DNA from: Fulvivirga imtechensis AK7 | GTDB taxonomy: Bacteria; Bacteroidota; Bacteroidia; Cytophagales; Cyclobacteriaceae | DNA: 64,000 nt | Reading direction: 5' to 3' | Assembly: GCF_000331535.1 (NCBI RefSeq) | Contig: NZ_AMZN01000039.1 | Span: 1 to 64,000 of the forward strand | In this document: in pieces, positions 1-64,000 of the stretch | Position numbering within the stretch: the first letter of the stretch is position 1 | How the letters are laid out: every line of letters begins with the position of its first letter | Translations under genes and position numbers: made by a program | The notes under the pieces: generated by a model | The model's database searches: none | Told to the model about the DNA's origin: nothing | Seen by the model: only the letters and a program-made list of their open reading frames with translations

Positions 1-25
1 ATTTTGCCCCTCTGATTAGTATCTT

Positions 26-43
26 TATATCGAACTCACGTTA
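26..43. repeat. Terminal end of a dispersed MITE-like element
   Basis: The 18 bases read TATATCGAACTCACGTTA, identical to the right terminal repeat of the 252-bp element at 38828-39079 and one base different from the end of the copy at 25494-25699. Bases 1-25 to its left align poorly with those copies, so this is either a degenerate copy running off the window edge or a solo end. Confidence 0.5.
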
Positions 44-68
44 ATTAATAATCAGTTAGTCATAAAAA

Positions 69-629
69 CTATCTTCTTTTAAGCACCCAGTAAAGTCCTT
101 TTACATCAGTTTCCCATTTTGGCAGAATAAAAATAATAATGATCTCTTCAATGGTTTCAATGATACTGATGATAATAGCTATCCAAAACAACCAGGGCAC
201 CCATTCATGCAAATAAAAAATAACGAGGAAAGTGGCTTGCAATACAGCGGCCGTTTTAGCAGAATAAGTGTGCAAGCTGCTGGACTTGCCATATCTGATA
301 AAACCAAGGATCAATTGAAAAAGGTACAAGCTGAGTGCAACACTGATAACATAGAAATGCTGGAATATTTTTTCCAGTCCAAATATGTAAACTCCAAAAA
401 TTCCCACCAAAAAAGTCAGGGCATCACCAGCAGAATCCAACCTCGCCCCTCTTCTGGAAGTTATCTTCTTCTTTCTTGCCAGATAGCCGTCAATGGCATC
501 CGTCAAAAAGCTGATGATCAGCAGCCAGCCAGTCATCGTCCTTTTATCCAGAAGAATAGCTACAATGATCACAGGCAATGCCGCAATGCGGTACACAGAA
601 AACCAATCTGCTATATTTAGCTTCTTCAT
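69..629 (-). CDS. CDP-alcohol phosphatidyltransferase family protein
   Basis: This is an integral membrane enzyme of the CDP-alcohol phosphatidyltransferase family, which moves a phosphatidyl group from CDP-diacylglycerol to an alcohol such as glycerol-3-phosphate, inositol or serine. The 186-residue protein carries the complete signature DG-x2-AR-x8-G-x3-D-x3-D at about residues 46-68 (DGYLAR, then G, D and D at the right spacing), whose acidic residues bind the metal and the CDP-alcohol. Several hydrophobic segments surround it, and the length is normal for the family. The acceptor alcohol cannot be told from sequence; a PgsA-like role is the default guess. It lies downstream of the polysaccharide cluster on the same strand but beyond a terminator at 755-784, so it is probably a separate unit. 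Confidence 0.85.
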   Translation of the reverse strand: MKKLNIADWFSVYRIAALPVIIVAILLDKRTMTGWLLIISFLTDAIDGYLARKKKITSRRGARLDSAGDALTFLVGIFGVYIFGLEKIFQHFYVISVALSLYLFQLILGFIRYGKSSSLHTYSAKTAAVLQATFLVIFYLHEWVPWLFWIAIIISIIETIEEIIIIFILPKWETDVKGLYWVLKRR

Positions 630-673
630 TCGCCTTTACAACGCTGCAAAACGGTAAGTGTTTGAGGAAGCGG

Positions 674-819
674 AGCTTTAAGCTGTAAGCCTCGGGCTAC
701 AAGCATATAGTCATTCTGAAAATCCCAAATCGTCATTCGTCATTCGTCAATCATAAATAAAAAAGGTGCAGATCACTCTGCACCAATAAGCTTCAAGCTG
801 TAGGCTTTATGCTACAAGC
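674..819. repeat. Pair of 31-bp imperfect direct repeats
   Basis: Bases 674-704 and 789-819 are two versions of the same 31-bp unit (AGCTTTAAGCTGTAAGCC... and AGCTTCAAGCTGTAGGC..., both ending GCTACAAGC). They flank the terminator at 755-784. Between them is a short run of CGTCATTC-type units resembling the CGTAAATC units near 20371 and 20577. No coding content is seen. Confidence 0.6.
755..784 (-). terminator. Rho-independent terminator of the polysaccharide cluster
   Basis: A perfect 8-bp stem, GGTGCAGA / TCTGCACC with a 4-nt loop, lies at 765-784. On the minus strand it is followed by a T-rich tract (complement of 755-764). It sits just downstream of the TolC-like gene ending at 856 and should end that transcript before the phosphatidyltransferase gene. 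Confidence 0.8.
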
Positions 820-855
820 AATCTCAAATCTAACATCTCACGTTTAACATCTAAA

Positions 856-1554
856 TCACTGCACATCCTCCATCTTCACACCGATCATCTCCTCTACCGC
901 CACTTTGGAGATGTTGAATTCACCTTGAGCAGTCACCTGTCTTACCTTCTGGACATTGTACCTGTCCAGTTCCCTGTTGTAAATGTCGAGTGTGATCTCC
1001 CCGTTTTTGAATTTTTGCTCTGCTATAGAAAGCGAAGCGTAGATATCTTCCAGTATTTCTGTCTGTATTTTTAAAAGCTCTCTACGCATCAGGTACGTTT
1101 CATAGCGAGTCAGCACTTCTGCCCTGATAGCCAGTTTTTGAAGGTCTTGGTTCGACTTTGCTATCAGCGCTTCCTGTTTCTTTTTCTTAACCTCAATAGG
1201 AAGTCCTACGAAGTAGCTTAACCGGATCTGGCCGGTAATATTGTATTTTGGAAAAAAAGCAGCCCGGCCGGCCACGTCAGCGTCTTCATTCAGTACAAAT
1301 TCGTTGAGGTTACCCTGCACCCTGAAGTCGTCAAGCCACTGCCAGCGTGCTTGTTTGATCTCCAGATCCGAAATTTCCCGTTCATGCACCAGTATATCAT
1401 TGGCCGGATTATTTCTCCAGGCCAGTCTTACCAGCTTTTCTGCAAAGCTGATATCCGTAACATTATCAGGTAAGATCACAGCATTGTAGTCAACCTTCTG
1501 AGCATGAATGAGCTGCGGTAAGAAGATCATTAACAGTACGATTAGTTTTTTCAT
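856..1554 (-). CDS. TolC-like outer-membrane/periplasmic coiled-coil protein
   Basis: The 232-residue protein has a clear signal peptide (residues 1-19, ending HAQ) and then long amphipathic helices rich in Lys, Glu, Gln and Leu, typical of TolC/OEP-type efflux proteins. It is about half the usual length of about 430-480 residues, so it holds only one helical repeat and may be a shortened relative or an accessory protein rather than a complete channel. Its start overlaps the stop of the Wzy-like gene by 4 bases (ATGA), so the two are translationally coupled. This ties it to polysaccharide polymerisation or export. The exact role is inferred; no motif identifies a substrate. Confidence 0.6.
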   Translation of the reverse strand: MKKLIVLLMIFLPQLIHAQKVDYNAVILPDNVTDISFAEKLVRLAWRNNPANDILVHEREISDLEIKQARWQWLDDFRVQGNLNEFVLNEDADVAGRAAFFPKYNITGQIRLSYFVGLPIEVKKKKQEALIAKSNQDLQKLAIRAEVLTRYETYLMRRELLKIQTEILEDIYASLSIAEQKFKNGEITLDIYNRELDRYNVQKVRQVTAQGEFNISKVAVEEMIGVKMEDVQ

Positions 1555-3023
1555 TTATAATTATGTTTTGAGATTAAACCGGAATCAAACTTTTTCAACT
1601 TATACATCATGACAAAAATACCATAAAGTATGAAGTTCAAAGGAAATTGTGTAATATTTTCTTTGGCATATAGGGCTATGGTCAAAGCAAAAAAGCTTAC
1701 GGCAAATGCCGCGTAGTAGGTTTTTATCACCGGGTCACGGGAATTATAATAGTTGGACATACCAACTGCCAAAATAGTAAAATAAACGCCCATTTCTAAC
1801 AAAAGTCCTATCCATCCTGTTTCAAGCAGTGTTTTCATGAATCCTCCGTCAGGTGGAAATCCGGATAAAGGATGCCCCGGGGAAAACCTTTCGCCATATC
1901 CTCCCGTTGTCGTGAGCCCCCCACCTATCGGGTGACTATGCACATAAGGCCTGATACGCTCGCGGTTATATTCACGAAGGTTCATTGAGGCATCTTCGGA
2001 GGGATTAAAAGCCGATCTGAACCGGACAATAGGCTTGGCATAGAAAGGCCCGAAATAGATGATGATGAATATCAGCGCTGACAAGCAGGCAAAAACCAAT
2101 GTTTTTACTTTGGCAATATTAATGATCACATAGGTACCCAGTGCAATCGGGATCATTACATAGGCGGTTCGTGTTCCTGAAAAGAACATGGCCAGCAGCA
2201 TTAGTAATCCAGAGCAGACGAAGAATAGTTTTTTCCTCCAGGTAAATGGCCCCAACGCCATCAGGCAGGCCACAATACCTCCAAAGCTCATCAGCAGGCC
2301 AAAGATCGCGGGGTCCGACAATACAGACCATTTTCTCCACTTACCCTGGATAAACAAAAGATTGATCCGTTCCTTTGTCAGCGTTGCCCACTTCAGATCA
2401 AAAGAAGGCAATCCGGCAAACTCCTGGTAAATGCCATATATAGCAATAATAACCCCCAGCGCTATAAAGAATGTAACAAAGAAATGCACGAAGCTCAGCC
2501 GGGTAAAAACACGCTGTGCTATAATGAACGTCACCAATCCGCGTAGTATATTCCTTAATCCAAACATATACCCGGACAAGGTACCGGAGGGATTTCCCAC
2601 CTGCAGCAACAGGTAGGCCGTCCATACAATGATAGCGATGGATATGGGGTTGGTAAATGAAAATTCCTTTGCTATCGAAGCTCTGTTTTGGGAAAAGATA
2701 TACTCTACAATAGTTCCAAAGAGCAGCAAGAGCAGAAAGGCATCGATACCGACCCCAAAGGGAACATCTATTGAGAAAAGCCGTGTGATAAAGGCCATGA
2801 AGGTGGTGAACACGATCAATACCATGTAGGCAAAGCGTGTATTCCCCAGACTATAAAGCACTACGGGCACACCTACAATCAGGGAAAATATCATCACTCC
2901 CCCTTTTACACCCATATGTATAATGGCTACAACCGCGGCCAGGCTGAGTATCAACAGTATCAGCAAGCCAAAGAAGTTGTTAAACTTCTCTACAACGATC
3001 CTATCAAATAGCCACTGTCTCAT
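1551..3023 (-). CDS. O-antigen ligase / Wzy-like polysaccharide polymerase
   Basis: A 490-residue polytopic inner-membrane protein with about 10-12 hydrophobic segments and one large hydrophilic loop at about residues 330-400. That loop carries the HPIGGG and PDGGFMKTLLETGWIG pattern typical of the O-antigen ligase/Wzy superfamily, where it forms the periplasmic active region. Such proteins join lipid-linked oligosaccharide repeats or transfer glycan to an acceptor. It follows the Wzx-like flippase and the sulfotransferase on the same strand, separated from the flippase by one small ORF, and overlaps the TolC-like gene. Polymerase versus ligase cannot be decided from sequence. Confidence 0.75.
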   Translation of the reverse strand: MRQWLFDRIVVEKFNNFFGLLILLILSLAAVVAIIHMGVKGGVMIFSLIVGVPVVLYSLGNTRFAYMVLIVFTTFMAFITRLFSIDVPFGVGIDAFLLLLLFGTIVEYIFSQNRASIAKEFSFTNPISIAIIVWTAYLLLQVGNPSGTLSGYMFGLRNILRGLVTFIIAQRVFTRLSFVHFFVTFFIALGVIIAIYGIYQEFAGLPSFDLKWATLTKERINLLFIQGKWRKWSVLSDPAIFGLLMSFGGIVACLMALGPFTWRKKLFFVCSGLLMLLAMFFSGTRTAYVMIPIALGTYVIINIAKVKTLVFACLSALIFIIIYFGPFYAKPIVRFRSAFNPSEDASMNLREYNRERIRPYVHSHPIGGGLTTTGGYGERFSPGHPLSGFPPDGGFMKTLLETGWIGLLLEMGVYFTILAVGMSNYYNSRDPVIKTYYAAFAVSFFALTIALYAKENITQFPLNFILYGIFVMMYKLKKFDSGLISKHNYK

Positions 3024-3033
3024 AATTACTTAG

Positions 3034-3159
3034 CTAAAAGAACATTAATTTCAGAAAGATCAGAAGATATACCATAGCCATAAAGCCAAGAACGATCACC
3101 TTATATACACTGGTAATCACCTTCTTCCCACTGTCTTTATCTTCTTCAGGCTCAATCAT
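3034..3159 (-). CDS. Small single-span membrane peptide (41 aa)
   Basis: A 41-codon ORF fills the space between the flippase and the Wzy-like gene. Its ATG (3157-3159) directly abuts the flippase stop codon TAA (3160-3162), and its TAG (3034-3036) ends 10 bases before the next start. The peptide has a charged N-terminus (MIEPEEDKDSGKK) and one hydrophobic helix of about 20 residues (from about residue 18) rich in Val, Leu, Ile, Met and Phe, so it should insert in the inner membrane. The tight stop-start junction and the otherwise unexplained gap make it a likely real gene. I do not recognise a family; a role as a small partner of the flippase or polymerase is inference. Confidence 0.6.
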   Translation of the reverse strand: MIEPEEDKDSGKKVITSVYKVIVLGFMAMVYLLIFLKLMFF

Positions 3160-4512
3160 TTATAAAAGCTTTTTTGCTGTTGATTTTATTACCGTCTCAT
3201 ATCCCTGCCGGATAGCCTGACCACTAAACTTAAATATATTAAGCGTATTCACTCCAATTTGTTTATAAAGAATGTACTGTATCACCACTGCCGCAAGTGA
3301 ATATGTTATTAACGTACCATAAGCAGCCCCTATTATGCCATAATATCTAATGGAAAAATAGGTGATGATAATACCAAGAATAGAGCTGAGTATAATGAAA
3401 TAAAAGTTAATATGTGCTTTACCAATGGCGTTAAGCGTAACTCCGAATTGCCTTTGAAAGGGCTCAAAAATACCATAAAAAGCCATGATCTGTAAAACCG
3501 GTATGGACGCAGGATAGTCAGGTCCCGCTATGAAAAGCACTATGTATTTAGCCAGAAAAAATACCAGCAGCACTCCAGGAACCGTTACTACCAATATCAT
3601 GGCCACAGACTTTTCATAAAGATACTTCGCAGCCTGAAACCCTTCATTTTTCACCCTGTTGATCATCTCCGGGTAGAAAACCGAAGCTATAGCATCAAGA
3701 GGTATCTGAAAAAGATTGGCTACCCTCACTGCGGGAGAAAAAATAGCTACCGCCGCATTACCTATCATACCGGCAAGAAACCATTCCTTGGTGGATTTGT
3801 TCAGCATAGTACTCACATTTGTACCAAGAGTATATTTTCCATAATGAAACAATCTCGATAGCCATACGCGATTAAAGTTTTTATTGAAGGCTCGCTCATT
3901 TCTGGCAAATATATAAGCACTTGTGGAGCTGAGCACATACCCCAGGCTGTATACCAGCGCCAGCAGGTACAGGGAAGTATCCACATCAAAAATATAGACA
4001 TAGAGGATATAAGCAAAGAGGGTGAACTTCTGTAGAAAAGTACTAAAAAAGGTGCCTGCAAATCTAAAATTAGCCTGTTGCAGGAAGCTAAAATGGGCAA
4101 ACCACGTAAATCCGTAGATAGCGATAATGCTGATGAGCAGCATGTTCCGCAATGGTGGTGCATCCATCATAAAATTGATGGTAAAAGCCACGCCTACGAA
4201 TATTACGGAGATGATAGTCGCTGCGATAAGGTTGAGTACCAGTGAGGCGCTGATAATATCATCTCTGTTCTTTTCATCCTCGGAGTTGAGATACCTGAGC
4301 AGCGGGTTGTAAATAAAAGCATTTCGTATAGATTCGGAAAGAGCTGTTACCGATAAAAAGACAACCCATATTCCAAAATCGTTCTGGTTTAGCACCCGTA
4401 TAAGGAAAAAGAAATTGAGTAAGCCAAACGCAGTAATTGAAACCCTGTTGAGTAAAGTAAGGGATCCTGATTTAAACCAGTATGATCCGAATATTTTTTT
4501 AAACATAGCCAA
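3160..4512 (-). CDS. Wzx-like polysaccharide flippase (MOP superfamily)
   Basis: A 450-residue protein with about 12-14 hydrophobic segments spread along its length, as in the multidrug/oligosaccharidyl-lipid/polysaccharide flippase superfamily. These proteins flip undecaprenyl-linked oligosaccharides across the inner membrane using an ion gradient. The N-terminal segment (SGSLTLLNRVSITAFGLLNF) and the central LGTNVSTMLN region resemble polysaccharide biosynthesis proteins annotated Wzx or RfbX. The stop of the sulfotransferase gene (4513) directly abuts this start (4512), so they belong to one transcript. The substrate is unknown; the neighbours suggest a sulfated exopolysaccharide. Confidence 0.8.
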   Translation of the reverse strand: MAMFKKIFGSYWFKSGSLTLLNRVSITAFGLLNFFFLIRVLNQNDFGIWVVFLSVTALSESIRNAFIYNPLLRYLNSEDEKNRDDIISASLVLNLIAATIISVIFVGVAFTINFMMDAPPLRNMLLISIIAIYGFTWFAHFSFLQQANFRFAGTFFSTFLQKFTLFAYILYVYIFDVDTSLYLLALVYSLGYVLSSTSAYIFARNERAFNKNFNRVWLSRLFHYGKYTLGTNVSTMLNKSTKEWFLAGMIGNAAVAIFSPAVRVANLFQIPLDAIASVFYPEMINRVKNEGFQAAKYLYEKSVAMILVVTVPGVLLVFFLAKYIVLFIAGPDYPASIPVLQIMAFYGIFEPFQRQFGVTLNAIGKAHINFYFIILSSILGIIITYFSIRYYGIIGAAYGTLITYSLAAVVIQYILYKQIGVNTLNIFKFSGQAIRQGYETVIKSTAKKLL

Positions 4513-5544
4513 TTACCAATCGTTGTTATTAGCAAAACCAAGCTTCACCAGGTTCTTACCTGCAGCCGCTTTGAAAGTTGCCTTTTTCTTACTGCTCCAG
4601 CTTACCCATTTTTGATTTGGTTTAAATTCCTTCGTCTTCTCGATTGGTTTCCAATGCACCTGCTGATCATCCCCTTTATAGGCTGAAGATCCTAATATCG
4701 GCACTTCTTCGACCTGATCCCAGGGATATAGTGCTGGATTTATATGAAGGAAATTAAAAATACGCTTGAGTTCTTCCGGGGTATTTTCGTTGAGGCGCTC
4801 ATAGGTTACTACCATGTGCTGGTCGGAATACCCGGCCTCGTCCGCCTGTTGTTGAAACTTCAGAATAGTATCTACTCGTTGTGACCAGCGCTGGCTCATC
4901 TGCCGAAATGCCCCTGAGCCACCCCACGATTTGGAAAATGACTCCATGGTATCTCTGCCATCTCTGATGAGAATAACCACTTTTGCCTCCGGAAACATGT
5001 GGAAAAAGTTGTCCAAATTACCGGCATCGGGCGTTTTCATTAGCAGTGTACAATCTTTTTCTATAAAGCCTTTGAAGTATGATATGAGCCCGTCACCCAT
5101 GTGTTTCATCAGCATTTTGGCATGTTTTTCCAGTCTTTCATCGCCCCCTTCTACCCATTTCTTCCATGTGCTCACCGTTTTATAGCAGTAGTTTTTTATA
5201 AAATGGCTGTATGAATACAGGCACTGCTCCATGGGCAGCTCAGCGCCATACGGGGCTTGCAATTGAGGGTGCCTCTCCAGGAGATTACCCAGAAAGTTGG
5301 TGCCACTTCGTTGGGTAGGCGAAACTATATAAACCATGGACCCCGTAGCCGCGCCACTGCTCTTAGCATCTGCATTGAGGAAATGATCCCAATGTGGATT
5401 AAAGGGTGTGTCCGGGTATAGAGGGAAGGGGCTGTCGGAGGACCTGAATAAAAAGTTAGCTCTGATATCACTGTACAAACGCTGTCCCAGCATTTTTCTC
5501 AATACTTTGGCCCAGGGTTTTGCGGGCGCACTTTCTTTATTCAT
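4513..5544 (-). CDS. PAPS-dependent sulfotransferase (polysaccharide cluster)
   Basis: A 343-residue soluble protein of the sulfotransferase superfamily, which transfers sulfate from PAPS to a hydroxyl or amino group. The 5'-phosphosulfate-binding loop is seen as TQRSGTN at residues 77-83, and the 3'-phosphate-binding motif as RDGRD followed by Ser202 (residues 194-202). No signal peptide is present, so it acts in the cytoplasm, probably on a nucleotide- or lipid-linked sugar before export. It is directly joined to the Wzx-like gene and lies 90 bp after the GH-A gene. A polysaccharide acceptor is inferred from context; a lipid or small molecule remains possible. Confidence 0.8.
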   Translation of the reverse strand: MNKESAPAKPWAKVLRKMLGQRLYSDIRANFLFRSSDSPFPLYPDTPFNPHWDHFLNADAKSSGAATGSMVYIVSPTQRSGTNFLGNLLERHPQLQAPYGAELPMEQCLYSYSHFIKNYCYKTVSTWKKWVEGGDERLEKHAKMLMKHMGDGLISYFKGFIEKDCTLLMKTPDAGNLDNFFHMFPEAKVVILIRDGRDTMESFSKSWGGSGAFRQMSQRWSQRVDTILKFQQQADEAGYSDQHMVVTYERLNENTPEELKRIFNFLHINPALYPWDQVEEVPILGSSAYKGDDQQVHWKPIEKTKEFKPNQKWVSWSSKKKATFKAAAGKNLVKLGFANNNDW

Positions 5545-5634
5545 ATCTAGGTTTAAAACTTAAGCAACAATAATTTTTGCAATATATTCAAAAAAATAAC
5601 CAATAGGAGGATTGATAGATGTTGACTGTGTTAA

Positions 5635-7296
5635 TTAATTTTCAGCAATCACAATTTTAGGAAATTCTTCTACTGTAAGCTCAACTGTCTCGCTGTCTTC
5701 GGCAAGAAGCGACTCCCTCCCTAAAGGCTGATTATCCTCAAGTTTGATGAGCTTTATTTTATTATAATTATCCCCAAGGTCCAGCGTATAGCCTTTCCAG
5801 GTGGCATCGCTGTTCGAGGTCAACCAGGTAACGACAGCCATTTTTTCTCCGTTTTTCAGGCGCATAACTCTCAGGTCTCCCTGCTCTTCCAGAGAATCGA
5901 AAACAAAGCCCTTTAGCCGGTGTCTCATAGTATTGACAGCAAACCATGAGTGATCTTTTACACCGTTTTTTCGGATCAGCCCTGAAGTGCTAAATTTTAC
6001 TTTGTAGCCACTATGACCGATCATAGCAGGATCTTTAAGGGTGAAGAGAAACATTTTGTCATATCCGGTAGCGAAAACATTCATGATCAGACGGCTGATA
6101 TGCTTGGCCTGTGAGTACGTACTGATCTGATGCGAACCTACCGGGTCGGAGAGGGTTGCCGGGGTCCCCAGTTGACTGTGGGCATTCACCACTTTGTCAT
6201 AGCCTATTTCGGTCAGGTACACCTCACAGCCATCAAAGGCCTCCTTCATTTTTGCAACAAATTCCAGTGATTTGGTCACTATATCGGTGTTTTCAATCAC
6301 TTCACCCCCCTCTCCTTTCTGAGCACGGCCTCCTTTGAAGGGATAGATATGTGCGGTCATCACAAAATTCTCAAAAGGGTTTACCGGATATCCCAATTCT
6401 TTAGCGTTGGCCCGTAATTTCAATATTTCATCCCTCACAGCCAGTATATAATCAGGCTTTATATCTATCGGTCCGGGAAATAGTATTTTCATTTCGGGGT
6501 CTGCAGTGCGTATACCATGGCCAGGCCCCATTTGCCCCATATGTCCGTCAATAGCGGCAGATAAAAAGGCCGCCATGCGCGGGGGTGTCATCTGCTCTTT
6601 ATCAGTAATCCAGTCTTTATCCATCTCATTACCAGGCTCTATGGCGTAAACGAGATCCAAACCTGCTTTTGGCTCGTTGGAATCGGTGAGCTTAAGGGTG
6701 GCAGGGTCTATGGTGCCACCTTCGTTCCTGAACTTATTCTTTCCATAGCGAGCGGCAAACTGGTATAAAAATGAGGAGTATGCCTTGTACGACATGGGGT
6801 CCTCAGGGTTACCACCGTTGTCGTATGGCAATTGCCATACGTTAATAATATTATTCTCTGGCACATTGGCATACAGTAGATTACGAGCTAAAACCGGAAT
6901 GGAATGCAGACCATTCTCCTTCATTCGAAGCAAAAATTCATCGAAGTTAAAACCACCGGCCCCTTTTGAAGGGTTAAATCCCATTTTATCGTTGGGATAT
7001 TCATCATGAGGTATAGATAGATCAACCTTTAGGTTATTACCCCTCCTGTCAACCACAATCTCTTCACCGGTAAACAGGTAAGCATCCATAGCAAATATCC
7101 TATGGTACGTAGCCACGCGATACTGATCCCGGATCATCTCTATCGTTGATTCCCGTACCGAATTAACGCCCAGGAATTCATCAAAAGCAGGCTTATCCTT
7201 ACGTGAAATTTCATCGTACCCGACCTGCTGTGCAAGCGGGTTATGATACAGAACAAATGAGAAAATTATAAATATAAATCCTAACATTATTTTCAT
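5635..7296 (-). CDS. Secreted clan GH-A glycosidase-like protein
   Basis: The 553-residue protein starts with a signal peptide (residues 1-22, ending LAQ) and should be periplasmic or secreted. It shows the two-glutamate layout of clan GH-A (beta/alpha)8 glycosidases: an acid/base candidate E224 in IEPGNE and a nucleophile candidate E363 in VYLTEIGYDK, about 140 residues apart. A beta-sandwich-like C-terminus follows, as in GH39, GH30 or GH5 relatives. The GH family cannot be fixed by eye. As the first gene of the minus-strand cluster it may trim or degrade the polymer made by its neighbours, as glycosidases often do in exopolysaccharide operons. It is divergent from the sulfotransferase at 7440. 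Confidence 0.65.
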   Translation of the reverse strand: MKIMLGFIFIIFSFVLYHNPLAQQVGYDEISRKDKPAFDEFLGVNSVRESTIEMIRDQYRVATYHRIFAMDAYLFTGEEIVVDRRGNNLKVDLSIPHDEYPNDKMGFNPSKGAGGFNFDEFLLRMKENGLHSIPVLARNLLYANVPENNIINVWQLPYDNGGNPEDPMSYKAYSSFLYQFAARYGKNKFRNEGGTIDPATLKLTDSNEPKAGLDLVYAIEPGNEMDKDWITDKEQMTPPRMAAFLSAAIDGHMGQMGPGHGIRTADPEMKILFPGPIDIKPDYILAVRDEILKLRANAKELGYPVNPFENFVMTAHIYPFKGGRAQKGEGGEVIENTDIVTKSLEFVAKMKEAFDGCEVYLTEIGYDKVVNAHSQLGTPATLSDPVGSHQISTYSQAKHISRLIMNVFATGYDKMFLFTLKDPAMIGHSGYKVKFSTSGLIRKNGVKDHSWFAVNTMRHRLKGFVFDSLEEQGDLRVMRLKNGEKMAVVTWLTSNSDATWKGYTLDLGDNYNKIKLIKLEDNQPLGRESLLAEDSETVELTVEEFPKIVIAEN

Positions 7297-7439
7297 AAAT
7301 TTGAGACGTGATAGCCCTTTGCCAAATACTCAAAAGGCTTTTGGGTTAAATCATTCTGTTCCTTTAACAAACTTCATCCTTTTTGGTTAATTTAAAATAG
7401 TTTTAACTAAACTTTTCACGATCAATTACTTAAACAGCT

Positions 7440-8390
7440 ATGTCTGATAAACAATTGTTGCCCGATTTTTTAATTATTGGAGCGGGTAAGTCAGGAACTA
7501 CCTCATTGGATAACTATCTCAAGCAACATCCCGGGCTATTTTTTAGCAAGGTAAAGGAACCCAATTTTTTCGCCTATGACAATGTATCAACGGATAAAAT
7601 GGATAAATATGTATTAAGGCATTATAAACAATCCGTTACCAATCTTACAGACTACCAGGAGCTTTTCAAGGAGGCCAAAGCAGACCAGCTTAAAGGCGAA
7701 ACCTCCAATACCTATCTGACAGTAGAACATGCCGCTGAACGTATCAAACACTACATTCCGGATGTTAAGCTCATTGCCATCCTCCGCCAGCCAACGGAGC
7801 GACTATATTCACGTTATTTACATCTTGCAAGAGACAAGCGCCTGCCATCAGAAAACTTCAACGATGTACTTGATAGAAATTCTATCTGGTGGCAACGCAA
7901 TGATCTTGTAAAAGAGGGATTCTATTATAAAAACCTGTCGCGGTATTATGAATTATTTCCTCATGAAAATATCAGGGTATATTTAAATGATGATCTGAGA
8001 AAAGATTCGCTGGCCCTGATGAAAGACATCTTTAACTTTTTGGGGGTGGAGCCATTGAAAACCATCAATGATTCGGTTAAGTACAATAAATCCGGGATCA
8101 TCAAAAATAGATTTTATGACAGAACCCTGGGTCACAACAGTGTTTTTAAGGTAATGATCAAGAAAATGGCGCCAACAACCATCTATAATAAAGCCAAGGA
8201 AAATATTTGGCTCCAAAAGATGGTCAACAACCTTCAAAACAGGAACCTGGAGCAGCCCAAACTCTCCCCTGCTTTGCACGATCAGATAACAAACGAAATC
8301 TATCAAGAAGATATCACTCAACTGGGAACTATGCTCAACAGGGATCTGAGTCATTGGCTGACGCCTAAAAGTGCGGGTGTCAGGGCATAA
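7440..8390 (+). CDS. Sulfotransferase (heparan-sulfate-type fold)
   Basis: A 316-residue sulfotransferase of a type different from the one at 4513. The PAPS 5'-phosphosulfate loop is GAGKSGTTS at residues 14-22, preceded by the strand PDFLIIG, and the 3'-phosphate site is ILRQPTERLYSRY (R116, S124). This pattern is that of the NodH/heparan-sulfate N- and O-sulfotransferase group, whose acceptors are usually carbohydrates. No signal peptide is present. It is transcribed away from the polysaccharide cluster across a 143-bp AT-rich gap, so the two may share a control region. Two sulfotransferases in 4 kb suggest sulfation at two positions of one polymer, which is inference. Confidence 0.8.
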   Translation: MSDKQLLPDFLIIGAGKSGTTSLDNYLKQHPGLFFSKVKEPNFFAYDNVSTDKMDKYVLRHYKQSVTNLTDYQELFKEAKADQLKGETSNTYLTVEHAAERIKHYIPDVKLIAILRQPTERLYSRYLHLARDKRLPSENFNDVLDRNSIWWQRNDLVKEGFYYKNLSRYYELFPHENIRVYLNDDLRKDSLALMKDIFNFLGVEPLKTINDSVKYNKSGIIKNRFYDRTLGHNSVFKVMIKKMAPTTIYNKAKENIWLQKMVNNLQNRNLEQPKLSPALHDQITNEIYQEDITQLGTMLNRDLSHWLTPKSAGVRA

Positions 8391-8667
8391 TATGGTCACG
8401 GTAAACGGGTTGAAGTTACAACAGTGAGTGATGCTAAATACTCATGGGTGCAGTTGACCTTGGTAAGCCCCTTCTCTCGCAACAATAACAAGCTGAGGCC
8501 GCAGGGTTAACAGAGGTTTGTTGAAGCATCATGAGTGGATTCCCGGAGTATATATTCTGTAATGGATCTTTATTTAAAACCACATATAATATTACATACC
8601 CTTTATAAAGGAGCATAATAGCGGGTAATTTGTGGCAGTTATTCTAAGACTTAACAGACGATAGCCA

Positions 8668-9582
8668 ATGCCTAAAATGAGGCCTTCATTAAGAATTGCC
8701 ACGATATATTTTATTATTGGCGCTACATGGATTTTATTATCGGATGTGGCTGTAGATACTTTTTTCGATGATAAGCACGTAATACGCGAACTGCAGACAT
8801 ACAAAGGATGGACCTTTGTGGTACTATCAGCGCTGTTAATATTTGCTTTAAGCAGACAGTATGAAAAGCATCTGAATAATAAGATAGCTGAGCTTCGCAA
8901 TGCTAACCAGGACCTGAAGCTATTCTTTTATAAAGCATCACACGACTTAAGAGGGCCTGTCAAATCAATTCTTGGACTTACAGCGCTTATGCAGATGAAC
9001 AGGCATGATAAAGATATGCCGCTAATGGTCACCCATATAGAACAATCAGCCAGAAAAGCCGATCACCTGATATATGACCTTGATCAGTTGACCAATATTA
9101 TCGAAGGGCCTTTACAAACGGCCCCGGTAAATTTCCCGGCCCTGCTAAAAAAAATCTTCGCACGCTTACAAGCGCAAAACCCCGATTTCGCCAACAAAGT
9201 CAACATGGTTAGTCAACTTAATATCAAGGAATGTCAGTCTCATCTTTACCTGCTTGAACTCATCATGGAAAAGCTTTTGGAGAATGCAATTGTATTCACC
9301 GCTCCATATCGTGATTCTCCTGAAGTAGCTGTGTTGATCAATCGCACCAGAGAGGGGTTATCCATAAAGGTTAAAGACAATGGCATAGGCATACATGAAA
9401 GTCGTATGCACCGTATATTTGATATGTTTTACAAAGGCACCGAAGCCTCAAAAGGCAGTGGGCTGGGGCTGCATATAGTGCGTTTGGCAGTAGAGCGACT
9501 GGATGGAAAAGTATTGGTAGATAGTACGGAAAGAATAGGTAGCACCTTCACTGCGCTGATACCACTGACAGATAATTCGTAA
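8668..9582 (+). CDS. Membrane sensor histidine kinase (orphan)
   Basis: A 304-residue kinase with two membrane helices (about residues 9-28 and 47-62) joined by a very short outer loop, then a coiled coil and a HisKA domain with the phosphorylated His at H92 (KASHDLRGPVKS). The HATPase domain shows the N box (LLENAIVFT), G1 (DNGIGI), F box (IFDMFYKG) and G2 (GSGLGLHIV). The N-terminal pattern with WILLSD resembles a short sensor module common at the front of bacterial kinases and cyclases. With almost no periplasmic sensing region it probably senses the membrane or works through a partner. No regulator gene is adjacent, so its partner is unknown. Confidence 0.85.
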   Translation: MPKMRPSLRIATIYFIIGATWILLSDVAVDTFFDDKHVIRELQTYKGWTFVVLSALLIFALSRQYEKHLNNKIAELRNANQDLKLFFYKASHDLRGPVKSILGLTALMQMNRHDKDMPLMVTHIEQSARKADHLIYDLDQLTNIIEGPLQTAPVNFPALLKKIFARLQAQNPDFANKVNMVSQLNIKECQSHLYLLELIMEKLLENAIVFTAPYRDSPEVAVLINRTREGLSIKVKDNGIGIHESRMHRIFDMFYKGTEASKGSGLGLHIVRLAVERLDGKVLVDSTERIGSTFTALIPLTDNS

Positions 9583-9709
9583 AAAGAAGCCGTCCCAAAG
9601 CAGGGACTGCCTGCCTGAGCATGTTTACTTTCAACCTAAACCAAAGTAACAAATGCCAGAAATGACACCCAAAGTGATGGAAATTCTCTGAGCCGGCTTC
9701 AAGATCAGA

Positions 9710-9904
9710 TTATGCTTCGCAGTAATATCCAGAGTCACCACAGCAATGCGTCCAGTAGCCGAATGTAATTACCGTAGGGCATTCATTTTTACCGCATACA
9801 GTTGCTGAAGCTCCACCCATTACCTTTACTGTCTCACTTTGCTTAGTTTCCATTTCGGTAACGAAGCTTTCCACTTTGATCTTTTCGATTTTAAACTTTT
9901 TCAT
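9710..9904 (-). CDS. Lanthipeptide-like RiPP precursor peptide (orphan)
   Basis: The 64-residue peptide has the build of Bacteroidota class I (pinensin-like) lanthipeptide precursors: a charged leader beginning MKKFKIEKIKVESFVTE, in which SFVT matches the usual leader signature, a glycine pair at G30-G31, and a 33-residue core. The core has five cysteines (C37, C42, C54, C55, C62) and six Ser/Thr (S33, T35, T44, T47, T52, S58), enough for several lanthionine rings. It is flanked by a histidine kinase gene and a lipoprotein gene, and no LanB, LanC, LanM, peptidase or ABC exporter is in the window, so modification would have to act in trans. It has its own promoter and an upstream palindrome. 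Class assignment is by motif only; another GG-leader peptide type is possible. Confidence 0.7.
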   Translation of the reverse strand: MKKFKIEKIKVESFVTEMETKQSETVKVMGGASATVCGKNECPTVITFGYWTHCCGDSGYYCEA

Positions 9905-9946
9905 GCGTTTTTAGTTTGGTTTTTAATTGATTTTGATTTTACAAAA

Positions 9947-9975
9947 CAAACCTACTACCAAAAAGCCTAATAAAA
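9947..9975 (-). promoter_or_regulatory. Promoter of the lanthipeptide-like gene
   Basis: On the minus strand TTTT (9972-9975), a 17-nt spacer and TAGGTTTG (9947-9954) match the Bacteroidota consensus TTTG-N17-20-TANNTTTG with one mismatch in the upstream box. The transcript would begin near 9941, giving a leader of nearly 40 nt before the ATG at 9904. Confidence 0.6.
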
Positions 9976-9976
9976 C

Positions 9977-9994
9977 ATCACGGAAAACCGTGAT
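9977..9994. promoter_or_regulatory. Perfect palindrome abutting the promoter (candidate operator)
   Basis: ATCACGG-AAAA-CCGTGAT has two perfect 7-bp arms with a 4-bp centre. It ends one base upstream of the -33 box of the lanthipeptide-like gene, a usual position for an activator or repressor site. It lacks a T-run and is upstream of the predicted transcript, so a terminator role is unlikely. Confidence 0.5.
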
Positions 9995-10302
9995 ATTAGC
10001 AGTTTAAACAGATAACGAGGCGGAGCGATAAGCGCTGAGTGCTGAGGGTAGACATCCATTTTACATTCAATGTGCTTAAGGCAAAAACTTCAGGGATGCT
10101 TTACTAAACTTCTGAAAGTTTGGCAAACCGTACTGTTGAGGAAGTCCGATCAGGCGCTAAGCTTTCCCGGTACTTGACCCGGCGAAGGGCGAAGGGCAGA
10201 GAGCGGAGCGATAGGCGGTTTCATTTAAAATTGTCAGGAACTTCATTTGCTTTTCGGGTTATTTGCTCGAAATTAACCTTTTGAATTTCGATCAACCATA
10301 CC
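9995..10302. other. Intergenic spacer with decayed repeat fragments
   Basis: No gene is seen. Two short copies of GCGGAGCGATA(A/G)GCG occur at about 10020-10034 and 10203-10217, with GCTGAGTGCTGAGGG and GCGAAGGGCGAAGGGC words near them. Related words occur on the other strand at about 61590-61640. They look like worn intergenic repeat sequence. Confidence 0.4.
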
Positions 10303-11220
10303 ATGAGACCTCTATTATTGCTTGCTTTGGCCATTATAATGGCATCATGCAGCACCTTTGTACCGGTGAGTAAGACACTTCCACCTGAAATTCGCTTACC
10401 TGATAACAAGGGAGACTTCCTTTTCATCAGCAGATTCAATGCCGACAGCCTACCTTTTAATAACGATAACAAGGTAGAAGTTTTTAAGCTTGGACATAAT
10501 GCCTTTTTGCAGGGACTTAGTGCCGGCTTTGATACCAGCAGATACTTTCACCTTACCCTGGCTGATACTATTATAGGTAATACAGCGCCCGTAGAACCGG
10601 CTAATGATCTGAGTGCCACACGTGCAGAACAGCTTTGTACGATCCACAATAAAGGGTATCTGCTGACTCTGGATGCATATAATCTTTACTTTGACCAGGA
10701 AGTTGACGTGGTGAAGTTAGAGGATGGCACTAAGGAACGAACGGCCTACTACGACCTGGTGGTGGAGACCTACATCGGGATGTATAACCGATACGGACAG
10801 GTATTGGATCGCTATCGCGATGAGTTGAGGATCCAGCACGATAAAAGGTCTGTGATCAGCGGACTTCTGGCCGTGGGACCATCGATGGGTAAGGCAGACA
10901 AAAATGCCAAGCTCATTTCTGACGAATTGGGCAGGAAGTTCATACACAAATTCTATCCGGTATCAGTTGTTGAACAACGTGAATTTTACCATACCAAAGG
11001 GTTCAGCAGAGCTTACAAGGCATACCAAATGGGCCATTGGGCAGAGGTTGAAAATGAACTTTTACCACTAACCAGATCAGAAGAATCAAAAATAGCAGGC
11101 CGGGCTGCTTACAATATGGCGGTGCTTTGTGAAAACCTCAACCGCCTGGATGAGATGACTTACTGGTATGGAGTAGCGCAAGAGAAGCTGGGTGATAAGA
11201 TGCCGACCTGGTATAATTGA
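10303..11220 (+). CDS. Outer-membrane lipoprotein, DUF6340-like
   Basis: A 305-residue protein with a lipoprotein signal peptide; the lipobox is IMASC with the acylated cysteine at C16. The mature part begins with a short beta-rich domain and ends in helical hairpins (from about residue 225) that look like a degenerate TPR, including YKAYQMGHWAEVENELLPL and AAYNMAVLCENLNRLDEM. The overall pattern resembles Bacteroidota lipoproteins of the DUF6340 group, which have no known function. It converges on trkH with only 10 bp between the stops. Family assignment is from memory and moderate. Confidence 0.65.
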   Translation: MRPLLLLALAIIMASCSTFVPVSKTLPPEIRLPDNKGDFLFISRFNADSLPFNNDNKVEVFKLGHNAFLQGLSAGFDTSRYFHLTLADTIIGNTAPVEPANDLSATRAEQLCTIHNKGYLLTLDAYNLYFDQEVDVVKLEDGTKERTAYYDLVVETYIGMYNRYGQVLDRYRDELRIQHDKRSVISGLLAVGPSMGKADKNAKLISDELGRKFIHKFYPVSVVEQREFYHTKGFSRAYKAYQMGHWAEVENELLPLTRSEESKIAGRAAYNMAVLCENLNRLDEMTYWYGVAQEKLGDKMPTWYN

Positions 11221-11230
11221 TTAGTAAGCC

Positions 11231-12685
11231 CTACAAGCCTCGCCAGTAATTTGGTGTCAGTAAAACCAATATAGTAAATAGCTCCAGACGGCCAAGGATC
11301 ATCACTATTGACAGCGTCCATTTGCTTATATCATTGAGGTGCGCAAAATTATTTACCGGGCCAACTGTACCCAAACCAGGGCCTATATTTCCCTGACAAG
11401 TAGCTACTGCTCCCAAAGAGGTTACAATGTCGTTTCCCGTAAAGGTGAGAATAAACACACCAAAAACGAATATCGTTAAATAGAGGATAACGAAAGCCAT
11501 GACATTGAACATGGTATCCTCCTTAACAGCACGTCCACTGATTCTAACAGGCATGACCGCAGAAGGATGCAACTGCCTTTTTACAGCCAAAAAGCTATTT
11601 TTTAGAAGTAGGGTAAATCGAATCACTTTGATCCCCCCTGATGTAGAACCTGCAGATGCCCCCGAAAGCATAAGCAACAGGAATATGAAAGAGACAAGAG
11701 ATGTCCATGTAGTGTAGTCAGCAGTAGCGAATCCGGTAGACGAAATAATTGAAACTACCTGAAACAGGGCATCGCGAAATGCCTTCTCAAACTCATTCCA
11801 TGTCTGTGAAAATACTATCACCGTTGTTACCAGAGACACCACCACAATGATTAGTATGTATACCCGAAACTCCTCATTAGCAAATATTTTCTTGAACTTT
11901 CCCTTAAAAAAGAAGTACAACAGTGAAAAGTTAGTGCCGGCAATGATCATAAACACAATGATGGTATATTGTATAAATGGTGAATCATAGTAGGCAACAC
12001 TATTGTTTTTAGGAGAAAAGCCCCCACTCGCCATAGTTGTAAACGAGTGGCTTAAAGCATCATAAAAAGTCATCCCTCCAAACATTAGGATGACCGTTTC
12101 CAGAATAGTAAGTCCAAGATAAATTGACCATAGACGGCTGGCTGTGTCCTTGATTTTTGGCTTGAGTTTGTCATGTGTTACTCCTGAAGCTTCTGCAGCA
12201 AACAATTGCATACCTCCTATCCCCAATGTCGGCAGTATCGCCAGGGCCAAAACAATTATACCCATTCCTCCTACCCATTGTGTGGTACTTCTCCAAAATA
12301 GCAGGCCGTAAGGTAGCGCTTCTATATTATTGAGAATGGAAGCCCCGGTTGTAGTGTAGCCAGACACTGTTTCGAAGAATGCATCGGTGAAATTATCGAT
12401 ATGACCCGAAAGTAAAAATGGAAGAGTTCCAAATACCGACATTAATATCCACCCAAGCGATACTACCAAAAAACCATCTCTTTTCTTTAGTTCTTTATTC
12501 CTGGTCTTCCTTGTTACGAGCCAAACAAAAAGTCCGACCCCTGCCGTTATGGCCCCGGAAATGAATATTGGCCTGACATCTTCATGATAGTACATTGAAA
12601 ATGGAAGACATAACCACATAAAAAGGCCATTGAAAATCAATAACAGCCCCAGAAGATTAAATATGACTTTGTAGTTTAGTCTCAT
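11231..12685 (-). CDS. trkH: TrkH-family potassium uptake channel subunit
   Basis: A 484-residue inner-membrane protein of the TrkH/KtrB/HKT family, which lets K+ enter down the membrane potential. The four selectivity-filter loops can be seen: GYTTTGAS, TMASGGFS, ISSTGFAT and CQGNIGPG, each giving the conserved glycine. GGMGIIVLALAILP and AGSTSGGIK are also typical. No trkA/ktrA gene, which would give the cytoplasmic gating ring, is adjacent. The gene lies 188 bp downstream of a KdpDE-like two-component pair on the same strand, so K+ control of this channel by that pair is likely. Confidence 0.93.
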   Translation of the reverse strand: MRLNYKVIFNLLGLLLIFNGLFMWLCLPFSMYYHEDVRPIFISGAITAGVGLFVWLVTRKTRNKELKKRDGFLVVSLGWILMSVFGTLPFLLSGHIDNFTDAFFETVSGYTTTGASILNNIEALPYGLLFWRSTTQWVGGMGIIVLALAILPTLGIGGMQLFAAEASGVTHDKLKPKIKDTASRLWSIYLGLTILETVILMFGGMTFYDALSHSFTTMASGGFSPKNNSVAYYDSPFIQYTIIVFMIIAGTNFSLLYFFFKGKFKKIFANEEFRVYILIIVVVSLVTTVIVFSQTWNEFEKAFRDALFQVVSIISSTGFATADYTTWTSLVSFIFLLLMLSGASAGSTSGGIKVIRFTLLLKNSFLAVKRQLHPSAVMPVRISGRAVKEDTMFNVMAFVILYLTIFVFGVFILTFTGNDIVTSLGAVATCQGNIGPGLGTVGPVNNFAHLNDISKWTLSIVMILGRLELFTILVLLTPNYWRGL

Positions 12686-12873
12686 AAGCCATTGGTTCGG
12701 GGGCGAGTGTGAACCACAGTACGTCCTCTCAATTTCATTCGCACAACATCGTTACTTAACACCATCAGCTATTCCCTTCCAATCAGGGAGAAGGATTATA
12801 TAGGCAAAGTAAGTTGATATGATATAAGGGAAGGATAAAAAAAATGATGTGGATATAAAGATTTTATAAAGAC

Positions 12874-13554
12874 CTAGCTAAAGCGATAGCCTACGCCACT
12901 TTCAGTGATAATATGCCGGGGATTATTGGGGTTGTCCTCTATCTTTTTCCTCAGTTGAGCAACGAATACCCTTAAGTACTGTGTTTCGGATTGATAGCCA
13001 ACGCCCCAAATCTCCTTTAAAATGTATTGATGCGTAAGTACCCTACCTGCATTCTTGACAAAAAGGGCAAGTAAGTTGTACTCTGTTGAGGTCAGTTTAA
13101 CAATTTCAGCATTTCGCTTTACTACCCTTGCTATAAGATCAACCTGCAAATCTCCTGCTGTTATCAAGGGTTCCTGTAAATGCATATTCTGCCCCAAACG
13201 TATCGCTGAACGTATTCGAGCCAACAATTCTCCAGACCTGAACGGCTTGGTAATATAATCAGTTGCACCATTATCCAGAGCGGAAATGATATCCTGCTCA
13301 CTGTCCTTTACGGACAGAATAATTATGGGCTTATGATACCACTCTCGCAATTCCGCTAGCACCTGATGCCCATCTTTATCCGGCAGACCTATGTCCAGCA
13401 AGATCAACTCGGGTGGATGATTAGCGGCCGCTACCAGGCCCTCCTTTCCGGAGGCGGCCTGTACAACCTTATATTGATTGCTTTCTAATGTAATTCGTAA
13501 AAGCTTACGGATCTGCGGTTCATCATCTATAATGAGTATTTCAGCCTTGTTCAT
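12874..13554 (-). CDS. KdpE-like response regulator (OmpR family)
   Basis: A 226-residue response regulator: an N-terminal receiver with acidic pocket D11-D12, phosphorylated D54 (LLDIGLPD) and the conserved Lys in DYITKPF, then a winged-helix DNA-binding domain (about residues 130-226) ending in VGYRF. Length and sequence style match KdpE. Its start overlaps the end of the kinase gene by 14 bases, so the two are made together. KdpE normally switches on the high-affinity Kdp ATPase; no kdpFABC is in the window, and the next gene is trkH. Confidence 0.85.
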   Translation of the reverse strand: MNKAEILIIDDEPQIRKLLRITLESNQYKVVQAASGKEGLVAAANHPPELILLDIGLPDKDGHQVLAELREWYHKPIIILSVKDSEQDIISALDNGATDYITKPFRSGELLARIRSAIRLGQNMHLQEPLITAGDLQVDLIARVVKRNAEIVKLTSTEYNLLALFVKNAGRVLTHQYILKEIWGVGYQSETQYLRVFVAQLRKKIEDNPNNPRHIITESGVGYRFS

Positions 13555-14653
13555 CCTTTAATTCATCATCGGTTACAAACATGCTTTTCGCAGGGAGCTC
13601 AATAATAAATTCGGCACCACCGGCCTTTTTATTTTTTAATCTTATCGTTCCGTTGTGCGCTTCAGTGAAGCCTTTGGCAATAGAAAGACCCAAGCCTGAC
13701 CCTCCGGTAGAAAACCGGGCACCTCGATAAAACTTATCAAAAATAAAAGCAGCATCACTTTCGGATATACCTTTGCCATTATCGGAAATTGAAAACACGC
13801 AACCGCTATCACTCTGGAATACTCTTAGTTCGATCGATGATCCCTTGGGAGTGTAGTGCAGGGCGTTGTGGAGAATGTTATTCAGCGCCTGTTCTATCAG
13901 TCCCCTGTCAATTTTGAATAAAGGCAAATTTTCATTCTGTTCAAAATATATCTTATAGTCTGTAGCACTATCCCGGTAATTTCGGATGACTGTATGCATC
14001 AGTTCATTTACATCGCACCAATCGAGTTTAGGCTGAAGTACGCCTGCTTCCAATCGACTCATATTCAGAAGATTTTCAACCTGTCTGTTGAGTCTGAAAC
14101 CCGCAATTTCGATTTCATTAATAAGCTCTGCTTTATCTTCTTCTGAAAGCTTGGTGTCATTTTCCCGAATAGTATCAACGGCACCCACAATGGTGGATAT
14201 AGGTGTTCGCAATTCATGCGACAACGAATTGATAAGGGTATTATACAGTGTAATGGTCTTTTCTCTACCCTCTTTGTCTCTTGCCTTCCTTTCAAAATTC
14301 CTGATCTTGGAAGTCAGCACGATGTTGATCAGGGCAATAACGAAATACATCAAAAAAAGTAGTACATCTTCGGGAGTTCCAACATGAAAAGTATGTGTGG
14401 GCGGGATAAAAAAGTAATTCCAGATAAGGGCACTTAAGACTGCAGCGGTAAGTACCGGGAAAATGTCAAAGAGCATTGCCAGAATAGAGACTACGAGTAG
14501 TAGCACAAGGGCTACTTCCCTGTAGCCTATAAGATTGGCTAAAAAGTAACAGGTAATCGTCACCAATACGATAAGCATTAAACTGATCAGGTATTGGGTG
14601 CTTGTATCAGGTTTTCTTGTTTTTAATCTGTACGCCAAATTCTTTTCGTACAA
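13541..14653 (-). CDS. KdpD-like histidine kinase lacking the N-terminal sensor half
   Basis: The 370-residue protein corresponds to only the C-terminal half of KdpD. It has four membrane helices in the DUF4118 style (residues about 20-115, with YFFIPPTHTF between helices), then a HisKA domain with H146 (SLSHELRTPISTI) and an ATPase domain (SDNGKGIS, FDKFYRG, GGSGLGLSIAKGF). The cytoplasmic KdpD and Usp-like domains that make up the first 400 or so residues of classical KdpD are missing. Upstream DNA holds only the tRNA gene and no broken remnant, so the short form is native. It probably reports K+ or turgor to the overlapping regulator. Confidence 0.85.
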   Translation of the reverse strand: MYEKNLAYRLKTRKPDTSTQYLISLMLIVLVTITCYFLANLIGYREVALVLLLVVSILAMLFDIFPVLTAAVLSALIWNYFFIPPTHTFHVGTPEDVLLFLMYFVIALINIVLTSKIRNFERKARDKEGREKTITLYNTLINSLSHELRTPISTIVGAVDTIRENDTKLSEEDKAELINEIEIAGFRLNRQVENLLNMSRLEAGVLQPKLDWCDVNELMHTVIRNYRDSATDYKIYFEQNENLPLFKIDRGLIEQALNNILHNALHYTPKGSSIELRVFQSDSGCVFSISDNGKGISESDAAFIFDKFYRGARFSTGGSGLGLSIAKGFTEAHNGTIRLKNKKAGGAEFIIELPAKSMFVTDDELKDEQG

Positions 14654-14833
14654 ATCTACTTAATAGAAACAAGGATTTTCTAACAATTCGGATGCGAAAA
14701 ATGGAGTAGCTTTATCTAAACTTTGATGATTCAGTAAACGTTTCGAAGATTTGAGTGTGAATTGTCTTTGGAGAGTGATGCGCACTAGAGATAGTCATGA
14801 CGCAGAGCAATTTTCCCTAACAAGGTTAGCAAC

Positions 14834-14865
14834 AAAAAAACCTTGCAAATTATTCGTTTACAAGG
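14834..14865 (-). terminator. Rho-independent terminator of tRNA-Thr
   Basis: On the minus strand CCTTGTAAA and TTTGCAAGG form a 9-bp stem (one G-T pair) with a 7-nt loop at 14841-14865, followed by seven T (14834-14840). It begins 9 nt after the tRNA 3' end. Confidence 0.8.
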
Positions 14866-14873
14866 CTTATCAG

Positions 14874-14947
14874 AGCCCCCAGTCGGATTCGAACCAACGA
14901 CCTACTGATTACAAGTCAGTTGCTCTGGCCAGCTGAGCTATGGAGGC
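14874..14947 (-). tRNA. tRNA-Thr (anticodon TGT)
   Basis: The 74-nt minus-strand sequence folds as a tRNA: acceptor stem GCCTCCA with TGGGGGC, D-arm AGCTCAGCTGG..GAGC, anticodon stem ACTGA/TCAGT around the loop CTTGTAA (anticodon TGT, reading ACA), and T-loop GTTCGAATC. CCA is not encoded. Its promoter (15020-15050) and terminator (14834-14865) are both clear, so it is a single-gene transcript. Confidence 0.95.
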
Positions 14948-15019
14948 TTCTTTTATTAATCAAACCCTTTATTGGTTAACTTCTCCTCACTTTTGAGTGG
15001 TTGTTACCGTAAGGGACTG

Positions 15020-15050
15020 CAAATGTAATGCACGATATTTTAAATGCAAA
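15020..15050 (-). promoter_or_regulatory. Consensus Bacteroidota promoter of tRNA-Thr
   Basis: On the minus strand TTTG (15047-15050), a 19-nt spacer and TACATTTG (15020-15027) match the Bacteroidota housekeeping promoter TTTG-N19-TANNTTTG exactly. The transcript would begin near 15013, about 65 nt before the mature tRNA. Confidence 0.85.
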
Positions 15051-15078
15051 CCTTCGCTAAAAAATTTTTTTTACTTTT

Positions 15079-17052
15079 TTAGTCAGACACTGTTCTGATC
15101 ACTCTCAACTGCTGTTTCAGGTTCTTTAATTCGTTGTTGGCAGACTTAATTTTAGAGTTAAATTCGTCTTTCAATTTGTCGGCTGTTTTCGAATCAGCAA
15201 AGAACTCAAGGTTGTTTTTCCACAGAGCAATATCATGTTCTACCTTGTTGATCTGCTTTCTGATCGCCTGCTCCTTTCGGTGAATCTTTTGATCTGCATT
15301 CGGTCCGCTGAGCAGTTTGTTTACCTGGTTTTCTATGCGGATCTGCTGGCGATCTTCATTGGAAAGCCCCTCCATGCCATTGATGAATTTATCAACTACT
15401 TCTGAGTAGCGGCTCTTTATTTTCGATATGCTCTTGCGCGGTACAAATCCAATGTCGAGATACTCATCCTGAAGGTCTCTGAACTTTTCAAGGTCGTCAG
15501 ATTTTTCTACTGCCATCTTTTCTATCTGATCACAGATGTTTTCTTTCCTCTTCAGGTTTTCTTCGAATTCCTTCTCTACCTCGTTATTTTTAGACCTTTT
15601 TTTATCAAAGAAATGGTCTGCAGCCTCTTTGAATTCCTTATAAACAGACTCTCTGTATTTTTCAGGTACCGGGCCGATCTCTTTCCACTCCCGCTGCAGC
15701 CGCTTAAACTCATCAGCCGTTTTTTGCCAGTCAATACTGTCTTTGATTTCCACTGCTCTGTTTACCAGCTCCTTCTTCTTTTCCAGGTTTCCTTCCCGCT
15801 GTGCATCAAGCTTTTTAAAGAAGGCACTTTTATTGTTAAAGAATGTTTTAAAGGTACCCCAGAACTTCTTGTTTACTACCTTGGCCTTAGCGCGAGGCAA
15901 CCCACCCACTGCTTCCCATTTCTTCTGCACATCCAGTATCTCTTTGGTCTTGGCGTTCCACTCCTTGATGCGATCAGAGTCAAATGATGCAAATGGCTGC
16001 ACCTCTTCGGCAAGCTGCTCTTTTACCTTAAGGTTTTCCTCCAGTTCCGATTTCAATTGCTCCACGAACTCCTTCCTCCGTGCGTAAACGGCATCAGAAG
16101 CGCCCTTAAAACGCTGCCACAGGGGCTCCTGCTCTTCTTGTGGCACAGGGCCGATGTGCTTGAATTCATGGTGCAGCTCATTGAGCTCTTTTATGGCTTC
16201 TTTCAGGTTTTCATGCTCCACCAGCTTTTCAGCGCGTTCACATAGCTCAATCTTCGACTCCAGGTTTTTCTTCCTGTCGAGCTCTTTTAGTTCGAAATAT
16301 ATACTTCTGTTGTCGTAAAAACGATCTACAAGAGCATTGTAGTTTGCCCAAAGTGTTTTGGCATATGCCCCTGGTACCGGGCCCACATCCTTCCACTCGT
16401 TTTGTAGGTTTTTAAACTCATTGAAGCTGATATTGGTCTCTTCTGAGTCAACAAATTCACGAAGCTTTTCAAGGATAGCCTGTTTCTTTTTAAGATTAGC
16501 CTCTTTTTGCTCTTCCTTGGCCTTTACAAACTGAGCACGCCTGTCTCTGATGAGTTTATAATTAGCATCAAAGCGGGTGGTGAGCTCATCATATTTGAAG
16601 TCAAAATCTTCCTCCGCACCACCGTCTGCAACAAACCTTTCGAGTGCTTCACCCCGCTCCTTCTCCTTTATCTCATCGAAAAGAGGCTTGATCTCACGAG
16701 CTACACGCTCAGCTTTTTGAACATTATCGTCTTTGGCCAATGATTTTATCAGCTCTACAAATTCTTCTTTAGAAAAGTTAGAATAATCTATTTCTTCGTC
16801 ATGCTCTTCCTCGTCTTCTTCCTCGCTGTCCTTTTCGCCCAGATCTACTTCTGAATCCAATGACTGTTCCTGACTTTGCCCGGAAGTATCGGCTACAACC
16901 TCTTTAGTTGTTTCCTCAGCAGTATCCTTTTCCCCGGAAGTCTGTTCCTCGATTTCGGCAGACTTTTCCTGAGATACCTTCTGCTGTTCATCAACATCCT
17001 GGCTGTCAGTATCTAAATTTTCTATTTCCTTGATGTCCTTCTCTTTATCCAT
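15079..17052 (-). CDS. DUF349 repeat coiled-coil protein
   Basis: A 657-residue cytoplasmic protein with a very acidic, low-complexity N-terminus (about residues 1-90, rich in Glu, Asp, Ser and Gln) followed by about five DUF349 helical repeats. Each repeat is marked by a phrase of the type WKDVGPVP, FKHIGPVP, WEAVGGLP, WKEIGPVP or YLDIGFVP, then an aromatic- and basic-rich helix. The C-terminal 80 residues are a charged coiled coil. DUF349 proteins are widespread in Bacteroidota and their biochemical role is not established. It stands alone, 46 bp upstream of yqgE on the same strand counting against transcription, so yqgE and miaE may be read into it. Confidence 0.85.
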   Translation of the reverse strand: MDKEKDIKEIENLDTDSQDVDEQQKVSQEKSAEIEEQTSGEKDTAEETTKEVVADTSGQSQEQSLDSEVDLGEKDSEEEDEEEHDEEIDYSNFSKEEFVELIKSLAKDDNVQKAERVAREIKPLFDEIKEKERGEALERFVADGGAEEDFDFKYDELTTRFDANYKLIRDRRAQFVKAKEEQKEANLKKKQAILEKLREFVDSEETNISFNEFKNLQNEWKDVGPVPGAYAKTLWANYNALVDRFYDNRSIYFELKELDRKKNLESKIELCERAEKLVEHENLKEAIKELNELHHEFKHIGPVPQEEQEPLWQRFKGASDAVYARRKEFVEQLKSELEENLKVKEQLAEEVQPFASFDSDRIKEWNAKTKEILDVQKKWEAVGGLPRAKAKVVNKKFWGTFKTFFNNKSAFFKKLDAQREGNLEKKKELVNRAVEIKDSIDWQKTADEFKRLQREWKEIGPVPEKYRESVYKEFKEAADHFFDKKRSKNNEVEKEFEENLKRKENICDQIEKMAVEKSDDLEKFRDLQDEYLDIGFVPRKSISKIKSRYSEVVDKFINGMEGLSNEDRQQIRIENQVNKLLSGPNADQKIHRKEQAIRKQINKVEHDIALWKNNLEFFADSKTADKLKDEFNSKIKSANNELKNLKQQLRVIRTVSD

Positions 17053-17098
17053 TTGTACCAGTATTCAACCTCTATAACTGTAAAAATAATAAAATCAT

Positions 17099-17674
17099 TC
17101 AATTTAAACGTGGGTCAGTTGGATAATTTGAATATATGTTATACCTGCCTCCCAATTGTTTTAACACTGCTCTCCAAAGATTTTCTCCATCTTCTTCGAA
17201 AACCAGGTCGGGAGTAGCATGGTTAGCCACAATCCATGAATCCGTTTTTAGCTCATCTTCCAGTTGTCCGGCACCCCATCCGGAATAGCCAATAAAAAAC
17301 CTGAAGTCCTCAGCTTTGATCTGTTTGGTGTCGATAAGGATCATCAACTGTTCAAAATTACCACCCCAATACAATCCCGGGCTCACTTCTACACCACCTT
17401 CCAAATAGTTCGCACGATGAATAAAATGCAGTGTATCCTGCTGAACCGGTCCGCCTATGTACACCGGTTCGTTGAAGCTGTTGACATCTTCCATGATTTC
17501 TTCAAGCGTAACAGCCGAAACCTTATTCAACACAAAGCCGAATGATCCTTCGCTGCTGTGTTCACAAAGCAACACAACTGTCCTTTCAAAATTCGGATCA
17601 GGAAGGAATGGTTCTGAAATGAGCAAACTCCCTTTTTCCGGCTTCTGATTATTGTTAAATTTAAAATAATCCAT
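17099..17674 (-). CDS. YqgE/AlgH family protein
   Basis: A 191-residue protein matching the UPF0301/YqgE/AlgH family from end to end: KGSLLISEPFLPDPNFERTV at the start, then HSSEGSFGFVLNK, YIGGPVQQDTLHFIH and GYSGWGAGQLEDEL. AlgH in Pseudomonas affects alginate production, but the molecular role of the family is unsettled. It starts one base after the miaE stop region (17674/17676) and so is co-transcribed with it. Confidence 0.92.
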   Translation of the reverse strand: MDYFKFNNNQKPEKGSLLISEPFLPDPNFERTVVLLCEHSSEGSFGFVLNKVSAVTLEEIMEDVNSFNEPVYIGGPVQQDTLHFIHRANYLEGGVEVSPGLYWGGNFEQLMILIDTKQIKAEDFRFFIGYSGWGAGQLEDELKTDSWIVANHATPDLVFEEDGENLWRAVLKQLGGRYNIYSNYPTDPRLN

Positions 17675-17675
17675 A

Positions 17676-18260
17676 TTAATGCAATGCGGGTTGAAGAGGT
17701 AAAGATGATAACACCTCAGCCTCTATTAAGTTTAATTCTTCCAGTCGTTTGTAAGTACTATCCCTATCAAAATAAATTAAAGCCATCTTGACAAAAATAT
17801 TACCATGCTTGGCCTCTGAGGCCCACAAGTTATGGTAAAAGCTTTTCAGCTCACCAGGTTCCAGCGCTTCGTATACCATTCTAAAGCGTTCTGCTCCGCG
17901 GCATTCTACGATGGAAGCCAATAGCAATCGGTCCATGAAGCGATCTTCGCGTCCTGACCGGCAGTGATCTATCAGTTGCTTTACATATATATCTTGTCCC
18001 ATTTCAGCAGGTAACTTCACCCCGCGCTTCTCCATAACGCTGTATACGGCCTTGAAATGTTCAAGTTCCTCGATCCCGGTTTCGATCAGCTCAGGAATGA
18101 TCTCCACCCGGTCAGGATATTTAGCTACAAAACTCATGGCCATGGCAGAAGCCTTTCGCTCACAATTTGCATGATCCTGAAGGAACGAATCAAAGTCGTT
18201 CATCACTGTATCAATCCAGGCTTGACTGCTTTTACATGCCAGTTCTATGCTTAACTTCAT
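17676..18260 (-). CDS. miaE: tRNA 2-methylthio-N6-isopentenyladenosine-37 hydroxylase MiaE
   Basis: A 194-residue ferritin-like diiron monooxygenase that hydroxylates the isopentenyl side chain of ms2i6A at tRNA position 37. Carboxylate and histidine ligands appear in the expected places: NCERKASAMAM, ETGIEELEHF, SIVECRGAERF and ASEAKHGNIF, giving the repeated E..E-x2-H pattern of the four-helix bundle. Length matches the family. It is the first gene of the miaE-yqgE pair. Confidence 0.92.
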   Translation of the reverse strand: MKLSIELACKSSQAWIDTVMNDFDSFLQDHANCERKASAMAMSFVAKYPDRVEIIPELIETGIEELEHFKAVYSVMEKRGVKLPAEMGQDIYVKQLIDHCRSGREDRFMDRLLLASIVECRGAERFRMVYEALEPGELKSFYHNLWASEAKHGNIFVKMALIYFDRDSTYKRLEELNLIEAEVLSSLPLQPALH

Positions 18261-18395
18261 ATTTTTTTCAGTATTTAGAAATTCGTATCAGTATCGAGAA
18301 ATCTCTTGCTCAAGACCAGCGACTCACGACCAGGTACTCATTACAATTTCGTTCAATCCTCAATTAAAAGGAAAAGATTTATTTATTAAAAATCC

Positions 18396-18428
18396 TTAGC
18401 CTAATAATGATCAAAGATTTTAAATTTG
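18396..18428 (+). promoter_or_regulatory. Candidate promoter of pdxH
   Basis: TAAATTTG (18421-18428) matches the -7 consensus TANNTTTG exactly. The upstream box is weak (TTAG at 18396-18399 with a 21-nt spacer), so this is a tentative call. The start codon follows 19 nt downstream. Confidence 0.4.
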
Positions 18429-18447
18429 ACCACAAAAATTAACAGCT

Positions 18448-19092
18448 ATGCAAAAGAGTCTCGCCAACATCAGACTGGAGTATGCCAGACATTCATTAAG
18501 TGAACAAGATGTACATCATGATCCCATTGATCAGTTTAAAACCTGGCTTGAAGAAGCCTTAGATGCCAAGGTAACAGAGCCAACAGCTATGAATCTGGCT
18601 ACCAGCAGCGCGGATGGCATCCCTGCCTCGAGAATAATGCTACTAAAAGAGGTTAACGAAAAGGGGTTTGTATTTTATTCCAACTATCAGAGCAGCAAGG
18701 GTAAGCAACTGGAAGCTAATCCCGTATGTGCACTTAACTTTTTCTGGCCGGAGCTGGAGAGGCAGGTACGGGTGCAGGGCACGGTAGAAAAGATCAGTAA
18801 AGAAGAATCGGAAAAATATTTCCAGACCCGCCCCAAAAGCAGCCAGATCGGTGCCTGGACCTCTCCTCAAAGTACTGTTATAGAAAGCAGAAAGATCCTC
18901 GAAGAACGTGAAGCAGTATTGGCTGAAAAGTATAAAGATCAGGAGGTATTGCCCAAGCCTGAGCAGTGGGGCGGCTACCTGGTGAGGCCTTTTGTAGTAG
19001 AATTCTGGCAAGGCAGGCCCAGCAGACTTCACGACAGGATCGTTTATACACTGAAGGATAACTCATGGAAGATCAACAGATTGGCGCCATAA
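18448..19092 (+). CDS. pdxH: Pyridoxamine 5'-phosphate oxidase
   Basis: A 214-residue FMN-dependent oxidase that turns pyridoxine or pyridoxamine 5'-phosphate into pyridoxal 5'-phosphate. The FMN and substrate motifs are seen: SRIMLLKEV, FYSNYQSSKGKQL, RQVRVQGTVEKI, SQIGAWTSPQS and the C-terminal WGGYLVRPFVVEFWQGRPSRLHDR split into the usual blocks, ending RLAP. Length and order are those of a complete enzyme. Its last 28 bases overlap the next gene, so translation of the two is probably linked. Confidence 0.97.
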   Translation: MQKSLANIRLEYARHSLSEQDVHHDPIDQFKTWLEEALDAKVTEPTAMNLATSSADGIPASRIMLLKEVNEKGFVFYSNYQSSKGKQLEANPVCALNFFWPELERQVRVQGTVEKISKEESEKYFQTRPKSSQIGAWTSPQSTVIESRKILEEREAVLAEKYKDQEVLPKPEQWGGYLVRPFVVEFWQGRPSRLHDRIVYTLKDNSWKINRLAP

Positions 19093-20345
19093 ACAACAAT
19101 CTTTATCTCACCAGATATGCTTATGGGGAACAGCTTATCACTGATCTCCCCCACCCTCAGCTCGACCTCATTGTTACTATTCCCTGCTATAACGAGCCGC
19201 AGTTGATCCGCAGTCTGCAATCTCTCAGGCAATGTATCACCGATGCCGTATATACGGAAGTAATCGTGGTGATCAACGAATCCATAGAGGCATCTCCAAC
19301 TGTTTCGGCCCAAAACAAGCGCACCTTTGAAGAAGCCACGGCATGGGCTGCACTTCATTCTACTGAGTATCTCAGGTTCTATATCCTTTACAAAAACGAT
19401 CTGCCCGGAAAGCATGCGGGTGTGGGCCTGGCCCGTAAAATAGCCATGGATGAAGCCGTCAGGCGCTTTGAATATTGGAAGAAGCCTGAAGGTGTGATCG
19501 TTTGTTTTGACGCTGACAGCATATGCGAAGTCGATTACTTGCAGGCTATCTATAATTTTTTCAGGAAGAACCCACACGCACCCGGCTGTTCAATATATTT
19601 CGAACACCCACTGGAGGGCGATTATGAAAAGGATATTTATGAGGCGATTATTGATTACGAACTCTTTCTCAGGTATTATGTGAATGCACTGCGATATGCC
19701 GGTTTTCCATATGCCTATGAAACCATTGGTTCGAGTATGGCGGTGAGAAGCGCTGCATACCAAAAGCAGGGTGGAATGAACAGACGCAAAGCTGGCGAAG
19801 ATTTTTACTTCCTGCACAAGATCATTCCGCTGGGCAATTTTGGTGAAATAAACAATACACGCGTGATCCCTTCACCAAGGCGGTCAGATCGTGTACCTTT
19901 CGGAACCGGCAAGGCAGTCAATGACTGGTTGGTCAGTCGGCAATTGCACACCTATGCACCTGAAATTTTCGAGGACCTGAAGCAATTCCTGGATACGGTC
20001 GCCAACCTGTATCAAGTAACCCCAAAGGCCTTTTTTGATCTGATGCAATCTCTTCCAGAGTCACTCAGAGGGTTTCTTCAAAGCAATGATATTGAGAATC
20101 ATGTAGAAAGGATCAATCGCCATTCAGCATCTCCTGAAACCTTTTCAAGACATTTTTTTCAATGGTTTGACGGTTTCAAAGTATTAAAGTATATCCATTT
20201 TGCTCGTGATCAATACTACGCTAACGTTCCTGTGGCAATAGCGGCAACACAACTATTCGAGAAACTGGGCCTCACCGTGCCAACTTCAAGCCGGGACCTC
20301 TTGCTGGCTTACCGCGAAAGAGATCGGAATCCCGCTCACCCATAA
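19065..20345 (+). CDS. GT-A glycosyltransferase, family 2-like
   Basis: A 426-residue cytoplasmic protein with a GT-A domain: the nucleotide-binding start LIVTIPCYNEPQLIRSLQSL, a metal-binding DAD in VIVCFDADSIC (about residues 146-150), and a G-E-D-F-type acceptor motif in RRKAGEDFYFLHKI. No membrane segments are present. The start overlaps pdxH by 28 bp; the next in-frame ATG lies far inside the conserved domain, so the overlapping start is the right one. The C-terminal 130 residues do not resemble a standard domain. The substrate is unknown. Confidence 0.75.
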   Translation: MEDQQIGAINNNLYLTRYAYGEQLITDLPHPQLDLIVTIPCYNEPQLIRSLQSLRQCITDAVYTEVIVVINESIEASPTVSAQNKRTFEEATAWAALHSTEYLRFYILYKNDLPGKHAGVGLARKIAMDEAVRRFEYWKKPEGVIVCFDADSICEVDYLQAIYNFFRKNPHAPGCSIYFEHPLEGDYEKDIYEAIIDYELFLRYYVNALRYAGFPYAYETIGSSMAVRSAAYQKQGGMNRRKAGEDFYFLHKIIPLGNFGEINNTRVIPSPRRSDRVPFGTGKAVNDWLVSRQLHTYAPEIFEDLKQFLDTVANLYQVTPKAFFDLMQSLPESLRGFLQSNDIENHVERINRHSASPETFSRHFFQWFDGFKVLKYIHFARDQYYANVPVAIAATQLFEKLGLTVPTSSRDLLLAYRERDRNPAHP

Positions 20346-20402
20346 TATGCAATTCCAATTCGTAATTCATAAATCGTAAATCAATGCGGTTACGTTAAGG
20401 GC

Positions 20403-20483
20403 TGTCATCCCGATGAAAGAGGGAACTTACTAAGAATATGTGGATAAAAGTCTTAGTAAGATACCTCCAAAGTCGGCATGACA
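20403..20483. repeat. 81-bp imperfect palindromic element
   Basis: Nested inverted segments fold the 81 bp onto itself: TGTCAT/ATGACA at the ends, CCGA/TCGG, GAGG/CCTC, and a perfect inner CTTACTAAGA/TCTTAGTAAG with a 15-nt loop. The word CTTAGTAAG recurs at 25560, 29303 (as CTTAGTAGG), 32880 and 38942. CGTAAATC repeats flank it (20371, 20577-20605). It lies between convergent genes and may act as a two-way terminator or be a scattered palindromic repeat. Confidence 0.65.
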
Positions 20484-20607
20484 AACCTTTTTATTGAAGT
20501 CAGTCCCTGGCTTGCATGGGATTGGATTCCTGAGGGCAAGCTCGGGACTGGCGAGATGACTGTACGCCTTATAGATTCGTAAATCGTAAATCAAAAATCG
20601 TAAATCA

Positions 20608-21297
20608 CTATGAGGTTACCAGCTTATACTGCCCCTTATTCGTCCTGGTAATCAGGTGCGTACCTACCTTTTGACAGATACTGGCTATGTATGCATCGAC
20701 AGACTTGCTGAATATATAGACGTCTGACCCCCATATGTTATTGAGCAGACTATTTTGTGTGATGACCTTTTTTGGATTTTGAGCAAAAAAATACAGCAAT
20801 TCAAATTCATCTTTTGGCAGAATAATTACCCTGTTCTTGTAGGAGATCATGTTTTTATCCCGCTCAAGCGAAAGATCTCCCAAATGGATCTTCTTTATCC
20901 TCTTGCTGATCACCAGGTCCTTTTTTAATACTGTAGATACCTTGTGCATCAAAGCCCTGAGTCCGGTAATTTTTTCTATGTAGTCATCACCCCCTGTTCC
21001 TAAAGCCAGCGACTGCAGACCTTTGTCCGACTTAGCGGTAAGAAAGAATATATAGGTCTTGTTAAAATCCGGGATCTCTCTTAACATCTTGCACACATCT
21101 ATCCCGTTAACCTCAGGCATCATGATATCCAGTATGATCAGGTCCGGTTGAAATTTCCTGGCGACCTCCAGAGATTTAGAGGCTTTGCGCTCTACCATTA
21201 CTTCATACCCTTCCTTTTTCAGGTTGTATTTCAGCAGGTCAAGTATGTCTTTATCATCGTCTATGATCAATATTTTATGAGATATTTCTCTACTCAT
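20608..21297 (-). CDS. OmpR-type response regulator
   Basis: A 229-residue regulator with a receiver domain (acidic pocket DDD at 13-15, phosphorylated D57 in LIILDIMMPE, Thr in FFLTAKS) and a C-terminal winged helix (about residues 130-229). The conserved Lys is present in DYIEKITG but the proline that usually follows is Ile. It overlaps the glycosyltransferase gene by 4 bases (ATGA), so it is the last gene of an operon with an LpxH-like hydrolase and a glycosyltransferase. No kinase is adjacent. It may control envelope genes made by the same operon, which is inference. Confidence 0.85.
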   Translation of the reverse strand: MSREISHKILIIDDDKDILDLLKYNLKKEGYEVMVERKASKSLEVARKFQPDLIILDIMMPEVNGIDVCKMLREIPDFNKTYIFFLTAKSDKGLQSLALGTGGDDYIEKITGLRALMHKVSTVLKKDLVISKRIKKIHLGDLSLERDKNMISYKNRVIILPKDEFELLYFFAQNPKKVITQNSLLNNIWGSDVYIFSKSVDAYIASICQKVGTHLITRTNKGQYKLVTS

Positions 21298-22289
21298 TTT
21301 CCCACCTCCGTTTCTATAACACCAGCCACAATTTTTTCCAATTCGTCAGGATAGTTTACCTGGATCGCTTCTCCGTCTTTCACCCAATTCTTTATCTTTT
21401 CAATGGATGAGCCTTTTAGTTTTTTTACTACCGGAATGCCCATTTCCTGAAGAGCAGCGGCATTGCAATGTTGCTCATACTGACCACGCATCGGTATCAC
21501 CATAAGCTTTTTCCCTAAAAACAAAGCCTCGGCAGGTGTTTCAAAGCCAGCACCACACAGCACCCCTTCCGAGGAAACCATGCTCTTCACGAAAGCCTGG
21601 TTGCTGACCGGAGATAAATTGATATTTCCGATTTCATAGGCTTTCTGACTATGTTTGGAGAATACCTCCCATTTCACACTCCTCACCTGGCTCAGTATTT
21701 CAATAATTCTATGGTCGCTATAGGCCGGTAAATAGACGGTGTAATGCCCGTGGTTTTGCACATCCATACTCCTGATAGCCTTCCTGATCACCGGGGTGTG
21801 GATGTTGCTGTCAAAGGCATTGAAATGGAAACCATAGTGCTTAGAAGCTGGGGCATAGTTTTTCAATATCATTTTACCCACTACATCTTTTGACTTAGGT
21901 TTTGGGCATTTATCTGACAACAAAGCGCTTTGGTGGCTAAGCGCCACACACTTTTTCCCGTTTAACTTTGCAGACCAGGCGGTAATGGGTTCGAAGTCGT
22001 TGATGATCAGATCGTAATTATCGATGGGAAAGTCCCGGACCTCTCTGTAGAGCGTTGTTGAAGAATTGTTGGTAAAGGTTTTTAAAAAATTGATCCCTCC
22101 ATTTTTTCCGAAATAAAAGCTCAGACCCTTTGACTTGTACCTTACGGTTTGTGGCAAGGCTATATCTACTTGCGCTCCACTCACCAGGTAGTCCACCTGT
22201 CCATATTTTTCGAGTTCCGGGGCTACATCCATAGCCCTGCTGATATGACCATTGCCGGTACCCTGGATGGCATATAAAATACGTGTCAT
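21294..22289 (-). CDS. GT-B glycosyltransferase (MurG/GT28-like)
   Basis: A 331-residue protein beginning with the donor-fold strand and loop ILYAIQGTGNGHISRA, typical of GT-B enzymes related to MurG and diacylglycerol glucosyltransferases, and a C-terminal nucleotide-sugar site around GVLCGAGFETPAEALFLGKKL and PMRGQYEQHCNAAAL. This belongs to the glycosyltransferase family often found as a single gene in Bacteroidota. It overlaps both neighbours by 4 bases (ATGA each), giving tight coupling with the LpxH-like hydrolase. A lipid acceptor is likely but not shown. Confidence 0.78.
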   Translation of the reverse strand: MTRILYAIQGTGNGHISRAMDVAPELEKYGQVDYLVSGAQVDIALPQTVRYKSKGLSFYFGKNGGINFLKTFTNNSSTTLYREVRDFPIDNYDLIINDFEPITAWSAKLNGKKCVALSHQSALLSDKCPKPKSKDVVGKMILKNYAPASKHYGFHFNAFDSNIHTPVIRKAIRSMDVQNHGHYTVYLPAYSDHRIIEILSQVRSVKWEVFSKHSQKAYEIGNINLSPVSNQAFVKSMVSSEGVLCGAGFETPAEALFLGKKLMVIPMRGQYEQHCNAAALQEMGIPVVKKLKGSSIEKIKNWVKDGEAIQVNYPDELEKIVAGVIETEVGK

Positions 22290-23134
22290 TTTACCATTAA
22301 AAATTCGTTGATCATGTCTTTAAAAATATCTTCATTATTGAGAGAGGCTTTTCCCCGTTTGCTCAGTTTTACCGTTTTTGCTACCATATCAGTAGAAAAG
22401 TTGTAAATGTTCCACTCTTTATTGCTATACTCCAGCGCAGTGAGGTTTTCAACCCAGTCACCGGAATTTAAGTACACCACCTCCCCTTTCTCTGTTCGAA
22501 TAGTTCGTATGTCAGGGTGATGTATGTGTCCGCACAATACATAATCATATCCATTGCTAATGGCTATGTCTGCGGCAGTGGTTTCAAAATCATTGATGAA
22601 CTTCACAGCGGATTTTACACTGTCTTTTATTCTTTTAGATAAGGATATTTTCCCTCTGCCAAGGGTTTTTAATATAAAATTGGCGAATGTATTGACGAGT
22701 ATTAAGGTATCATAGCCGATGGCGCCGAGCCTGGCCAGCCATTTGGAATACTGCATGGTAACATCAAAAACGTCACCATGAAAGATCCAGGCTTTTTTGC
22801 CATCCAGTTCCAGTACGATCTTATTTTCAATAGAAAAGCCCCCCAGTTTAAAACCAACAAACTTGCGCAGCATTTCATCATGATTACCAGTGATATACAC
22901 CACCTCTGTTCCTTTGCTCAGCATACTGGTAATGTATTTGATGATCTGCATATGGGCATTAGGCCAATAGCGTTTGCTAAACTGCCAGATGTCTATAATG
23001 TCGCCATTAAGAATGATCTTTTTTGGCCTGATTGTTTTGAGGTAGCGGAGCAGGTCTTCGGCATGACAGCCGTAGGTGCCCAGGTGTACATCTGATATTA
23101 CTACTACATCTACGGGGCGTTTATATTCCTTCAT
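22286..23134 (-). CDS. LpxH-like metallophosphoesterase
   Basis: A 282-residue calcineurin-type phosphoesterase of the UDP-2,3-diacylglucosamine hydrolase group. The metal-binding motifs are all seen: ISDVHLG, LNGDIIDIWQ, ITGNHDEM, FHGDVFD and CGHIHHP. LpxH removes UMP from UDP-diacylglucosamine to make lipid X in lipid A synthesis; relatives in Bacteroidota may act on other substrates, so I leave the symbol empty. It is the first gene of a three-gene overlapping operon and is preceded by a promoter (23218-23246) and a terminator-like leader hairpin (23148-23200). Confidence 0.82.
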   Translation of the reverse strand: MKEYKRPVDVVVISDVHLGTYGCHAEDLLRYLKTIRPKKIILNGDIIDIWQFSKRYWPNAHMQIIKYITSMLSKGTEVVYITGNHDEMLRKFVGFKLGGFSIENKIVLELDGKKAWIFHGDVFDVTMQYSKWLARLGAIGYDTLILVNTFANFILKTLGRGKISLSKRIKDSVKSAVKFINDFETTAADIAISNGYDYVLCGHIHHPDIRTIRTEKGEVVYLNSGDWVENLTALEYSNKEWNIYNFSTDMVAKTVKLSKRGKASLNNEDIFKDMINEFLMVK

Positions 23135-23147
23135 GAAAAGTAAAGTG

Positions 23148-23200
23148 AAAAAAGATACCCTAAAAAGTTTTATTTCAACCTAAACCCATAGGGTATCTTT
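23148..23200 (-). promoter_or_regulatory. Leader hairpin / possible attenuator before the LpxH-like operon
   Basis: Perfect 12-bp arms, AAAGATACCCTA (23151-23162) and TAGGGTATCTTT (23189-23200), enclose a 26-nt loop. Read on the minus strand the second arm runs into six T, the form of an intrinsic terminator. It lies inside the leader predicted from the promoter at 23218-23246 and ends only 13 nt before the ATG at 23134, so it could stop transcription early or block ribosome access. Confidence 0.6.
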
Positions 23201-23217
23201 ATAAAACCCATACGATA

Positions 23218-23246
23218 CAAATGTAGGTAGTGACTATTACTCTAAA
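23218..23246 (-). promoter_or_regulatory. Promoter of the LpxH-like operon
   Basis: On the minus strand TTTA (23243-23246), a 17-nt spacer and TACATTTG (23218-23225) give an exact -7 box and a one-mismatch -33 box. Transcription would begin near 23211, about 10 nt before the leader hairpin. Confidence 0.65.
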
Positions 23247-23293
23247 TTGTCCCCGGGGTTAAGCTACCATTACGAATAATCACACTTATATTA

Positions 23294-23323
23294 TTTCAAT
23301 ATGAAATGTGTTAACTAATTTTG
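23294..23323 (+). promoter_or_regulatory. Promoter of the class V aminotransferase gene
   Basis: TTTC (23294-23297), an 18-nt spacer and TAATTTTG (23316-23323) match the Bacteroidota consensus with one mismatch in the upstream box. The start codon at 23351 is 27 nt downstream. Confidence 0.6.
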
Positions 23324-23350
23324 GCGTCAGTTTAAAGCATCACACTGATT

Positions 23351-24430
23351 ATGAGAAAATTCTACTTCACTCCTGGTCCTTCGCAACTATACTTTACTGT
23401 TGAAGAACATATAAAGACAGCTTTAAAAGAGAGCGTACCATCCTTATCTCATCGTGGTAGAGCGTATGAAAATATACATGCTGCTGCTGTTGAGGGTGTA
23501 CGCCAGCTACTGCAACTACCGGCAGACTACCATGTCTTTTTTACTTCATCTGCAACAGAGGTCTGGGAAAGGATCATACAGAACCTGGTCCGTACTGAAT
23601 CTTTTCATTTTGTAAATGGGGCTTTTTCCAAACGTTTTCATGAAATCGCGCAAAACTATAACATCAATGCGCTGTCCAATGAAGTGAAAGAAGGGCTGGT
23701 GGTGGATGTGGAAAAGCTGCTCATCCCCGAAACGACAGAGCTGATTGCGATTACCCAGAATGAAACCAGTACAGGCGCAGCCCAGCCTGTCGAGGATATT
23801 TATACTATAAGAAAGGCGTTTCCAAATCAGTTGATTGCGGTAGATGTGGTATCGTCCACTCCTTATATCAACATTGACTATTCGCTGGTAGACACCGCTT
23901 ACTTTTCCGTACAAAAGTGCTTCGGTTTGCCGGCTGGTCTGGGGGTATGGGTGGTCAACAACAGGTGCTTTGAAAAGGCGGAGAAACTGATGAATGAAGG
24001 GCTGGTTATAGGGTCTTACCACAGCCTTCCGGCTTTAATGGAAAAAGCTGCAAAAAATCAAACTCCTGAGACACCAAATGTATTGGGAGTATATTTATTA
24101 GGTAAAGTAGCCGAAGATATGCTAAAAAAAGGCATAGATCAGATCAGACGTGAAACAGAGTATAAAGCAGCAGTACTGTACCAGGCCTTTGATCAGTCAC
24201 CCGTGCTATCGGCTTTTGTCTCCAACCGGGAACACCAATCTAAGACCACGCTTGTAGCAAAAAGTACTAACCCAAGCGCTGGCATTATTTCAAAACTTTC
24301 AGAAAAAGGACTTGTTATTGGCAGTGGATACAGCAAATTTAAGGAGCAGCATATCCGGATTGCCAACTTCCCCACCCACTCCAAAGAGCAGGTGGAAATG
24401 CTGGCTGATGAATTAATTAAAATTGAATAA
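23351..24430 (+). CDS. Class V PLP-dependent aminotransferase
   Basis: A 359-residue fold-type I enzyme. The start KFYFTPGPSQL is typical of the alanine/serine-glyoxylate and phosphoserine aminotransferase group; the PLP-binding lysine is K189 in SVQKCFGLPAG, and the active-site aspartate lies in IAVDVVSS. It is closer in pattern to alanine-glyoxylate-type enzymes than to canonical SerC, so a role in serine/glycine metabolism is likely but the substrate is uncertain. It is a single gene with its own promoter, divergent from the LpxH-like operon. Confidence 0.82.
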   Translation: MRKFYFTPGPSQLYFTVEEHIKTALKESVPSLSHRGRAYENIHAAAVEGVRQLLQLPADYHVFFTSSATEVWERIIQNLVRTESFHFVNGAFSKRFHEIAQNYNINALSNEVKEGLVVDVEKLLIPETTELIAITQNETSTGAAQPVEDIYTIRKAFPNQLIAVDVVSSTPYINIDYSLVDTAYFSVQKCFGLPAGLGVWVVNNRCFEKAEKLMNEGLVIGSYHSLPALMEKAAKNQTPETPNVLGVYLLGKVAEDMLKKGIDQIRRETEYKAAVLYQAFDQSPVLSAFVSNREHQSKTTLVAKSTNPSAGIISKLSEKGLVIGSGYSKFKEQHIRIANFPTHSKEQVEMLADELIKIE

Positions 24431-24450
24431 GAAATTAAGTGGTAATATTA

Positions 24451-24480
24451 TTTTTATAGTATTACTTTGGCCTAATTTTG
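24451..24480 (+). promoter_or_regulatory. Promoter of the universal stress protein gene
   Basis: A T-run (24451-24455) ending 17 nt before TAATTTTG (24473-24480) gives TTTT-N17-TANNTTTG, one mismatch from consensus. The start codon at 24500 follows 19 nt downstream. Confidence 0.6.
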
Positions 24481-24499
24481 CAGGCGCAATCGTAAACCT

Positions 24500-25420
24500 A
24501 TGGAACCATTTAAGAATTTATTAGTAGGACTTGACACTTCAGAACTAGACCCCACCCTGGTTAAATATGCTTCATTTCTGGTTGACCATACCTCTGCCGA
24601 AAAAGTGACATTTGTTAACATTATCCGCAACCTGAATATCCCCAAGGAGGTAAAAAAGGAATTTCCGGATATTATAGAAAATGCCATTAGTGAGCGTAAA
24701 AACAAGATCAAGGAGGTGGTGAGAGCCAACTTTCAGCCTAAGAAGAAGGTAAAGGTCACTTATCTGGTCAAAAAAGGGCAGCCACCCATGCTATTGGAGC
24801 TGGCTGAGAAGGCTAAAACCGACCTGATCATTATAGGTCAGAAAAAAACGCTGCCTGGCACAGGGGTAACAACAGTACGTCTGGCAAGAAGGGCCAGTTG
24901 CAACCTGCTGATCGTTCCTGAAAATGCCGAACCAAAAGTCGATAAATTCCTGGTTCCCATTGACTTCTCCAACTACTCCAAGCTGGCGCTTGAGCAAACA
25001 ATCGATTTTGCAGTACGAACCGGTGGTAAAGGAGAGATTATATGTCAAAACGTTTACAGTGTTCCTACGGGCTATCACTACACAGGAAAGTCATTCGAAG
25101 ACTTTGCTGAAATAATGAAGAAGAATGCTAAGGAAGCGTTTGATAAATTCTTCAAAAAGATCAATCCCCGTGGTATAAAAATTACCGATGTCTACTCTTT
25201 AGATACCAATGACAATCTGGCAAGCGATATCTATGACCTTGCGGCAGAGGTCAAGCCGGATGTCATTATTATCGGGGCCAAAGGAAGAACTGCCGCGGCC
25301 GCCTTATTCCTGGGTAGCCTTGCAGAAAAGATGGTTCATGACAACATGAAAGACCCACTGCTCATCGTAAGGTTTAAAGGGAAAAATGCCGGCTTGATAG
25401 AAACACTTAGAGAAATTTGA
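24500..25420 (+). CDS. Tandem universal stress protein
   Basis: A 306-residue protein made of two Usp domains (about residues 1-145 and 150-306). The second carries a complete ATP-binding motif G-2x-G-9x-GS in IIGAKGRTAAAALFLGS; the first has IIGQKKTLPGTGVTT, with the motif degraded, so only the C-terminal domain is likely to bind nucleotide. Such proteins act in the cytoplasm during stress or energy limitation; the specific role is unknown. It has its own promoter and no operon partner. Confidence 0.88.
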   Translation: MEPFKNLLVGLDTSELDPTLVKYASFLVDHTSAEKVTFVNIIRNLNIPKEVKKEFPDIIENAISERKNKIKEVVRANFQPKKKVKVTYLVKKGQPPMLLELAEKAKTDLIIIGQKKTLPGTGVTTVRLARRASCNLLIVPENAEPKVDKFLVPIDFSNYSKLALEQTIDFAVRTGGKGEIICQNVYSVPTGYHYTGKSFEDFAEIMKKNAKEAFDKFFKKINPRGIKITDVYSLDTNDNLASDIYDLAAEVKPDVIIIGAKGRTAAAALFLGSLAEKMVHDNMKDPLLIVRFKGKNAGLIETLREI

Positions 25421-25493
25421 AATCCTTCCCGGGTTATCAACGCATGCTAAATTGTTGCAGCTTGGCAAAGGGTTAAAACGGCAGTCAACACGT

Positions 25494-25699
25494 CCAGGTA
25501 ATTCTATAGAATGCTTGAATATGGCGGAAGGCTTTCGGGTTATAAATAGTACCCGTGAACTTAGTAAGATTCTTCGTGCCTTCCCGAGGCAAGTTAGGCA
25601 AGTTCGGGACAGACAGAAGGACCTTAAAAAGAGGTTTTTAGGTTATTTTTTGGATACCGAATACAATTTAATCGGTTCTACTATATCGAACTCACCTTA
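25494..25699. repeat. MITE-like element, family 1 (degenerate copy)
   Basis: This 206-bp stretch aligns with the 252-bp element at 38828-39079. The left end (GGTAATTCTATAGAATGCTT) is worn, an inner part is missing, and from 25541 to the right end TATATCGAACTCACCTTA the two copies are nearly the same, including TTAGTAAGATTCTTCGTGCC and AATTTAATCGGTTCT. The 82-residue open frame running through it is not a gene. The element ends only 26 bp before xseA and may supply part of its promoter. Confidence 0.75.
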
Positions 25700-25724
25700 A
25701 TTAGATAATTTTGATGTTCTTAAT

Positions 25725-26963
25725 ATGGAACATCTAACCTTATTTGGCCTTAACAAACTCATCAGAGAAACACTGGATACTCAACTCGACCCATCATACT
25801 GGGTGATTGCTGAAATAGGCGAAATGCGTACCAATCAAAATGGCCACTGCTACCTGGAGCTGCTGGAAAAAGAGGATGACCGTGTGATAGCAAAAATGAG
25901 GGGAACCATCTGGGCTTACACCTATCGAAACCTCTCCACCTGGTTTGAAGGCATTACCGGACAGCCTTTGCGGCCAGGACTTAAGGTACTATGCAATGTA
26001 GCGGTTCAGTTTCATGAATTGTATAGCATCAGTGTCAATATCAAAGACATAGATGCCAATTACACCTTGGGTGAGCGCGCACAACGCAGAAAAAAGATCG
26101 TAGAACAACTGATCAAGGATGGTGTATATGATATGAACAGGGAGCATCGCCTGCCAATAGCTCCTCAACGTATAGCCGTTATCAGCTCTCCCACTGCAGC
26201 CGGTTTCGGTGATTTCATGGACCAGTTGCACAACAACAGTTATGGCTATACTTTTCATGTAAAGCTGTTTAAAGCGTTGATGCAGGGAGAGAAAGCCTGT
26301 GGCTCCATGATCAACGCTATGCTGCAGGTGCACCAGGGTATGCAAGACTACGATGCTCTGATCATAATCAGAGGTGGTGGCAGCCAGATAGATCTTGATT
26401 GCTTTGATGATTATGAACTTGCCTCTCACATAGCGCAGTTTCCTCTGCCCGTTATCACCGGTATTGGTCATGAGCGCGATGAAACTATTGCCGACATGGT
26501 GGCACATACCAGAATGAAAACACCAACTGCTGTAGCTGAATTTTTGATCAGCGGTATCAGGGCCTTCGAAGAGCAACTGGACGACTACTATGCCCGGATC
26601 TACCACCACACCCGTAATGTGCTTAACCTTCAAAACCAGAAGCTAAGCACCCTCGGATATCACCTGAAAGCCATCAGCCGTGAAAAAATGGCCCAGGCCG
26701 AATACAAGTTGAATAACTGTACAGATCAACTCCGAAGAGGATATAAAGATTTTATCGCCAGCCAGTCCAGGCAGTTGGACCTGGCTGAAAAATCATTACA
26801 ACTGCTTGATCCTCAAGCTATTTTACGCAGGGGTTATAGTATTACTACCGTTAACGGCAAACTTTTGAGCAAAAGTGAGGTTAAATCAGGAGACGAATTA
26901 ACCACGGAAACCGCTGATAAAATAATTACCAGTAAAGTTGAAAGTCACAAAGATAAGAAATGA
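25725..26963 (+). CDS. xseA: Exodeoxyribonuclease VII large subunit
   Basis: A 412-residue subunit with an N-terminal OB-fold (about residues 1-110) and the exonuclease VII large-subunit catalytic region, seen in IAVISSPTAAGFGDFM, ALIIIRGGGSQIDLDCFDDY, ITGIGHERDETIADMVAH and KTPTAVAEFL. A helical C-terminal part follows, ending in RRGYSITT. The enzyme degrades single-stranded DNA to oligonucleotides in repair. It overlaps xseB by 4 bases. A -7-like TAATTTTG lies at 25706-25713 but is close to the start. Confidence 0.97.
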   Translation: MEHLTLFGLNKLIRETLDTQLDPSYWVIAEIGEMRTNQNGHCYLELLEKEDDRVIAKMRGTIWAYTYRNLSTWFEGITGQPLRPGLKVLCNVAVQFHELYSISVNIKDIDANYTLGERAQRRKKIVEQLIKDGVYDMNREHRLPIAPQRIAVISSPTAAGFGDFMDQLHNNSYGYTFHVKLFKALMQGEKACGSMINAMLQVHQGMQDYDALIIIRGGGSQIDLDCFDDYELASHIAQFPLPVITGIGHERDETIADMVAHTRMKTPTAVAEFLISGIRAFEEQLDDYYARIYHHTRNVLNLQNQKLSTLGYHLKAISREKMAQAEYKLNNCTDQLRRGYKDFIASQSRQLDLAEKSLQLLDPQAILRRGYSITTVNGKLLSKSEVKSGDELTTETADKIITSKVESHKDKK

Positions 26964-27160
26964 GCAATAAGTACGTCACCTACAAAGAATCATTAGAAGA
27001 AATAGAAAACATCATTCAGAAGATAGAAAGTGGTGAGCCCGACATTGATGAGCTTTCGGCACTTGTTAAACGTGCCGCAACACTAATAAAGGAATGCAAA
27101 AAGAAGCTTAGAAGAACCGAGGAGGACCTTTCTCAAACTCTCGGGGAGCTGGAGGATTGA
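26960..27160 (+). CDS. xseB: Exodeoxyribonuclease VII small subunit
   Basis: A 66-residue all-helical protein with the family pattern YKESLEEIENIIQKIESGE.PDIDELSALVKRA and a C-terminal helix ending LGELED. Several copies bind one XseA subunit. The ATGA overlap with xseA is the usual arrangement and helps set subunit ratio. Confidence 0.95.
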   Translation: MSNKYVTYKESLEEIENIIQKIESGEPDIDELSALVKRAATLIKECKKKLRRTEEDLSQTLGELED

Positions 27161-27178
27161 CCATCCTTCACAATCAGG

Positions 27179-27209
27179 TTTGATTATAACATCAAATTTG
27201 ATATTTTGG
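27179..27209 (+). promoter_or_regulatory. Promoter of the M1 peptidase gene
   Basis: TTTG (27179-27182), a 19-nt spacer and TATTTTGG (27202-27209) fit the Bacteroidota consensus with one mismatch in the -7 box. The start codon at 27241 is about 25 nt beyond the expected transcript start. Confidence 0.55.
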
Positions 27210-27240
27210 TCGCTATTCAGAACATATTAAAAACCTATAT

Positions 27241-29121
27241 ATGCACACTTACAAAAGATGGATACTTAGTATTTTGCTGGTCTTGCCTTTTGCCGCAGCG
27301 GCCCAACCCACTTCCACAGGCTATTGGCAGCAAAGGGCAGAATACACCATGGAAATCGATATGGATGTGAATACTCACCGGTTTAAAGGCAAGCAAAAGC
27401 TGGTCTACCATAACAACTCTCCTGATACCCTTACAAAAGCTTACTACCACCTTTATTATAATGCTTTTCAGCCGGGAAGTATGATGGACGTCAGATCTCT
27501 TAATATAGAGGATCCGGACAGAAGAGTGGGCGACCGTATTTCTCAATTGAAGGACAATGAGATCGGCTATCAGCACATCAACTCCCTGAAGCAAGATGGT
27601 AAAAATGTTTCTTACCGTATTGATGGCACTATCCTCGAGGTAACATTGAACAAACCTATACTACCGGGAGCCAAGACTACTTTCGATATGGACTTTGAAG
27701 CTCAGGTGCCGCTTCAGATCAGGAGAACAGGACGAGATAGTGACGAAGGTATCTCCTACTCTATGACCCAGTGGTATCCTAAGTTAAGCGAGTACGACTA
27801 CCTCGGTTGGCATACCAACCCATACATCGGCAGGGAATTCCATGGAGTTTGGAGCGATTTTGATGTTAAGATCACCATTGATCCCAACTATATCATTGGA
27901 GGAACAGGATACTTACAAAACCCACAAAAAACAGGATATGGTTATCAGAAGGAAGGCACAGAGGTGAACAAATCGGATAAGCCTCTTACCTGGCACTTCA
28001 AAGCGCCTAATGTACATGATTTTGCATGGGCAGCAGATCCTGATTACAAGCATACGACCGCGCAGGTACCTGGTGGTCCTACTCTTCACTTTCTGTACCA
28101 GGAAACCGAAGGGAATAGAGAAAACTGGGCAAAGCTTCCTGAGTTAATGGTCAAGGCCATCCAATTTCTAAACGATAACTTTGGAAAGTATCCATACGAT
28201 CAATACACCTTCATCCAGGGTGGTGACGGAGGTATGGAATATCCTATGGCTACGCTGATCACCGGAAACAGAAATTTTAACAGTCTGCTTGGGGTTGCCA
28301 TACATGAGCTACTTCATAGTTGGTACCAGGGGGTGCTGGCGACCAATGAAAGTCTTTATCCGTGGATGGATGAAGGTTTTACCTCTTATGCCTCTGACGT
28401 GGTGATAAAGCACCTGCTAGACCCTGACAGTGACAGGAACCCCCATGCAGGGTCGTATCAGGGCTATTTCTTTATGGCCAATAGTGGCAAAGAAGAGCCG
28501 CTGACTACTCATGCTGATATGTATCACTCCAACCGCTCGTATGGTATCAACTCCTACTCCAAAGGCGCTGTATTCCTGCATCAGTTGAGTTATGTCATTG
28601 GACAGGAAACTTTTATGAAAGGCATGAAAAGGTATTTTAATACCTGGAAGTTCAAACATCCTACCTCTATTGATTTTATTCGTATTATGGAGAAGGTTTC
28701 AGACATACAACTTGATTGGTACCTGGAAAAATTCGTTTACACTACTGATCAGATAGACTACGGAATAAAGACCGTCATTGGAAGTGATGATGCTACCTAT
28801 GTTACGCTGGAGCGTATTGGCGAAATGATGATGCCTGTTGACCTGTATGTAGAATATGAAGATGGCTCAAAAGAGATCCATTATATCCCGCTAAAGATCA
28901 TGAGAGGCGCTAAAGAGGTGGAAAATATGGATGTGCAGCGTATTACCAAAGAAGCCTGGCCCTGGACGCATCCCGAATATATTTTAAAGATCAATAACCG
29001 TGCATCAAAGATTAAAAGCATTGAGATAGATCCAACCGATAGAATGGCGGATATTGATCGGTCTAATAATAGCATAGTACTGAGTGAAAAAATGAAAGCT
29101 TTTCAGCATACCACTAAATAA
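27241..29121 (+). CDS. Periplasmic M1-family metallopeptidase
   Basis: A 626-residue zinc aminopeptidase-like protein with a signal peptide (residues 1-21). The zinc site is complete: H355-E356-LL-H359 followed after 18 residues by E378 in WMDEGFTSY. The substrate-binding GxMEN motif appears as GGMEYP (330-335), with Tyr in place of Asn. An N-terminal beta-saddle domain precedes it and a short beta-rich C-terminal part follows, as in many secreted Bacteroidota M1 peptidases. It probably trims peptides in the periplasm. It has its own promoter and a strong terminator at 29273. Confidence 0.92.
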   Translation: MHTYKRWILSILLVLPFAAAAQPTSTGYWQQRAEYTMEIDMDVNTHRFKGKQKLVYHNNSPDTLTKAYYHLYYNAFQPGSMMDVRSLNIEDPDRRVGDRISQLKDNEIGYQHINSLKQDGKNVSYRIDGTILEVTLNKPILPGAKTTFDMDFEAQVPLQIRRTGRDSDEGISYSMTQWYPKLSEYDYLGWHTNPYIGREFHGVWSDFDVKITIDPNYIIGGTGYLQNPQKTGYGYQKEGTEVNKSDKPLTWHFKAPNVHDFAWAADPDYKHTTAQVPGGPTLHFLYQETEGNRENWAKLPELMVKAIQFLNDNFGKYPYDQYTFIQGGDGGMEYPMATLITGNRNFNSLLGVAIHELLHSWYQGVLATNESLYPWMDEGFTSYASDVVIKHLLDPDSDRNPHAGSYQGYFFMANSGKEEPLTTHADMYHSNRSYGINSYSKGAVFLHQLSYVIGQETFMKGMKRYFNTWKFKHPTSIDFIRIMEKVSDIQLDWYLEKFVYTTDQIDYGIKTVIGSDDATYVTLERIGEMMMPVDLYVEYEDGSKEIHYIPLKIMRGAKEVENMDVQRITKEAWPWTHPEYILKINNRASKIKSIEIDPTDRMADIDRSNNSIVLSEKMKAFQHTTK

Positions 29122-29128
29122 CTGGTAC

Positions 29129-29260
29129 TAAGTAGTGTCTGAAAGAAAACGTCAATGTCCGTGTGCACACGTTCCAAAAATACTCTCGTACCTCAGTACG
29201 AGCCACTTTTTGAAACTTCTCCACGCTTTGTCGGGAACGTTTTCGTACAAACACTAAATA
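29129..29260. repeat. MITE-like element, family 2 (copy B)
   Basis: The 132-bp element has ends TAAGTAGTGTCTGAAAG and, inverted, TTATTTAGTGTTTGTACG, giving a terminal repeat of about 24 bp that continues into GAAAACGT. Inside, AAAAATACTC and the palindrome CTCGTAC-CTCA-GTACGAG fold the whole element into one long hairpin. It aligns along its length with 39080-39233. Confidence 0.75.
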
Positions 29261-29272
29261 AGTTATGCGGAA

Positions 29273-29319
29273 GACCCTACTAAGAAATTTGCATTGAGCA
29301 CCTTAGTAGGATCTTTTTT
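29273..29319 (+). terminator. Rho-independent terminator of the M1 peptidase gene
   Basis: CCTACTAAG (29276-29284) pairs with CTTAGTAGG (29302-29310), with two more outer pairs around one mismatch, and six T follow at 29314-29319. It lies about 150 bp after the stop, beyond the MITE-like element, which may have been inserted between gene and terminator. Confidence 0.75.
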
Positions 29320-29405
29320 CATCGCACTACTCCGCTTCCTCTGGGTTACATGATCATTTCAAGGCTGCAAAATAAGACCTTCCATTTTATACATTCTTTG
29401 ATTAG

Positions 29406-31436
<2,031 letters not shown>

Positions 31437-31439
31437 GGT

Positions 31440-31952
31440 ATGCTGAACAAGAAAATACTTTCTTACAAAACCAGATCACTGGTAACGAATAATACAGTCG
31501 TTCGTAGAAGTATCAGCTATAGCGAGGCTCGGAGCATTGGTATTATTTTCTCCATAGAAGACCTTAAAAAGCATGAAACAATAAAAAAATTCATCAAACA
31601 ACTGGAAAAAGATGGTAAAAAGACCCAGGTGTTAGCTTTTTTACCAAAGGGGCACCAAAATTTTGAATTTCTTTTTGACTTTTTTACTGTAAAAGATATT
31701 TCCTTCTGGGGTAACTTTACAGCAAGTCAGGTGATGGAGTTCGCTCAAAAACCGTTTGATTTTCTCTTTTATATGGATACCGTAAGCAACCCCCTCATCA
31801 AGAACATACTTGCTATGAGTAAGGCCAGGTGCAGGATTGGGAAGTTTGATGATGAAAACAGCGCTGTTTGCGAATTAATGATCCAGACAACTAATGGTAG
31901 CACACAGGAGCTGGCTAGTGAAATGTACAGATATACAAAATTGTTAAGCTAA
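31440..31952 (+). CDS. Conserved Bacteroidota protein, DUF6913-like
   Basis: A 170-residue soluble protein of mixed alpha/beta character with no signal peptide or membrane segment. The start LNKKILSYKTRSLVTNN and the central IGIIFSIED...KTQVLAFLPKG and DFLFYMDTVSNPLIKN stretches resemble a Bacteroidota-only family of unknown function usually found next to dapA. The spacing (3 bp after ligA, 1-base stop-start overlap with dapA) supports co-expression and a housekeeping role. No catalytic motif is visible. Confidence 0.65.
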   Translation: MLNKKILSYKTRSLVTNNTVVRRSISYSEARSIGIIFSIEDLKKHETIKKFIKQLEKDGKKTQVLAFLPKGHQNFEFLFDFFTVKDISFWGNFTASQVMEFAQKPFDFLFYMDTVSNPLIKNILAMSKARCRIGKFDDENSAVCELMIQTTNGSTQELASEMYRYTKLLS

Positions 31953-32824
31953 TGTTGAAGTTGCATGGAACGGGCGTAGCATTGGTTACTCCCTTCGAGA
32001 ACAGTGGAAAAGTAGACTATGATGGCCTGAATAACCTGCTGAAGTTCACAGCGGAAAAGGGCACGGATTATTATGTAGTTCAAGGTACTACCGGAGAGTC
32101 AGCCACGGTGACCTCGGGTGAGAAAGCCGACATTCTCAAATTTGTCAAAGAAAATAACCCTCACAAGCTTCCCATCGTCTACGGCATTGGTGGCAACAAT
32201 ACCCAGGCTGTTATTGATACTATAAAACATACAGATCTCAGTGGAGTTGATGCTATTCTATCAGTTAGCCCTTATTATAACAAACCATCCCAAGAGGGTA
32301 TATATCAGCATTATATGGCAATAGCAGACCAGTCTCCGGTTCCTGTTATCCTATACAATGTACCGGGAAGAACAGCTTCCAATATCAGCGCAGCTACTAC
32401 TTTACGCCTGGCAAAGCATAAAAATATTATTGGTGTAAAGGAAGCCTCCGGAAACTTGGAACAAATCATGCTGATCAGTCGCGACAAACAGGATGATTTC
32501 ATGCTAATATCAGGTGACGATATGCTCACGGTACCGTTGTACTCTATGGGCGCAGTTGGTGTTATTTCTGTTTTAGCCAATGCGTTTGCCGATGTATTTA
32601 AAATGATGAAAGACGCTGCTTTTAATAATGACTTCAGGAAAGCCTCTGAGGCAGCTTTTCAGCTATTGGACATTAATCCGTTGATGTATGTGGAGAGCAA
32701 CCCGGTAGGCATTAAACAGGTGCTAAAGATGATGGGTGTTTGCGATAACCACGTCAGGCTTCCGTTAGTGGCAGCCTCCGATGAGTTACAACAGCAGATC
32801 GCCAGAGGTTTGCAGCCATTTTGA
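31952..32824 (+). CDS. dapA: 4-hydroxy-tetrahydrodipicolinate synthase
   Basis: A 290-residue class I aldolase-type enzyme that condenses pyruvate with aspartate semialdehyde in lysine and diaminopimelate synthesis. The Schiff-base lysine is K163 in GVKEASGN, the catalytic tyrosine is Y135 in LYNVPGRT, and the pyruvate-binding GTTGES is at 45-50. Length and motifs are those of a full enzyme. Its ATG overlaps the stop of the preceding gene in TAATG. Confidence 0.97.
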   Translation: MLKLHGTGVALVTPFENSGKVDYDGLNNLLKFTAEKGTDYYVVQGTTGESATVTSGEKADILKFVKENNPHKLPIVYGIGGNNTQAVIDTIKHTDLSGVDAILSVSPYYNKPSQEGIYQHYMAIADQSPVPVILYNVPGRTASNISAATTLRLAKHKNIIGVKEASGNLEQIMLISRDKQDDFMLISGDDMLTVPLYSMGAVGVISVLANAFADVFKMMKDAAFNNDFRKASEAAFQLLDINPLMYVESNPVGIKQVLKMMGVCDNHVRLPLVAASDELQQQIARGLQPF

Positions 32825-32971
32825 ATAAGGAAAAAGTGGTGTGAAGCCGATTTGTGGATAGGAGGTGCGCTTTATTAGTCTTAGTAAGTTTCTTCACTAT
32901 CGTTCAGAATGCCCTAAATGAAGACCATTCTAGGTTTTCCAACTATGACACTCGCCACCAAGCTAGTCACC

Positions 32972-32996
32972 CTGAGGAACGAAGGGTCTTCCTCAG
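32972..32996. repeat. Short palindromic intergenic repeat
   Basis: CTGAGGA (32972-32978) pairs with TCCTCAG (32990-32996) around GAAGGGTCT. The word GTCACCCTGAGG...GAAGGGTCT is of a type scattered between genes in many Bacteroidota. A TTAGTAAG word lies upstream at about 32880. Nothing else is seen between dapA and the GH13 gene. Confidence 0.45.
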
Positions 32997-33111
32997 TTCG
33001 GGGTATAACTTCTATTCTTTGTTTTGGGTTTAGGATACTTTTTCAATAGTTTAGGTACGTCTAAATTAGATATAATTTTACTTGAATTATATTTATGCAA
33101 AATGATTAAAA

Positions 33112-34770
33112 TCAGCTATTTATAACTTCAAATATCTTTGCTTCCCAGGGTCTCAGCCACATGCTTTTGTTCCTTGTATTGTAGTTATTGATTTTTAACT
33201 CCAGCCTGCCTTTTATTTCTTCTTGGTATTCTATTTCATGATCAGTGAAGTTCAGCAGTATGAGGAAATGCTTCTGGTCATCCCATCGCTCGTAAACAAA
33301 AAGATTCGGATCTTCTTTCAGGTGGCATTTGTAGTCGCCATAGACCAAGGCAGGATTGCTCTTCCTGAAACGGATCATCTTTCTATAATAGTTCAGAATA
33401 GAATCAGGATCTTCTTCCTGACTGGCCACATTAATATTGTTATAGTTGGGGTTTACTTTTATCCAGGGTTGTTCCAGTGAAAAGCCTCCATATGTACTAT
33501 CATCCCATTGCATCGGTGTACGTGCATTGTCTCTGCTGTTCAGGTGTACGATCTTCAGGAAATCATCCATTGGTCTGCCTGCTGCCTCGGCTTCTTTCCA
33601 ACTGTTAAGCGTTTCTATATCCCTATAGTCTTCTATCGAGAGGTGTGCTACATTGGTCATGCCGATCTCATCGCCCTGATAGGTATAGGTGGTGCCTCGA
33701 AGTGATAGCAGTAAGGTGGCTAACAGCTTGGCAGACTCCTTCCAATATTCCCTGTCGTTGCCAAACCTGGATACAATGCGAGGGAAATCATGATTACCAA
33801 GAAAGATGCTGCCCCAACCATCTTCTTTGAGTAATTCGTCCCATTCATTGAACACCCTTTTGAAATCAGGCAATAGCCACTGTATCTTATCGTACTTACC
33901 GCCGGGCCCATTGTCAATGAACATATGCCCGAAATGAAAGATCATATTCAGTTGCCCTCTTGACTCACCAACATATTCAGCGCCATTGGCCAGATCGATA
34001 CCCGGCCCCTCGCCCACTGTCATGATATCATACTCACAAAGCACTCTGTCATGCATTTCCTTCAAAAACTCATGTACACGCGGACCATTGGCATAGTACC
34101 TGGTGATGATCTCATTGAATTGATTAATATCAGCATCAGGGAAATCTATTCTTTTGGAGATAAGGGAGATCACATCCATTCGGAAGCCATCTATTCCCTT
34201 GTCGAACCAGAATCTCATGATATCATAGATCTCCTGCCTTACCTTTGGATTCTCCCAATTGAGATCAGGCTGTTTTTTTGAAAACAGGTGCAGGTAGTAT
34301 TCCTCAGTAATTTCATCATATTGCCAAACACTGCCTCCAAAAAATGAAGGCCAGTTATTGGGTGGTCCACCCTGATAACCGGGTCTCCAATAATAGTAGT
34401 CTCTATAAGGGTTATCTTTTGACTTACGCGACTCCTGAAACCAGAAATGCTCGTCAGAACTGTGATTGGGTACCAGGTCCATTACCAGCTTCATGTCCCG
34501 CAGGTGTACTTCGGTTAGTAACTTGTCGAAGTCAGTCATAGTCCCGAATTCATTCATAATATCGCGGTAGTCGCTGATATCGTATCCATTATCGTCATTT
34601 GGAGATTTATAAACAGGACAAACCCATATCACATCTACCCCCAGCGAGCTGATATAATCCAGCTTTTCTATAATGCCAGGGATATCACCAATACCATCTT
34701 TATTTGAATCTTTAAAACTTCTGGGATATATCTGGTATACTATGCTTTCCTTCCACCAGTTTTTTTTCAT
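33112..34770 (-). CDS. GH13 alpha-glucosidase (oligo-1,6-glucosidase-like)
   Basis: A 552-residue cytoplasmic enzyme of glycoside hydrolase family 13, subfamily 31 style. Conserved regions: DLVPNHSS, GFRMDV with nucleophile D199, VGEGPG with acid/base E254, and FLGNHD with D328. Val200 after the nucleophile is the residue linked in Bacillus oligo-1,6-glucosidase to alpha-1,6 rather than alpha-1,4 preference. There is no signal peptide. It is the last gene after glpF, glpK and glpD with only 14 bp between, so it is co-transcribed with glycerol genes, which hints that its substrate yields glucose plus glycerol. Exact substrate unproven. Confidence 0.88.
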   Translation of the reverse strand: MKKNWWKESIVYQIYPRSFKDSNKDGIGDIPGIIEKLDYISSLGVDVIWVCPVYKSPNDDNGYDISDYRDIMNEFGTMTDFDKLLTEVHLRDMKLVMDLVPNHSSDEHFWFQESRKSKDNPYRDYYYWRPGYQGGPPNNWPSFFGGSVWQYDEITEEYYLHLFSKKQPDLNWENPKVRQEIYDIMRFWFDKGIDGFRMDVISLISKRIDFPDADINQFNEIITRYYANGPRVHEFLKEMHDRVLCEYDIMTVGEGPGIDLANGAEYVGESRGQLNMIFHFGHMFIDNGPGGKYDKIQWLLPDFKRVFNEWDELLKEDGWGSIFLGNHDFPRIVSRFGNDREYWKESAKLLATLLLSLRGTTYTYQGDEIGMTNVAHLSIEDYRDIETLNSWKEAEAAGRPMDDFLKIVHLNSRDNARTPMQWDDSTYGGFSLEQPWIKVNPNYNNINVASQEEDPDSILNYYRKMIRFRKSNPALVYGDYKCHLKEDPNLFVYERWDDQKHFLILLNFTDHEIEYQEEIKGRLELKINNYNTRNKSMWLRPWEAKIFEVINS

Positions 34771-34784
34771 ACAGTATCAATGGA

Positions 34785-36410
34785 TTATACAGGTTTAAAA
34801 TGAGAAGCATCATACAGCGCCTCTTCCAGGTGAAATACTTCGATTTTATATCTTTTATTATCCCAACCAAAAGCAGATCTCATATGTTCTGCCACGCGCT
34901 TGTAATGCTCCTTTACACTTTCTATATCGAAATACAGTCTGCCCGTACGCCTGATAAAAAAGTCGCATAATGTTGTTGCCATTTCCTGATTGATGCAAAA
35001 ATCAGCCTCAGCATCAATTAAGTGTCCATTCTGCCATTGATCCAGGATTTTTCCACTTTGTTTCCCATAGTTACCGACAAGGTAGGCTGCATCAATTTCT
35101 TCCAGCTCATGCTCTTTGGCTATTGAATGGCAATACGATCTTACGTCCCTGGCATCAGCAAAATCCCCTCCTTCAAGTACAATTTTATCTGTAAAGCAAT
35201 CCTTTAACGTCTTGTGAGGGTTCTCTTTCACATATTGCTTCACCACTCTATCCACCACACGCTCGGCCATCTTTCTATAGCCGGTGAGTTTGCCCCCGGC
35301 TATGGAGATCAATCCACTTTTTGATATAAAAATTTCATCCTTTCGGGAGAGTTCTGAAGCTGATTTTCCCTCTTCGTGGATAAGCGGACGCAAGCCCGCC
35401 CAACTGGACACTACATCATCTGTAGCAAGCTTTAAAGATGGAAAAGCATTGTTAGCTGCGTCCAACAGATAATTCACATCCTGTTGGTCTGTAACCACAT
35501 GATCTTTATCCCCTGTAAAGTCGGTATCAGTAGTGCCAATATAAGTCACCTTGCCCCTTGGGATAGCAAATACCATCCTGCCATCGCGCACATCAAAATA
35601 AATGGCCTGACCGACAGGAAATCTTTCGTGGGGTATTACGATATGTACCCCTTTTGTCAGGTGTAATCTTTTACCCTGCAGTGAATGATCCTTATCGCGC
35701 AACTCATCAACCCAAGGGCCGGCTGCGCTCACGATCAGAGAAGCCGTAATTGAAAAAGTTTTACCCGTCAGTATGTCCTTTACTTTAGCCCCACTGACCT
35801 TTTCATTTTTATAAATAAAATCCTCAGCTACTGTATAATTTACACAGGTCGCGCCATACCTGACAGCGGTTTTCATCACTTCAATTGTAAGCCGGGCATC
35901 ATCTGTTCTGTATTCTGCATAAAGCCCGCCACCCTCCAGATTATCCGCATCGAGTAGTGGCTCGCGCTTCAGCGTCTCCTCCCTGGTAAGCATCCTGCGC
36001 TGGTCTATGGTTTCTACCCCAGCGAGAATATCATACACCATCAGGCCGAAGGATGTTAGTAGTTTACCAAAAGTCCCGCCCTTAATGAGTGGTAACAGCA
36101 TTTTTTCAGAAGTAACCAGGTGTGGAGCCAACCTGTGAACAATAGCACGCTCCCTGCCTACTTCTCTTACTAATGCTATCTCAAATTGCTTTAAGTACCG
36201 AAGCCCTCCATGAATAAGTTTGGTAGAACGGCTACTGGTTCCCGAGGAAAAGTCTTCTTTCTCGATCAGGGCAGTTTTCAAACCCCTGGAGGCTGCATCT
36301 AGGGCTATCCCAACTCCTGTAATACCCCCACCGATCACCAGCAGGTCGAAGTGAGTTGACTGCAGGCGCTGCAAGACTTCAGGTCGGTGCAATGCGGAGA
36401 GTGAGGTCAT
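34785..36410 (-). CDS. glpD: Aerobic glycerol-3-phosphate dehydrogenase
   Basis: A 541-residue FAD enzyme that oxidises glycerol-3-phosphate to dihydroxyacetone phosphate and feeds electrons to quinone at the inner membrane. The N-terminal dinucleotide fold is [19 protein letters not shown], followed by [19 protein letters not shown] and the substrate-region [16 protein letters not shown], then a C-terminal helical domain (DAO_C). It overlaps glpK by 4 bases (ATGA). Confidence 0.96.
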
Positions 36411-37900
36411 TCGGTTTCTTCTGCCCAGTTCATTGTTCTTTTAACAGCATTCTGCCATTTTAGATATAGCTTTTGACGACTTTCTTCATTCAGTGCTGGT
36501 TTGAACACCTGATCGATCTTTTGCAACTTTTCCAGGTCCTGGCGTTTCCATAACCCGGCGCCTATACCCGCCAGATAGGCAGCGCCCTGAGCTGTTGACT
36601 CGATCACTACCGGCCTCACTACCTCGACCCCCTGAATATCAGCCTGAAACTGCATCAAATAGTTGTTGGCCACAGCTCCTCCGTCAACCTTTAAAGACGT
36701 CAGTTCTACTCCTGAATCTTTTTGCATAGCCTCTAAAATATCACGTGTCTGATAAGCCAGGGAATCCAATGTGGCTTTAGCGATGTGACCGATACCAGTA
36801 TCCCGTGTAAGCCCAAATATGGCTCCCCTTGAGTACATATCCCAATACGGAGCCCCTAATCCTGCAAAGGCAGGCACTACATACACATCATGACTATCCT
36901 TTACCTGCTCTGCAAGTGCTTCTGTTTCCGCACTATCAGCAATCAGTTTCAGTCCGTCTCTCAACCATTGTATGGCCGCACCTGCAACAAAGATACTACC
37001 TTCAAGAGCGTAATTCACCTTACCTTCGATACCGTAGGCAATAGTGGTAATAAGTCCGTTTTTCGACAATTGCAGTTTTTCCCCGGTATTCATTAACATG
37101 AAGCAGCCTGTGCCATAGGTGTTTTTAGCTGTACCTGGCTCTGTGCAAGCCTGACCAAACAATGCTGCCTGTTGATCCCCCGCTATCCCGGTAATGGGAA
37201 TATCATACCCATTATAATGCCATATGCCAAAATGAGCCGCTGAAGGCTTGACTTCAGGAAGCATAGAGGCTGGAATGTTAAAAAGAGCGGCCAACTCTTC
37301 ATCCCATTGAAGTTTTCTGATATCATAGATCATTGTACGAGAGGCATTGGTATAGTCGGTAACATGTTGTCTACCCTCAGTCAGTTTCCAAACCAGCCAA
37401 CTGTCTACTGTCCCGAAAAGTAAGCCACCTTGCTCAGCCTTTTCACGTGCACCTTCCACGTTATCCAGTAGCCATTGCACCTTTGTAGCTGAAAAATAAG
37501 CATCGATCACCAGGCCTGTCCTTTCCCTGACCTGATCTTCCCAACCTTGTTGTTTTAGCCTGGTACAAATGTCACTAGTCCGTTTATCCTGCCATACGAT
37601 GGCCCGGTGAATAGGTTTTCCTGTATTTTTATCCCATACTATTGTGGTTTCCCGTTGGTTGGTGATACCAAGGGCTGCTATTTGCGATGCCTCTATCTTT
37701 TGGCGTTTGATCAGATCGATTAATACATTCTGCTGTGTTTGCCATATCTCTTCAGGGTCATGCTCCACCCACCCCGGTTTTGGAAAGTACTGCGTGAACT
37801 CCTTCTGTTCAATGGCTATAAGGCTACCATTCTGATCAAAGAGTACAGCCCGAGAACTGGTGGTGCCCTGATCTAGTGCTATTATATATTTTTCCCTCAT
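36407..37900 (-). CDS. glpK: Glycerol kinase
   Basis: A 497-residue FGGY-family kinase that phosphorylates glycerol. The phosphate-1 region is [12 protein letters not shown], glycerol-binding residues lie in [12 protein letters not shown] and DYTNASRT, and the FGGY signature region is [13 protein letters not shown] and [15 protein letters not shown]. Full length. It sits between glpF (12 bp upstream) and glpD (overlapping), the standard uptake-activation-oxidation order. Confidence 0.97.
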
Positions 37901-37912
37901 TTTTTAAGCCTT

Positions 37913-38716
37913 CTATGTGCCGATCTTTGTTTTATAATTGACAATTACCGCATATATGGTTGCGAATACTGAAATAGCGCTAACCACGCCATATGCGATT
38001 GTATACTCTTGCTGAAAAAAAATTTTATACAAAGCCGCCCCAAGCATCCCTCCCAGTATTGGACCTGCCACCGGTATCCAGGCATAGGCAAAATCTGAGC
38101 TGCCTTTACCCTTTATCGGGAGCAACCAGTGCGCAATGCGTGGTCCCAGATCCCTGGCAGGATTAATCGCAAAGCCAGTGGTTCCTCCCAGCCCCAGGCC
38201 AATAACCATGACCAATCCGCCAATAACCAGTGGGTTCAGCCCTTCAGTAAATTCGTTAGCGCCCACAAAAAGGATCCCCATCACCAGGATCATGGTAGCT
38301 ATCATCTCGCTTATGAAGTTTGAGGCAAAGCACCGCGCTGCCGGAGCCGTACTGAATACGGCCAGCTTTGCAGCAGGGTCATCAGTATTGCCCCAATGAG
38401 GCAGGTAATGCAGCCATACTAATGAAGCGCCCGCAAGAGCGCCCAGTGTCTGTGAAATAACATATCCAGGAACCATTTCCCAGGGAAACTCCCCGATAAA
38501 GGCCAATGCCAGCGTGACTGCCGGGTTGATATGGGCAGCGCTGATATTGCCCACCGCATAAATAGCGAAAGCTACCGCAAGGCCCCAGGCTACAACTATT
38601 ACTAACCAGCCGGCGCCTTCTGATTTAGTACCTTTTAAAACTGCACCGGCCACTACGCCACCTCCCAATATGATGAGGAGCATTGTTCCGAGAAATTCAC
38701 CTAGATATACAGACAT
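37913..38716 (-). CDS. glpF: Glycerol uptake facilitator (aquaglyceroporin)
   Basis: A 267-residue inner-membrane channel of the MIP family with six membrane helices and two half-helices carrying both NPA boxes (AAHINPAVTLA and AINPARDLGPR). The Asp after the second NPA-Arg (NPARD) is typical of glycerol facilitators rather than water channels. First gene of the glpFKD-GH13 operon. Upstream there is no consensus promoter I can defend; the MITE-like element begins 112 bp before the start. Confidence 0.95.
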   Translation of the reverse strand: MSVYLGEFLGTMLLIILGGGVVAGAVLKGTKSEGAGWLVIVVAWGLAVAFAIYAVGNISAAHINPAVTLALAFIGEFPWEMVPGYVISQTLGALAGASLVWLHYLPHWGNTDDPAAKLAVFSTAPAARCFASNFISEMIATMILVMGILFVGANEFTEGLNPLVIGGLVMVIGLGLGGTTGFAINPARDLGPRIAHWLLPIKGKGSSDFAYAWIPVAGPILGGMLGAALYKIFFQQEYTIAYGVVSAISVFATIYAVIVNYKTKIGT

Positions 38717-38827
38717 GGCAGTTAATTTACCAAAAGCAATTGATAAAATCCCTCTGCTGCCACATTAATATTGAACTAAAACAGTTAATACTCCAGGAAA
38801 AATCAGAGGCTCAAATGATAACATAAA

Positions 38828-39079
38828 TAACGTGAGTTCTATATAAAATGCTTAAAAAAAGCAGTCATCCTATCCTGAAAAAGGCTTTAAAAAAGGCTTT
38901 CGGGAGAAGGATCTTCCTAAGTTGTTAATAGTATCCTTGAACTTAGTAAGATTCTTCGTGCCTTCCCGAGGCAAGTTAGGCAAGTTCGGGCCAGGCAGAA
39001 TGACCTTAAAGAGGTTTTTTAGGTCTGTTTTTAGATACGAATGCAATTTAATCGGTTCTGCTATATCGAACTCACGTTA
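38828..39079. repeat. MITE-like element, family 1 (252 bp, intact ends)
   Basis: The element is bounded by 18-bp inverted repeats, TAACGTGAGTTCTATATA on the left and its inverse with one change (G for T at position 13) on the right. It has no coding capacity. Its interior carries CTTCCCGAGGCAAG and TTAGTAAGATTCTTCG words shared with 25494-25699, and its end is shared with 26-43. A target duplication is not obvious. It abuts the family 2 element. Confidence 0.78.
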
Positions 39080-39233
39080 AATAGTGTCTCCAAGAAAACG
39101 TCAATGTCTGCGTTACGCTTGTCCCAAAAATGCTCTCTTACCTTAGTACGCTCCGCTTTTTGGGACTTCGTCCCGCTCTTTGACAGGAACTTTTCCTTAA
39201 AGCCGCTTAGAGTTTTCTTACAAACACTAAATA
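39080..39233. repeat. MITE-like element, family 2 (copy A)
   Basis: About 154 bp with inverted ends AAATAGTGTCTCCAAGAAAAC and TTATTTAGTGTTTGTAAG (reverse strand). CCCAAAAATGCTC and GCTTTTTGGGAC pair in the middle, so the whole unit can fold as one imperfect hairpin. It is the longer partner of 29129-29260 and starts where the family 1 element ends. The 39234-39464 stretch after it holds no gene. Confidence 0.75.
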
Positions 39234-39464
39234 AGCAGTCATTGGAGATGTGTTATTATAATCCTGATGCAATCGTTTGCGGAAAAATATAGGGTTTACA
39301 CTTCAATTTATCCGAAAATTTCCATCTATATTGGTGCCCAAGTTCCATTCACACACCAGCACAGTTTGCTCCCGATGAGCAAGATTTGGAAGGGAGCTTT
39401 TTAAGCTCGGGAAGAGAGATAATAATACGCAGGGATAAAATAATCGAAATAATAACTATAGGAA

Positions 39465-40406
39465 ATGTTTGTATTTACACAGTATAAACTGGGAGATTAT
39501 ACCGTAGCAAAATTGTACAATCCGGAAACCCAGACAGGCTTTGAAGTTATTCCGGGGTTTGGCGCCAGATTAAATAGCCTGAAATTCTCTACCACGAAGG
39601 ATTCAGGCATTGAAGTTATAGATGGTTTTCAGCCGGCCGATGATATTGCCAATGATCAGTATTACAAAAGTGCGCTCCTTTTTCCTTTTCCAAACCGCTT
39701 AAAGGACGGCTCTTTTTCAATTAATGGAAGTACATTCCAGTTTCCTGTGAATGAAAGGGAACGCAACAATGCCATTCATGGGTTTATCGCTGATAAGTTG
39801 TTTGATGTGGTAGCAGTCAATACTACTGAAGATGAAGCAGAGATACGGTTGAGCTACAAACATAATACTCAACTGCATTACTATCCATTTCAATTTGAAT
39901 TATTAATTACTTACACACTAAAAGCTCCGGGTATATTTTCTATTGCCATTGAAGTATGCAATAACAGTAGTGAACCGATGCCATTTGGACTTGGGTGGCA
40001 TCCCTATTTCACTCTGCCGGGATGGGAAAATGTGAAGCTGAAAATTAGTAAAGTTGATCAAATAGAGCTTGATGAACGCGCATTGCCATCCGGAAATATC
40101 AATGAATATACCGCCCTTACTCACTTCAAGGGGGTCGGGAAACTATGCCTTGATGATTGTTTCGCCCTTATTGATCAGCAAAAGAATATGGCCACATTAA
40201 AAAATGGAAAGATAGGGCTGGATATCTGGCGAGACGTAAGCACCATCCCCTATCTGCAGGTATACACCCCTGAAAGGAATTGTGTTGCCATAGAACCCAT
40301 GACCTGCAACATTGATGCTTTGAATAACAAGATGGGAATTGTATCGCTGGAGCCTCATGAATCTTTCAACACCTCATTTGGGGTTTCGCTTGCTGTAGGA
40401 TATTAG
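39465..40406 (+). CDS. Aldose 1-epimerase family protein
   Basis: A 313-residue protein with the galactose-mutarotase beta-supersandwich pattern: FPFPNRLKDGSF near residue 75, NNAIHGF with the substrate histidine, GLGWHPYF with the catalytic-type histidine, and CVAIEPMTCNIDA with the catalytic glutamate near the C-terminus. No signal peptide is seen, so it is cytoplasmic. It may interconvert the anomers of glucose released by the nearby trehalase and alpha-glucosidases, though the sugar is not shown. It converges on the trehalase gene. Confidence 0.85.
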   Translation: MFVFTQYKLGDYTVAKLYNPETQTGFEVIPGFGARLNSLKFSTTKDSGIEVIDGFQPADDIANDQYYKSALLFPFPNRLKDGSFSINGSTFQFPVNERERNNAIHGFIADKLFDVVAVNTTEDEAEIRLSYKHNTQLHYYPFQFELLITYTLKAPGIFSIAIEVCNNSSEPMPFGLGWHPYFTLPGWENVKLKISKVDQIELDERALPSGNINEYTALTHFKGVGKLCLDDCFALIDQQKNMATLKNGKIGLDIWRDVSTIPYLQVYTPERNCVAIEPMTCNIDALNNKMGIVSLEPHESFNTSFGVSLAVGY

Positions 40407-40542
40407 TTTTTCTTGTTGCTTGTTTCTGGCATCTGGTTTCTTGTTGCTGGTTTGGCCAGACAACCTTATTTTATAATATAATAAAGAGTAATCAGAATCA
40501 GCAAAGAAAAAGCTAATAAATGAACTTAACAACATTGAGCAG

Positions 40543-40581
40543 CCGGTGACCAATAATTGGCCAACAGCCATCGGTCACCGG
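40543..40581. repeat. Inverted repeat between convergent genes
   Basis: Perfect 9-bp GC-rich arms, CCGGTGACC and GGTCACCGG, enclose a 21-nt loop that itself contains TTGGCCAA. It lies between the epimerase and trehalase stops. There is no T-run on either side, so a classic intrinsic terminator is not supported; it may still stop transcription in both directions. Confidence 0.6.
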
Positions 40582-40589
40582 AAATCTTA

Positions 40590-42203
40590 TTATTCGATAA
40601 CTTCCTCTAATAACACTTTCTCTTTATTTTCCAATATCTTCTCCAGGGCAATAGCCACTCCGTTTGTCCATCCAAACCCATCTTGCAACGGGTATTCTCC
40701 GCCACCGGCCAATAGCGTAGTATCAACCACGTTATACTTTTCCATCATCTTACCAGTTGCCTCATACACCTCTCTATTGCGCTTAAGCCACTTTTCAGCG
40801 GCATCATTTCCTTCATCTCCATAGCCATAGTTATATAGCCCGTTGATGGTCAGCCATTGCAATGGAGCCCACCCGTTTGGAGCATCCCACTGCTGACCTG
40901 TCTCGTTTAGCGTGGTAACAAAACCTCCGGCTTTCAAAAAGTCACTTAGCAACCGATCTACCACCGGCCTGGCCTGAGCTTTTGACGCGACCCTGAAAAA
41001 TAAAGGGTATGCGCCAGCTAAGGAAAGCACACCTGTTGGCGCTTCTTCTATATAATCGTAATCTACAAAGAATTGAGCAGTGTCATCCCATAAATACTTG
41101 TTAATAGCAGCTTTACGCTTATCAGCTTTTTCCAGGTATGCCTTGGCGGTTTCAAGATCTTCATTCCAGTTGTAACCCTGCGCAATTTTCAATTCCAGAT
41201 AATACAACAGGGTATTCAGGTCAATAGGAACTATGTCTGTGGTATGGATAGTCATAAGTGAATTCTGGTCTTTAAACCAACGGCTGCTGTAATCCCAGCC
41301 AGACTCTGCTCCTGCCCGTAAATGCCTGTATGTTGTTGATGGATCAAGGCTGTTTTCATTCACCAATTCATAGTCCTCCTTGAATGACTCAGGTCTTGGA
41401 AGATCGAAGTTATCCCAATATCTGTTTAAAATACTTCCATCTGGCATAAGCACTACCCTTTTGATAGCCGGATTTTGCTGAGATAAGTTGTCAGCCCCAC
41501 TCATCCAAAACTCATACTCCTTTACTAATCTAGGCAAATAGCGGCTATACATATCTCTGTTGTCTGAAGCCACCAGGTCAACCATCAAAGCATAAAAAGG
41601 TGGCTGTGATCTGCCAAGATAATAGTTGCGATTACCATTTGGTATGAAACCAAGGGTATCTATTAGCAATGAAAAATTGTTCACCATGTTTACCGCCATT
41701 TGTTCCTGCCCGGATTCCACCAGCCCTTCCATAGTAAAATAGCTATCCCAGTAATAGATCTCTCTGAATCTTCCGCCCGGAACAATATATGATTCCTGTA
41801 GCAGAATTAGAGAAGACAATGGATCATACTCATCCGGTTGGCGGGTGAGTACAGGCCAGAGTTTAACAATATGTTGCTGCATACTTGCCGCTGTGTCTGA
41901 TACAAAACCTGTTTCAGGGTTTTTAGGCAGTTCAAAATGCTTCAATACAAATTCTTTAAGCTGAAAACCCTCCTGGTCTTTACCTGCAATGTATTGGTCG
42001 TTGATCTTCGTAAGCGGTTGCTTTGGCGTACAATCAACAAAGGTCTTTGAATCAGGAAATATACCTGAAAGTTGCACTTCCTTAAACAGTTCCGATTGAT
42101 AGAAGTCATAAGCGCCTGCTGTTTCTGTTTCAACGGTAGCTGAACCACAAGCTGATGCTATGATTAGTATAACTAGTGTTACAAGTCTATTGTATAATTT
42201 CAT
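40590..42203 (-). CDS. treA: GH37 trehalase, lipoprotein
   Basis: A 537-residue family 37 trehalase splitting alpha,alpha-trehalose into two glucose. Both trehalase signatures are present, PGGRFREIYYWDSY (142-155) and QWDAPNGWAPLQ, and the catalytic acid region AESGWDYSSRW with D304. The signal peptide ends in a lipobox with C19 (SAC), so it is anchored to the envelope and acts in the periplasm or on the surface. It is the last gene of the minus-strand carbohydrate locus, 29 bp after the haloperoxidase-like gene. Confidence 0.95.
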   Translation of the reverse strand: MKLYNRLVTLVILIIASACGSATVETETAGAYDFYQSELFKEVQLSGIFPDSKTFVDCTPKQPLTKINDQYIAGKDQEGFQLKEFVLKHFELPKNPETGFVSDTAASMQQHIVKLWPVLTRQPDEYDPLSSLILLQESYIVPGGRFREIYYWDSYFTMEGLVESGQEQMAVNMVNNFSLLIDTLGFIPNGNRNYYLGRSQPPFYALMVDLVASDNRDMYSRYLPRLVKEYEFWMSGADNLSQQNPAIKRVVLMPDGSILNRYWDNFDLPRPESFKEDYELVNENSLDPSTTYRHLRAGAESGWDYSSRWFKDQNSLMTIHTTDIVPIDLNTLLYYLELKIAQGYNWNEDLETAKAYLEKADKRKAAINKYLWDDTAQFFVDYDYIEEAPTGVLSLAGAYPLFFRVASKAQARPVVDRLLSDFLKAGGFVTTLNETGQQWDAPNGWAPLQWLTINGLYNYGYGDEGNDAAEKWLKRNREVYEATGKMMEKYNVVDTTLLAGGGEYPLQDGFGWTNGVAIALEKILENKEKVLLEEVIE

Positions 42204-42232
42204 AAATCAGGGGTTATATGATCGTTAGCTTC

Positions 42233-43615
42233 TTATTCTTTTGTTGCCACGGTTTGAGTTGAATCAATCATAGGCTTGTCATCATGGGTCATTTGTATCT
42301 TGCTGATGATGTACTGCCCCAGGGCCTTACCCTGAACAACGCCATTTTCTATAGCGGGCATATAATGAATTCCCCCATACAACCTGCTAATAGCCGCTTC
42401 ATCGGATGCTTCTGAGAAGGAATTGAATTCCCGTGCTGTAAGCCCATATCTCACTTCAGTGCTATCCACAAAATGGAACGGCTCTCCGAAAATGGAGGTC
42501 AACGCAACCCCTGCTGCACTCGAGATCACACTGTGCCCGCTCGTATATTCAGGGAATGGAGGTGTTTGAAGTAAAGGCGCCCAATTTTCATCCAGGAACT
42601 TATTGATCACCGTTTCAGGACGGATAAGGTTGCTTCGATACTTTTCATCCCAACAACTGATGAAGCCATCAGCGAGAGCGATAGAGGTGAGAGCATATGC
42701 CTGAGCGCTTTTCATTAGGCTTGCATCTTCTTTCTGACATGCAATTTTGGCAATCCCCATCCAGTGGCCACCAGGGGTAACCTTCTTGGTGGCAAACATC
42801 ACATGGCCATGAACATTCATCACATATGGATTACAATCCCAGAAGCTGGCTATTTCTCTCTTTTCAGGATCAAGATTCTTGCCCGTTTCATAAACTTCGT
42901 AAACCTCTTTATAAAAATCACTACCTTCAGTCATATCAAATTTGGTAGGACGTTCCGGAGTAAATTGATTACAAGAATCTATGGCGAAGGGTCTTATCTT
43001 ACTCCAATGAGGCTCTATGGCTTCCATATAAGCTGGCGGAGTAGGTTGCCAGGTGGCTTGCTGATCGGTAATAGTATATTTTTGAAATGTTCGGGTCTCT
43101 TTATAATTATCCTTTCCTGACCACGCAGTGATGTGGTCAACTACCTGTTGGGCATATGCCAGCGAATTGTTGAATATTTCTTCATCTAAACCCTTATTTG
43201 TCAATTCCTTATGCCATTCCTGACGGTATTCCTCCATTTTTTCCTCAGAGAAAATCAATTTTTTTCCCATCAAAATAGCAGCATCAATGGCCGCAACATC
43301 ATAATCTATCGGAGCCGTAGGATCGGGTATTGGCTCCAGGCCCGTGAGTTGCCCCGCCAAAGACCTATAGGATGAGTCGTTCTTAGCCAGAATTTCATAT
43401 GCTGTGATGCTTGAATAAGCATAGATACGACTTGCAACCGGTGGAGAGAATATGTCATGAACAATTATATCCGTGATTTTCTGCATGGATGCATGTAATC
43501 TGTCTGCCTCGATATCAACATCTTGCTTAGATGATTCGCAAGCAATCGTGCCTGATGCGAGTACGATCAGTAAAGCCTTTTTAAAAATTCCTTTCATTTT
43601 GCCTGTGTTTTCCAT
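42233..43615 (-). CDS. Vanadium-haloperoxidase-like / PAP2-type lipoprotein
   Basis: A 460-residue protein (or 454 from Met7, which gives a cleaner signal peptide with lipobox TIAC). The vanadate/phosphate-binding signature of vanadium haloperoxidases and PAP2 phosphatases is complete in its core: K325-x6-RP (332-333), SGH (359-361, with Thr before it rather than Pro) and SR-x5-H (R411, H417). The Asp normally four residues after the last His is Ala421. It could be a haloperoxidase or a phosphatase; the family cannot be split by eye. It sits between the REP/RAYT island and the trehalase gene. Confidence 0.78.
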   Translation of the reverse strand: MENTGKMKGIFKKALLIVLASGTIACESSKQDVDIEADRLHASMQKITDIIVHDIFSPPVASRIYAYSSITAYEILAKNDSSYRSLAGQLTGLEPIPDPTAPIDYDVAAIDAAILMGKKLIFSEEKMEEYRQEWHKELTNKGLDEEIFNNSLAYAQQVVDHITAWSGKDNYKETRTFQKYTITDQQATWQPTPPAYMEAIEPHWSKIRPFAIDSCNQFTPERPTKFDMTEGSDFYKEVYEVYETGKNLDPEKREIASFWDCNPYVMNVHGHVMFATKKVTPGGHWMGIAKIACQKEDASLMKSAQAYALTSIALADGFISCWDEKYRSNLIRPETVINKFLDENWAPLLQTPPFPEYTSGHSVISSAAGVALTSIFGEPFHFVDSTEVRYGLTAREFNSFSEASDEAAISRLYGGIHYMPAIENGVVQGKALGQYIISKIQMTHDDKPMIDSTQTVATKE

Positions 43616-43653
43616 ACCTCAAAAAATTACTGGCTCAAGTGCTTGACTAATAT

Positions 43654-43863
43654 CACTTGTGCCTATTATTCAGTAAGTCGTCAGACTTACGTCCCATAAT
43701 TACTAACCTAAGTCTGAAGACTTAGTGCATTATAAGCCCAAGTCACCGCTGCGCTAAAGACTTGAACTATTACAAGGTGATTTTTATTTTCACCCCCACA
43801 TTGGCGCAAGTGTTAAGCGGTAGCGTCACTTGTGCCTATTATTTTGTAAGTCTTCAGACTTAC
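43654..43863. repeat. REP/BIME-like hairpin repeats, left of the RAYT gene
   Basis: Three 18-nt hairpins: type A GTAAGTC-NNCA-GACTTAC at 43673-43690 and 43846-43863, and type B CTAAGTC-TGAA-GACTTAG at 43708-43725. They are set in a unit of about 173 bp that starts CACTTGTGCCTATTATT, continues through GCTGCGCTAAAGACTTGAAC and ends with GGCGCAAGTG...CACTTGTGCC, itself an inverted repeat. The last A hairpin ends two bases from the RAYT stop codon. Confidence 0.85.
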
Positions 43864-43865
43864 TT

Positions 43866-44426
43866 TTATTCAATAATTATCACATCTAACAAAGCCTCAT
43901 GTGCTAAGCCATAGTAGTTTTTAGCACTGCTATATAGATATTCCTCTGGCGACAACACAATACCTGTCTTTACTGGATTTTGATGAATATAATCCAATTT
44001 TTGCTGCATTAGCTCATTGGTATTTAATTCCAGAGGCTGATTATGCTGTTGCCAGAATTGATATTTCTTGTTGTTTGGATTTTTACGTCCATTGTATTCA
44101 AACATCCTTAGCATCCAGTCCTTCCTACTCTCCCTGTCATTGCTTTCAATGGCAGAAGTAATTTCAAATGAAGTATATTTTTTCATATCGCGAACAATAT
44201 GCTCAATATTCGCACCCCCCGCCTGTCCGATAATCATGTGAGCATGGTTAGTCATAATGCAATATGCATATAGTTCTAAAGCTTTATTCTCCTGGCAATA
44301 CCTCATGCTATCAATGAGTATATCCTTATAAATCCTTCGTGTAAAAACATCGACCCAATCAACAACGCTGAATGTTACGAAATATAATTTATCCTGATCT
44401 CTGAATTTATATTTCCTACTCATCAT
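43866..44426 (-). CDS. REP-associated tyrosine transposase (RAYT, Y1 HUH)
   Basis: A 186-residue single-strand transposase of the IS200/IS605-like RAYT family. The metal-binding HUH is H61-A-H63 in IMTNHAHMIIG and the nucleophile candidate is Y146 in LDYIHQNPV, followed by the basic C-terminal end. Such proteins recognise and cut nearby REP hairpins as single strands. Here the gene stands between a type A hairpin and a type B hairpin, exactly inside one repeat unit. It appears intact. It interrupts the carbohydrate operon between the GH65 gene and the haloperoxidase-like gene. Confidence 0.92.
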   Translation of the reverse strand: MMSRKYKFRDQDKLYFVTFSVVDWVDVFTRRIYKDILIDSMRYCQENKALELYAYCIMTNHAHMIIGQAGGANIEHIVRDMKKYTSFEITSAIESNDRESRKDWMLRMFEYNGRKNPNNKKYQFWQQHNQPLELNTNELMQQKLDYIHQNPVKTGIVLSPEEYLYSSAKNYYGLAHEALLDVIIIE

Positions 44427-44436
44427 TTACTAGTTA

Positions 44437-44690
44437 CCGGCACAAGTGTTAATCTAAGTCTGAAGACTTAGTGTATTATAAGTCAAAGTCATCGCTGCGC
44501 TAAAGACTTGAACTATGGCAGGTGCTTTTTATTTCACCCTTACACTGGCGCAAGTGTTAAGCGGTAGCGTCACTTGTGCCTATTATTTTGTAAGTCTTCA
44601 GACTTACGTTCTATATTTACTCACCTAAGTCTGAAGACTTAGAGCATCGTAAGTCCAAGTCATCGCTGCGCTAAAGACTTGAACTATTGG
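44437..44690. repeat. REP/BIME-like hairpin repeats, right of the RAYT gene
   Basis: Type B hairpins at 44454-44471 and 44625-44642 and a type A hairpin at 44590-44607, in the same order and spacing as on the left. CACTTGTGCCTATTATT recurs at 44571 and GCTGCGCTAAAGACTTGAAC at about 44494 and 44669. The RAYT gene thus lies between A and B of the middle unit. Confidence 0.85.
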
Positions 44691-44703
44691 TGGGGTGTGT
44701 TTT

Positions 44704-46713
44704 TTATTTTTTCCACCCTTTTATTTCCAGGGATTTCCACTGCTTGGGTATCCTCTTTTCTTTTTGAACAATTCCTTCATCGGTTATTTCAAGTCCACCA
44801 AATCCGGAAAGCACTGCCTGAAGCATTCCTCCCGCCCCTGTAGCAAAATAAGGGTTTGTTCCACCTGCAGTTTCTGATATTACTCCAAATGGTGGCACCT
44901 CATTTGGTCTGTAGCTCTTCAGAAACAGTTCATATGACTTATCCAGTTCACCTAATCGGGCGTAGAGGGCAGCCAGTACCGATTGCCCCATCGCAGGACC
45001 ATCAGCGGCCATTCTTGGCTCATAATACTTTAGATCCTTTCTTATCTGCTCTTCGTCAGCAATTACATCAAGAGGAAATGCCAAAAGGTTAACATCAGCC
45101 TGCTTGATATCCACCCCGTCATAGGTGGCGTTTTCCTTGGTAGTACCGTCAGGAAACTTCAATATAGGAATATTTTCAGCTACATGCATCCAATCAGCAT
45201 CAGGTTCCAGGCCCAACTCTTTTGCCGCTTGCGTAGCATATTGCAGCGTAACTTTGGCCATGCCGTTAGTAAAAGCATTATTATCAATATTCTCCTGCCA
45301 TTCGTTCGCCCCTATTACGTTATTAATATCGTATCGCCCTGGACCATTTCTTTCCACGCGACTAGTCCAAAAATCAGCTACCTCTTTAAGCACGGGATAT
45401 CCTCTTGATTTTAGCCATTCCTTATCTTTTGTCACCTGATAATATTTCCAAAAGGCCCAACCTACATCACCACTGATGTGATGCTGAAAAGGACCGGTCA
45501 ATGCCCAAACCGGAGTATCTTCTGACCCATCATCAGAAGACTCCCACGGGTACATAGCGCCACTGTAGCCATGAGCAAAGGCATTCTGTTTCGCTGCTTC
45601 CAGTCTCTGGAACCTATACTCGAGTAAAGATTTAGCGATTTCAGGCTGTAACATCAATATCGGAGGGTACATCCACAGCTCCGTGTCCCAGAAAACATGG
45701 CCGTTGTACCCAAGCCCGGATAGACCCATAGGCGACAAACTATATGCAGTGCCTTTTCTTGCAAATGAGTACAGGTGGTATAAAGCAGATCGCACATCCT
45801 TTTGCACTTGCAGATCACCGGTAATTACAATATCGCTATCCCATAATTCACCCCATGCCGCGTGGTGGCGCTTCAGTAGCCGGTCGGTACCCTCTAACAT
45901 AGCGAAGATAGTTAACCGTTCGGCCTCATTATGCGGGTCTTCATAGTGCTCACTGGAAACTGCCGATGAGACCACGGCAAATTCATAAGTTTCGCCTGCT
46001 TTGAGTTTTTTGTGGAATTTAGCCAGGTGCATATTGTAATCCCAATCTTCGTGGATCAAGTCAGGTTCTTCACCATGTTTCTCACTGAAAATAAAGCTGT
46101 TACTTGCTGCCACTTTATGTTTTCCTGAAGGGCTATTGCCCACCGAGGTCAGCAACGGTATCTTCACATGCGGACGATCTATTTCACTGTAATAATTCCG
46201 TACATCTACGAGATGATTGGGGGCTTCAATCACGCTCATCGGAGTGATTTGTACTGCCTTTTTCGCCTTTATTCTTATTATTGTCAGGGCGGTATAGGGC
46301 AAATGTCTAAGAGACATCATAGTGTGTTCTACACTCGCTTTGTCCCCAACATCAAATGTTGTGGTGAGTGCAGCCTGCTTCATATCCAGCACCTGCTTAT
46401 AATTAGTAATGTTCTTTCGTGAAACCCTACTTCCATCCACATCCAGGTTCATATTCACATGATTGAATGTTTTTAAGATGTTGGACACCCTACCTCGCTG
46501 ATAATAATCATACACGCCATTGAGTACCACGTCTGTCACTTTCATAGGCTCCGGAGATGACACTATCCCTACCATGCCATTGGCTACTGTCACGCCATAA
46601 TAATTATTGGGATTGATATCGTCAGCTACGATATGCCAGGGGGACCTATTGAAGTCCTGGGCATAAACAACGATAGGGAAGAATATTACAAAACCAATTA
46701 CGCTAATCTTCAT
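44704..46713 (-). CDS. Periplasmic GH65 family glycosidase
   Basis: A 669-residue protein with a signal peptide (residues 1-19, ending YAQ) and the GH65 (alpha/alpha)6 pattern: FWDTELWMYPP (341-351), HGYSGAMYPWES (381-392) and GANEWQENIDNNAFTN with the catalytic acid E471. GH65 includes trehalose, maltose and kojibiose phosphorylases and also hydrolases such as human PGGHG. Export to the periplasm, where phosphate-dependent cleavage is less useful, favours a hydrolase. The first His of the phosphorylase-type DEYHE motif is Gln here. Likely substrates are alpha-glucosides such as trehalose or kojibiose. Confidence 0.85.
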   Translation of the reverse strand: MKISVIGFVIFFPIVVYAQDFNRSPWHIVADDINPNNYYGVTVANGMVGIVSSPEPMKVTDVVLNGVYDYYQRGRVSNILKTFNHVNMNLDVDGSRVSRKNITNYKQVLDMKQAALTTTFDVGDKASVEHTMMSLRHLPYTALTIIRIKAKKAVQITPMSVIEAPNHLVDVRNYYSEIDRPHVKIPLLTSVGNSPSGKHKVAASNSFIFSEKHGEEPDLIHEDWDYNMHLAKFHKKLKAGETYEFAVVSSAVSSEHYEDPHNEAERLTIFAMLEGTDRLLKRHHAAWGELWDSDIVITGDLQVQKDVRSALYHLYSFARKGTAYSLSPMGLSGLGYNGHVFWDTELWMYPPILMLQPEIAKSLLEYRFQRLEAAKQNAFAHGYSGAMYPWESSDDGSEDTPVWALTGPFQHHISGDVGWAFWKYYQVTKDKEWLKSRGYPVLKEVADFWTSRVERNGPGRYDINNVIGANEWQENIDNNAFTNGMAKVTLQYATQAAKELGLEPDADWMHVAENIPILKFPDGTTKENATYDGVDIKQADVNLLAFPLDVIADEEQIRKDLKYYEPRMAADGPAMGQSVLAALYARLGELDKSYELFLKSYRPNEVPPFGVISETAGGTNPYFATGAGGMLQAVLSGFGGLEITDEGIVQKEKRIPKQWKSLEIKGWKK

Positions 46714-46770
46714 GAGTCTTTTTCTGTTTTAATACAATTATTCATGTTATATAAAATAGCAACTATCATA

Positions 46771-47658
46771 TCACTCAATTGGCAAATATACCTCTGCTTT
46801 CCAATCCTGTTGGTTCGCTCCTAACGTTGGATTACTGTGAAAGTATTCAATCGGCAAACCATCAACTTTATAGTTATTCCTATTGGCAAAGTTAACCAAT
46901 GCATACCACGCTCTATCTGATGTAATATAATTCCCATAATATATGGCCTTTAGTGCTTTAGTTTTTTTAATGAGTTTATAGTCAATTTCTTTGACTTTGG
47001 GAAGGGAGTCTGTTTGTACTATCGGAAAGCAAAAATCAAACTCCAATGTTCCTTTTTCATGATTCCATTTTTCTACTCTTACAATTGGGGGTCCATCTAG
47101 CGTAAGATCAAACTCAGAAACAAATGAAGTCAATACATCATAATCCTTCATCATTCCCTGAGCCTTATCAATTTGAGCCGTTTTTAAATTTCGACAGGCA
47201 CAAAAAGAATTAATATTCTCATTCTCCCCCTCGATCGTAACTTTTGTAATTTCTAAATGAGAGTTAAGTACATCATAAAATTCTTTTACAAGTATTTCTG
47301 AATCCTCTTCCATTTTTGTTTTTGTGAAGGGAACTAGTAACTTGTTTTTTATAGAATTTGATGGCTCAGAAACTTCTACCCGAACATGAGTAATTGAATC
47401 GCTATCTAACTCAAACCTCCATGTGAAAAAGTAATCACTCTTATCCAACTTGATTCTTTGATACAATTTGTTTACTGAATCAATCTTAACAACTGTATAA
47501 TTCATATACTTTCGATCCCATAGTCGAATAGTTTGAATGATATCGCCAGGAGTTGTTTTAGCTTTAAATTTAATAACGAATTGATATGGGATTATAAAAA
47601 TATATAATCCCAACGCTAAAATTCCCACTACCAATGCTGGCATTAAAATTTTCTGCAT
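46771..47658 (-). CDS. Membrane-anchored protein with GyrI-like domain
   Basis: The best start is the ATG at 47656-47658, giving 295 residues that open with a membrane helix (MQKILMPALVVGILALGLYI); a longer frame to 47694 would overlap the upstream gene. A middle SRPBCC-like beta region is followed by a C-terminal GyrI/AraC-effector-binding-type domain (about the last 150 residues, with the typical end YLPIE). Such domains bind small hydrophobic ligands. The start is one base after the VCBS gene stop, so the two are coupled. What it senses in a carbohydrate locus is unknown. Confidence 0.65.
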   Translation of the reverse strand: MQKILMPALVVGILALGLYIFIIPYQFVIKFKAKTTPGDIIQTIRLWDRKYMNYTVVKIDSVNKLYQRIKLDKSDYFFTWRFELDSDSITHVRVEVSEPSNSIKNKLLVPFTKTKMEEDSEILVKEFYDVLNSHLEITKVTIEGENENINSFCACRNLKTAQIDKAQGMMKDYDVLTSFVSEFDLTLDGPPIVRVEKWNHEKGTLEFDFCFPIVQTDSLPKVKEIDYKLIKKTKALKAIYYGNYITSDRAWYALVNFANRNNYKVDGLPIEYFHSNPTLGANQQDWKAEVYLPIE

Positions 47659-47659
47659 T

Positions 47660-50600
47660 CTAGTTATGCAATTTATAGAGTTGGACCCCCCCATTATTAA
47701 TAGTAACTAAAAGATAATTTTCTTTATTAAAAGGGATAATATTAAAATGTCGAATTGATCTATTATATAAGTTTAGGCCAAGATCAACTCCTAGTATAAT
47801 ATCCTCATCACTTTTAATCAAGGCTCCTTCAAATGATCCATATCTTCCATGTAAAGGTTTCATTCCAAAGTAATTACCTCCCAGCAAAACTTCATCTTCT
47901 CCATTAGCATCAAAGTCATACTTTAATTGGCAAATAATAGGTGCCACCTGAAGATGATTATCAAATGCCACAAATTCAAATTTTCCATTTTCATTACTTA
48001 AGTAACCTGATGCAAGTGTTTGGATACTATAGAGTTTAGAATTTTTCAACTGGTCTTTAGTAAATATTTCATCTATAGTTTTACCTGCAAAATCTTTATA
48101 GGATGTAAATTTTTTATGCAGGCTAATGATTTGACCAGCCAAAACATCATAAGAATCTAAAGGATAATAATTTCCATTCTTTTCTATAGCAATCACCGTT
48201 TCTGATTTTCCATTATTGTCAAAATCATTGTAATACATCTTCATAGGGTACTTCTCTGTAGCCCGAAACTTTGAATTAAGTCCCCAATTACCAATAATAT
48301 AATCCTGATCTCCATCTTTATCAATATCAAAAGCCGTAATAGACTGCCATAGCCCATTTAATGGAGCTGACAGCCTTTCTTCTTTAACAAAGGTACCATT
48401 ATCATTTTTTAGAAATATCGGACTCATCCATTCTCCAACAACAATTAAATCCACCGCACCATCATTATTGAAATCTGTCCAAACGGCATCCGTGACCATT
48501 CCAATATTATGAAATAAATCCTGCTGGATGGATGTGAATGTACCTCCATTATTGAGTAATAAATATGATTTTGGCATACTTCCAAAATCATTTGATACGG
48601 ATTGATTGCCTATAAAAACATCCTTATCACCGTCTCCGTCAAAATCACTTACCCTAATACATGAGGCATTCTCAAAATAATCAGGAATATCTTTTCGGAT
48701 CAACTGATCACTTTCTGAAGATACATAGTAGGTATCCAGCAATGGCGGTGAGTCATTGTAGAAATCTGCTCCGCCACTTGCTATTATTAAATCAGTTTTG
48801 CCATCATTGTTAAAATCATCCATAACAGCCTCAATATCTTCTTTTATGGAATCCGCTCTTATAATTGGGAAATGCGCGGATTCAAAACCAGAATCGTTTT
48901 GGATAAAAATCTCACTTGCAATTCTCTTTGATCCACCAAAGAAAATATCCATTAACCCATCGTTGTTAATATCTCCGATGGCTGTAGCGGGGCCTCTGTC
49001 AGATTGCTGATAAGGCAGTAATTTCGTTCTATCAAAGTCCGTATAATTATCCTCGGTATGAGTATAGTCCAATCCAAATTGACCAGGATCAATAGGCAAG
49101 AACAGCGGAGCTTGCTTCTTTAAATTTTCATATGAAAATTTAGCCAAATTATCTTTTTTTTCTATTTCAAGAGTTTGGTTAACAGAGACATCATAATATT
49201 TCTGAACTTCAGAATTCGGCCAGATCACTACTAATGAGTCGATCTTCGCCCTTTTTCCAAAACCAAAGTGAATAACAGGTTCTGAAGAGGACTGAAAACC
49301 ACGCACCGTATACATCTCTTTGTACTGCATAAGGCCTTCGCTATACACATAGAGCTTTGTGCCTATTCCATATTTATTCGGGTTAAGATAGTCAAGTTTA
49401 ATTTTGAGATAGTTGAACTTCTCATTTGTTTGATTAATATAAATACTAACCGGTTGATCCACATTGCTAACTATAATGTCTAAATCACCATCATTGTCCA
49501 AATCCGCCAGTCCCGTTGCGGTAGAGCAGGTATTTTCTGCCGGTAGCCATTGATCTGACATATTATGGAATAAAAAATCGCCCGAACCTTTATAAATATA
49601 GTTCTGAATTTTGCCTGAAGGCATAAGTGACATTGCCTTTTCATCTACAATTTTGGTAGCACCAATAATATCCACGACTTGTTCACTGGACACATATTTG
49701 ATATAATCCAAGTCATTTGGTCTACGGGGTATTCCATTAGAAATAAAAACATCCTGATGCCCATCTTGATCATAATCAGCAAATAAGGCGCTCCAACTCC
49801 AATCTGTTGCTGCTACATTGCTCATTAATCCGGTTTCAATAAACCGACCATTACCTTGATTAATTTGCAACATATTTCTTTCAAACTGGTAATAGTAGCC
49901 AAATTGATTCACCTTCATATTAAGTGTATGGATACCTTCGTCACTCTCCGATCGCTTTAAAATAACTTCATCTTCAGGCAACATATCCAAACTTATCAGG
50001 TCCGGGAACCCATCATGGTTAATGTCAGCTACATCGTTGCCCATCGAAAATCGACTGGAATATGTGAATGATTCTCTTAATTGCTCCCGAAACGTGCCAT
50101 CACCATTATTAATATAATAGTAATCGTCCTCATGGAAATCATTTCCGACATAGATATCAGGATATCCATCAAGGTTAAAATCAGCAACGGCTATTCCCAA
50201 CCCATACCCATTAATTCCACCATAAATACCGGCCTCTTCGCTTACATCTACGAACTTATTGCCGTCATTTCTTAATAGCTTATCCCCGGTTTCATATTTC
50301 CTGACATTTCTTTGTTTGGCATGACCGAAAGATTCAGGTGTATGCACAGCATGATTAAGCAAATAGATATCTAAATCGCCATCTAAATCATAATCTAAAA
50401 AAACTGCAGATGAGGAAAAGGAATCGAAATCCAGGCCAAACTCTTTAGAACGTTCAGTAAAAGTATTATCGCCATTATTAATGAACAGCTCATTATGACC
50501 TCCTAAATTCTTCAATCCTACCACGGCACATACATAAATGTCTAATAAACCGTCTCCGTTTACATCAGCCATAACACTGCCAGTATTCCACGAACTATTA

Positions 50601-50914
50601 CCTGAAACACCGGCCTGCTCCGTAATGTCTTCAAATTGAAGATTCCCTTTGTTTAAATATAACTTATTCTTTACCTGGTTTCCTGAAAAGAATAAATCGG
50701 GTAACCCATCTCCGTTAATATCTCCGATGGCGACACCGCCACCATTATAAAAGTATAGATAATCAATGATATTAAAATCTTCAGATTGGGTTAATTTGTT
50801 TTTAAAATCAATTCCTGATCTCTCATTGTCTAGTTTTATAAATAGTTGATCCTGGTCTTTGCAGCCCACAAAAAACAAAGTCAATATCACAAAACTCTCA
50901 ATAGCCCTTTTCAT
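47660..50914 (-). CDS. VCBS/FG-GAP repeat lipoprotein with ASPIC/UnbV domain (second copy)
   Basis: A 1084-residue lipoprotein (C18 in FFVGC) made of two sets of FG-GAP/VCBS beta-propeller blades, each with calcium-binding DxDxDG loops such as DINGDGLPD, DVNGDGLLD, DYDLDGDLD and DLDNDGDLD. Between them at about residues 515-585 is an ASPIC/UnbV domain (GTKLYVY to NQTLEIE). Proteins of this CRTAC1-like build often follow susCD genes in Cytophagales and are thought to bind glycans or act at the surface; no enzyme activity is known. It begins 9 bp after its larger paralogue. Confidence 0.88.
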   Translation of the reverse strand: MKRAIESFVILTLFFVGCKDQDQLFIKLDNERSGIDFKNKLTQSEDFNIIDYLYFYNGGGVAIGDINGDGLPDLFFSGNQVKNKLYLNKGNLQFEDITEQAGVSGNSSWNTGSVMADVNGDGLLDIYVCAVVGLKNLGGHNELFINNGDNTFTERSKEFGLDFDSFSSSAVFLDYDLDGDLDIYLLNHAVHTPESFGHAKQRNVRKYETGDKLLRNDGNKFVDVSEEAGIYGGINGYGLGIAVADFNLDGYPDIYVGNDFHEDDYYYINNGDGTFREQLRESFTYSSRFSMGNDVADINHDGFPDLISLDMLPEDEVILKRSESDEGIHTLNMKVNQFGYYYQFERNMLQINQGNGRFIETGLMSNVAATDWSWSALFADYDQDGHQDVFISNGIPRRPNDLDYIKYVSSEQVVDIIGATKIVDEKAMSLMPSGKIQNYIYKGSGDFLFHNMSDQWLPAENTCSTATGLADLDNDGDLDIIVSNVDQPVSIYINQTNEKFNYLKIKLDYLNPNKYGIGTKLYVYSEGLMQYKEMYTVRGFQSSSEPVIHFGFGKRAKIDSLVVIWPNSEVQKYYDVSVNQTLEIEKKDNLAKFSYENLKKQAPLFLPIDPGQFGLDYTHTEDNYTDFDRTKLLPYQQSDRGPATAIGDINNDGLMDIFFGGSKRIASEIFIQNDSGFESAHFPIIRADSIKEDIEAVMDDFNNDGKTDLIIASGGADFYNDSPPLLDTYYVSSESDQLIRKDIPDYFENASCIRVSDFDGDGDKDVFIGNQSVSNDFGSMPKSYLLLNNGGTFTSIQQDLFHNIGMVTDAVWTDFNNDGAVDLIVVGEWMSPIFLKNDNGTFVKEERLSAPLNGLWQSITAFDIDKDGDQDYIIGNWGLNSKFRATEKYPMKMYYNDFDNNGKSETVIAIEKNGNYYPLDSYDVLAGQIISLHKKFTSYKDFAGKTIDEIFTKDQLKNSKLYSIQTLASGYLSNENGKFEFVAFDNHLQVAPIICQLKYDFDANGEDEVLLGGNYFGMKPLHGRYGSFEGALIKSDEDIILGVDLGLNLYNRSIRHFNIIPFNKENYLLVTINNGGVQLYKLHN

Positions 50915-50923
50915 AAAATCGTA

Positions 50924-53900
50924 TTATTCTTGTCTATTCGAAGTGAAAATTATTGGTATGCCATTATTAATGGCAGCGATTATATATCTGCTTCCATTTT
51001 TGTCAAAAAAAGACTTTAAGTGCCTTATTTCATCCCGAATAAAAAAGCCACTTTCAGAATAATTTTTCCACGTAAAGTCAAGTTTTCCATTACCAATTAA
51101 AACATGGCCATAACTCGCATCCTGACGTGAAAATTGAGGTTTCATTTCAAATTTATTGCCACCCATGATAAGATCCATGTTTCCATCACTGTTGATGTCG
51201 GTACAAGCTATTGCAGAAACATTTGACCACTGTACTTTAGGGGGCAACTTAATGATCGAAAATTTCCCATTTCCTTTATTAACTGCAATAACTGATTCAG
51301 AGATATTAGCGGTTTTTACTACAGAATTGTCGATTACATCAGGTTGAAAGAGTTCCTGTATAGTTCTTTTTGCATAATCCGATGCCTTTAAATTTTGCTT
51401 TTTCAAGCCTGGTAATTGAGCTGTCAACTCCTTCCTCATATGAATCGGATAATCCCCATTAGTGAAATAAGAAGTTGTTATTTGTTCAATTGTGCCGTTT
51501 CCATCAAAATCATTGATCCACAACTTCATCGGATTCTCCTGTGTTGCCAAATAAGGAACATTCGATCCAATATTACCCAAAATCAAATCCACATCGCCAT
51601 CACCATCCAAATCAGAAGTCTCGAGGCCTCCCCAAAACCCATTTAGTGAATCCAGGTTGCTATCCAATTTACTTAGCCTTCTGCCTGAGTTCTTCATAAT
51701 TAGCGGAGCGCCCCACTCCGATATAATAACCAGGTCATCCTTGTTATCATTATCAATGTCCACCCATTTTGCATCAGTGACCATTCCGGCACCTTTTAGA
51801 TCATAGGCATACCTCTCAGTACCATCGGTGAAAGTACCATCGCCATTGTTTATTAAGAATAAATGTTGAGGATCAATTCCATAAATACCCGGGACACTTC
51901 TTGAACCAATAAATAAGTCAATATCCCCGTCTGAATCAAAATCATTAGGTGCTATTACGGAAATATTTGTTTTGGCAAAAGGTAAATTGCTCTGAGATCT
52001 TGTAAATTCTCCTTTGCCATTGTTCAGATACAGACGAGTTTGATAATTATCTTTATCAGCACTGGAGTTTCCCCCGGACCCTACTACCAAATCCAAATCT
52101 CCATCGCCATCTACATCAAAAAATGCTGCTGCTGTATCTTCAAACCCCGCATCATCTAGGAAGCACCGGCTTTTCAAAAGCCTCAATTTCCCGTTTTCAG
52201 TATGTTTATAAATACTGCCTGGCTGGCCTTTTGCCCCACCGACAAAAACATCTTCATTTCCATCATTATCAATATCTCCAACAGCCAGTGCAGGTCCCTC
52301 CTTTGACACCTGTTTATAAATAAGGCCCTCCTGATCAAAATCATCAAACGCATCTTCTTTATGAGATTCCATTAAAGGCTGATCGACTTCTGTCAAAAAT
52401 TGCCCCTTTTGTTTCTTTTTCACGCGTGGCTTATACTCTGTTGCTTCACTTTGGTTAAGTAATATCTTTTGATTTGCCTTTATATTTTTTAACGTTGTAA
52501 TCTTATTATCAGGCCATAGTACTGAGATAGAGTCTACAGTCTCATGGGCACCTAATCCAATAGTCATTAGGTAATCCATTGATGATTGAAATCCACGGGA
52601 TGGCATCTGCTCTTGTAATATAGTGAAGCCTCCTACAAATAATTTAACAGCAGTTCCTATGGCAAAGGTATTACCCCCCATGCCTTTTAATTGAATTTGT
52701 AAAAAGTTGTTATCTGTTAATTGGCTACTTCTGTTTTCAAAAATAAAAGCTTCCATGTTTACATTATTCACCACCAGATCTAGATCACCGTCTCCATCCA
52801 GGTCTCCATAAGCACACCCATTAGAAAAACTCGGGATTTCCAAGCCCCACTCATTGGTAGCATTTTTAAATGTAAGGTCTTGGTTATTTTTGTACGCGTA
52901 GTTAGGAAGCGGTACCGATGGCATCTTGTCAATTATGGAGCTTATTTCTTTCTTCTCCCCAGTTAATACCGTGTTTTGGATTACCTCATTGGCAAAAAAA
53001 TCAACAAAGTCAATATCAGTTAAATCATGAATAATTCCATTAGTGACATAAATATCTTTGTACCCATCATTATCCATATCAAACATCAAACCGGCCCAAC
53101 TCCAGTCTGTTTTGGCAACGCCACTGTAATAGGCAACTTCTGAAAACGTATTATTCCCATTATTTAGCTGCAAGGTATTTTGAATATACTGCTGGTAAAA
53201 ATCTCTCCCTTGCTTCAGCTTGAAAACATCATAGCTTTCAAATTCCATTACACTTTTGATCCTTTGGTCTTTCTCCGGCATCATATCAGTAACGAATATA
53301 TCGTTCAATCCGTCATTGTTAATGTCTGCCATATCTACACCCATTGCTGACAAACATAAGTGCGAAGTCCAGTTCTTTATTTCTTCTGAAAAGGTTCCAT
53401 CCTTCTGATTTATATATAAATAGTCCCTTTCATAAAAATCATTGGAAACATATATATCCGGATATGTATCATTATTTATGTCGCATACAAACACACCTAA
53501 ACCAAAACCTATCAAACTGCCATAAATACCAGCTTCTTCACTAACATCAACAAATTTACCGTTATCGTTTCGTAGTAGAACATCACCAACCCCTCTGAAA
53601 ATTTCAGGTACATCTTCCCATTCACTGGCCCTTTTTTCTCTGTCAGAAGCGTAGCCCAGGCTGCTTACTGGAATATTACTATTATTTAATAAATAAGCAT
53701 CCAAATCGCCGTCCTTGTCATAATCAAAAAATGCAGCATGTGTAGAAAATCCACTTTTCGCCAGATTATACTCACTGGCTTTTTCAGTGAATGTTAAATC
53801 CCCATTATTGATATAAAGATCATTATCATGATTATTTCCCTCCATATTTCCAGCATTGCTGACGTAGATATCTAAAAGACCATCTCCGTTTATATCCACC

Positions 53901-54283
53901 ATTACCACACCGGTGCTCCAGGGCTTATTACCACCAACGCCTGCTGAATCTGTTATATCTTCAAATTTGAAATCACCTTTATTAAGATAAAGACGATTCT
54001 TTTTCATATTAGCAGTAAAGTATATATCGGGCAACCCGTCATTATTTATATCTCCTATGGCCACCCCTCCACCATTGTAAAAATTTCTATACTTGAAAAT
54101 GTTGAAATTCCGTTGATTTTCAATTCCATTGACAAATGAAATACCTGTTTGGTCTGCAGATAACTTGACAAATAAACCATCTCCCTTCTGTTTGATTGAT
54201 TCTCTAAGATTTTCAGAACAACCAAATAAACCAAAGAATATCAAGACATATTTCAGTCCGTTTCTTAATATCAATCTCTTCAT
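50924..54283 (-). CDS. VCBS/FG-GAP repeat lipoprotein with ASPIC/UnbV domain (first copy)
   Basis: A 1119-residue lipoprotein (C22 in LFGCS) with the same plan as the next gene: N-terminal FG-GAP blades, an ASPIC/UnbV domain (FAIGTAVKLF to NQKILLNQ) and a second propeller. Shared phrases such as FYNGGGVAIGDIN, DVSEEAGIYG and DWSWAGLMFD/DWSWSALFAD show the two arose by tandem duplication, now well diverged. It lies 245 bp after susD, beyond a strong terminator at 54471, so it may have its own promoter or depend on readthrough. Likely anchored to the outer membrane as part of a SusCD-linked surface complex. Confidence 0.88.
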   Translation of the reverse strand: MKRLILRNGLKYVLIFFGLFGCSENLRESIKQKGDGLFVKLSADQTGISFVNGIENQRNFNIFKYRNFYNGGGVAIGDINNDGLPDIYFTANMKKNRLYLNKGDFKFEDITDSAGVGGNKPWSTGVVMVDINGDGLLDIYVSNAGNMEGNNHDNDLYINNGDLTFTEKASEYNLAKSGFSTHAAFFDYDKDGDLDAYLLNNSNIPVSSLGYASDREKRASEWEDVPEIFRGVGDVLLRNDNGKFVDVSEEAGIYGSLIGFGLGVFVCDINNDTYPDIYVSNDFYERDYLYINQKDGTFSEEIKNWTSHLCLSAMGVDMADINNDGLNDIFVTDMMPEKDQRIKSVMEFESYDVFKLKQGRDFYQQYIQNTLQLNNGNNTFSEVAYYSGVAKTDWSWAGLMFDMDNDGYKDIYVTNGIIHDLTDIDFVDFFANEVIQNTVLTGEKKEISSIIDKMPSVPLPNYAYKNNQDLTFKNATNEWGLEIPSFSNGCAYGDLDGDGDLDLVVNNVNMEAFIFENRSSQLTDNNFLQIQLKGMGGNTFAIGTAVKLFVGGFTILQEQMPSRGFQSSMDYLMTIGLGAHETVDSISVLWPDNKITTLKNIKANQKILLNQSEATEYKPRVKKKQKGQFLTEVDQPLMESHKEDAFDDFDQEGLIYKQVSKEGPALAVGDIDNDGNEDVFVGGAKGQPGSIYKHTENGKLRLLKSRCFLDDAGFEDTAAAFFDVDGDGDLDLVVGSGGNSSADKDNYQTRLYLNNGKGEFTRSQSNLPFAKTNISVIAPNDFDSDGDIDLFIGSRSVPGIYGIDPQHLFLINNGDGTFTDGTERYAYDLKGAGMVTDAKWVDIDNDNKDDLVIISEWGAPLIMKNSGRRLSKLDSNLDSLNGFWGGLETSDLDGDGDVDLILGNIGSNVPYLATQENPMKLWINDFDGNGTIEQITTSYFTNGDYPIHMRKELTAQLPGLKKQNLKASDYAKRTIQELFQPDVIDNSVVKTANISESVIAVNKGNGKFSIIKLPPKVQWSNVSAIACTDINSDGNMDLIMGGNKFEMKPQFSRQDASYGHVLIGNGKLDFTWKNYSESGFFIRDEIRHLKSFFDKNGSRYIIAAINNGIPIIFTSNRQE

Positions 54284-54470
54284 ACTGCTAACAGTTTTGC
54301 CATATTACATTAATTCTCATTAAATACTCTTTCTTGTCATTTTAAAGATAGCTGATGAGTCAAAAAATGAATTAAATGACTAAAATTCATATTCCATACT
54401 AATTTCATAATTATCAGTTACGGATTGCGTTTATTATGCATAAAAAAATATTGTTGTCCCAAAATACTAT

Positions 54471-54493
54471 AAAAAAGAGGGCTAGCGCCCTCC
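54471..54493 (-). terminator. Rho-independent terminator after susD
   Basis: GAGGGC-TAGC-GCCCTC (54477-54492) forms a perfect 6-bp GC-rich stem, or longer through the palindromic centre, and on the minus strand is followed by six T (54471-54476). It lies 36 bp after the susD stop and before the VCBS genes, so it should lower or stop transcription of the rest of the locus. Confidence 0.85.
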
Positions 54494-54528
54494 TTTTATA
54501 TAAATTTAAAGTTTCAAAAATAAACAGG

Positions 54529-56100
54529 TTAATAACCTTCGTTTTGCACCAAATTTGGATTAGAGAGTAATGCGCTTGCAGGAATAGGGAATAGATTGGT
54601 ATGTCCATCACCAGCCTCTTTAAATTCCCATGCATCATCAAATACCCCAAAACGGATCATATCATTTCTTCTAACATATTCCTGATAAAGTTCTCTTCCT
54701 CTCTCGTCAAGTAAGCCTTGCTCATCCAATGAAGACAGTGGTGGAGTATTCTCTCTTAAGGCCCTAAGTTCATTAACCTCTGCAAGTGCACCACCAGTAT
54801 TTCCCAATCTTAGCATGGCCTCAGCTCTCATTAAATGCGCATCAGCGAATCTTGCTAAAACAGTTCCCGAAGTAAAGGCTCCATTAGCTGGCGAATATTT
54901 CAGTAATCTCATTCCCGTTACTTCATTATTACCCACAAGACCTGGTAGTTCTTTAGTAAACGCAAGTGGAGCGCCTGTTCGGGTTTCTAATGGTACTGCC
55001 GCACCATCTCTCCAGCCATACATTTGACCTAGTTGGAAACCATATCCAAAACCTTGGTTATCAGCATTAGTTGAAGCTAATGTGTGGGTGTACCCGCGTC
55101 TTTCTTCCTGACCTGAACCGATGGAATTGTCATTAGTGGGTCCCTCGAATTTATCATAAAACTCAGCTAGAGTAGTGAATCCATTCCATCCACCACCTCC
55201 ATTTTCCGGGTGCGCCTGATTGTAATGTAAAGCACTCCACATCTTAGTGCCTACATCCGCAGTTACATTCCATATAACGTCCGAATTGGTGAATGTTGGC
55301 CCAACAAAAAGATCAAAGTACGAACCTCCTACCAAAGAATATCCATCGGCTTCAATTTGGTCAACCAGGTCAATGACATCTTGTAAATCATTAGCTCCGT
55401 ACGAGCCAAGATATACTTCAGCGTTCAACTTTACTTTAGCAAGTAAAAATCTGGCGGTTGCCTTTACAGCCCTGGTTTTATTGTCGGACGTTGGGTTGCT
55501 GGCAGGCAAACCAGCAATTGCATCATTTAAGTCCTGTACAATTAAATCATAAGCCTCTGAACGATTGTAAACTGTAGGGATAACATCGGGACCATCAGTA
55601 GGATTCCTAAATGGAACCTGACCATAATAATCCATAATTATCCACATATTATATGCCCTAACAAATTTAGCATGAGCAACCTGCTCCACTGTGGCTTTAC
55701 TCAAAGGGTCAATGACTTCTGTAGCTCTTAAAACCGCGCCATTCTTATTATTCCAAACATTTACAATATCTCGGTGCGTTGGTCCCCACGTGTGTGCATG
55801 TAAAGTTCTCCAAACCCCATTATCTCCCCAGTCAGTACCTCTAGTAGGTACAAGCAATATATCTGATGTTACCTCACTTAAAGCATACATTTCTTCTTGA
55901 GATGCTATCTGACCTGAAATGTTGTTGTACAGGTTATCAACAGACCCAGCGGGATTCTCAACCCCGTTAAAAACTGAAGAGCCACCTTCAGTTATCAATG
56001 AATCTGTCTCATCAATGTCCAGACTACATGAAGATAACAGGAAGCTAAGTAGCACTGCTGATATCAAAAGTCTGTTTTTGATTGTTATATTATTAGTCAT
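54529..56100 (-). CDS. SusD/RagB-type nutrient-binding lipoprotein
   Basis: A 523-residue surface lipoprotein (C25 in LLSSC) that captures glycans on the outside of the cell and delivers them to the SusC channel. TPR-like SusD helices and the usual C-terminal end FPIPASALLSNPNLVQNEGY are present, as is DAHLMRAEAMLRLGN. It is 24 bp after susC. The ligand is not visible in the sequence; neighbouring trehalase and GH65 suggest an alpha-glucoside. Confidence 0.95.
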   Translation of the reverse strand: MTNNITIKNRLLISAVLLSFLLSSCSLDIDETDSLITEGGSSVFNGVENPAGSVDNLYNNISGQIASQEEMYALSEVTSDILLVPTRGTDWGDNGVWRTLHAHTWGPTHRDIVNVWNNKNGAVLRATEVIDPLSKATVEQVAHAKFVRAYNMWIIMDYYGQVPFRNPTDGPDVIPTVYNRSEAYDLIVQDLNDAIAGLPASNPTSDNKTRAVKATARFLLAKVKLNAEVYLGSYGANDLQDVIDLVDQIEADGYSLVGGSYFDLFVGPTFTNSDVIWNVTADVGTKMWSALHYNQAHPENGGGGWNGFTTLAEFYDKFEGPTNDNSIGSGQEERRGYTHTLASTNADNQGFGYGFQLGQMYGWRDGAAVPLETRTGAPLAFTKELPGLVGNNEVTGMRLLKYSPANGAFTSGTVLARFADAHLMRAEAMLRLGNTGGALAEVNELRALRENTPPLSSLDEQGLLDERGRELYQEYVRRNDMIRFGVFDDAWEFKEAGDGHTNLFPIPASALLSNPNLVQNEGY

Positions 56101-56124
56101 GTTTATCTATTTTAAATAGTTATA

Positions 56125-59100
56125 TCAAAAAGATGCATTTAATCCTATTGTAAACGTCCTTGGTCGGGGATATGCCGCATAATCAATACCAGCGGTCGGA
56201 AGCCCGTTCAACAGACCATCATCAGCAGGACTTGTGCTTACTTCCGGATCCAATCCAGTGTAATCAGTAATTACAAACAGGTTTTGAGCATTAAAATATA
56301 ATCTCAAATTTTTGATAAAACCAGCCTCTTTCATAGGGACGTTGTAACCCAAATTAAAATTTTGCATTCTTAAAAAGTCTCCCTTTTCCAGAAATCTGGT
56401 TGAAACTGCAGCTTCAGCTGTTCCTGACTCTCCACTTGTCAATACATCGGGAGTTACGTTCCGGGCATTATTTATTGAACCAGCTGTAAAGAATGCATTT
56501 TTTGTATTATTGTAAATATAATGACCATATTGACCTGAAAAATACATGGCTAAGTCAAATGCTTCATAACGAGCATTTAAAGAAAATCCAACATTCCAGG
56601 TTGGTAAAGCAGATTTCCCTACAAATGTTTGATTATCGCCAATAGGTTGGCCGTTATCATCAAATCCTTCAAACTCTCTTAAGTGATAGGAAAATAAGGG
56701 GTATCCCCCGGCTAATCTCTGAGCATACGCACCAGTCAATCCCTGACCATATATAGTACCTGCATCTAAAACTCCTGCAAAATCCTGAACTTCATTTTTG
56801 TTGTGAGAAACATTTCCACTGATGCTGAAAGAGGCTTCTGATCTATCAACAGCAAGATACGTAAGGCCTAATTCCCAGCCCTTGTTTTGAACAGTTGCAT
56901 CTAGGTTATCAAATATTTGCGTGGCAACCGCTGGTTGGGCAGCATTACGTCTAAGTAGCAAATCCGTAGTATTCTTTACATAATAATCCAAGCTACCACT
57001 AACTTTTTCATCTAAAATTCCAAAGTCAATTCCGATACTCGTCTGAGAAGTAGTCTCCCATTTTAATTCTGGATTGACAGAACCTTGAGTAGTTGTGCCA
57101 GGCAAACCTATTTGACGTGCTGAACCAACACTTACATCTGCATATCTTTCTCTTCTGATAAATTCGCCATATCCAAGACCATCCTGGTTACCTACTATAC
57201 CATACCCCACTCTAAGTTTAAAGGTATTGAAAAAATCAGGCATGAAGTTTTCTTCATGAAGTTTCCAGGCAACTGCACCAGAAGGGAATATTCCATATCG
57301 ATTATCTTTACCAAACTTTGATGACCCATCAATTCGTAAGGTAGCGGTGATTAAATATTTGTCAGATATTGAAAAATTACCTCTTCCGAAATAAGATTGA
57401 ATATAGTCTGTTTGATCATAAAAATTTGCAGCTATAGCATCAACAGTTACACCCGCAGGTCTATTAAAATAACTTTGCTGAAGGGTTCCCTCACCAAGGT
57501 TAATACCGCTTACAAAACCACCTGTTGTTTGGGCAGCATCTCTCAAATCATTAGTAACACCCCAGTTGTTGTAGTCCTCGTAAAGTGCCGAAGCAGCATC
57601 GTCGGCCGCTTCATAAGAATCACGCAGTTCATTTTCCATAGCGCTAAAACTAGTATAATCTGTGAATCCTCTAGCGGATGCCCAGAAATAATCATTTCTA
57701 AAGCTCTGAACAGAATAGCCCCCCACTACTTCAACCTTAACCATTCCAACCTGCTTAGTGTAATTTAGAGTCATCTCAAGAAGATTGCTAATCGTACGAT
57801 TTTCATTCAATTGTCCCTGACCGAAATCCTGAACCCCATCTCCTGCATTTCGCGCATTGCCTGAAATCAAAGTATATCGTTCTCCCTTTGAATAGTCAAT
57901 ACCATAAGTTGCCTTAGCTGTTAATGCATCAGTTAATTTGTAGTCAGCGGAAAGATTAGTTAAAAACCTATTTGTTGTCCCAGTGCTTCTATAATACTCC
58001 AACATATTAGCTGGGCTTCTTTGACCTCCAGTATTATAATCAGGGTCTGTTGGCCAAGTTGGATTGGCGGAATATGCTGCTCCCAATATGTCTCCTGCAA
58101 AACCGGCGTTACCACTGATAGGAGGATCCTCTCTTTTAACATTGGAATATGTAGTTGATAAATCTATATTCAGTTTATCATTAAATAATGACTTAGAAGC
58201 ATTAATTCTTCCAGTCAATCTCTTCATAAAAGAGTTCTCCATAACACCTTGCTGATCTTCATAACCTAATGAAGCACGTACAGACGCTGTTTGAAAACCT
58301 TTAGCATAAGATAAATTTTGTTTGTGCGATACCGATGTTCTGGTGATATAATCTTGCCAGTCTGTATCGGAACCATGATCCTGAACAACAGGATCACCAC
58401 CAAATTGCTCCACCCCTGCTAAAAACTGTTCTCTACCTAATAGATCATATTCATTAGCGGGTTTAGCAATACTTACACTCGAACCAAAATCAAAAGTACC
58501 TCTATTTCCTTTACCACTCTTAGTGGTTATTATAACCACACCATTAGCACCTCTCGAACCATAAATGGAAGTTGCAGAAGCATCTTTCAGAATGCTAATA
58601 CTTTCAATATCACTTGGATTTATAAAGTTCAAAGGGTTAGTATCTTGCTGAGTTCCAAAACCTACATCCGCGGAAGATGGTTGGGTGCCACCACTTAAAG
58701 GAACACCGTCCACAACAAAAAGTGGATTATTATTAGAACGTATCGAGCTTGTACCTCGAATTCTTAACTGTACACCTGAACCAGGGGATCCGCTGGTAGT
58801 AGTTATTTGAACTCCTGAAGTCTTACCTTGAATCAGTTGTTCGGGAGAAGAAATTATCCCTCCGTTAAAATCCTCAGAAGTCACTGCTGCCACGGCTCCG
58901 GTAGCATCTTTTACAGTGGTCTGACCATAACCAATAACAACAACCTCGGATAGTTGAGTAATATCCGTTTCAAGAGCAACGTCAATTACACTTCGTTGTC
59001 CGACCTGCACTTCTTCCTGTGCATAGCCAATAAAGGAAAATATCAATACCGGATTATCTCCACTCACACTAATAGAGTAGCTTCCATTGATATCCGTGAC

Positions 59101-59253
59101 TGTACCGGTGTTAGTGCCTCGCACCAAAATGTTAACACCAGGCAAAGCCGAGCCATCGCTGGAGTCGGTGACTTTTCCTGTGATTGTGCGTTGTGCCAGC
59201 AAGCCACCGAAGCTGGCCAGCATGACCGCAAATAATAGTAAATACTTCTTCAT
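56125..59253 (-). CDS. SusC/RagA-type TonB-dependent outer-membrane transporter
   Basis: A 1042-residue transporter: signal peptide (1-20), CarboxypepD_reg-like domain (about 21-100, GKVTDSSDGSALPGVNI), a TonB box region (VVVIGYG at about 107-113), plug domain (SPEQLIQGKTSGVQI, GSRGANGVVIITTK) and a 22-strand barrel ending in Phe. There is no STN domain, so it is not wired to an anti-sigma/ECF system. It imports the oligosaccharide bound by SusD. First gene of the locus, with a LacI-type operator about 120 bp upstream. Confidence 0.96.
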   Translation of the reverse strand: MKKYLLLFAVMLASFGGLLAQRTITGKVTDSSDGSALPGVNILVRGTNTGTVTDINGSYSISVSGDNPVLIFSFIGYAQEEVQVGQRSVIDVALETDITQLSEVVVIGYGQTTVKDATGAVAAVTSEDFNGGIISSPEQLIQGKTSGVQITTTSGSPGSGVQLRIRGTSSIRSNNNPLFVVDGVPLSGGTQPSSADVGFGTQQDTNPLNFINPSDIESISILKDASATSIYGSRGANGVVIITTKSGKGNRGTFDFGSSVSIAKPANEYDLLGREQFLAGVEQFGGDPVVQDHGSDTDWQDYITRTSVSHKQNLSYAKGFQTASVRASLGYEDQQGVMENSFMKRLTGRINASKSLFNDKLNIDLSTTYSNVKREDPPISGNAGFAGDILGAAYSANPTWPTDPDYNTGGQRSPANMLEYYRSTGTTNRFLTNLSADYKLTDALTAKATYGIDYSKGERYTLISGNARNAGDGVQDFGQGQLNENRTISNLLEMTLNYTKQVGMVKVEVVGGYSVQSFRNDYFWASARGFTDYTSFSAMENELRDSYEAADDAASALYEDYNNWGVTNDLRDAAQTTGGFVSGINLGEGTLQQSYFNRPAGVTVDAIAANFYDQTDYIQSYFGRGNFSISDKYLITATLRIDGSSKFGKDNRYGIFPSGAVAWKLHEENFMPDFFNTFKLRVGYGIVGNQDGLGYGEFIRRERYADVSVGSARQIGLPGTTTQGSVNPELKWETTSQTSIGIDFGILDEKVSGSLDYYVKNTTDLLLRRNAAQPAVATQIFDNLDATVQNKGWELGLTYLAVDRSEASFSISGNVSHNKNEVQDFAGVLDAGTIYGQGLTGAYAQRLAGGYPLFSYHLREFEGFDDNGQPIGDNQTFVGKSALPTWNVGFSLNARYEAFDLAMYFSGQYGHYIYNNTKNAFFTAGSINNARNVTPDVLTSGESGTAEAAVSTRFLEKGDFLRMQNFNLGYNVPMKEAGFIKNLRLYFNAQNLFVITDYTGLDPEVSTSPADDGLLNGLPTAGIDYAAYPRPRTFTIGLNASF

Positions 59254-59358
59254 AAGGGGTTAGTTTTTAAGCGTAAAAATTAATTTATGTCTTAACTCGT
59301 CTACCAATAATAGTGATAAAATACTCATAGTTCCTAAGAAAAAAAAGCGTTTTTTAAC

Positions 59359-59382
59359 GAAAACGTAATCGCAAACGTTTGC
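59359..59382. promoter_or_regulatory. LacI-family operator(s) upstream of susC
   Basis: GCAAACGTTTGC at 59371-59382 is a perfect 12-bp palindrome with a central CG, the hallmark of LacI/PurR-type operators. A related half-matched site, GAAAACGTAATC (59359-59370), adjoins it with centres 12 bp apart, and a third weaker AAAAAGCGTTTTT lies at 59342-59354. They stand between susC and the divergent LacI-type gene at 59820 and are the likely binding sites of that regulator. Confidence 0.65.
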
Positions 59383-59819
59383 AAAAAATGTATAACTTTA
59401 AGGATCAATTGGTATCAGAACATTTTTGATAAAAATAAGGCAGACGACTTATGTTATCGGTACCATGATTTTGCTAGGGCTTGGAAGTTTGTTCCAAAAG
59501 TATTAGCATTGAACAATTTATGGAATAGTCAGAAGCAACTTACATCAACCTGTCATCACATTGTGGTGGTCAGGTACGGATAAGGTTCTAAATAAGACTA
59601 CTCTCCGGAGGCTCCGGAATGTTATTAAATTAAGGTGTCACCCAACTTTGGAGGATCCATGCATAAAGTAACGGCTTTGAGAATGCATTGATTTATCCCC
59701 TAGGGTTCCTGAGGCGGCTCAGGCGAGATGACTACGCTTTTTAGAAGATATTCTTTTTAACTCAATAACATTGGGAGGCTCCGGAACTGGTTGTGACGTT
59801 TGAAAGTCAATATATACAC
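59383..59819. other. Intergenic spacer before the LacI-type gene
   Basis: No gene with a start codon is seen. AGGCTCCGGAA words occur twice (about 59609 and 59775), the first inside CCGGAG-G-CTCCGG. The stretch GGTTCCTGAGG...GGCGAGATGAC near 59704 matches a similar one near 20525, so repeat fragments are present. An open frame without a start runs through about 59395-59580. Confidence 0.4.
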
Positions 59820-60851
59820 ATGAAGAGTAATCAGATCACCATTAAGGATATTGCACGAGAGTTGGACATTTCACCGTCCACCGTGTCGAGGGCGCTTAAA
59901 GACCATCCTGATATTAGCCCAAAAACGAAGAAACAGGTAAGAGAACTAGCTGAAAAGCTGAACTATCAGCCCAACAGCATCGCTTTGAGCCTGAGGAGCA
60001 GTAAAACAAATACAATAGGTGTGGTGATCCCCCAGATAGAGCATTTCTTTTTCTCTACTGTGATCAGTGGTATAGAAGATGTGGCCTATGCGGCCGGCTA
60101 TAGTGTAATTGTAGCCCAGAGTAATGAATCGTATGAAAGGGAGGTGATGGATACTCAGGCCTTATTTAATAACAGGGTGGACGGTATTCTGGTGTCTATG
60201 TCGAGAGAGACGACAGACTACAAGCATCTTGAATCGCTTCATACCCGTGGTATACCCATGGTATTCTATGACAGGGTGTGCGATTCCATCAATTGCAGCA
60301 AGGTAGTTGTTGATGACTTTGACGGAAGCTATCAGGCCACCAAACACCTGATCGAGCAAGGGTATAAAAGAATAGCACACCTGGCAGGCCCATACAGCCT
60401 TACGATGTTTCGGCAGCGACTGGAGGGATATAAAAAGGCGTTGGAAGATCATGGCCTGCCTATTGATGAAAATCTTATACTACAGGAAAATGCCTCCAAT
60501 GATGAAACCTTAGCCAAAGAACTTACCAAAGAACTGATGGCTATGAAAAACCGGCCTGATGCGATCTTTGCAAATACAGACATCGCTGCGCTTGGAGCTA
60601 TGATCACTATAAAGGAATATGGACTGAAAATACCTGGTGATATTGGTATTGTAGGTTTTAGTAATTGGAGATTTACCGCTCTAACGGAACCGACCATTAC
60701 CACAGTATCTCAGCCAGGCTTTGAAATGGGACAGGAAGCGGCCCACCTTCTGATCAGAGAGATAGAAGCTAAGAAGGATCAGGTGATTGAGCCGGAGACC
60801 AAGATCCTGAAAACTGAGTTGGTGGTGAGGAAGTCTTCGGTACTGAAGTAG
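59820..60851 (+). CDS. LacI-family transcriptional regulator
   Basis: The ATG at 59820 gives 343 residues; a GTG at 59793 would add nine unlikely residues before the conserved start. The helix-turn-helix is IKDIARELDISPSTVSRALK with the hinge helix NSIALSLRSSKT, followed by a periplasmic-binding-protein-like sugar domain (TIGVVIPQIEHFFFS to the end) with FYDRVCDS and GDIGIVGFSN. Such regulators usually repress carbohydrate genes until a sugar binds. It is divergent from the susC locus and faces its CG-centred palindrome. Confidence 0.93.
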   Translation: MKSNQITIKDIARELDISPSTVSRALKDHPDISPKTKKQVRELAEKLNYQPNSIALSLRSSKTNTIGVVIPQIEHFFFSTVISGIEDVAYAAGYSVIVAQSNESYEREVMDTQALFNNRVDGILVSMSRETTDYKHLESLHTRGIPMVFYDRVCDSINCSKVVVDDFDGSYQATKHLIEQGYKRIAHLAGPYSLTMFRQRLEGYKKALEDHGLPIDENLILQENASNDETLAKELTKELMAMKNRPDAIFANTDIAALGAMITIKEYGLKIPGDIGIVGFSNWRFTALTEPTITTVSQPGFEMGQEAAHLLIREIEAKKDQVIEPETKILKTELVVRKSSVLK

Positions 60852-60946
60852 CTGGAAGCCGGAAGGACTGAAGTGTATAATCAGAGCCACAACATCTGTT
60901 ATCATTCCTGAGCAAAGGTACTTTCAGCTATTTACTCCTTATATAT

Positions 60947-61516
60947 ATGGAAATAAGAATTGCAAATATTGCCGATATAGAAGGTGTTCTGGCACTCCAG
61001 CAACTTTATCTTTATGATAGCCTCGCCGAAAGCGAACGGAAGAATGGTTTTGTTACCACACCATTTACCCCGCAACAGGTAGAAGCCGTCATATCAGATC
61101 AGGCGCTATTTATAGCTGTTGATGAAGGGAAGGTAGTGGCTTACATCTTTGCAGGGAGTTGGGAATTCTATAGTCAATGGCCTATCTTCCCTTATATGAC
61201 ATCTCTCTTCCCAGGCTTAACATTTAAGGGAAGCACTGTCAGTATAGAGAGTAGCTTCCAGTATGGTCCGATCTGCATAGATGTCTCGTACCGGGGCTCA
61301 GGGTTACTTCTGTCCTTGTTTGAATTCATGAGACAGCACATGGCTAAGCGATATCCCCTCACTGCCACCTTTATTAATAAGGTAAACGTACGCTCACTCA
61401 AAGCTCATGTCGACAAGCTGGGCTGGAGAGTGATTGGAAACTTCCAGTACAATGATAAGGACTACTGGATCCTGGCTTATGATATGGGTATACCGGCAGT
61501 TGTTAATGCCAAATGA
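60947..61516 (+). CDS. GNAT-family N-acetyltransferase
   Basis: A 189-residue acetyltransferase fold: an N-terminal start MEIRIANIADIEGVLALQQL, the beta-4 strand with GKVVAYIFAG, an acetyl-CoA-binding region around VSYRGSGLLLSLFEF in place of the usual Q/R-x2-G-x-G, and a C-terminal strand ending YWILAYDM. The substrate is unknown. It stands 95 bp after the LacI-type gene on the same strand and may be separate. Confidence 0.8.
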   Translation: MEIRIANIADIEGVLALQQLYLYDSLAESERKNGFVTTPFTPQQVEAVISDQALFIAVDEGKVVAYIFAGSWEFYSQWPIFPYMTSLFPGLTFKGSTVSIESSFQYGPICIDVSYRGSGLLLSLFEFMRQHMAKRYPLTATFINKVNVRSLKAHVDKLGWRVIGNFQYNDKDYWILAYDMGIPAVVNAK

Positions 61517-61650
61517 TCCTGAGCCAAAATTTTGAGATCACATTTTGACAATACTTACAATGCCTTAACGTCAAGCTTTATTGAAAAAAAAGCATCAATC
61601 GCTCTGCACTCAGCGTCCAGCGCTTCGCCCTTCAAAACAGGCTGTCTGCA

Positions 61651-63720
61651 CTATCCGGCTTCACCCGGCAGCAAAAGCCTCTTCTCTCTAAGCACTTGTT
61701 TGATCCGTTCGTGTCTTTCCCAGAATTTTTCTTTCAACAGAGCGCACAACCGATCGAACTCCGGATGACCATTCATATTTTCAATCATTGGATCATCCTG
61801 AAACAACAGCACCCAGTAGAAGTAGTCATCTTCCTTTACAAAGCGTTTAAATTCTTCCAGGGCCCTGTCCATATCTCCTTTGTAAGAATAGTAGCTGGCC
61901 AGACTGATATGCTTGTAGATAGATTTATCATTATCTACAAAATCTTTGAATAGCTGCAGATAATTATCGGCTTTTTTATGCATGCCCAACTTGTCATGAA
62001 CCACAGCTATTTTGGCGTACTCTGCAGGGTATATGTCCAGCTTCAGCGAATCTTTGACGGCAAGAAACTTACTATAGTACTCGTAAGCCAACTCATAATC
62101 CTGATTGTAATAGCAGACCTTGGCCACTTCCTGTAGTACATCCAACCTTGTAGTATCCCTGGCCAACGTATTCAGTAAGCGCTTTTTCAATCTGGCAATA
62201 TCATTGTCCCTGGCGTAAAGGATATATGCTTTCACATAGTCGGAAAAGATGTTCTTAGGATTATAAATGAGTGATTTGTTAATATAGTGTTCTGCTTCGT
62301 TGATAAAACCCGCCTGAATTAGCGCATTGCTAATATGAAGATAGGTATAACTTGCGGTTAAAGAATCTTGTGAGTTGATATCCAATTGTACTCCTTTAAG
62401 TGCATATTCCAGGTATCTGGCCGTATTGGGAACGTACATAGCGTAGTAATTAGAAAGATGATTGAACACCAGGGCAGAATTGGGATTGTATTCTAATGCT
62501 TTCTCCAGGTAAGGAAGCGCCCGCTCATAATCGCGAATATTTAAATAGTAAAATGACTTGGCTATCAATGCCTCACCGAGGTGAGTATCGATCAGCAGCG
62601 CCTGGTCAGCGTAGTAGTTCAACTGTGACAGGTACTTTTTTTGGATCTGAAAAGCATCGAGATAGTAATAGGCTATAGCAATAGTTGCATAAGCCAAAGC
62701 AAAGTTTTTATCCTGTCCGACAGCTTTTTCCAACCATTTTATGGCCTCAAACATACCCTCTTTTGTGTCTTTATTCAGCTCATTTATACCTTTAAGGAAA
62801 TAATCATATGCTACCATATCATTGGTTGGTACTTTTCGTATCCGCTCTTCTTCCTCCGGGGTGATGATGACCTCAATCCTTTGCGCGATACTTTTAGCTA
62901 CTTCGACCTGCAGATCAAAAATGTCTCCCAGATTGCGGTGATATTCTTCCGCCCATAAATGCCGGTCGCCTGCAGCATCAATCAACTGAATATTCAGGCG
63001 GATCTCATCACCAACCTTCTGCCCACTACCTTCTACAATATAGCCGACATTCAATTCTTCGGTGATTTCCGGAATGCTTTTGGTAGTACTCCGATATTTC
63101 TCCACAGATGTGCGACTTACTACCCTCAGGTCTTCAATCTTCTGAAGGTGCCCAAGCACAGATTCCATCACTCCATTGATAATATACACATTGATGGAGT
63201 CACTGCTATTATTAACAAATGGCAGTACAGCAATTGACTTATCAGGCCGATATGGACTGTGTTTCGCATTGTTAAAAAAGAATATTGCCGCCAGAGCAAG
63301 CAATATTATGCCTGCACTTATGGCTATCCACCTGTACCTGCTGTTATGCTTAGGCTGAGCTATGGTAGAGTTTTCTGCAGCAGCACAGTTAACGTCTTGC
63401 TGGCTGGCCTCCCCCGGGGTATAGCCGTATTGTTCCCGAAAGCATTTAATAAAATAGGACGTACTGCTGAAGCCCACCTTATAGGATATCTCGGAAACTG
63501 TAAAAACATCGGTTTTCAGCATTTCCATAGCCCTGTTAAGCCTCACCTGACGGATGAATTGGCTGACGGAGGCGCTCGTTTCTTTTTGAACCTTGCGCAG
63601 CAGGTTAGACCGGCTCATATTCATGGCGTCAGCCAGCTCGGAAACGCCAAACTGTTCGTTGGCGATATTTTCCTCAATAAGCTCAGTAATGCGCTGCAGA
63701 AATGGTGACGAACTTTGCAT
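61651..63720 (-). CDS. Membrane-bound AraC-type regulator with TolB-like and TPR domains
   Basis: A 689-residue protein with an unusual order: an N-terminal AraC helix-turn-helix pair (residues 8-105, VSELADAMNMSRSNLLRKVQ and VSEISYKVGFSSTSYFIKCF), one membrane helix (about 130-150), a TolB/FlgO-like domain (SIAVLPFVNNSSD to about 270) and TPR repeats (about 280-660). The DNA-binding part is in the cytoplasm and the sensing part in the periplasm, so it can act as a one-protein membrane sensor. Such HTH-TPR regulators occur in Cytophagales; the signal is unknown. It faces away from the window end. Confidence 0.85.
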   Translation of the reverse strand: MQSSSPFLQRITELIEENIANEQFGVSELADAMNMSRSNLLRKVQKETSASVSQFIRQVRLNRAMEMLKTDVFTVSEISYKVGFSSTSYFIKCFREQYGYTPGEASQQDVNCAAAENSTIAQPKHNSRYRWIAISAGIILLALAAIFFFNNAKHSPYRPDKSIAVLPFVNNSSDSINVYIINGVMESVLGHLQKIEDLRVVSRTSVEKYRSTTKSIPEITEELNVGYIVEGSGQKVGDEIRLNIQLIDAAGDRHLWAEEYHRNLGDIFDLQVEVAKSIAQRIEVIITPEEEERIRKVPTNDMVAYDYFLKGINELNKDTKEGMFEAIKWLEKAVGQDKNFALAYATIAIAYYYLDAFQIQKKYLSQLNYYADQALLIDTHLGEALIAKSFYYLNIRDYERALPYLEKALEYNPNSALVFNHLSNYYAMYVPNTARYLEYALKGVQLDINSQDSLTASYTYLHISNALIQAGFINEAEHYINKSLIYNPKNIFSDYVKAYILYARDNDIARLKKRLLNTLARDTTRLDVLQEVAKVCYYNQDYELAYEYYSKFLAVKDSLKLDIYPAEYAKIAVVHDKLGMHKKADNYLQLFKDFVDNDKSIYKHISLASYYSYKGDMDRALEEFKRFVKEDDYFYWVLLFQDDPMIENMNGHPEFDRLCALLKEKFWERHERIKQVLREKRLLLPGEAG

Positions 63721-64000
63721 TGTTTATGGTATTAGCCGCTAAAGGTTACTGGAATAAATCACAGCAAAGATTCTGTTACAACTGCGATTTAGTGTCGACA
63801 CTGGCTTTCTCTCCACTTGCCAAAAGTGCTGAAAATTATAATCAAAATAAAATCCCAAAGTACGAATAAAAACAGGTTTTGCATCATAATTTATACCCTT
63901 GCATCATAATTAATATTAAATACTCAAACCTTATATATTTTGCTTTTTTCGTGATTAGCAGCGCCATTCCCTTTACCACAACTTTGTAGAATAAATTTTA
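63721..64000. other. Upstream region of the AraC-TPR gene, window end
   Basis: 280 AT-rich bases without an ORF worth calling. No consensus promoter on either strand is clear; CAAAGTAC near 63857 (minus-strand -7-like) has one mismatch. A duplicated GCATCATAATT word (about 63881 and 63901) is present. Confidence 0.35.

Follow-up and report, generated by a model that had tools for sequence, protein, structure and literature searches.

Candidate trans modification of a dispersed set of pinensin-type lanthipeptide precursors in Fulvivirga imtechensis AK7

According to Walker et al. (2020; PMC7268733), pinensin biosynthesis relies on a split LanB together with a separate elimination protein, and the LanC of the pinensin group resembles LanM. 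Pinensin precursors are treated as part of their biosynthetic cluster (PMC9248904). One-enzyme, many-precursor lanthipeptide biosynthesis is known from cyanobacterial class II enzymes: for the prochlorosins (ProcA/ProcM) and SyncA/SyncM of marine picocyanobacteria, a single modifying enzyme goes with many precursors whose genes lie far away from it (PMC7268733), with 29 precursors given for the prochlorosins (PMC12328550) and up to 79 substrates for SyncA (PMC9872173). PedA15.2 of Pedobacter lusitanus is described as being cleaved by LahT150, a protease domain for Gly-Gly substrates (PMC12328550). Walker et al. searched seven genes on either side of LanC and state that prochlorosin precursors were missed owing to this limit (PMC7268733). 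An antiSMASH survey gives two RiPP clusters for Fulvivirga kasyanovii 48LL (PMC12565237).

The stretch analysed here (hereafter the window, 64,000 nt) comprises positions 1-64,000 of contig C39 of the Fulvivirga imtechensis AK7 genome (G000; 6.7 Mb in 225 contigs). A first-pass annotation of its letters had described a 64-residue, pinensin-like lanthipeptide precursor with an SFVT-type leader, a Gly-Gly site and a core containing five Cys and six Ser/Thr. All of these elements were recovered in an intact ATG-initiated open reading frame of 64 codons (Table 1), with the Gly-Gly at residues 30-31 and a 33-residue core whose composition would allow (methyl)lanthionines to form. A match of the leader to known precursors had been proposed as a check, and residues 2-31 matched NF038180 (NCBIfam, pinensin family) with 41.4 bits, above the cut-off of 24; the peptide had no match in Pfam. 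The Gly-Gly site has a counterpart in the C39 protease of an ABC transporter encoded on contig C81. On these features, the window gene is a pinensin-type lanthipeptide precursor gene. A consensus scan also found two terminator-like sites in the region, compared with a mean of 0.7 in shuffled sequences.

Table 1. Features of the precursor locus, in window coordinates
Feature	Position	Strand	Basis
Pinensin-type class I lanthipeptide precursor gene, 64 aa	9710..9904	-	Open reading frame; NF038180; orthologues; purifying selection
Leader MKKFKIEKIKVESFVTEMETKQSETVKVMGG, with Gly-Gly (predicted C39) site at its end	9812..9904	-	NF038180 match; pattern common to 33 compared rows
Core peptide, 33 aa, motif PTVITFGYWTHCC	9713..9811	-	Composition; conservation of motif and Cys
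Promoter-like element TTTT-N17-TAGGTTTG	9947..9975	-	Sequence; TAGGTTTG identical in four orthologues
Inverted repeat, 7-bp arms, 4-nt loop	9977..9994	.	One base from promoter-like element; operator role putative
Terminator-like hairpin, ~100 nt past stop codon	9592..9607	-	Consensus scan only

Conservation of the peptide in relatives, likewise put forward as a check, was found in three congeners, whose orthologues share 78, 75 and 71% identity with the window peptide. Pairwise whole-gene dN ranged from 0.04 to 0.18 with dS at 0.56 or above, or saturated; whole-gene dN/dS was 0.04-0.08 in the 4/6 orthologue pairs for which it could be computed, and core-only dN/dS was 0.05-0.11 where measurable. 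The window peptide is thus under strong purifying selection. The five core Cys and the core motif are conserved in the three orthologues (genomes G014, G008 and G001), and a related core motif, [PL]TV[IVL][TS]xG[YI]W[TS]xCC, occurs in G033 and G027, which belong to other genera. When a profile of the window core was searched against 390 sampled genomes of the order, only one weak 12-residue match (E 0.005) was found besides the window itself; the output for this sample contained none of G001, G008, G014, G027 and G033, which were presumably not drawn. In G027 (L139:6793-13236), a peptide whose core motif, GYWSHCC, is like that of the window is encoded some 3 kb away from a second LanC. This LanC follows two unassigned genes of 355 and 329 aa, and the only PF04738 match of that genome is elsewhere.

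No homologues of the two genes flanking the window gene were found in the stretches examined around the G014, G008 and G001 orthologues. The slot of the G014 orthologue corresponds to contig C49 of F. imtechensis according to both of its neighbour genes (83% and 64% identity), and this C49 slot holds a more diverged paralogue with 54% identity to the window peptide. In G001 and G008, one of those neighbours each was present in the stretch examined. These neighbourhoods suggest that the window gene belongs to a small family and has been relocated. Within 9401-10450, a search for exact direct repeats of 12 bases gave none. A functional pairing of the window gene with the adjacent histidine kinase gene was rejected because no kinase homologue was found near the orthologues in the stretches examined.

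The window gene is one of many. Searched with NF038180, the genome yielded 31 precursors above the cut-off, distributed over 19 contigs, and the matched stretch was free of internal stops in all of them; five are encoded on C81 and 26 elsewhere. Three weaker matches fell below the cut-off (E up to 1), so that 34 rows were analysed in total. Among 14 control genomes, sub-cut-off matches occurred in four and matches over the cut-off in none. For alignment, anchored at SFVT and Gly-Gly, we used 33 rows, leaving out the precursor on contig C9, which has no SFVT; for C15:142488 an early Gly-Gly was taken as the core boundary, and C70:32335 has no ATG start. The S and F of SFVT were invariant across these rows. 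The first 20 core columns each carried at most 1.2 bits, so cores are hypervariable and leaders conserved. At least two Cys were present in 32/33 cores, the leaders had one Cys in 900 residues, and the core of one C81 precursor had no Cys. The set thus shows the many dispersed precursors, conserved leader and variable core by which a one-enzyme, many-precursor system is recognised.

The proteins flanking the 26 precursors outside C81 were compared with Pfam (at least one direct neighbour per precursor; 34 proteins plus the two beside the window gene), and none matched a LanB, LanC, C39, radical SAM, YcaO or ATP-grasp family. The scanned neighbours include a tRNA synthetase, ferritin, MutS, AnmK and two-component proteins. 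BLAST with the C81 and C9 proteins over the stretches examined revealed a further C39 ABC transporter, encoded at a distance of about 2 kb from a C47 precursor, and, on C50, an ABC protein that lacks a C39 domain. Also on C50, a VKOR and thioredoxin-domain protein (L051:6178-7800) is encoded between a Gly-Gly peptide gene led by a DUF805b RNA and the SFVT precursor C50:37861, 62 nt downstream. Beyond the SFVT family, the genome also encodes short peptides that are Cys-rich or carry a Gly-Gly.

The first-pass annotation had further described a near-consensus promoter and a perfect 18-bp, operator-like palindrome upstream of the gene. The promoter-like element was recovered: TAGGTTTG at 9947-9954(-) is separated by 17 nt from TTTT at 9972-9975 and is identical in all four aligned orthologues, whereas the TTTT box is not clearly conserved. 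A promoter shared by the precursor set was rejected, given that TANNTTTG within 120 nt upstream showed no enrichment (6/34 precursors versus 40/276 background genes). The palindrome is not perfect over 18 bp; it consists of two 7-bp arms around an AAAA loop, and its reading as an operator is weak: inverted repeats of this class (arms of 7, loop of 0-8) occur within 150 nt upstream of 50/274 background genes, so that the window repeat is not notable alone, and of 4/34 precursors. The exact repeat was found once in the window and at no other locus among the 136 searched (two matches being overlapping copies of the window locus); a role as the operator of a shared regulon is therefore unsupported. 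A different short inverted repeat, GTATC-N4-GATAC, lies at about the equivalent place in three orthologues. A start-region motif, AACCAACTAAAA, scored at least 10 of 12 in 8/34 precursors versus 4/276 genes; as it was chosen by eye from those very precursors, the count is a lead and no independent test.

A separate observation concerns the DUF805b RNA (RF02914), for which the genome gave 12 matches (L075-L086), 10 of them over the gathering score, when 150 of 3824 candidates were scored. In eleven cases the element begins 55-64 nt ahead of a gene for a short peptide: five times an SFVT precursor, once the C9 precursor, and five times another peptide of Gly-Gly, Cys-rich or precursor-like kind. 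The remaining match is followed by a long protein. Among 29 loci, each from a different relative, the downstream genes were more mixed (six gave no readable gene), and the element is thus not RiPP-specific in general. As a regulator of the window gene it was rejected, none of the 12 matches being on contig C39.

Matches to PF04738 and PF05147 in the genome are confined to contigs C9 and C81, which carry two LanB and two LanC loci in all. The search for these enzymes that had been suggested for the whole genome therefore succeeded, and the earlier statement that no modifying enzyme or exporter lies within 64 kb held as far as the C81 and C9 enzyme and exporter queries reach, none of which matched a window open reading frame of at least 90 aa at E 1e-8. 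LanB/LanC adjacency is usual for the family, but it is not the basis of the precursor model, and the window precursor has no such match on its contig. Within a stretch of about 19 kb, contig C81 encodes a LanB, an elimination protein and a LanC, along with a C39-peptidase ABC transporter, an HlyD adaptor, two TPR histidine kinases and a LuxR-type response regulator. The LanB (1013 aa) is of the split type, with a PF04738 score of 127 bits, 6ec7 as best PDB sequence match and a protein of F. kasyanovii as best named match (68% identity). The elimination protein has 337 aa and matches PF14028 and TIGR03891. The LanC carries WCHG and LCHG motifs, which we take to be the zinc-ligand regions. The C39 transporter (L045:1774-3966) and its homologues in seven relatives are 81-93% identical, and the LanB proteins of the same loci 47-67%, as if the transporter served more than the lanthipeptide pathway.

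Contig C9 encodes a LanB of the canonical type; its Lant_dehydr_C domain is spread over two overlapping frames (L044:10506-13657), reflecting either a frame break or a sequencing error. The C9 precursor has another type of leader, with sub-cut-off matches to lant_leader_L1b and L1a. Given this canonical LanB and non-SFVT leader, no match for SFVT leaders other than C81 was found in the genome, which accordingly has a single SFVT-associated LanB/LanC locus. Behind the C9 LanB lies a JmjC/cupin-type gene (L044:13658-14761) that runs to the contig end and possibly encodes a tailoring hydroxylase for the C9 lanthipeptide. Elsewhere on C9 (L044:1298-2559), a 325-aa protein that, by eye, looks like an ATP-grasp (graspetide) maturase is encoded downstream of a DUF805b element and a 62-aa Gly-Gly peptide.

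Across 117 genomes, G000 included, LanB (PF04738) was present in 17/17 genomes with a leader over the cut-off versus 12/100 without (Fisher p = 4e-13, kinship ignored). PF05147 was found in 16/17 leader genomes versus 18/100 others, and 31/34 of these genomes were over the family cut-off. The exception, G050, has three precursors, a partial LanB and no LanC match in an assembly of 1300 contigs. The leader genomes hold 31, 22, 1, 1, 1, 14, 1, 1, 19, at least 63 (G027), 19, 7, 6, 3, 40, 1 and 1 precursors, respectively. Where a genome has one precursor only (seven cases), a LanC match is found no more than about 6 kb from it. G014, a single contig with 19 precursors, one LanB and one LanC, is the one genome in which distances between precursors and enzymes are certain, the G000 assembly being in 225 contigs. 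Among the 14 of its 19 precursors that were listed, one lies about 6 kb from the single LanB, and a distance of 0.69 Mb or more separates the other 13 from it. The LanC gene of G014 extends over two overlapping frames (L095:16005-17947), with both CHG motifs in the first, and LanC genes were unbroken in 8/8 other relatives checked; the break may be an error, affect the C-terminal extension only, or mark a dead cyclase.

Within the 390 sampled genomes of the order, the leader family occurred in 14 besides G000, with at most three copies each. This count was based on at most 20 candidates per genome, and G000, with 31 in the genome search, shows at least 20 there. Large dispersed sets thus seem to be uncommon and restricted to this bacterial family. 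A special clade of multi-substrate LanB enzymes was unsupported, as the one-precursor genomes G003 and G006 fall among many-precursor genomes in the LanB tree, which was built without G087 (partial LanB), Fkas (same contig as G001) and G050.

We therefore read the window precursor as a member of a dispersed class I set that would be modified and exported in trans by the C81 enzymes, and give this reading a probability of roughly 0.75. Modification in trans was one of the options first raised for the peptide and is the best supported of them, about thirty sister precursors being scattered in the same way, though it stays putative on sequence grounds. We infer recognition, chemistry and export to proceed as follows. 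Each precursor would be expressed from its own position, and the shared leader, KKxKLxLxxLKVxSFVT...T[VI]KGG, would recruit the one enzyme set encoded on C81. The C81 LanB would glutamylate core Ser/Thr, the separate elimination protein would make the dehydro-residues, and LanC would close thioether rings onto Cys. The C39-peptidase ABC transporter, with the HlyD adaptor, would then cut after Gly-Gly and export the product; since a second C39 transporter lies near the C47 precursor, export need not be by C81 alone. With somewhat less assurance, we lean towards a broader picture in which, in some Fulvivirga and related Bacteroidota, one set of split LanB, elimination protein and LanC plus a C39 exporter serves about 14 to more than 60 precursors, which form a library spread over the genome, each with its own place and its own regulation. 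Such a library would grow by single-gene duplication and relocation, with some members, that of the window included, fixed under purifying selection.

Other explanations of the scattered genes were weighed against this reading. The first-pass annotation had allowed for a remnant, and decay of the window gene after loss of a biosynthetic cluster might be suspected from the missing cluster around it and from its different chromosomal place compared with its orthologues. This option is contradicted by the strong purifying selection on the whole gene and on its core, and likewise by the intact frame, the conserved -7 element and the lack of internal stops throughout the 31 precursors; it is largely refuted and can be considered highly improbable. 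The gene is real and conserved, and no remnant. A more serious contender limits lanthionine modification to the precursors of the C81 locus and has the scattered peptides leave the cell through C39 transporters, unmodified or disulfide-bonded. The genome does have another C39 ABC transporter and further short Gly-Gly/Cys-rich peptides outside the SFVT family, the Cys-rich cores could form disulfides, and the VKOR/thioredoxin-domain protein adjoining the C50:37861 precursor would suit disulfide-bonded peptides. The frame-broken LanC of G014 points the same way, and it lowers our confidence in trans modification and in a class I, prochlorosin-like reading. However, scattered and C81 precursors share one leader, including the SFVT well ahead of the Gly-Gly, and the leader family tracks LanB across genomes; we consider separate handling of the scattered peptides rather improbable.

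The biological role of the product would differ if it were an intercellular signal or another dedicated secreted factor, sensed for instance by the neighbouring histidine kinase, and not part of a chemical arsenal; such a product may still be lanthionine-modified. The good conservation of the window core subtype between species and the adjoining kinase gene speak for a signal, whereas the kinase pairing is not conserved in the stretches examined around the G014, G008 and G001 orthologues and most cores in the genome are unlike one another. We regard this role as unlikely, if a little less so than export without lanthionines.

With modification in trans by the C81 enzymes as the preferred reading, the system can be set beside those described. 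It has the leader family (NF038180) in common with the pinensins of Chitinophaga, in which a Gly-Gly leader also goes with a C39 protease, and the layout of the C81 enzymes is the pinensin arrangement described by Walker et al. (2020; PMC7268733). The LanC of F. kasyanovii is likewise LanM-like, its full length matching TIGR03897 (LanM model) best, below the cut-off. Unlike the clustered pinensin precursors, 26/31 precursors here lie off the enzyme contig. The lanthipeptides of Pedobacter lusitanus (PedA15.2 and others) are also class I products of Bacteroidota. No report of dispersed class I precursors in Bacteroidota was found in the literature searched, a partial set without the primary papers on Pedobacter lusitanus; this is weak evidence, and the priority of the finding is uncertain. 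If the reading is true, cluster-based surveys miss most such precursors; G001, one contig of which agrees fully with F. kasyanovii JCM 16186 across a compared stretch of 7.8 kb, has 22 of them. A natural tRNA-dependent system of class I would also mean that the one-enzyme, many-precursor strategy had a separate origin, and its LanB/LanC enzymes, being tolerant, could serve to make cyclic peptides.

As with the prochlorosins and SyncA, many precursors are encoded remotely from the modifying enzyme. Those systems are class II, with one bifunctional LanM and leaders of the Nif11 family, whereas in the present one, of class I, the LanB, elimination protein and LanC are separate and the leader is of the SFVT type; the PF04738 LanB and the pinensin-type leader set it apart from prochlorosins proper, which are defined by a class II LanM and a Nif11-type leader. 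Trans modification is reported for the prochlorosins and would here follow from the shared leader and the sole matching enzyme set. The simplest account is a class I analogue of the prochlorosin system, in which a shared leader and one enzyme set would serve dispersed, diversifying cores.
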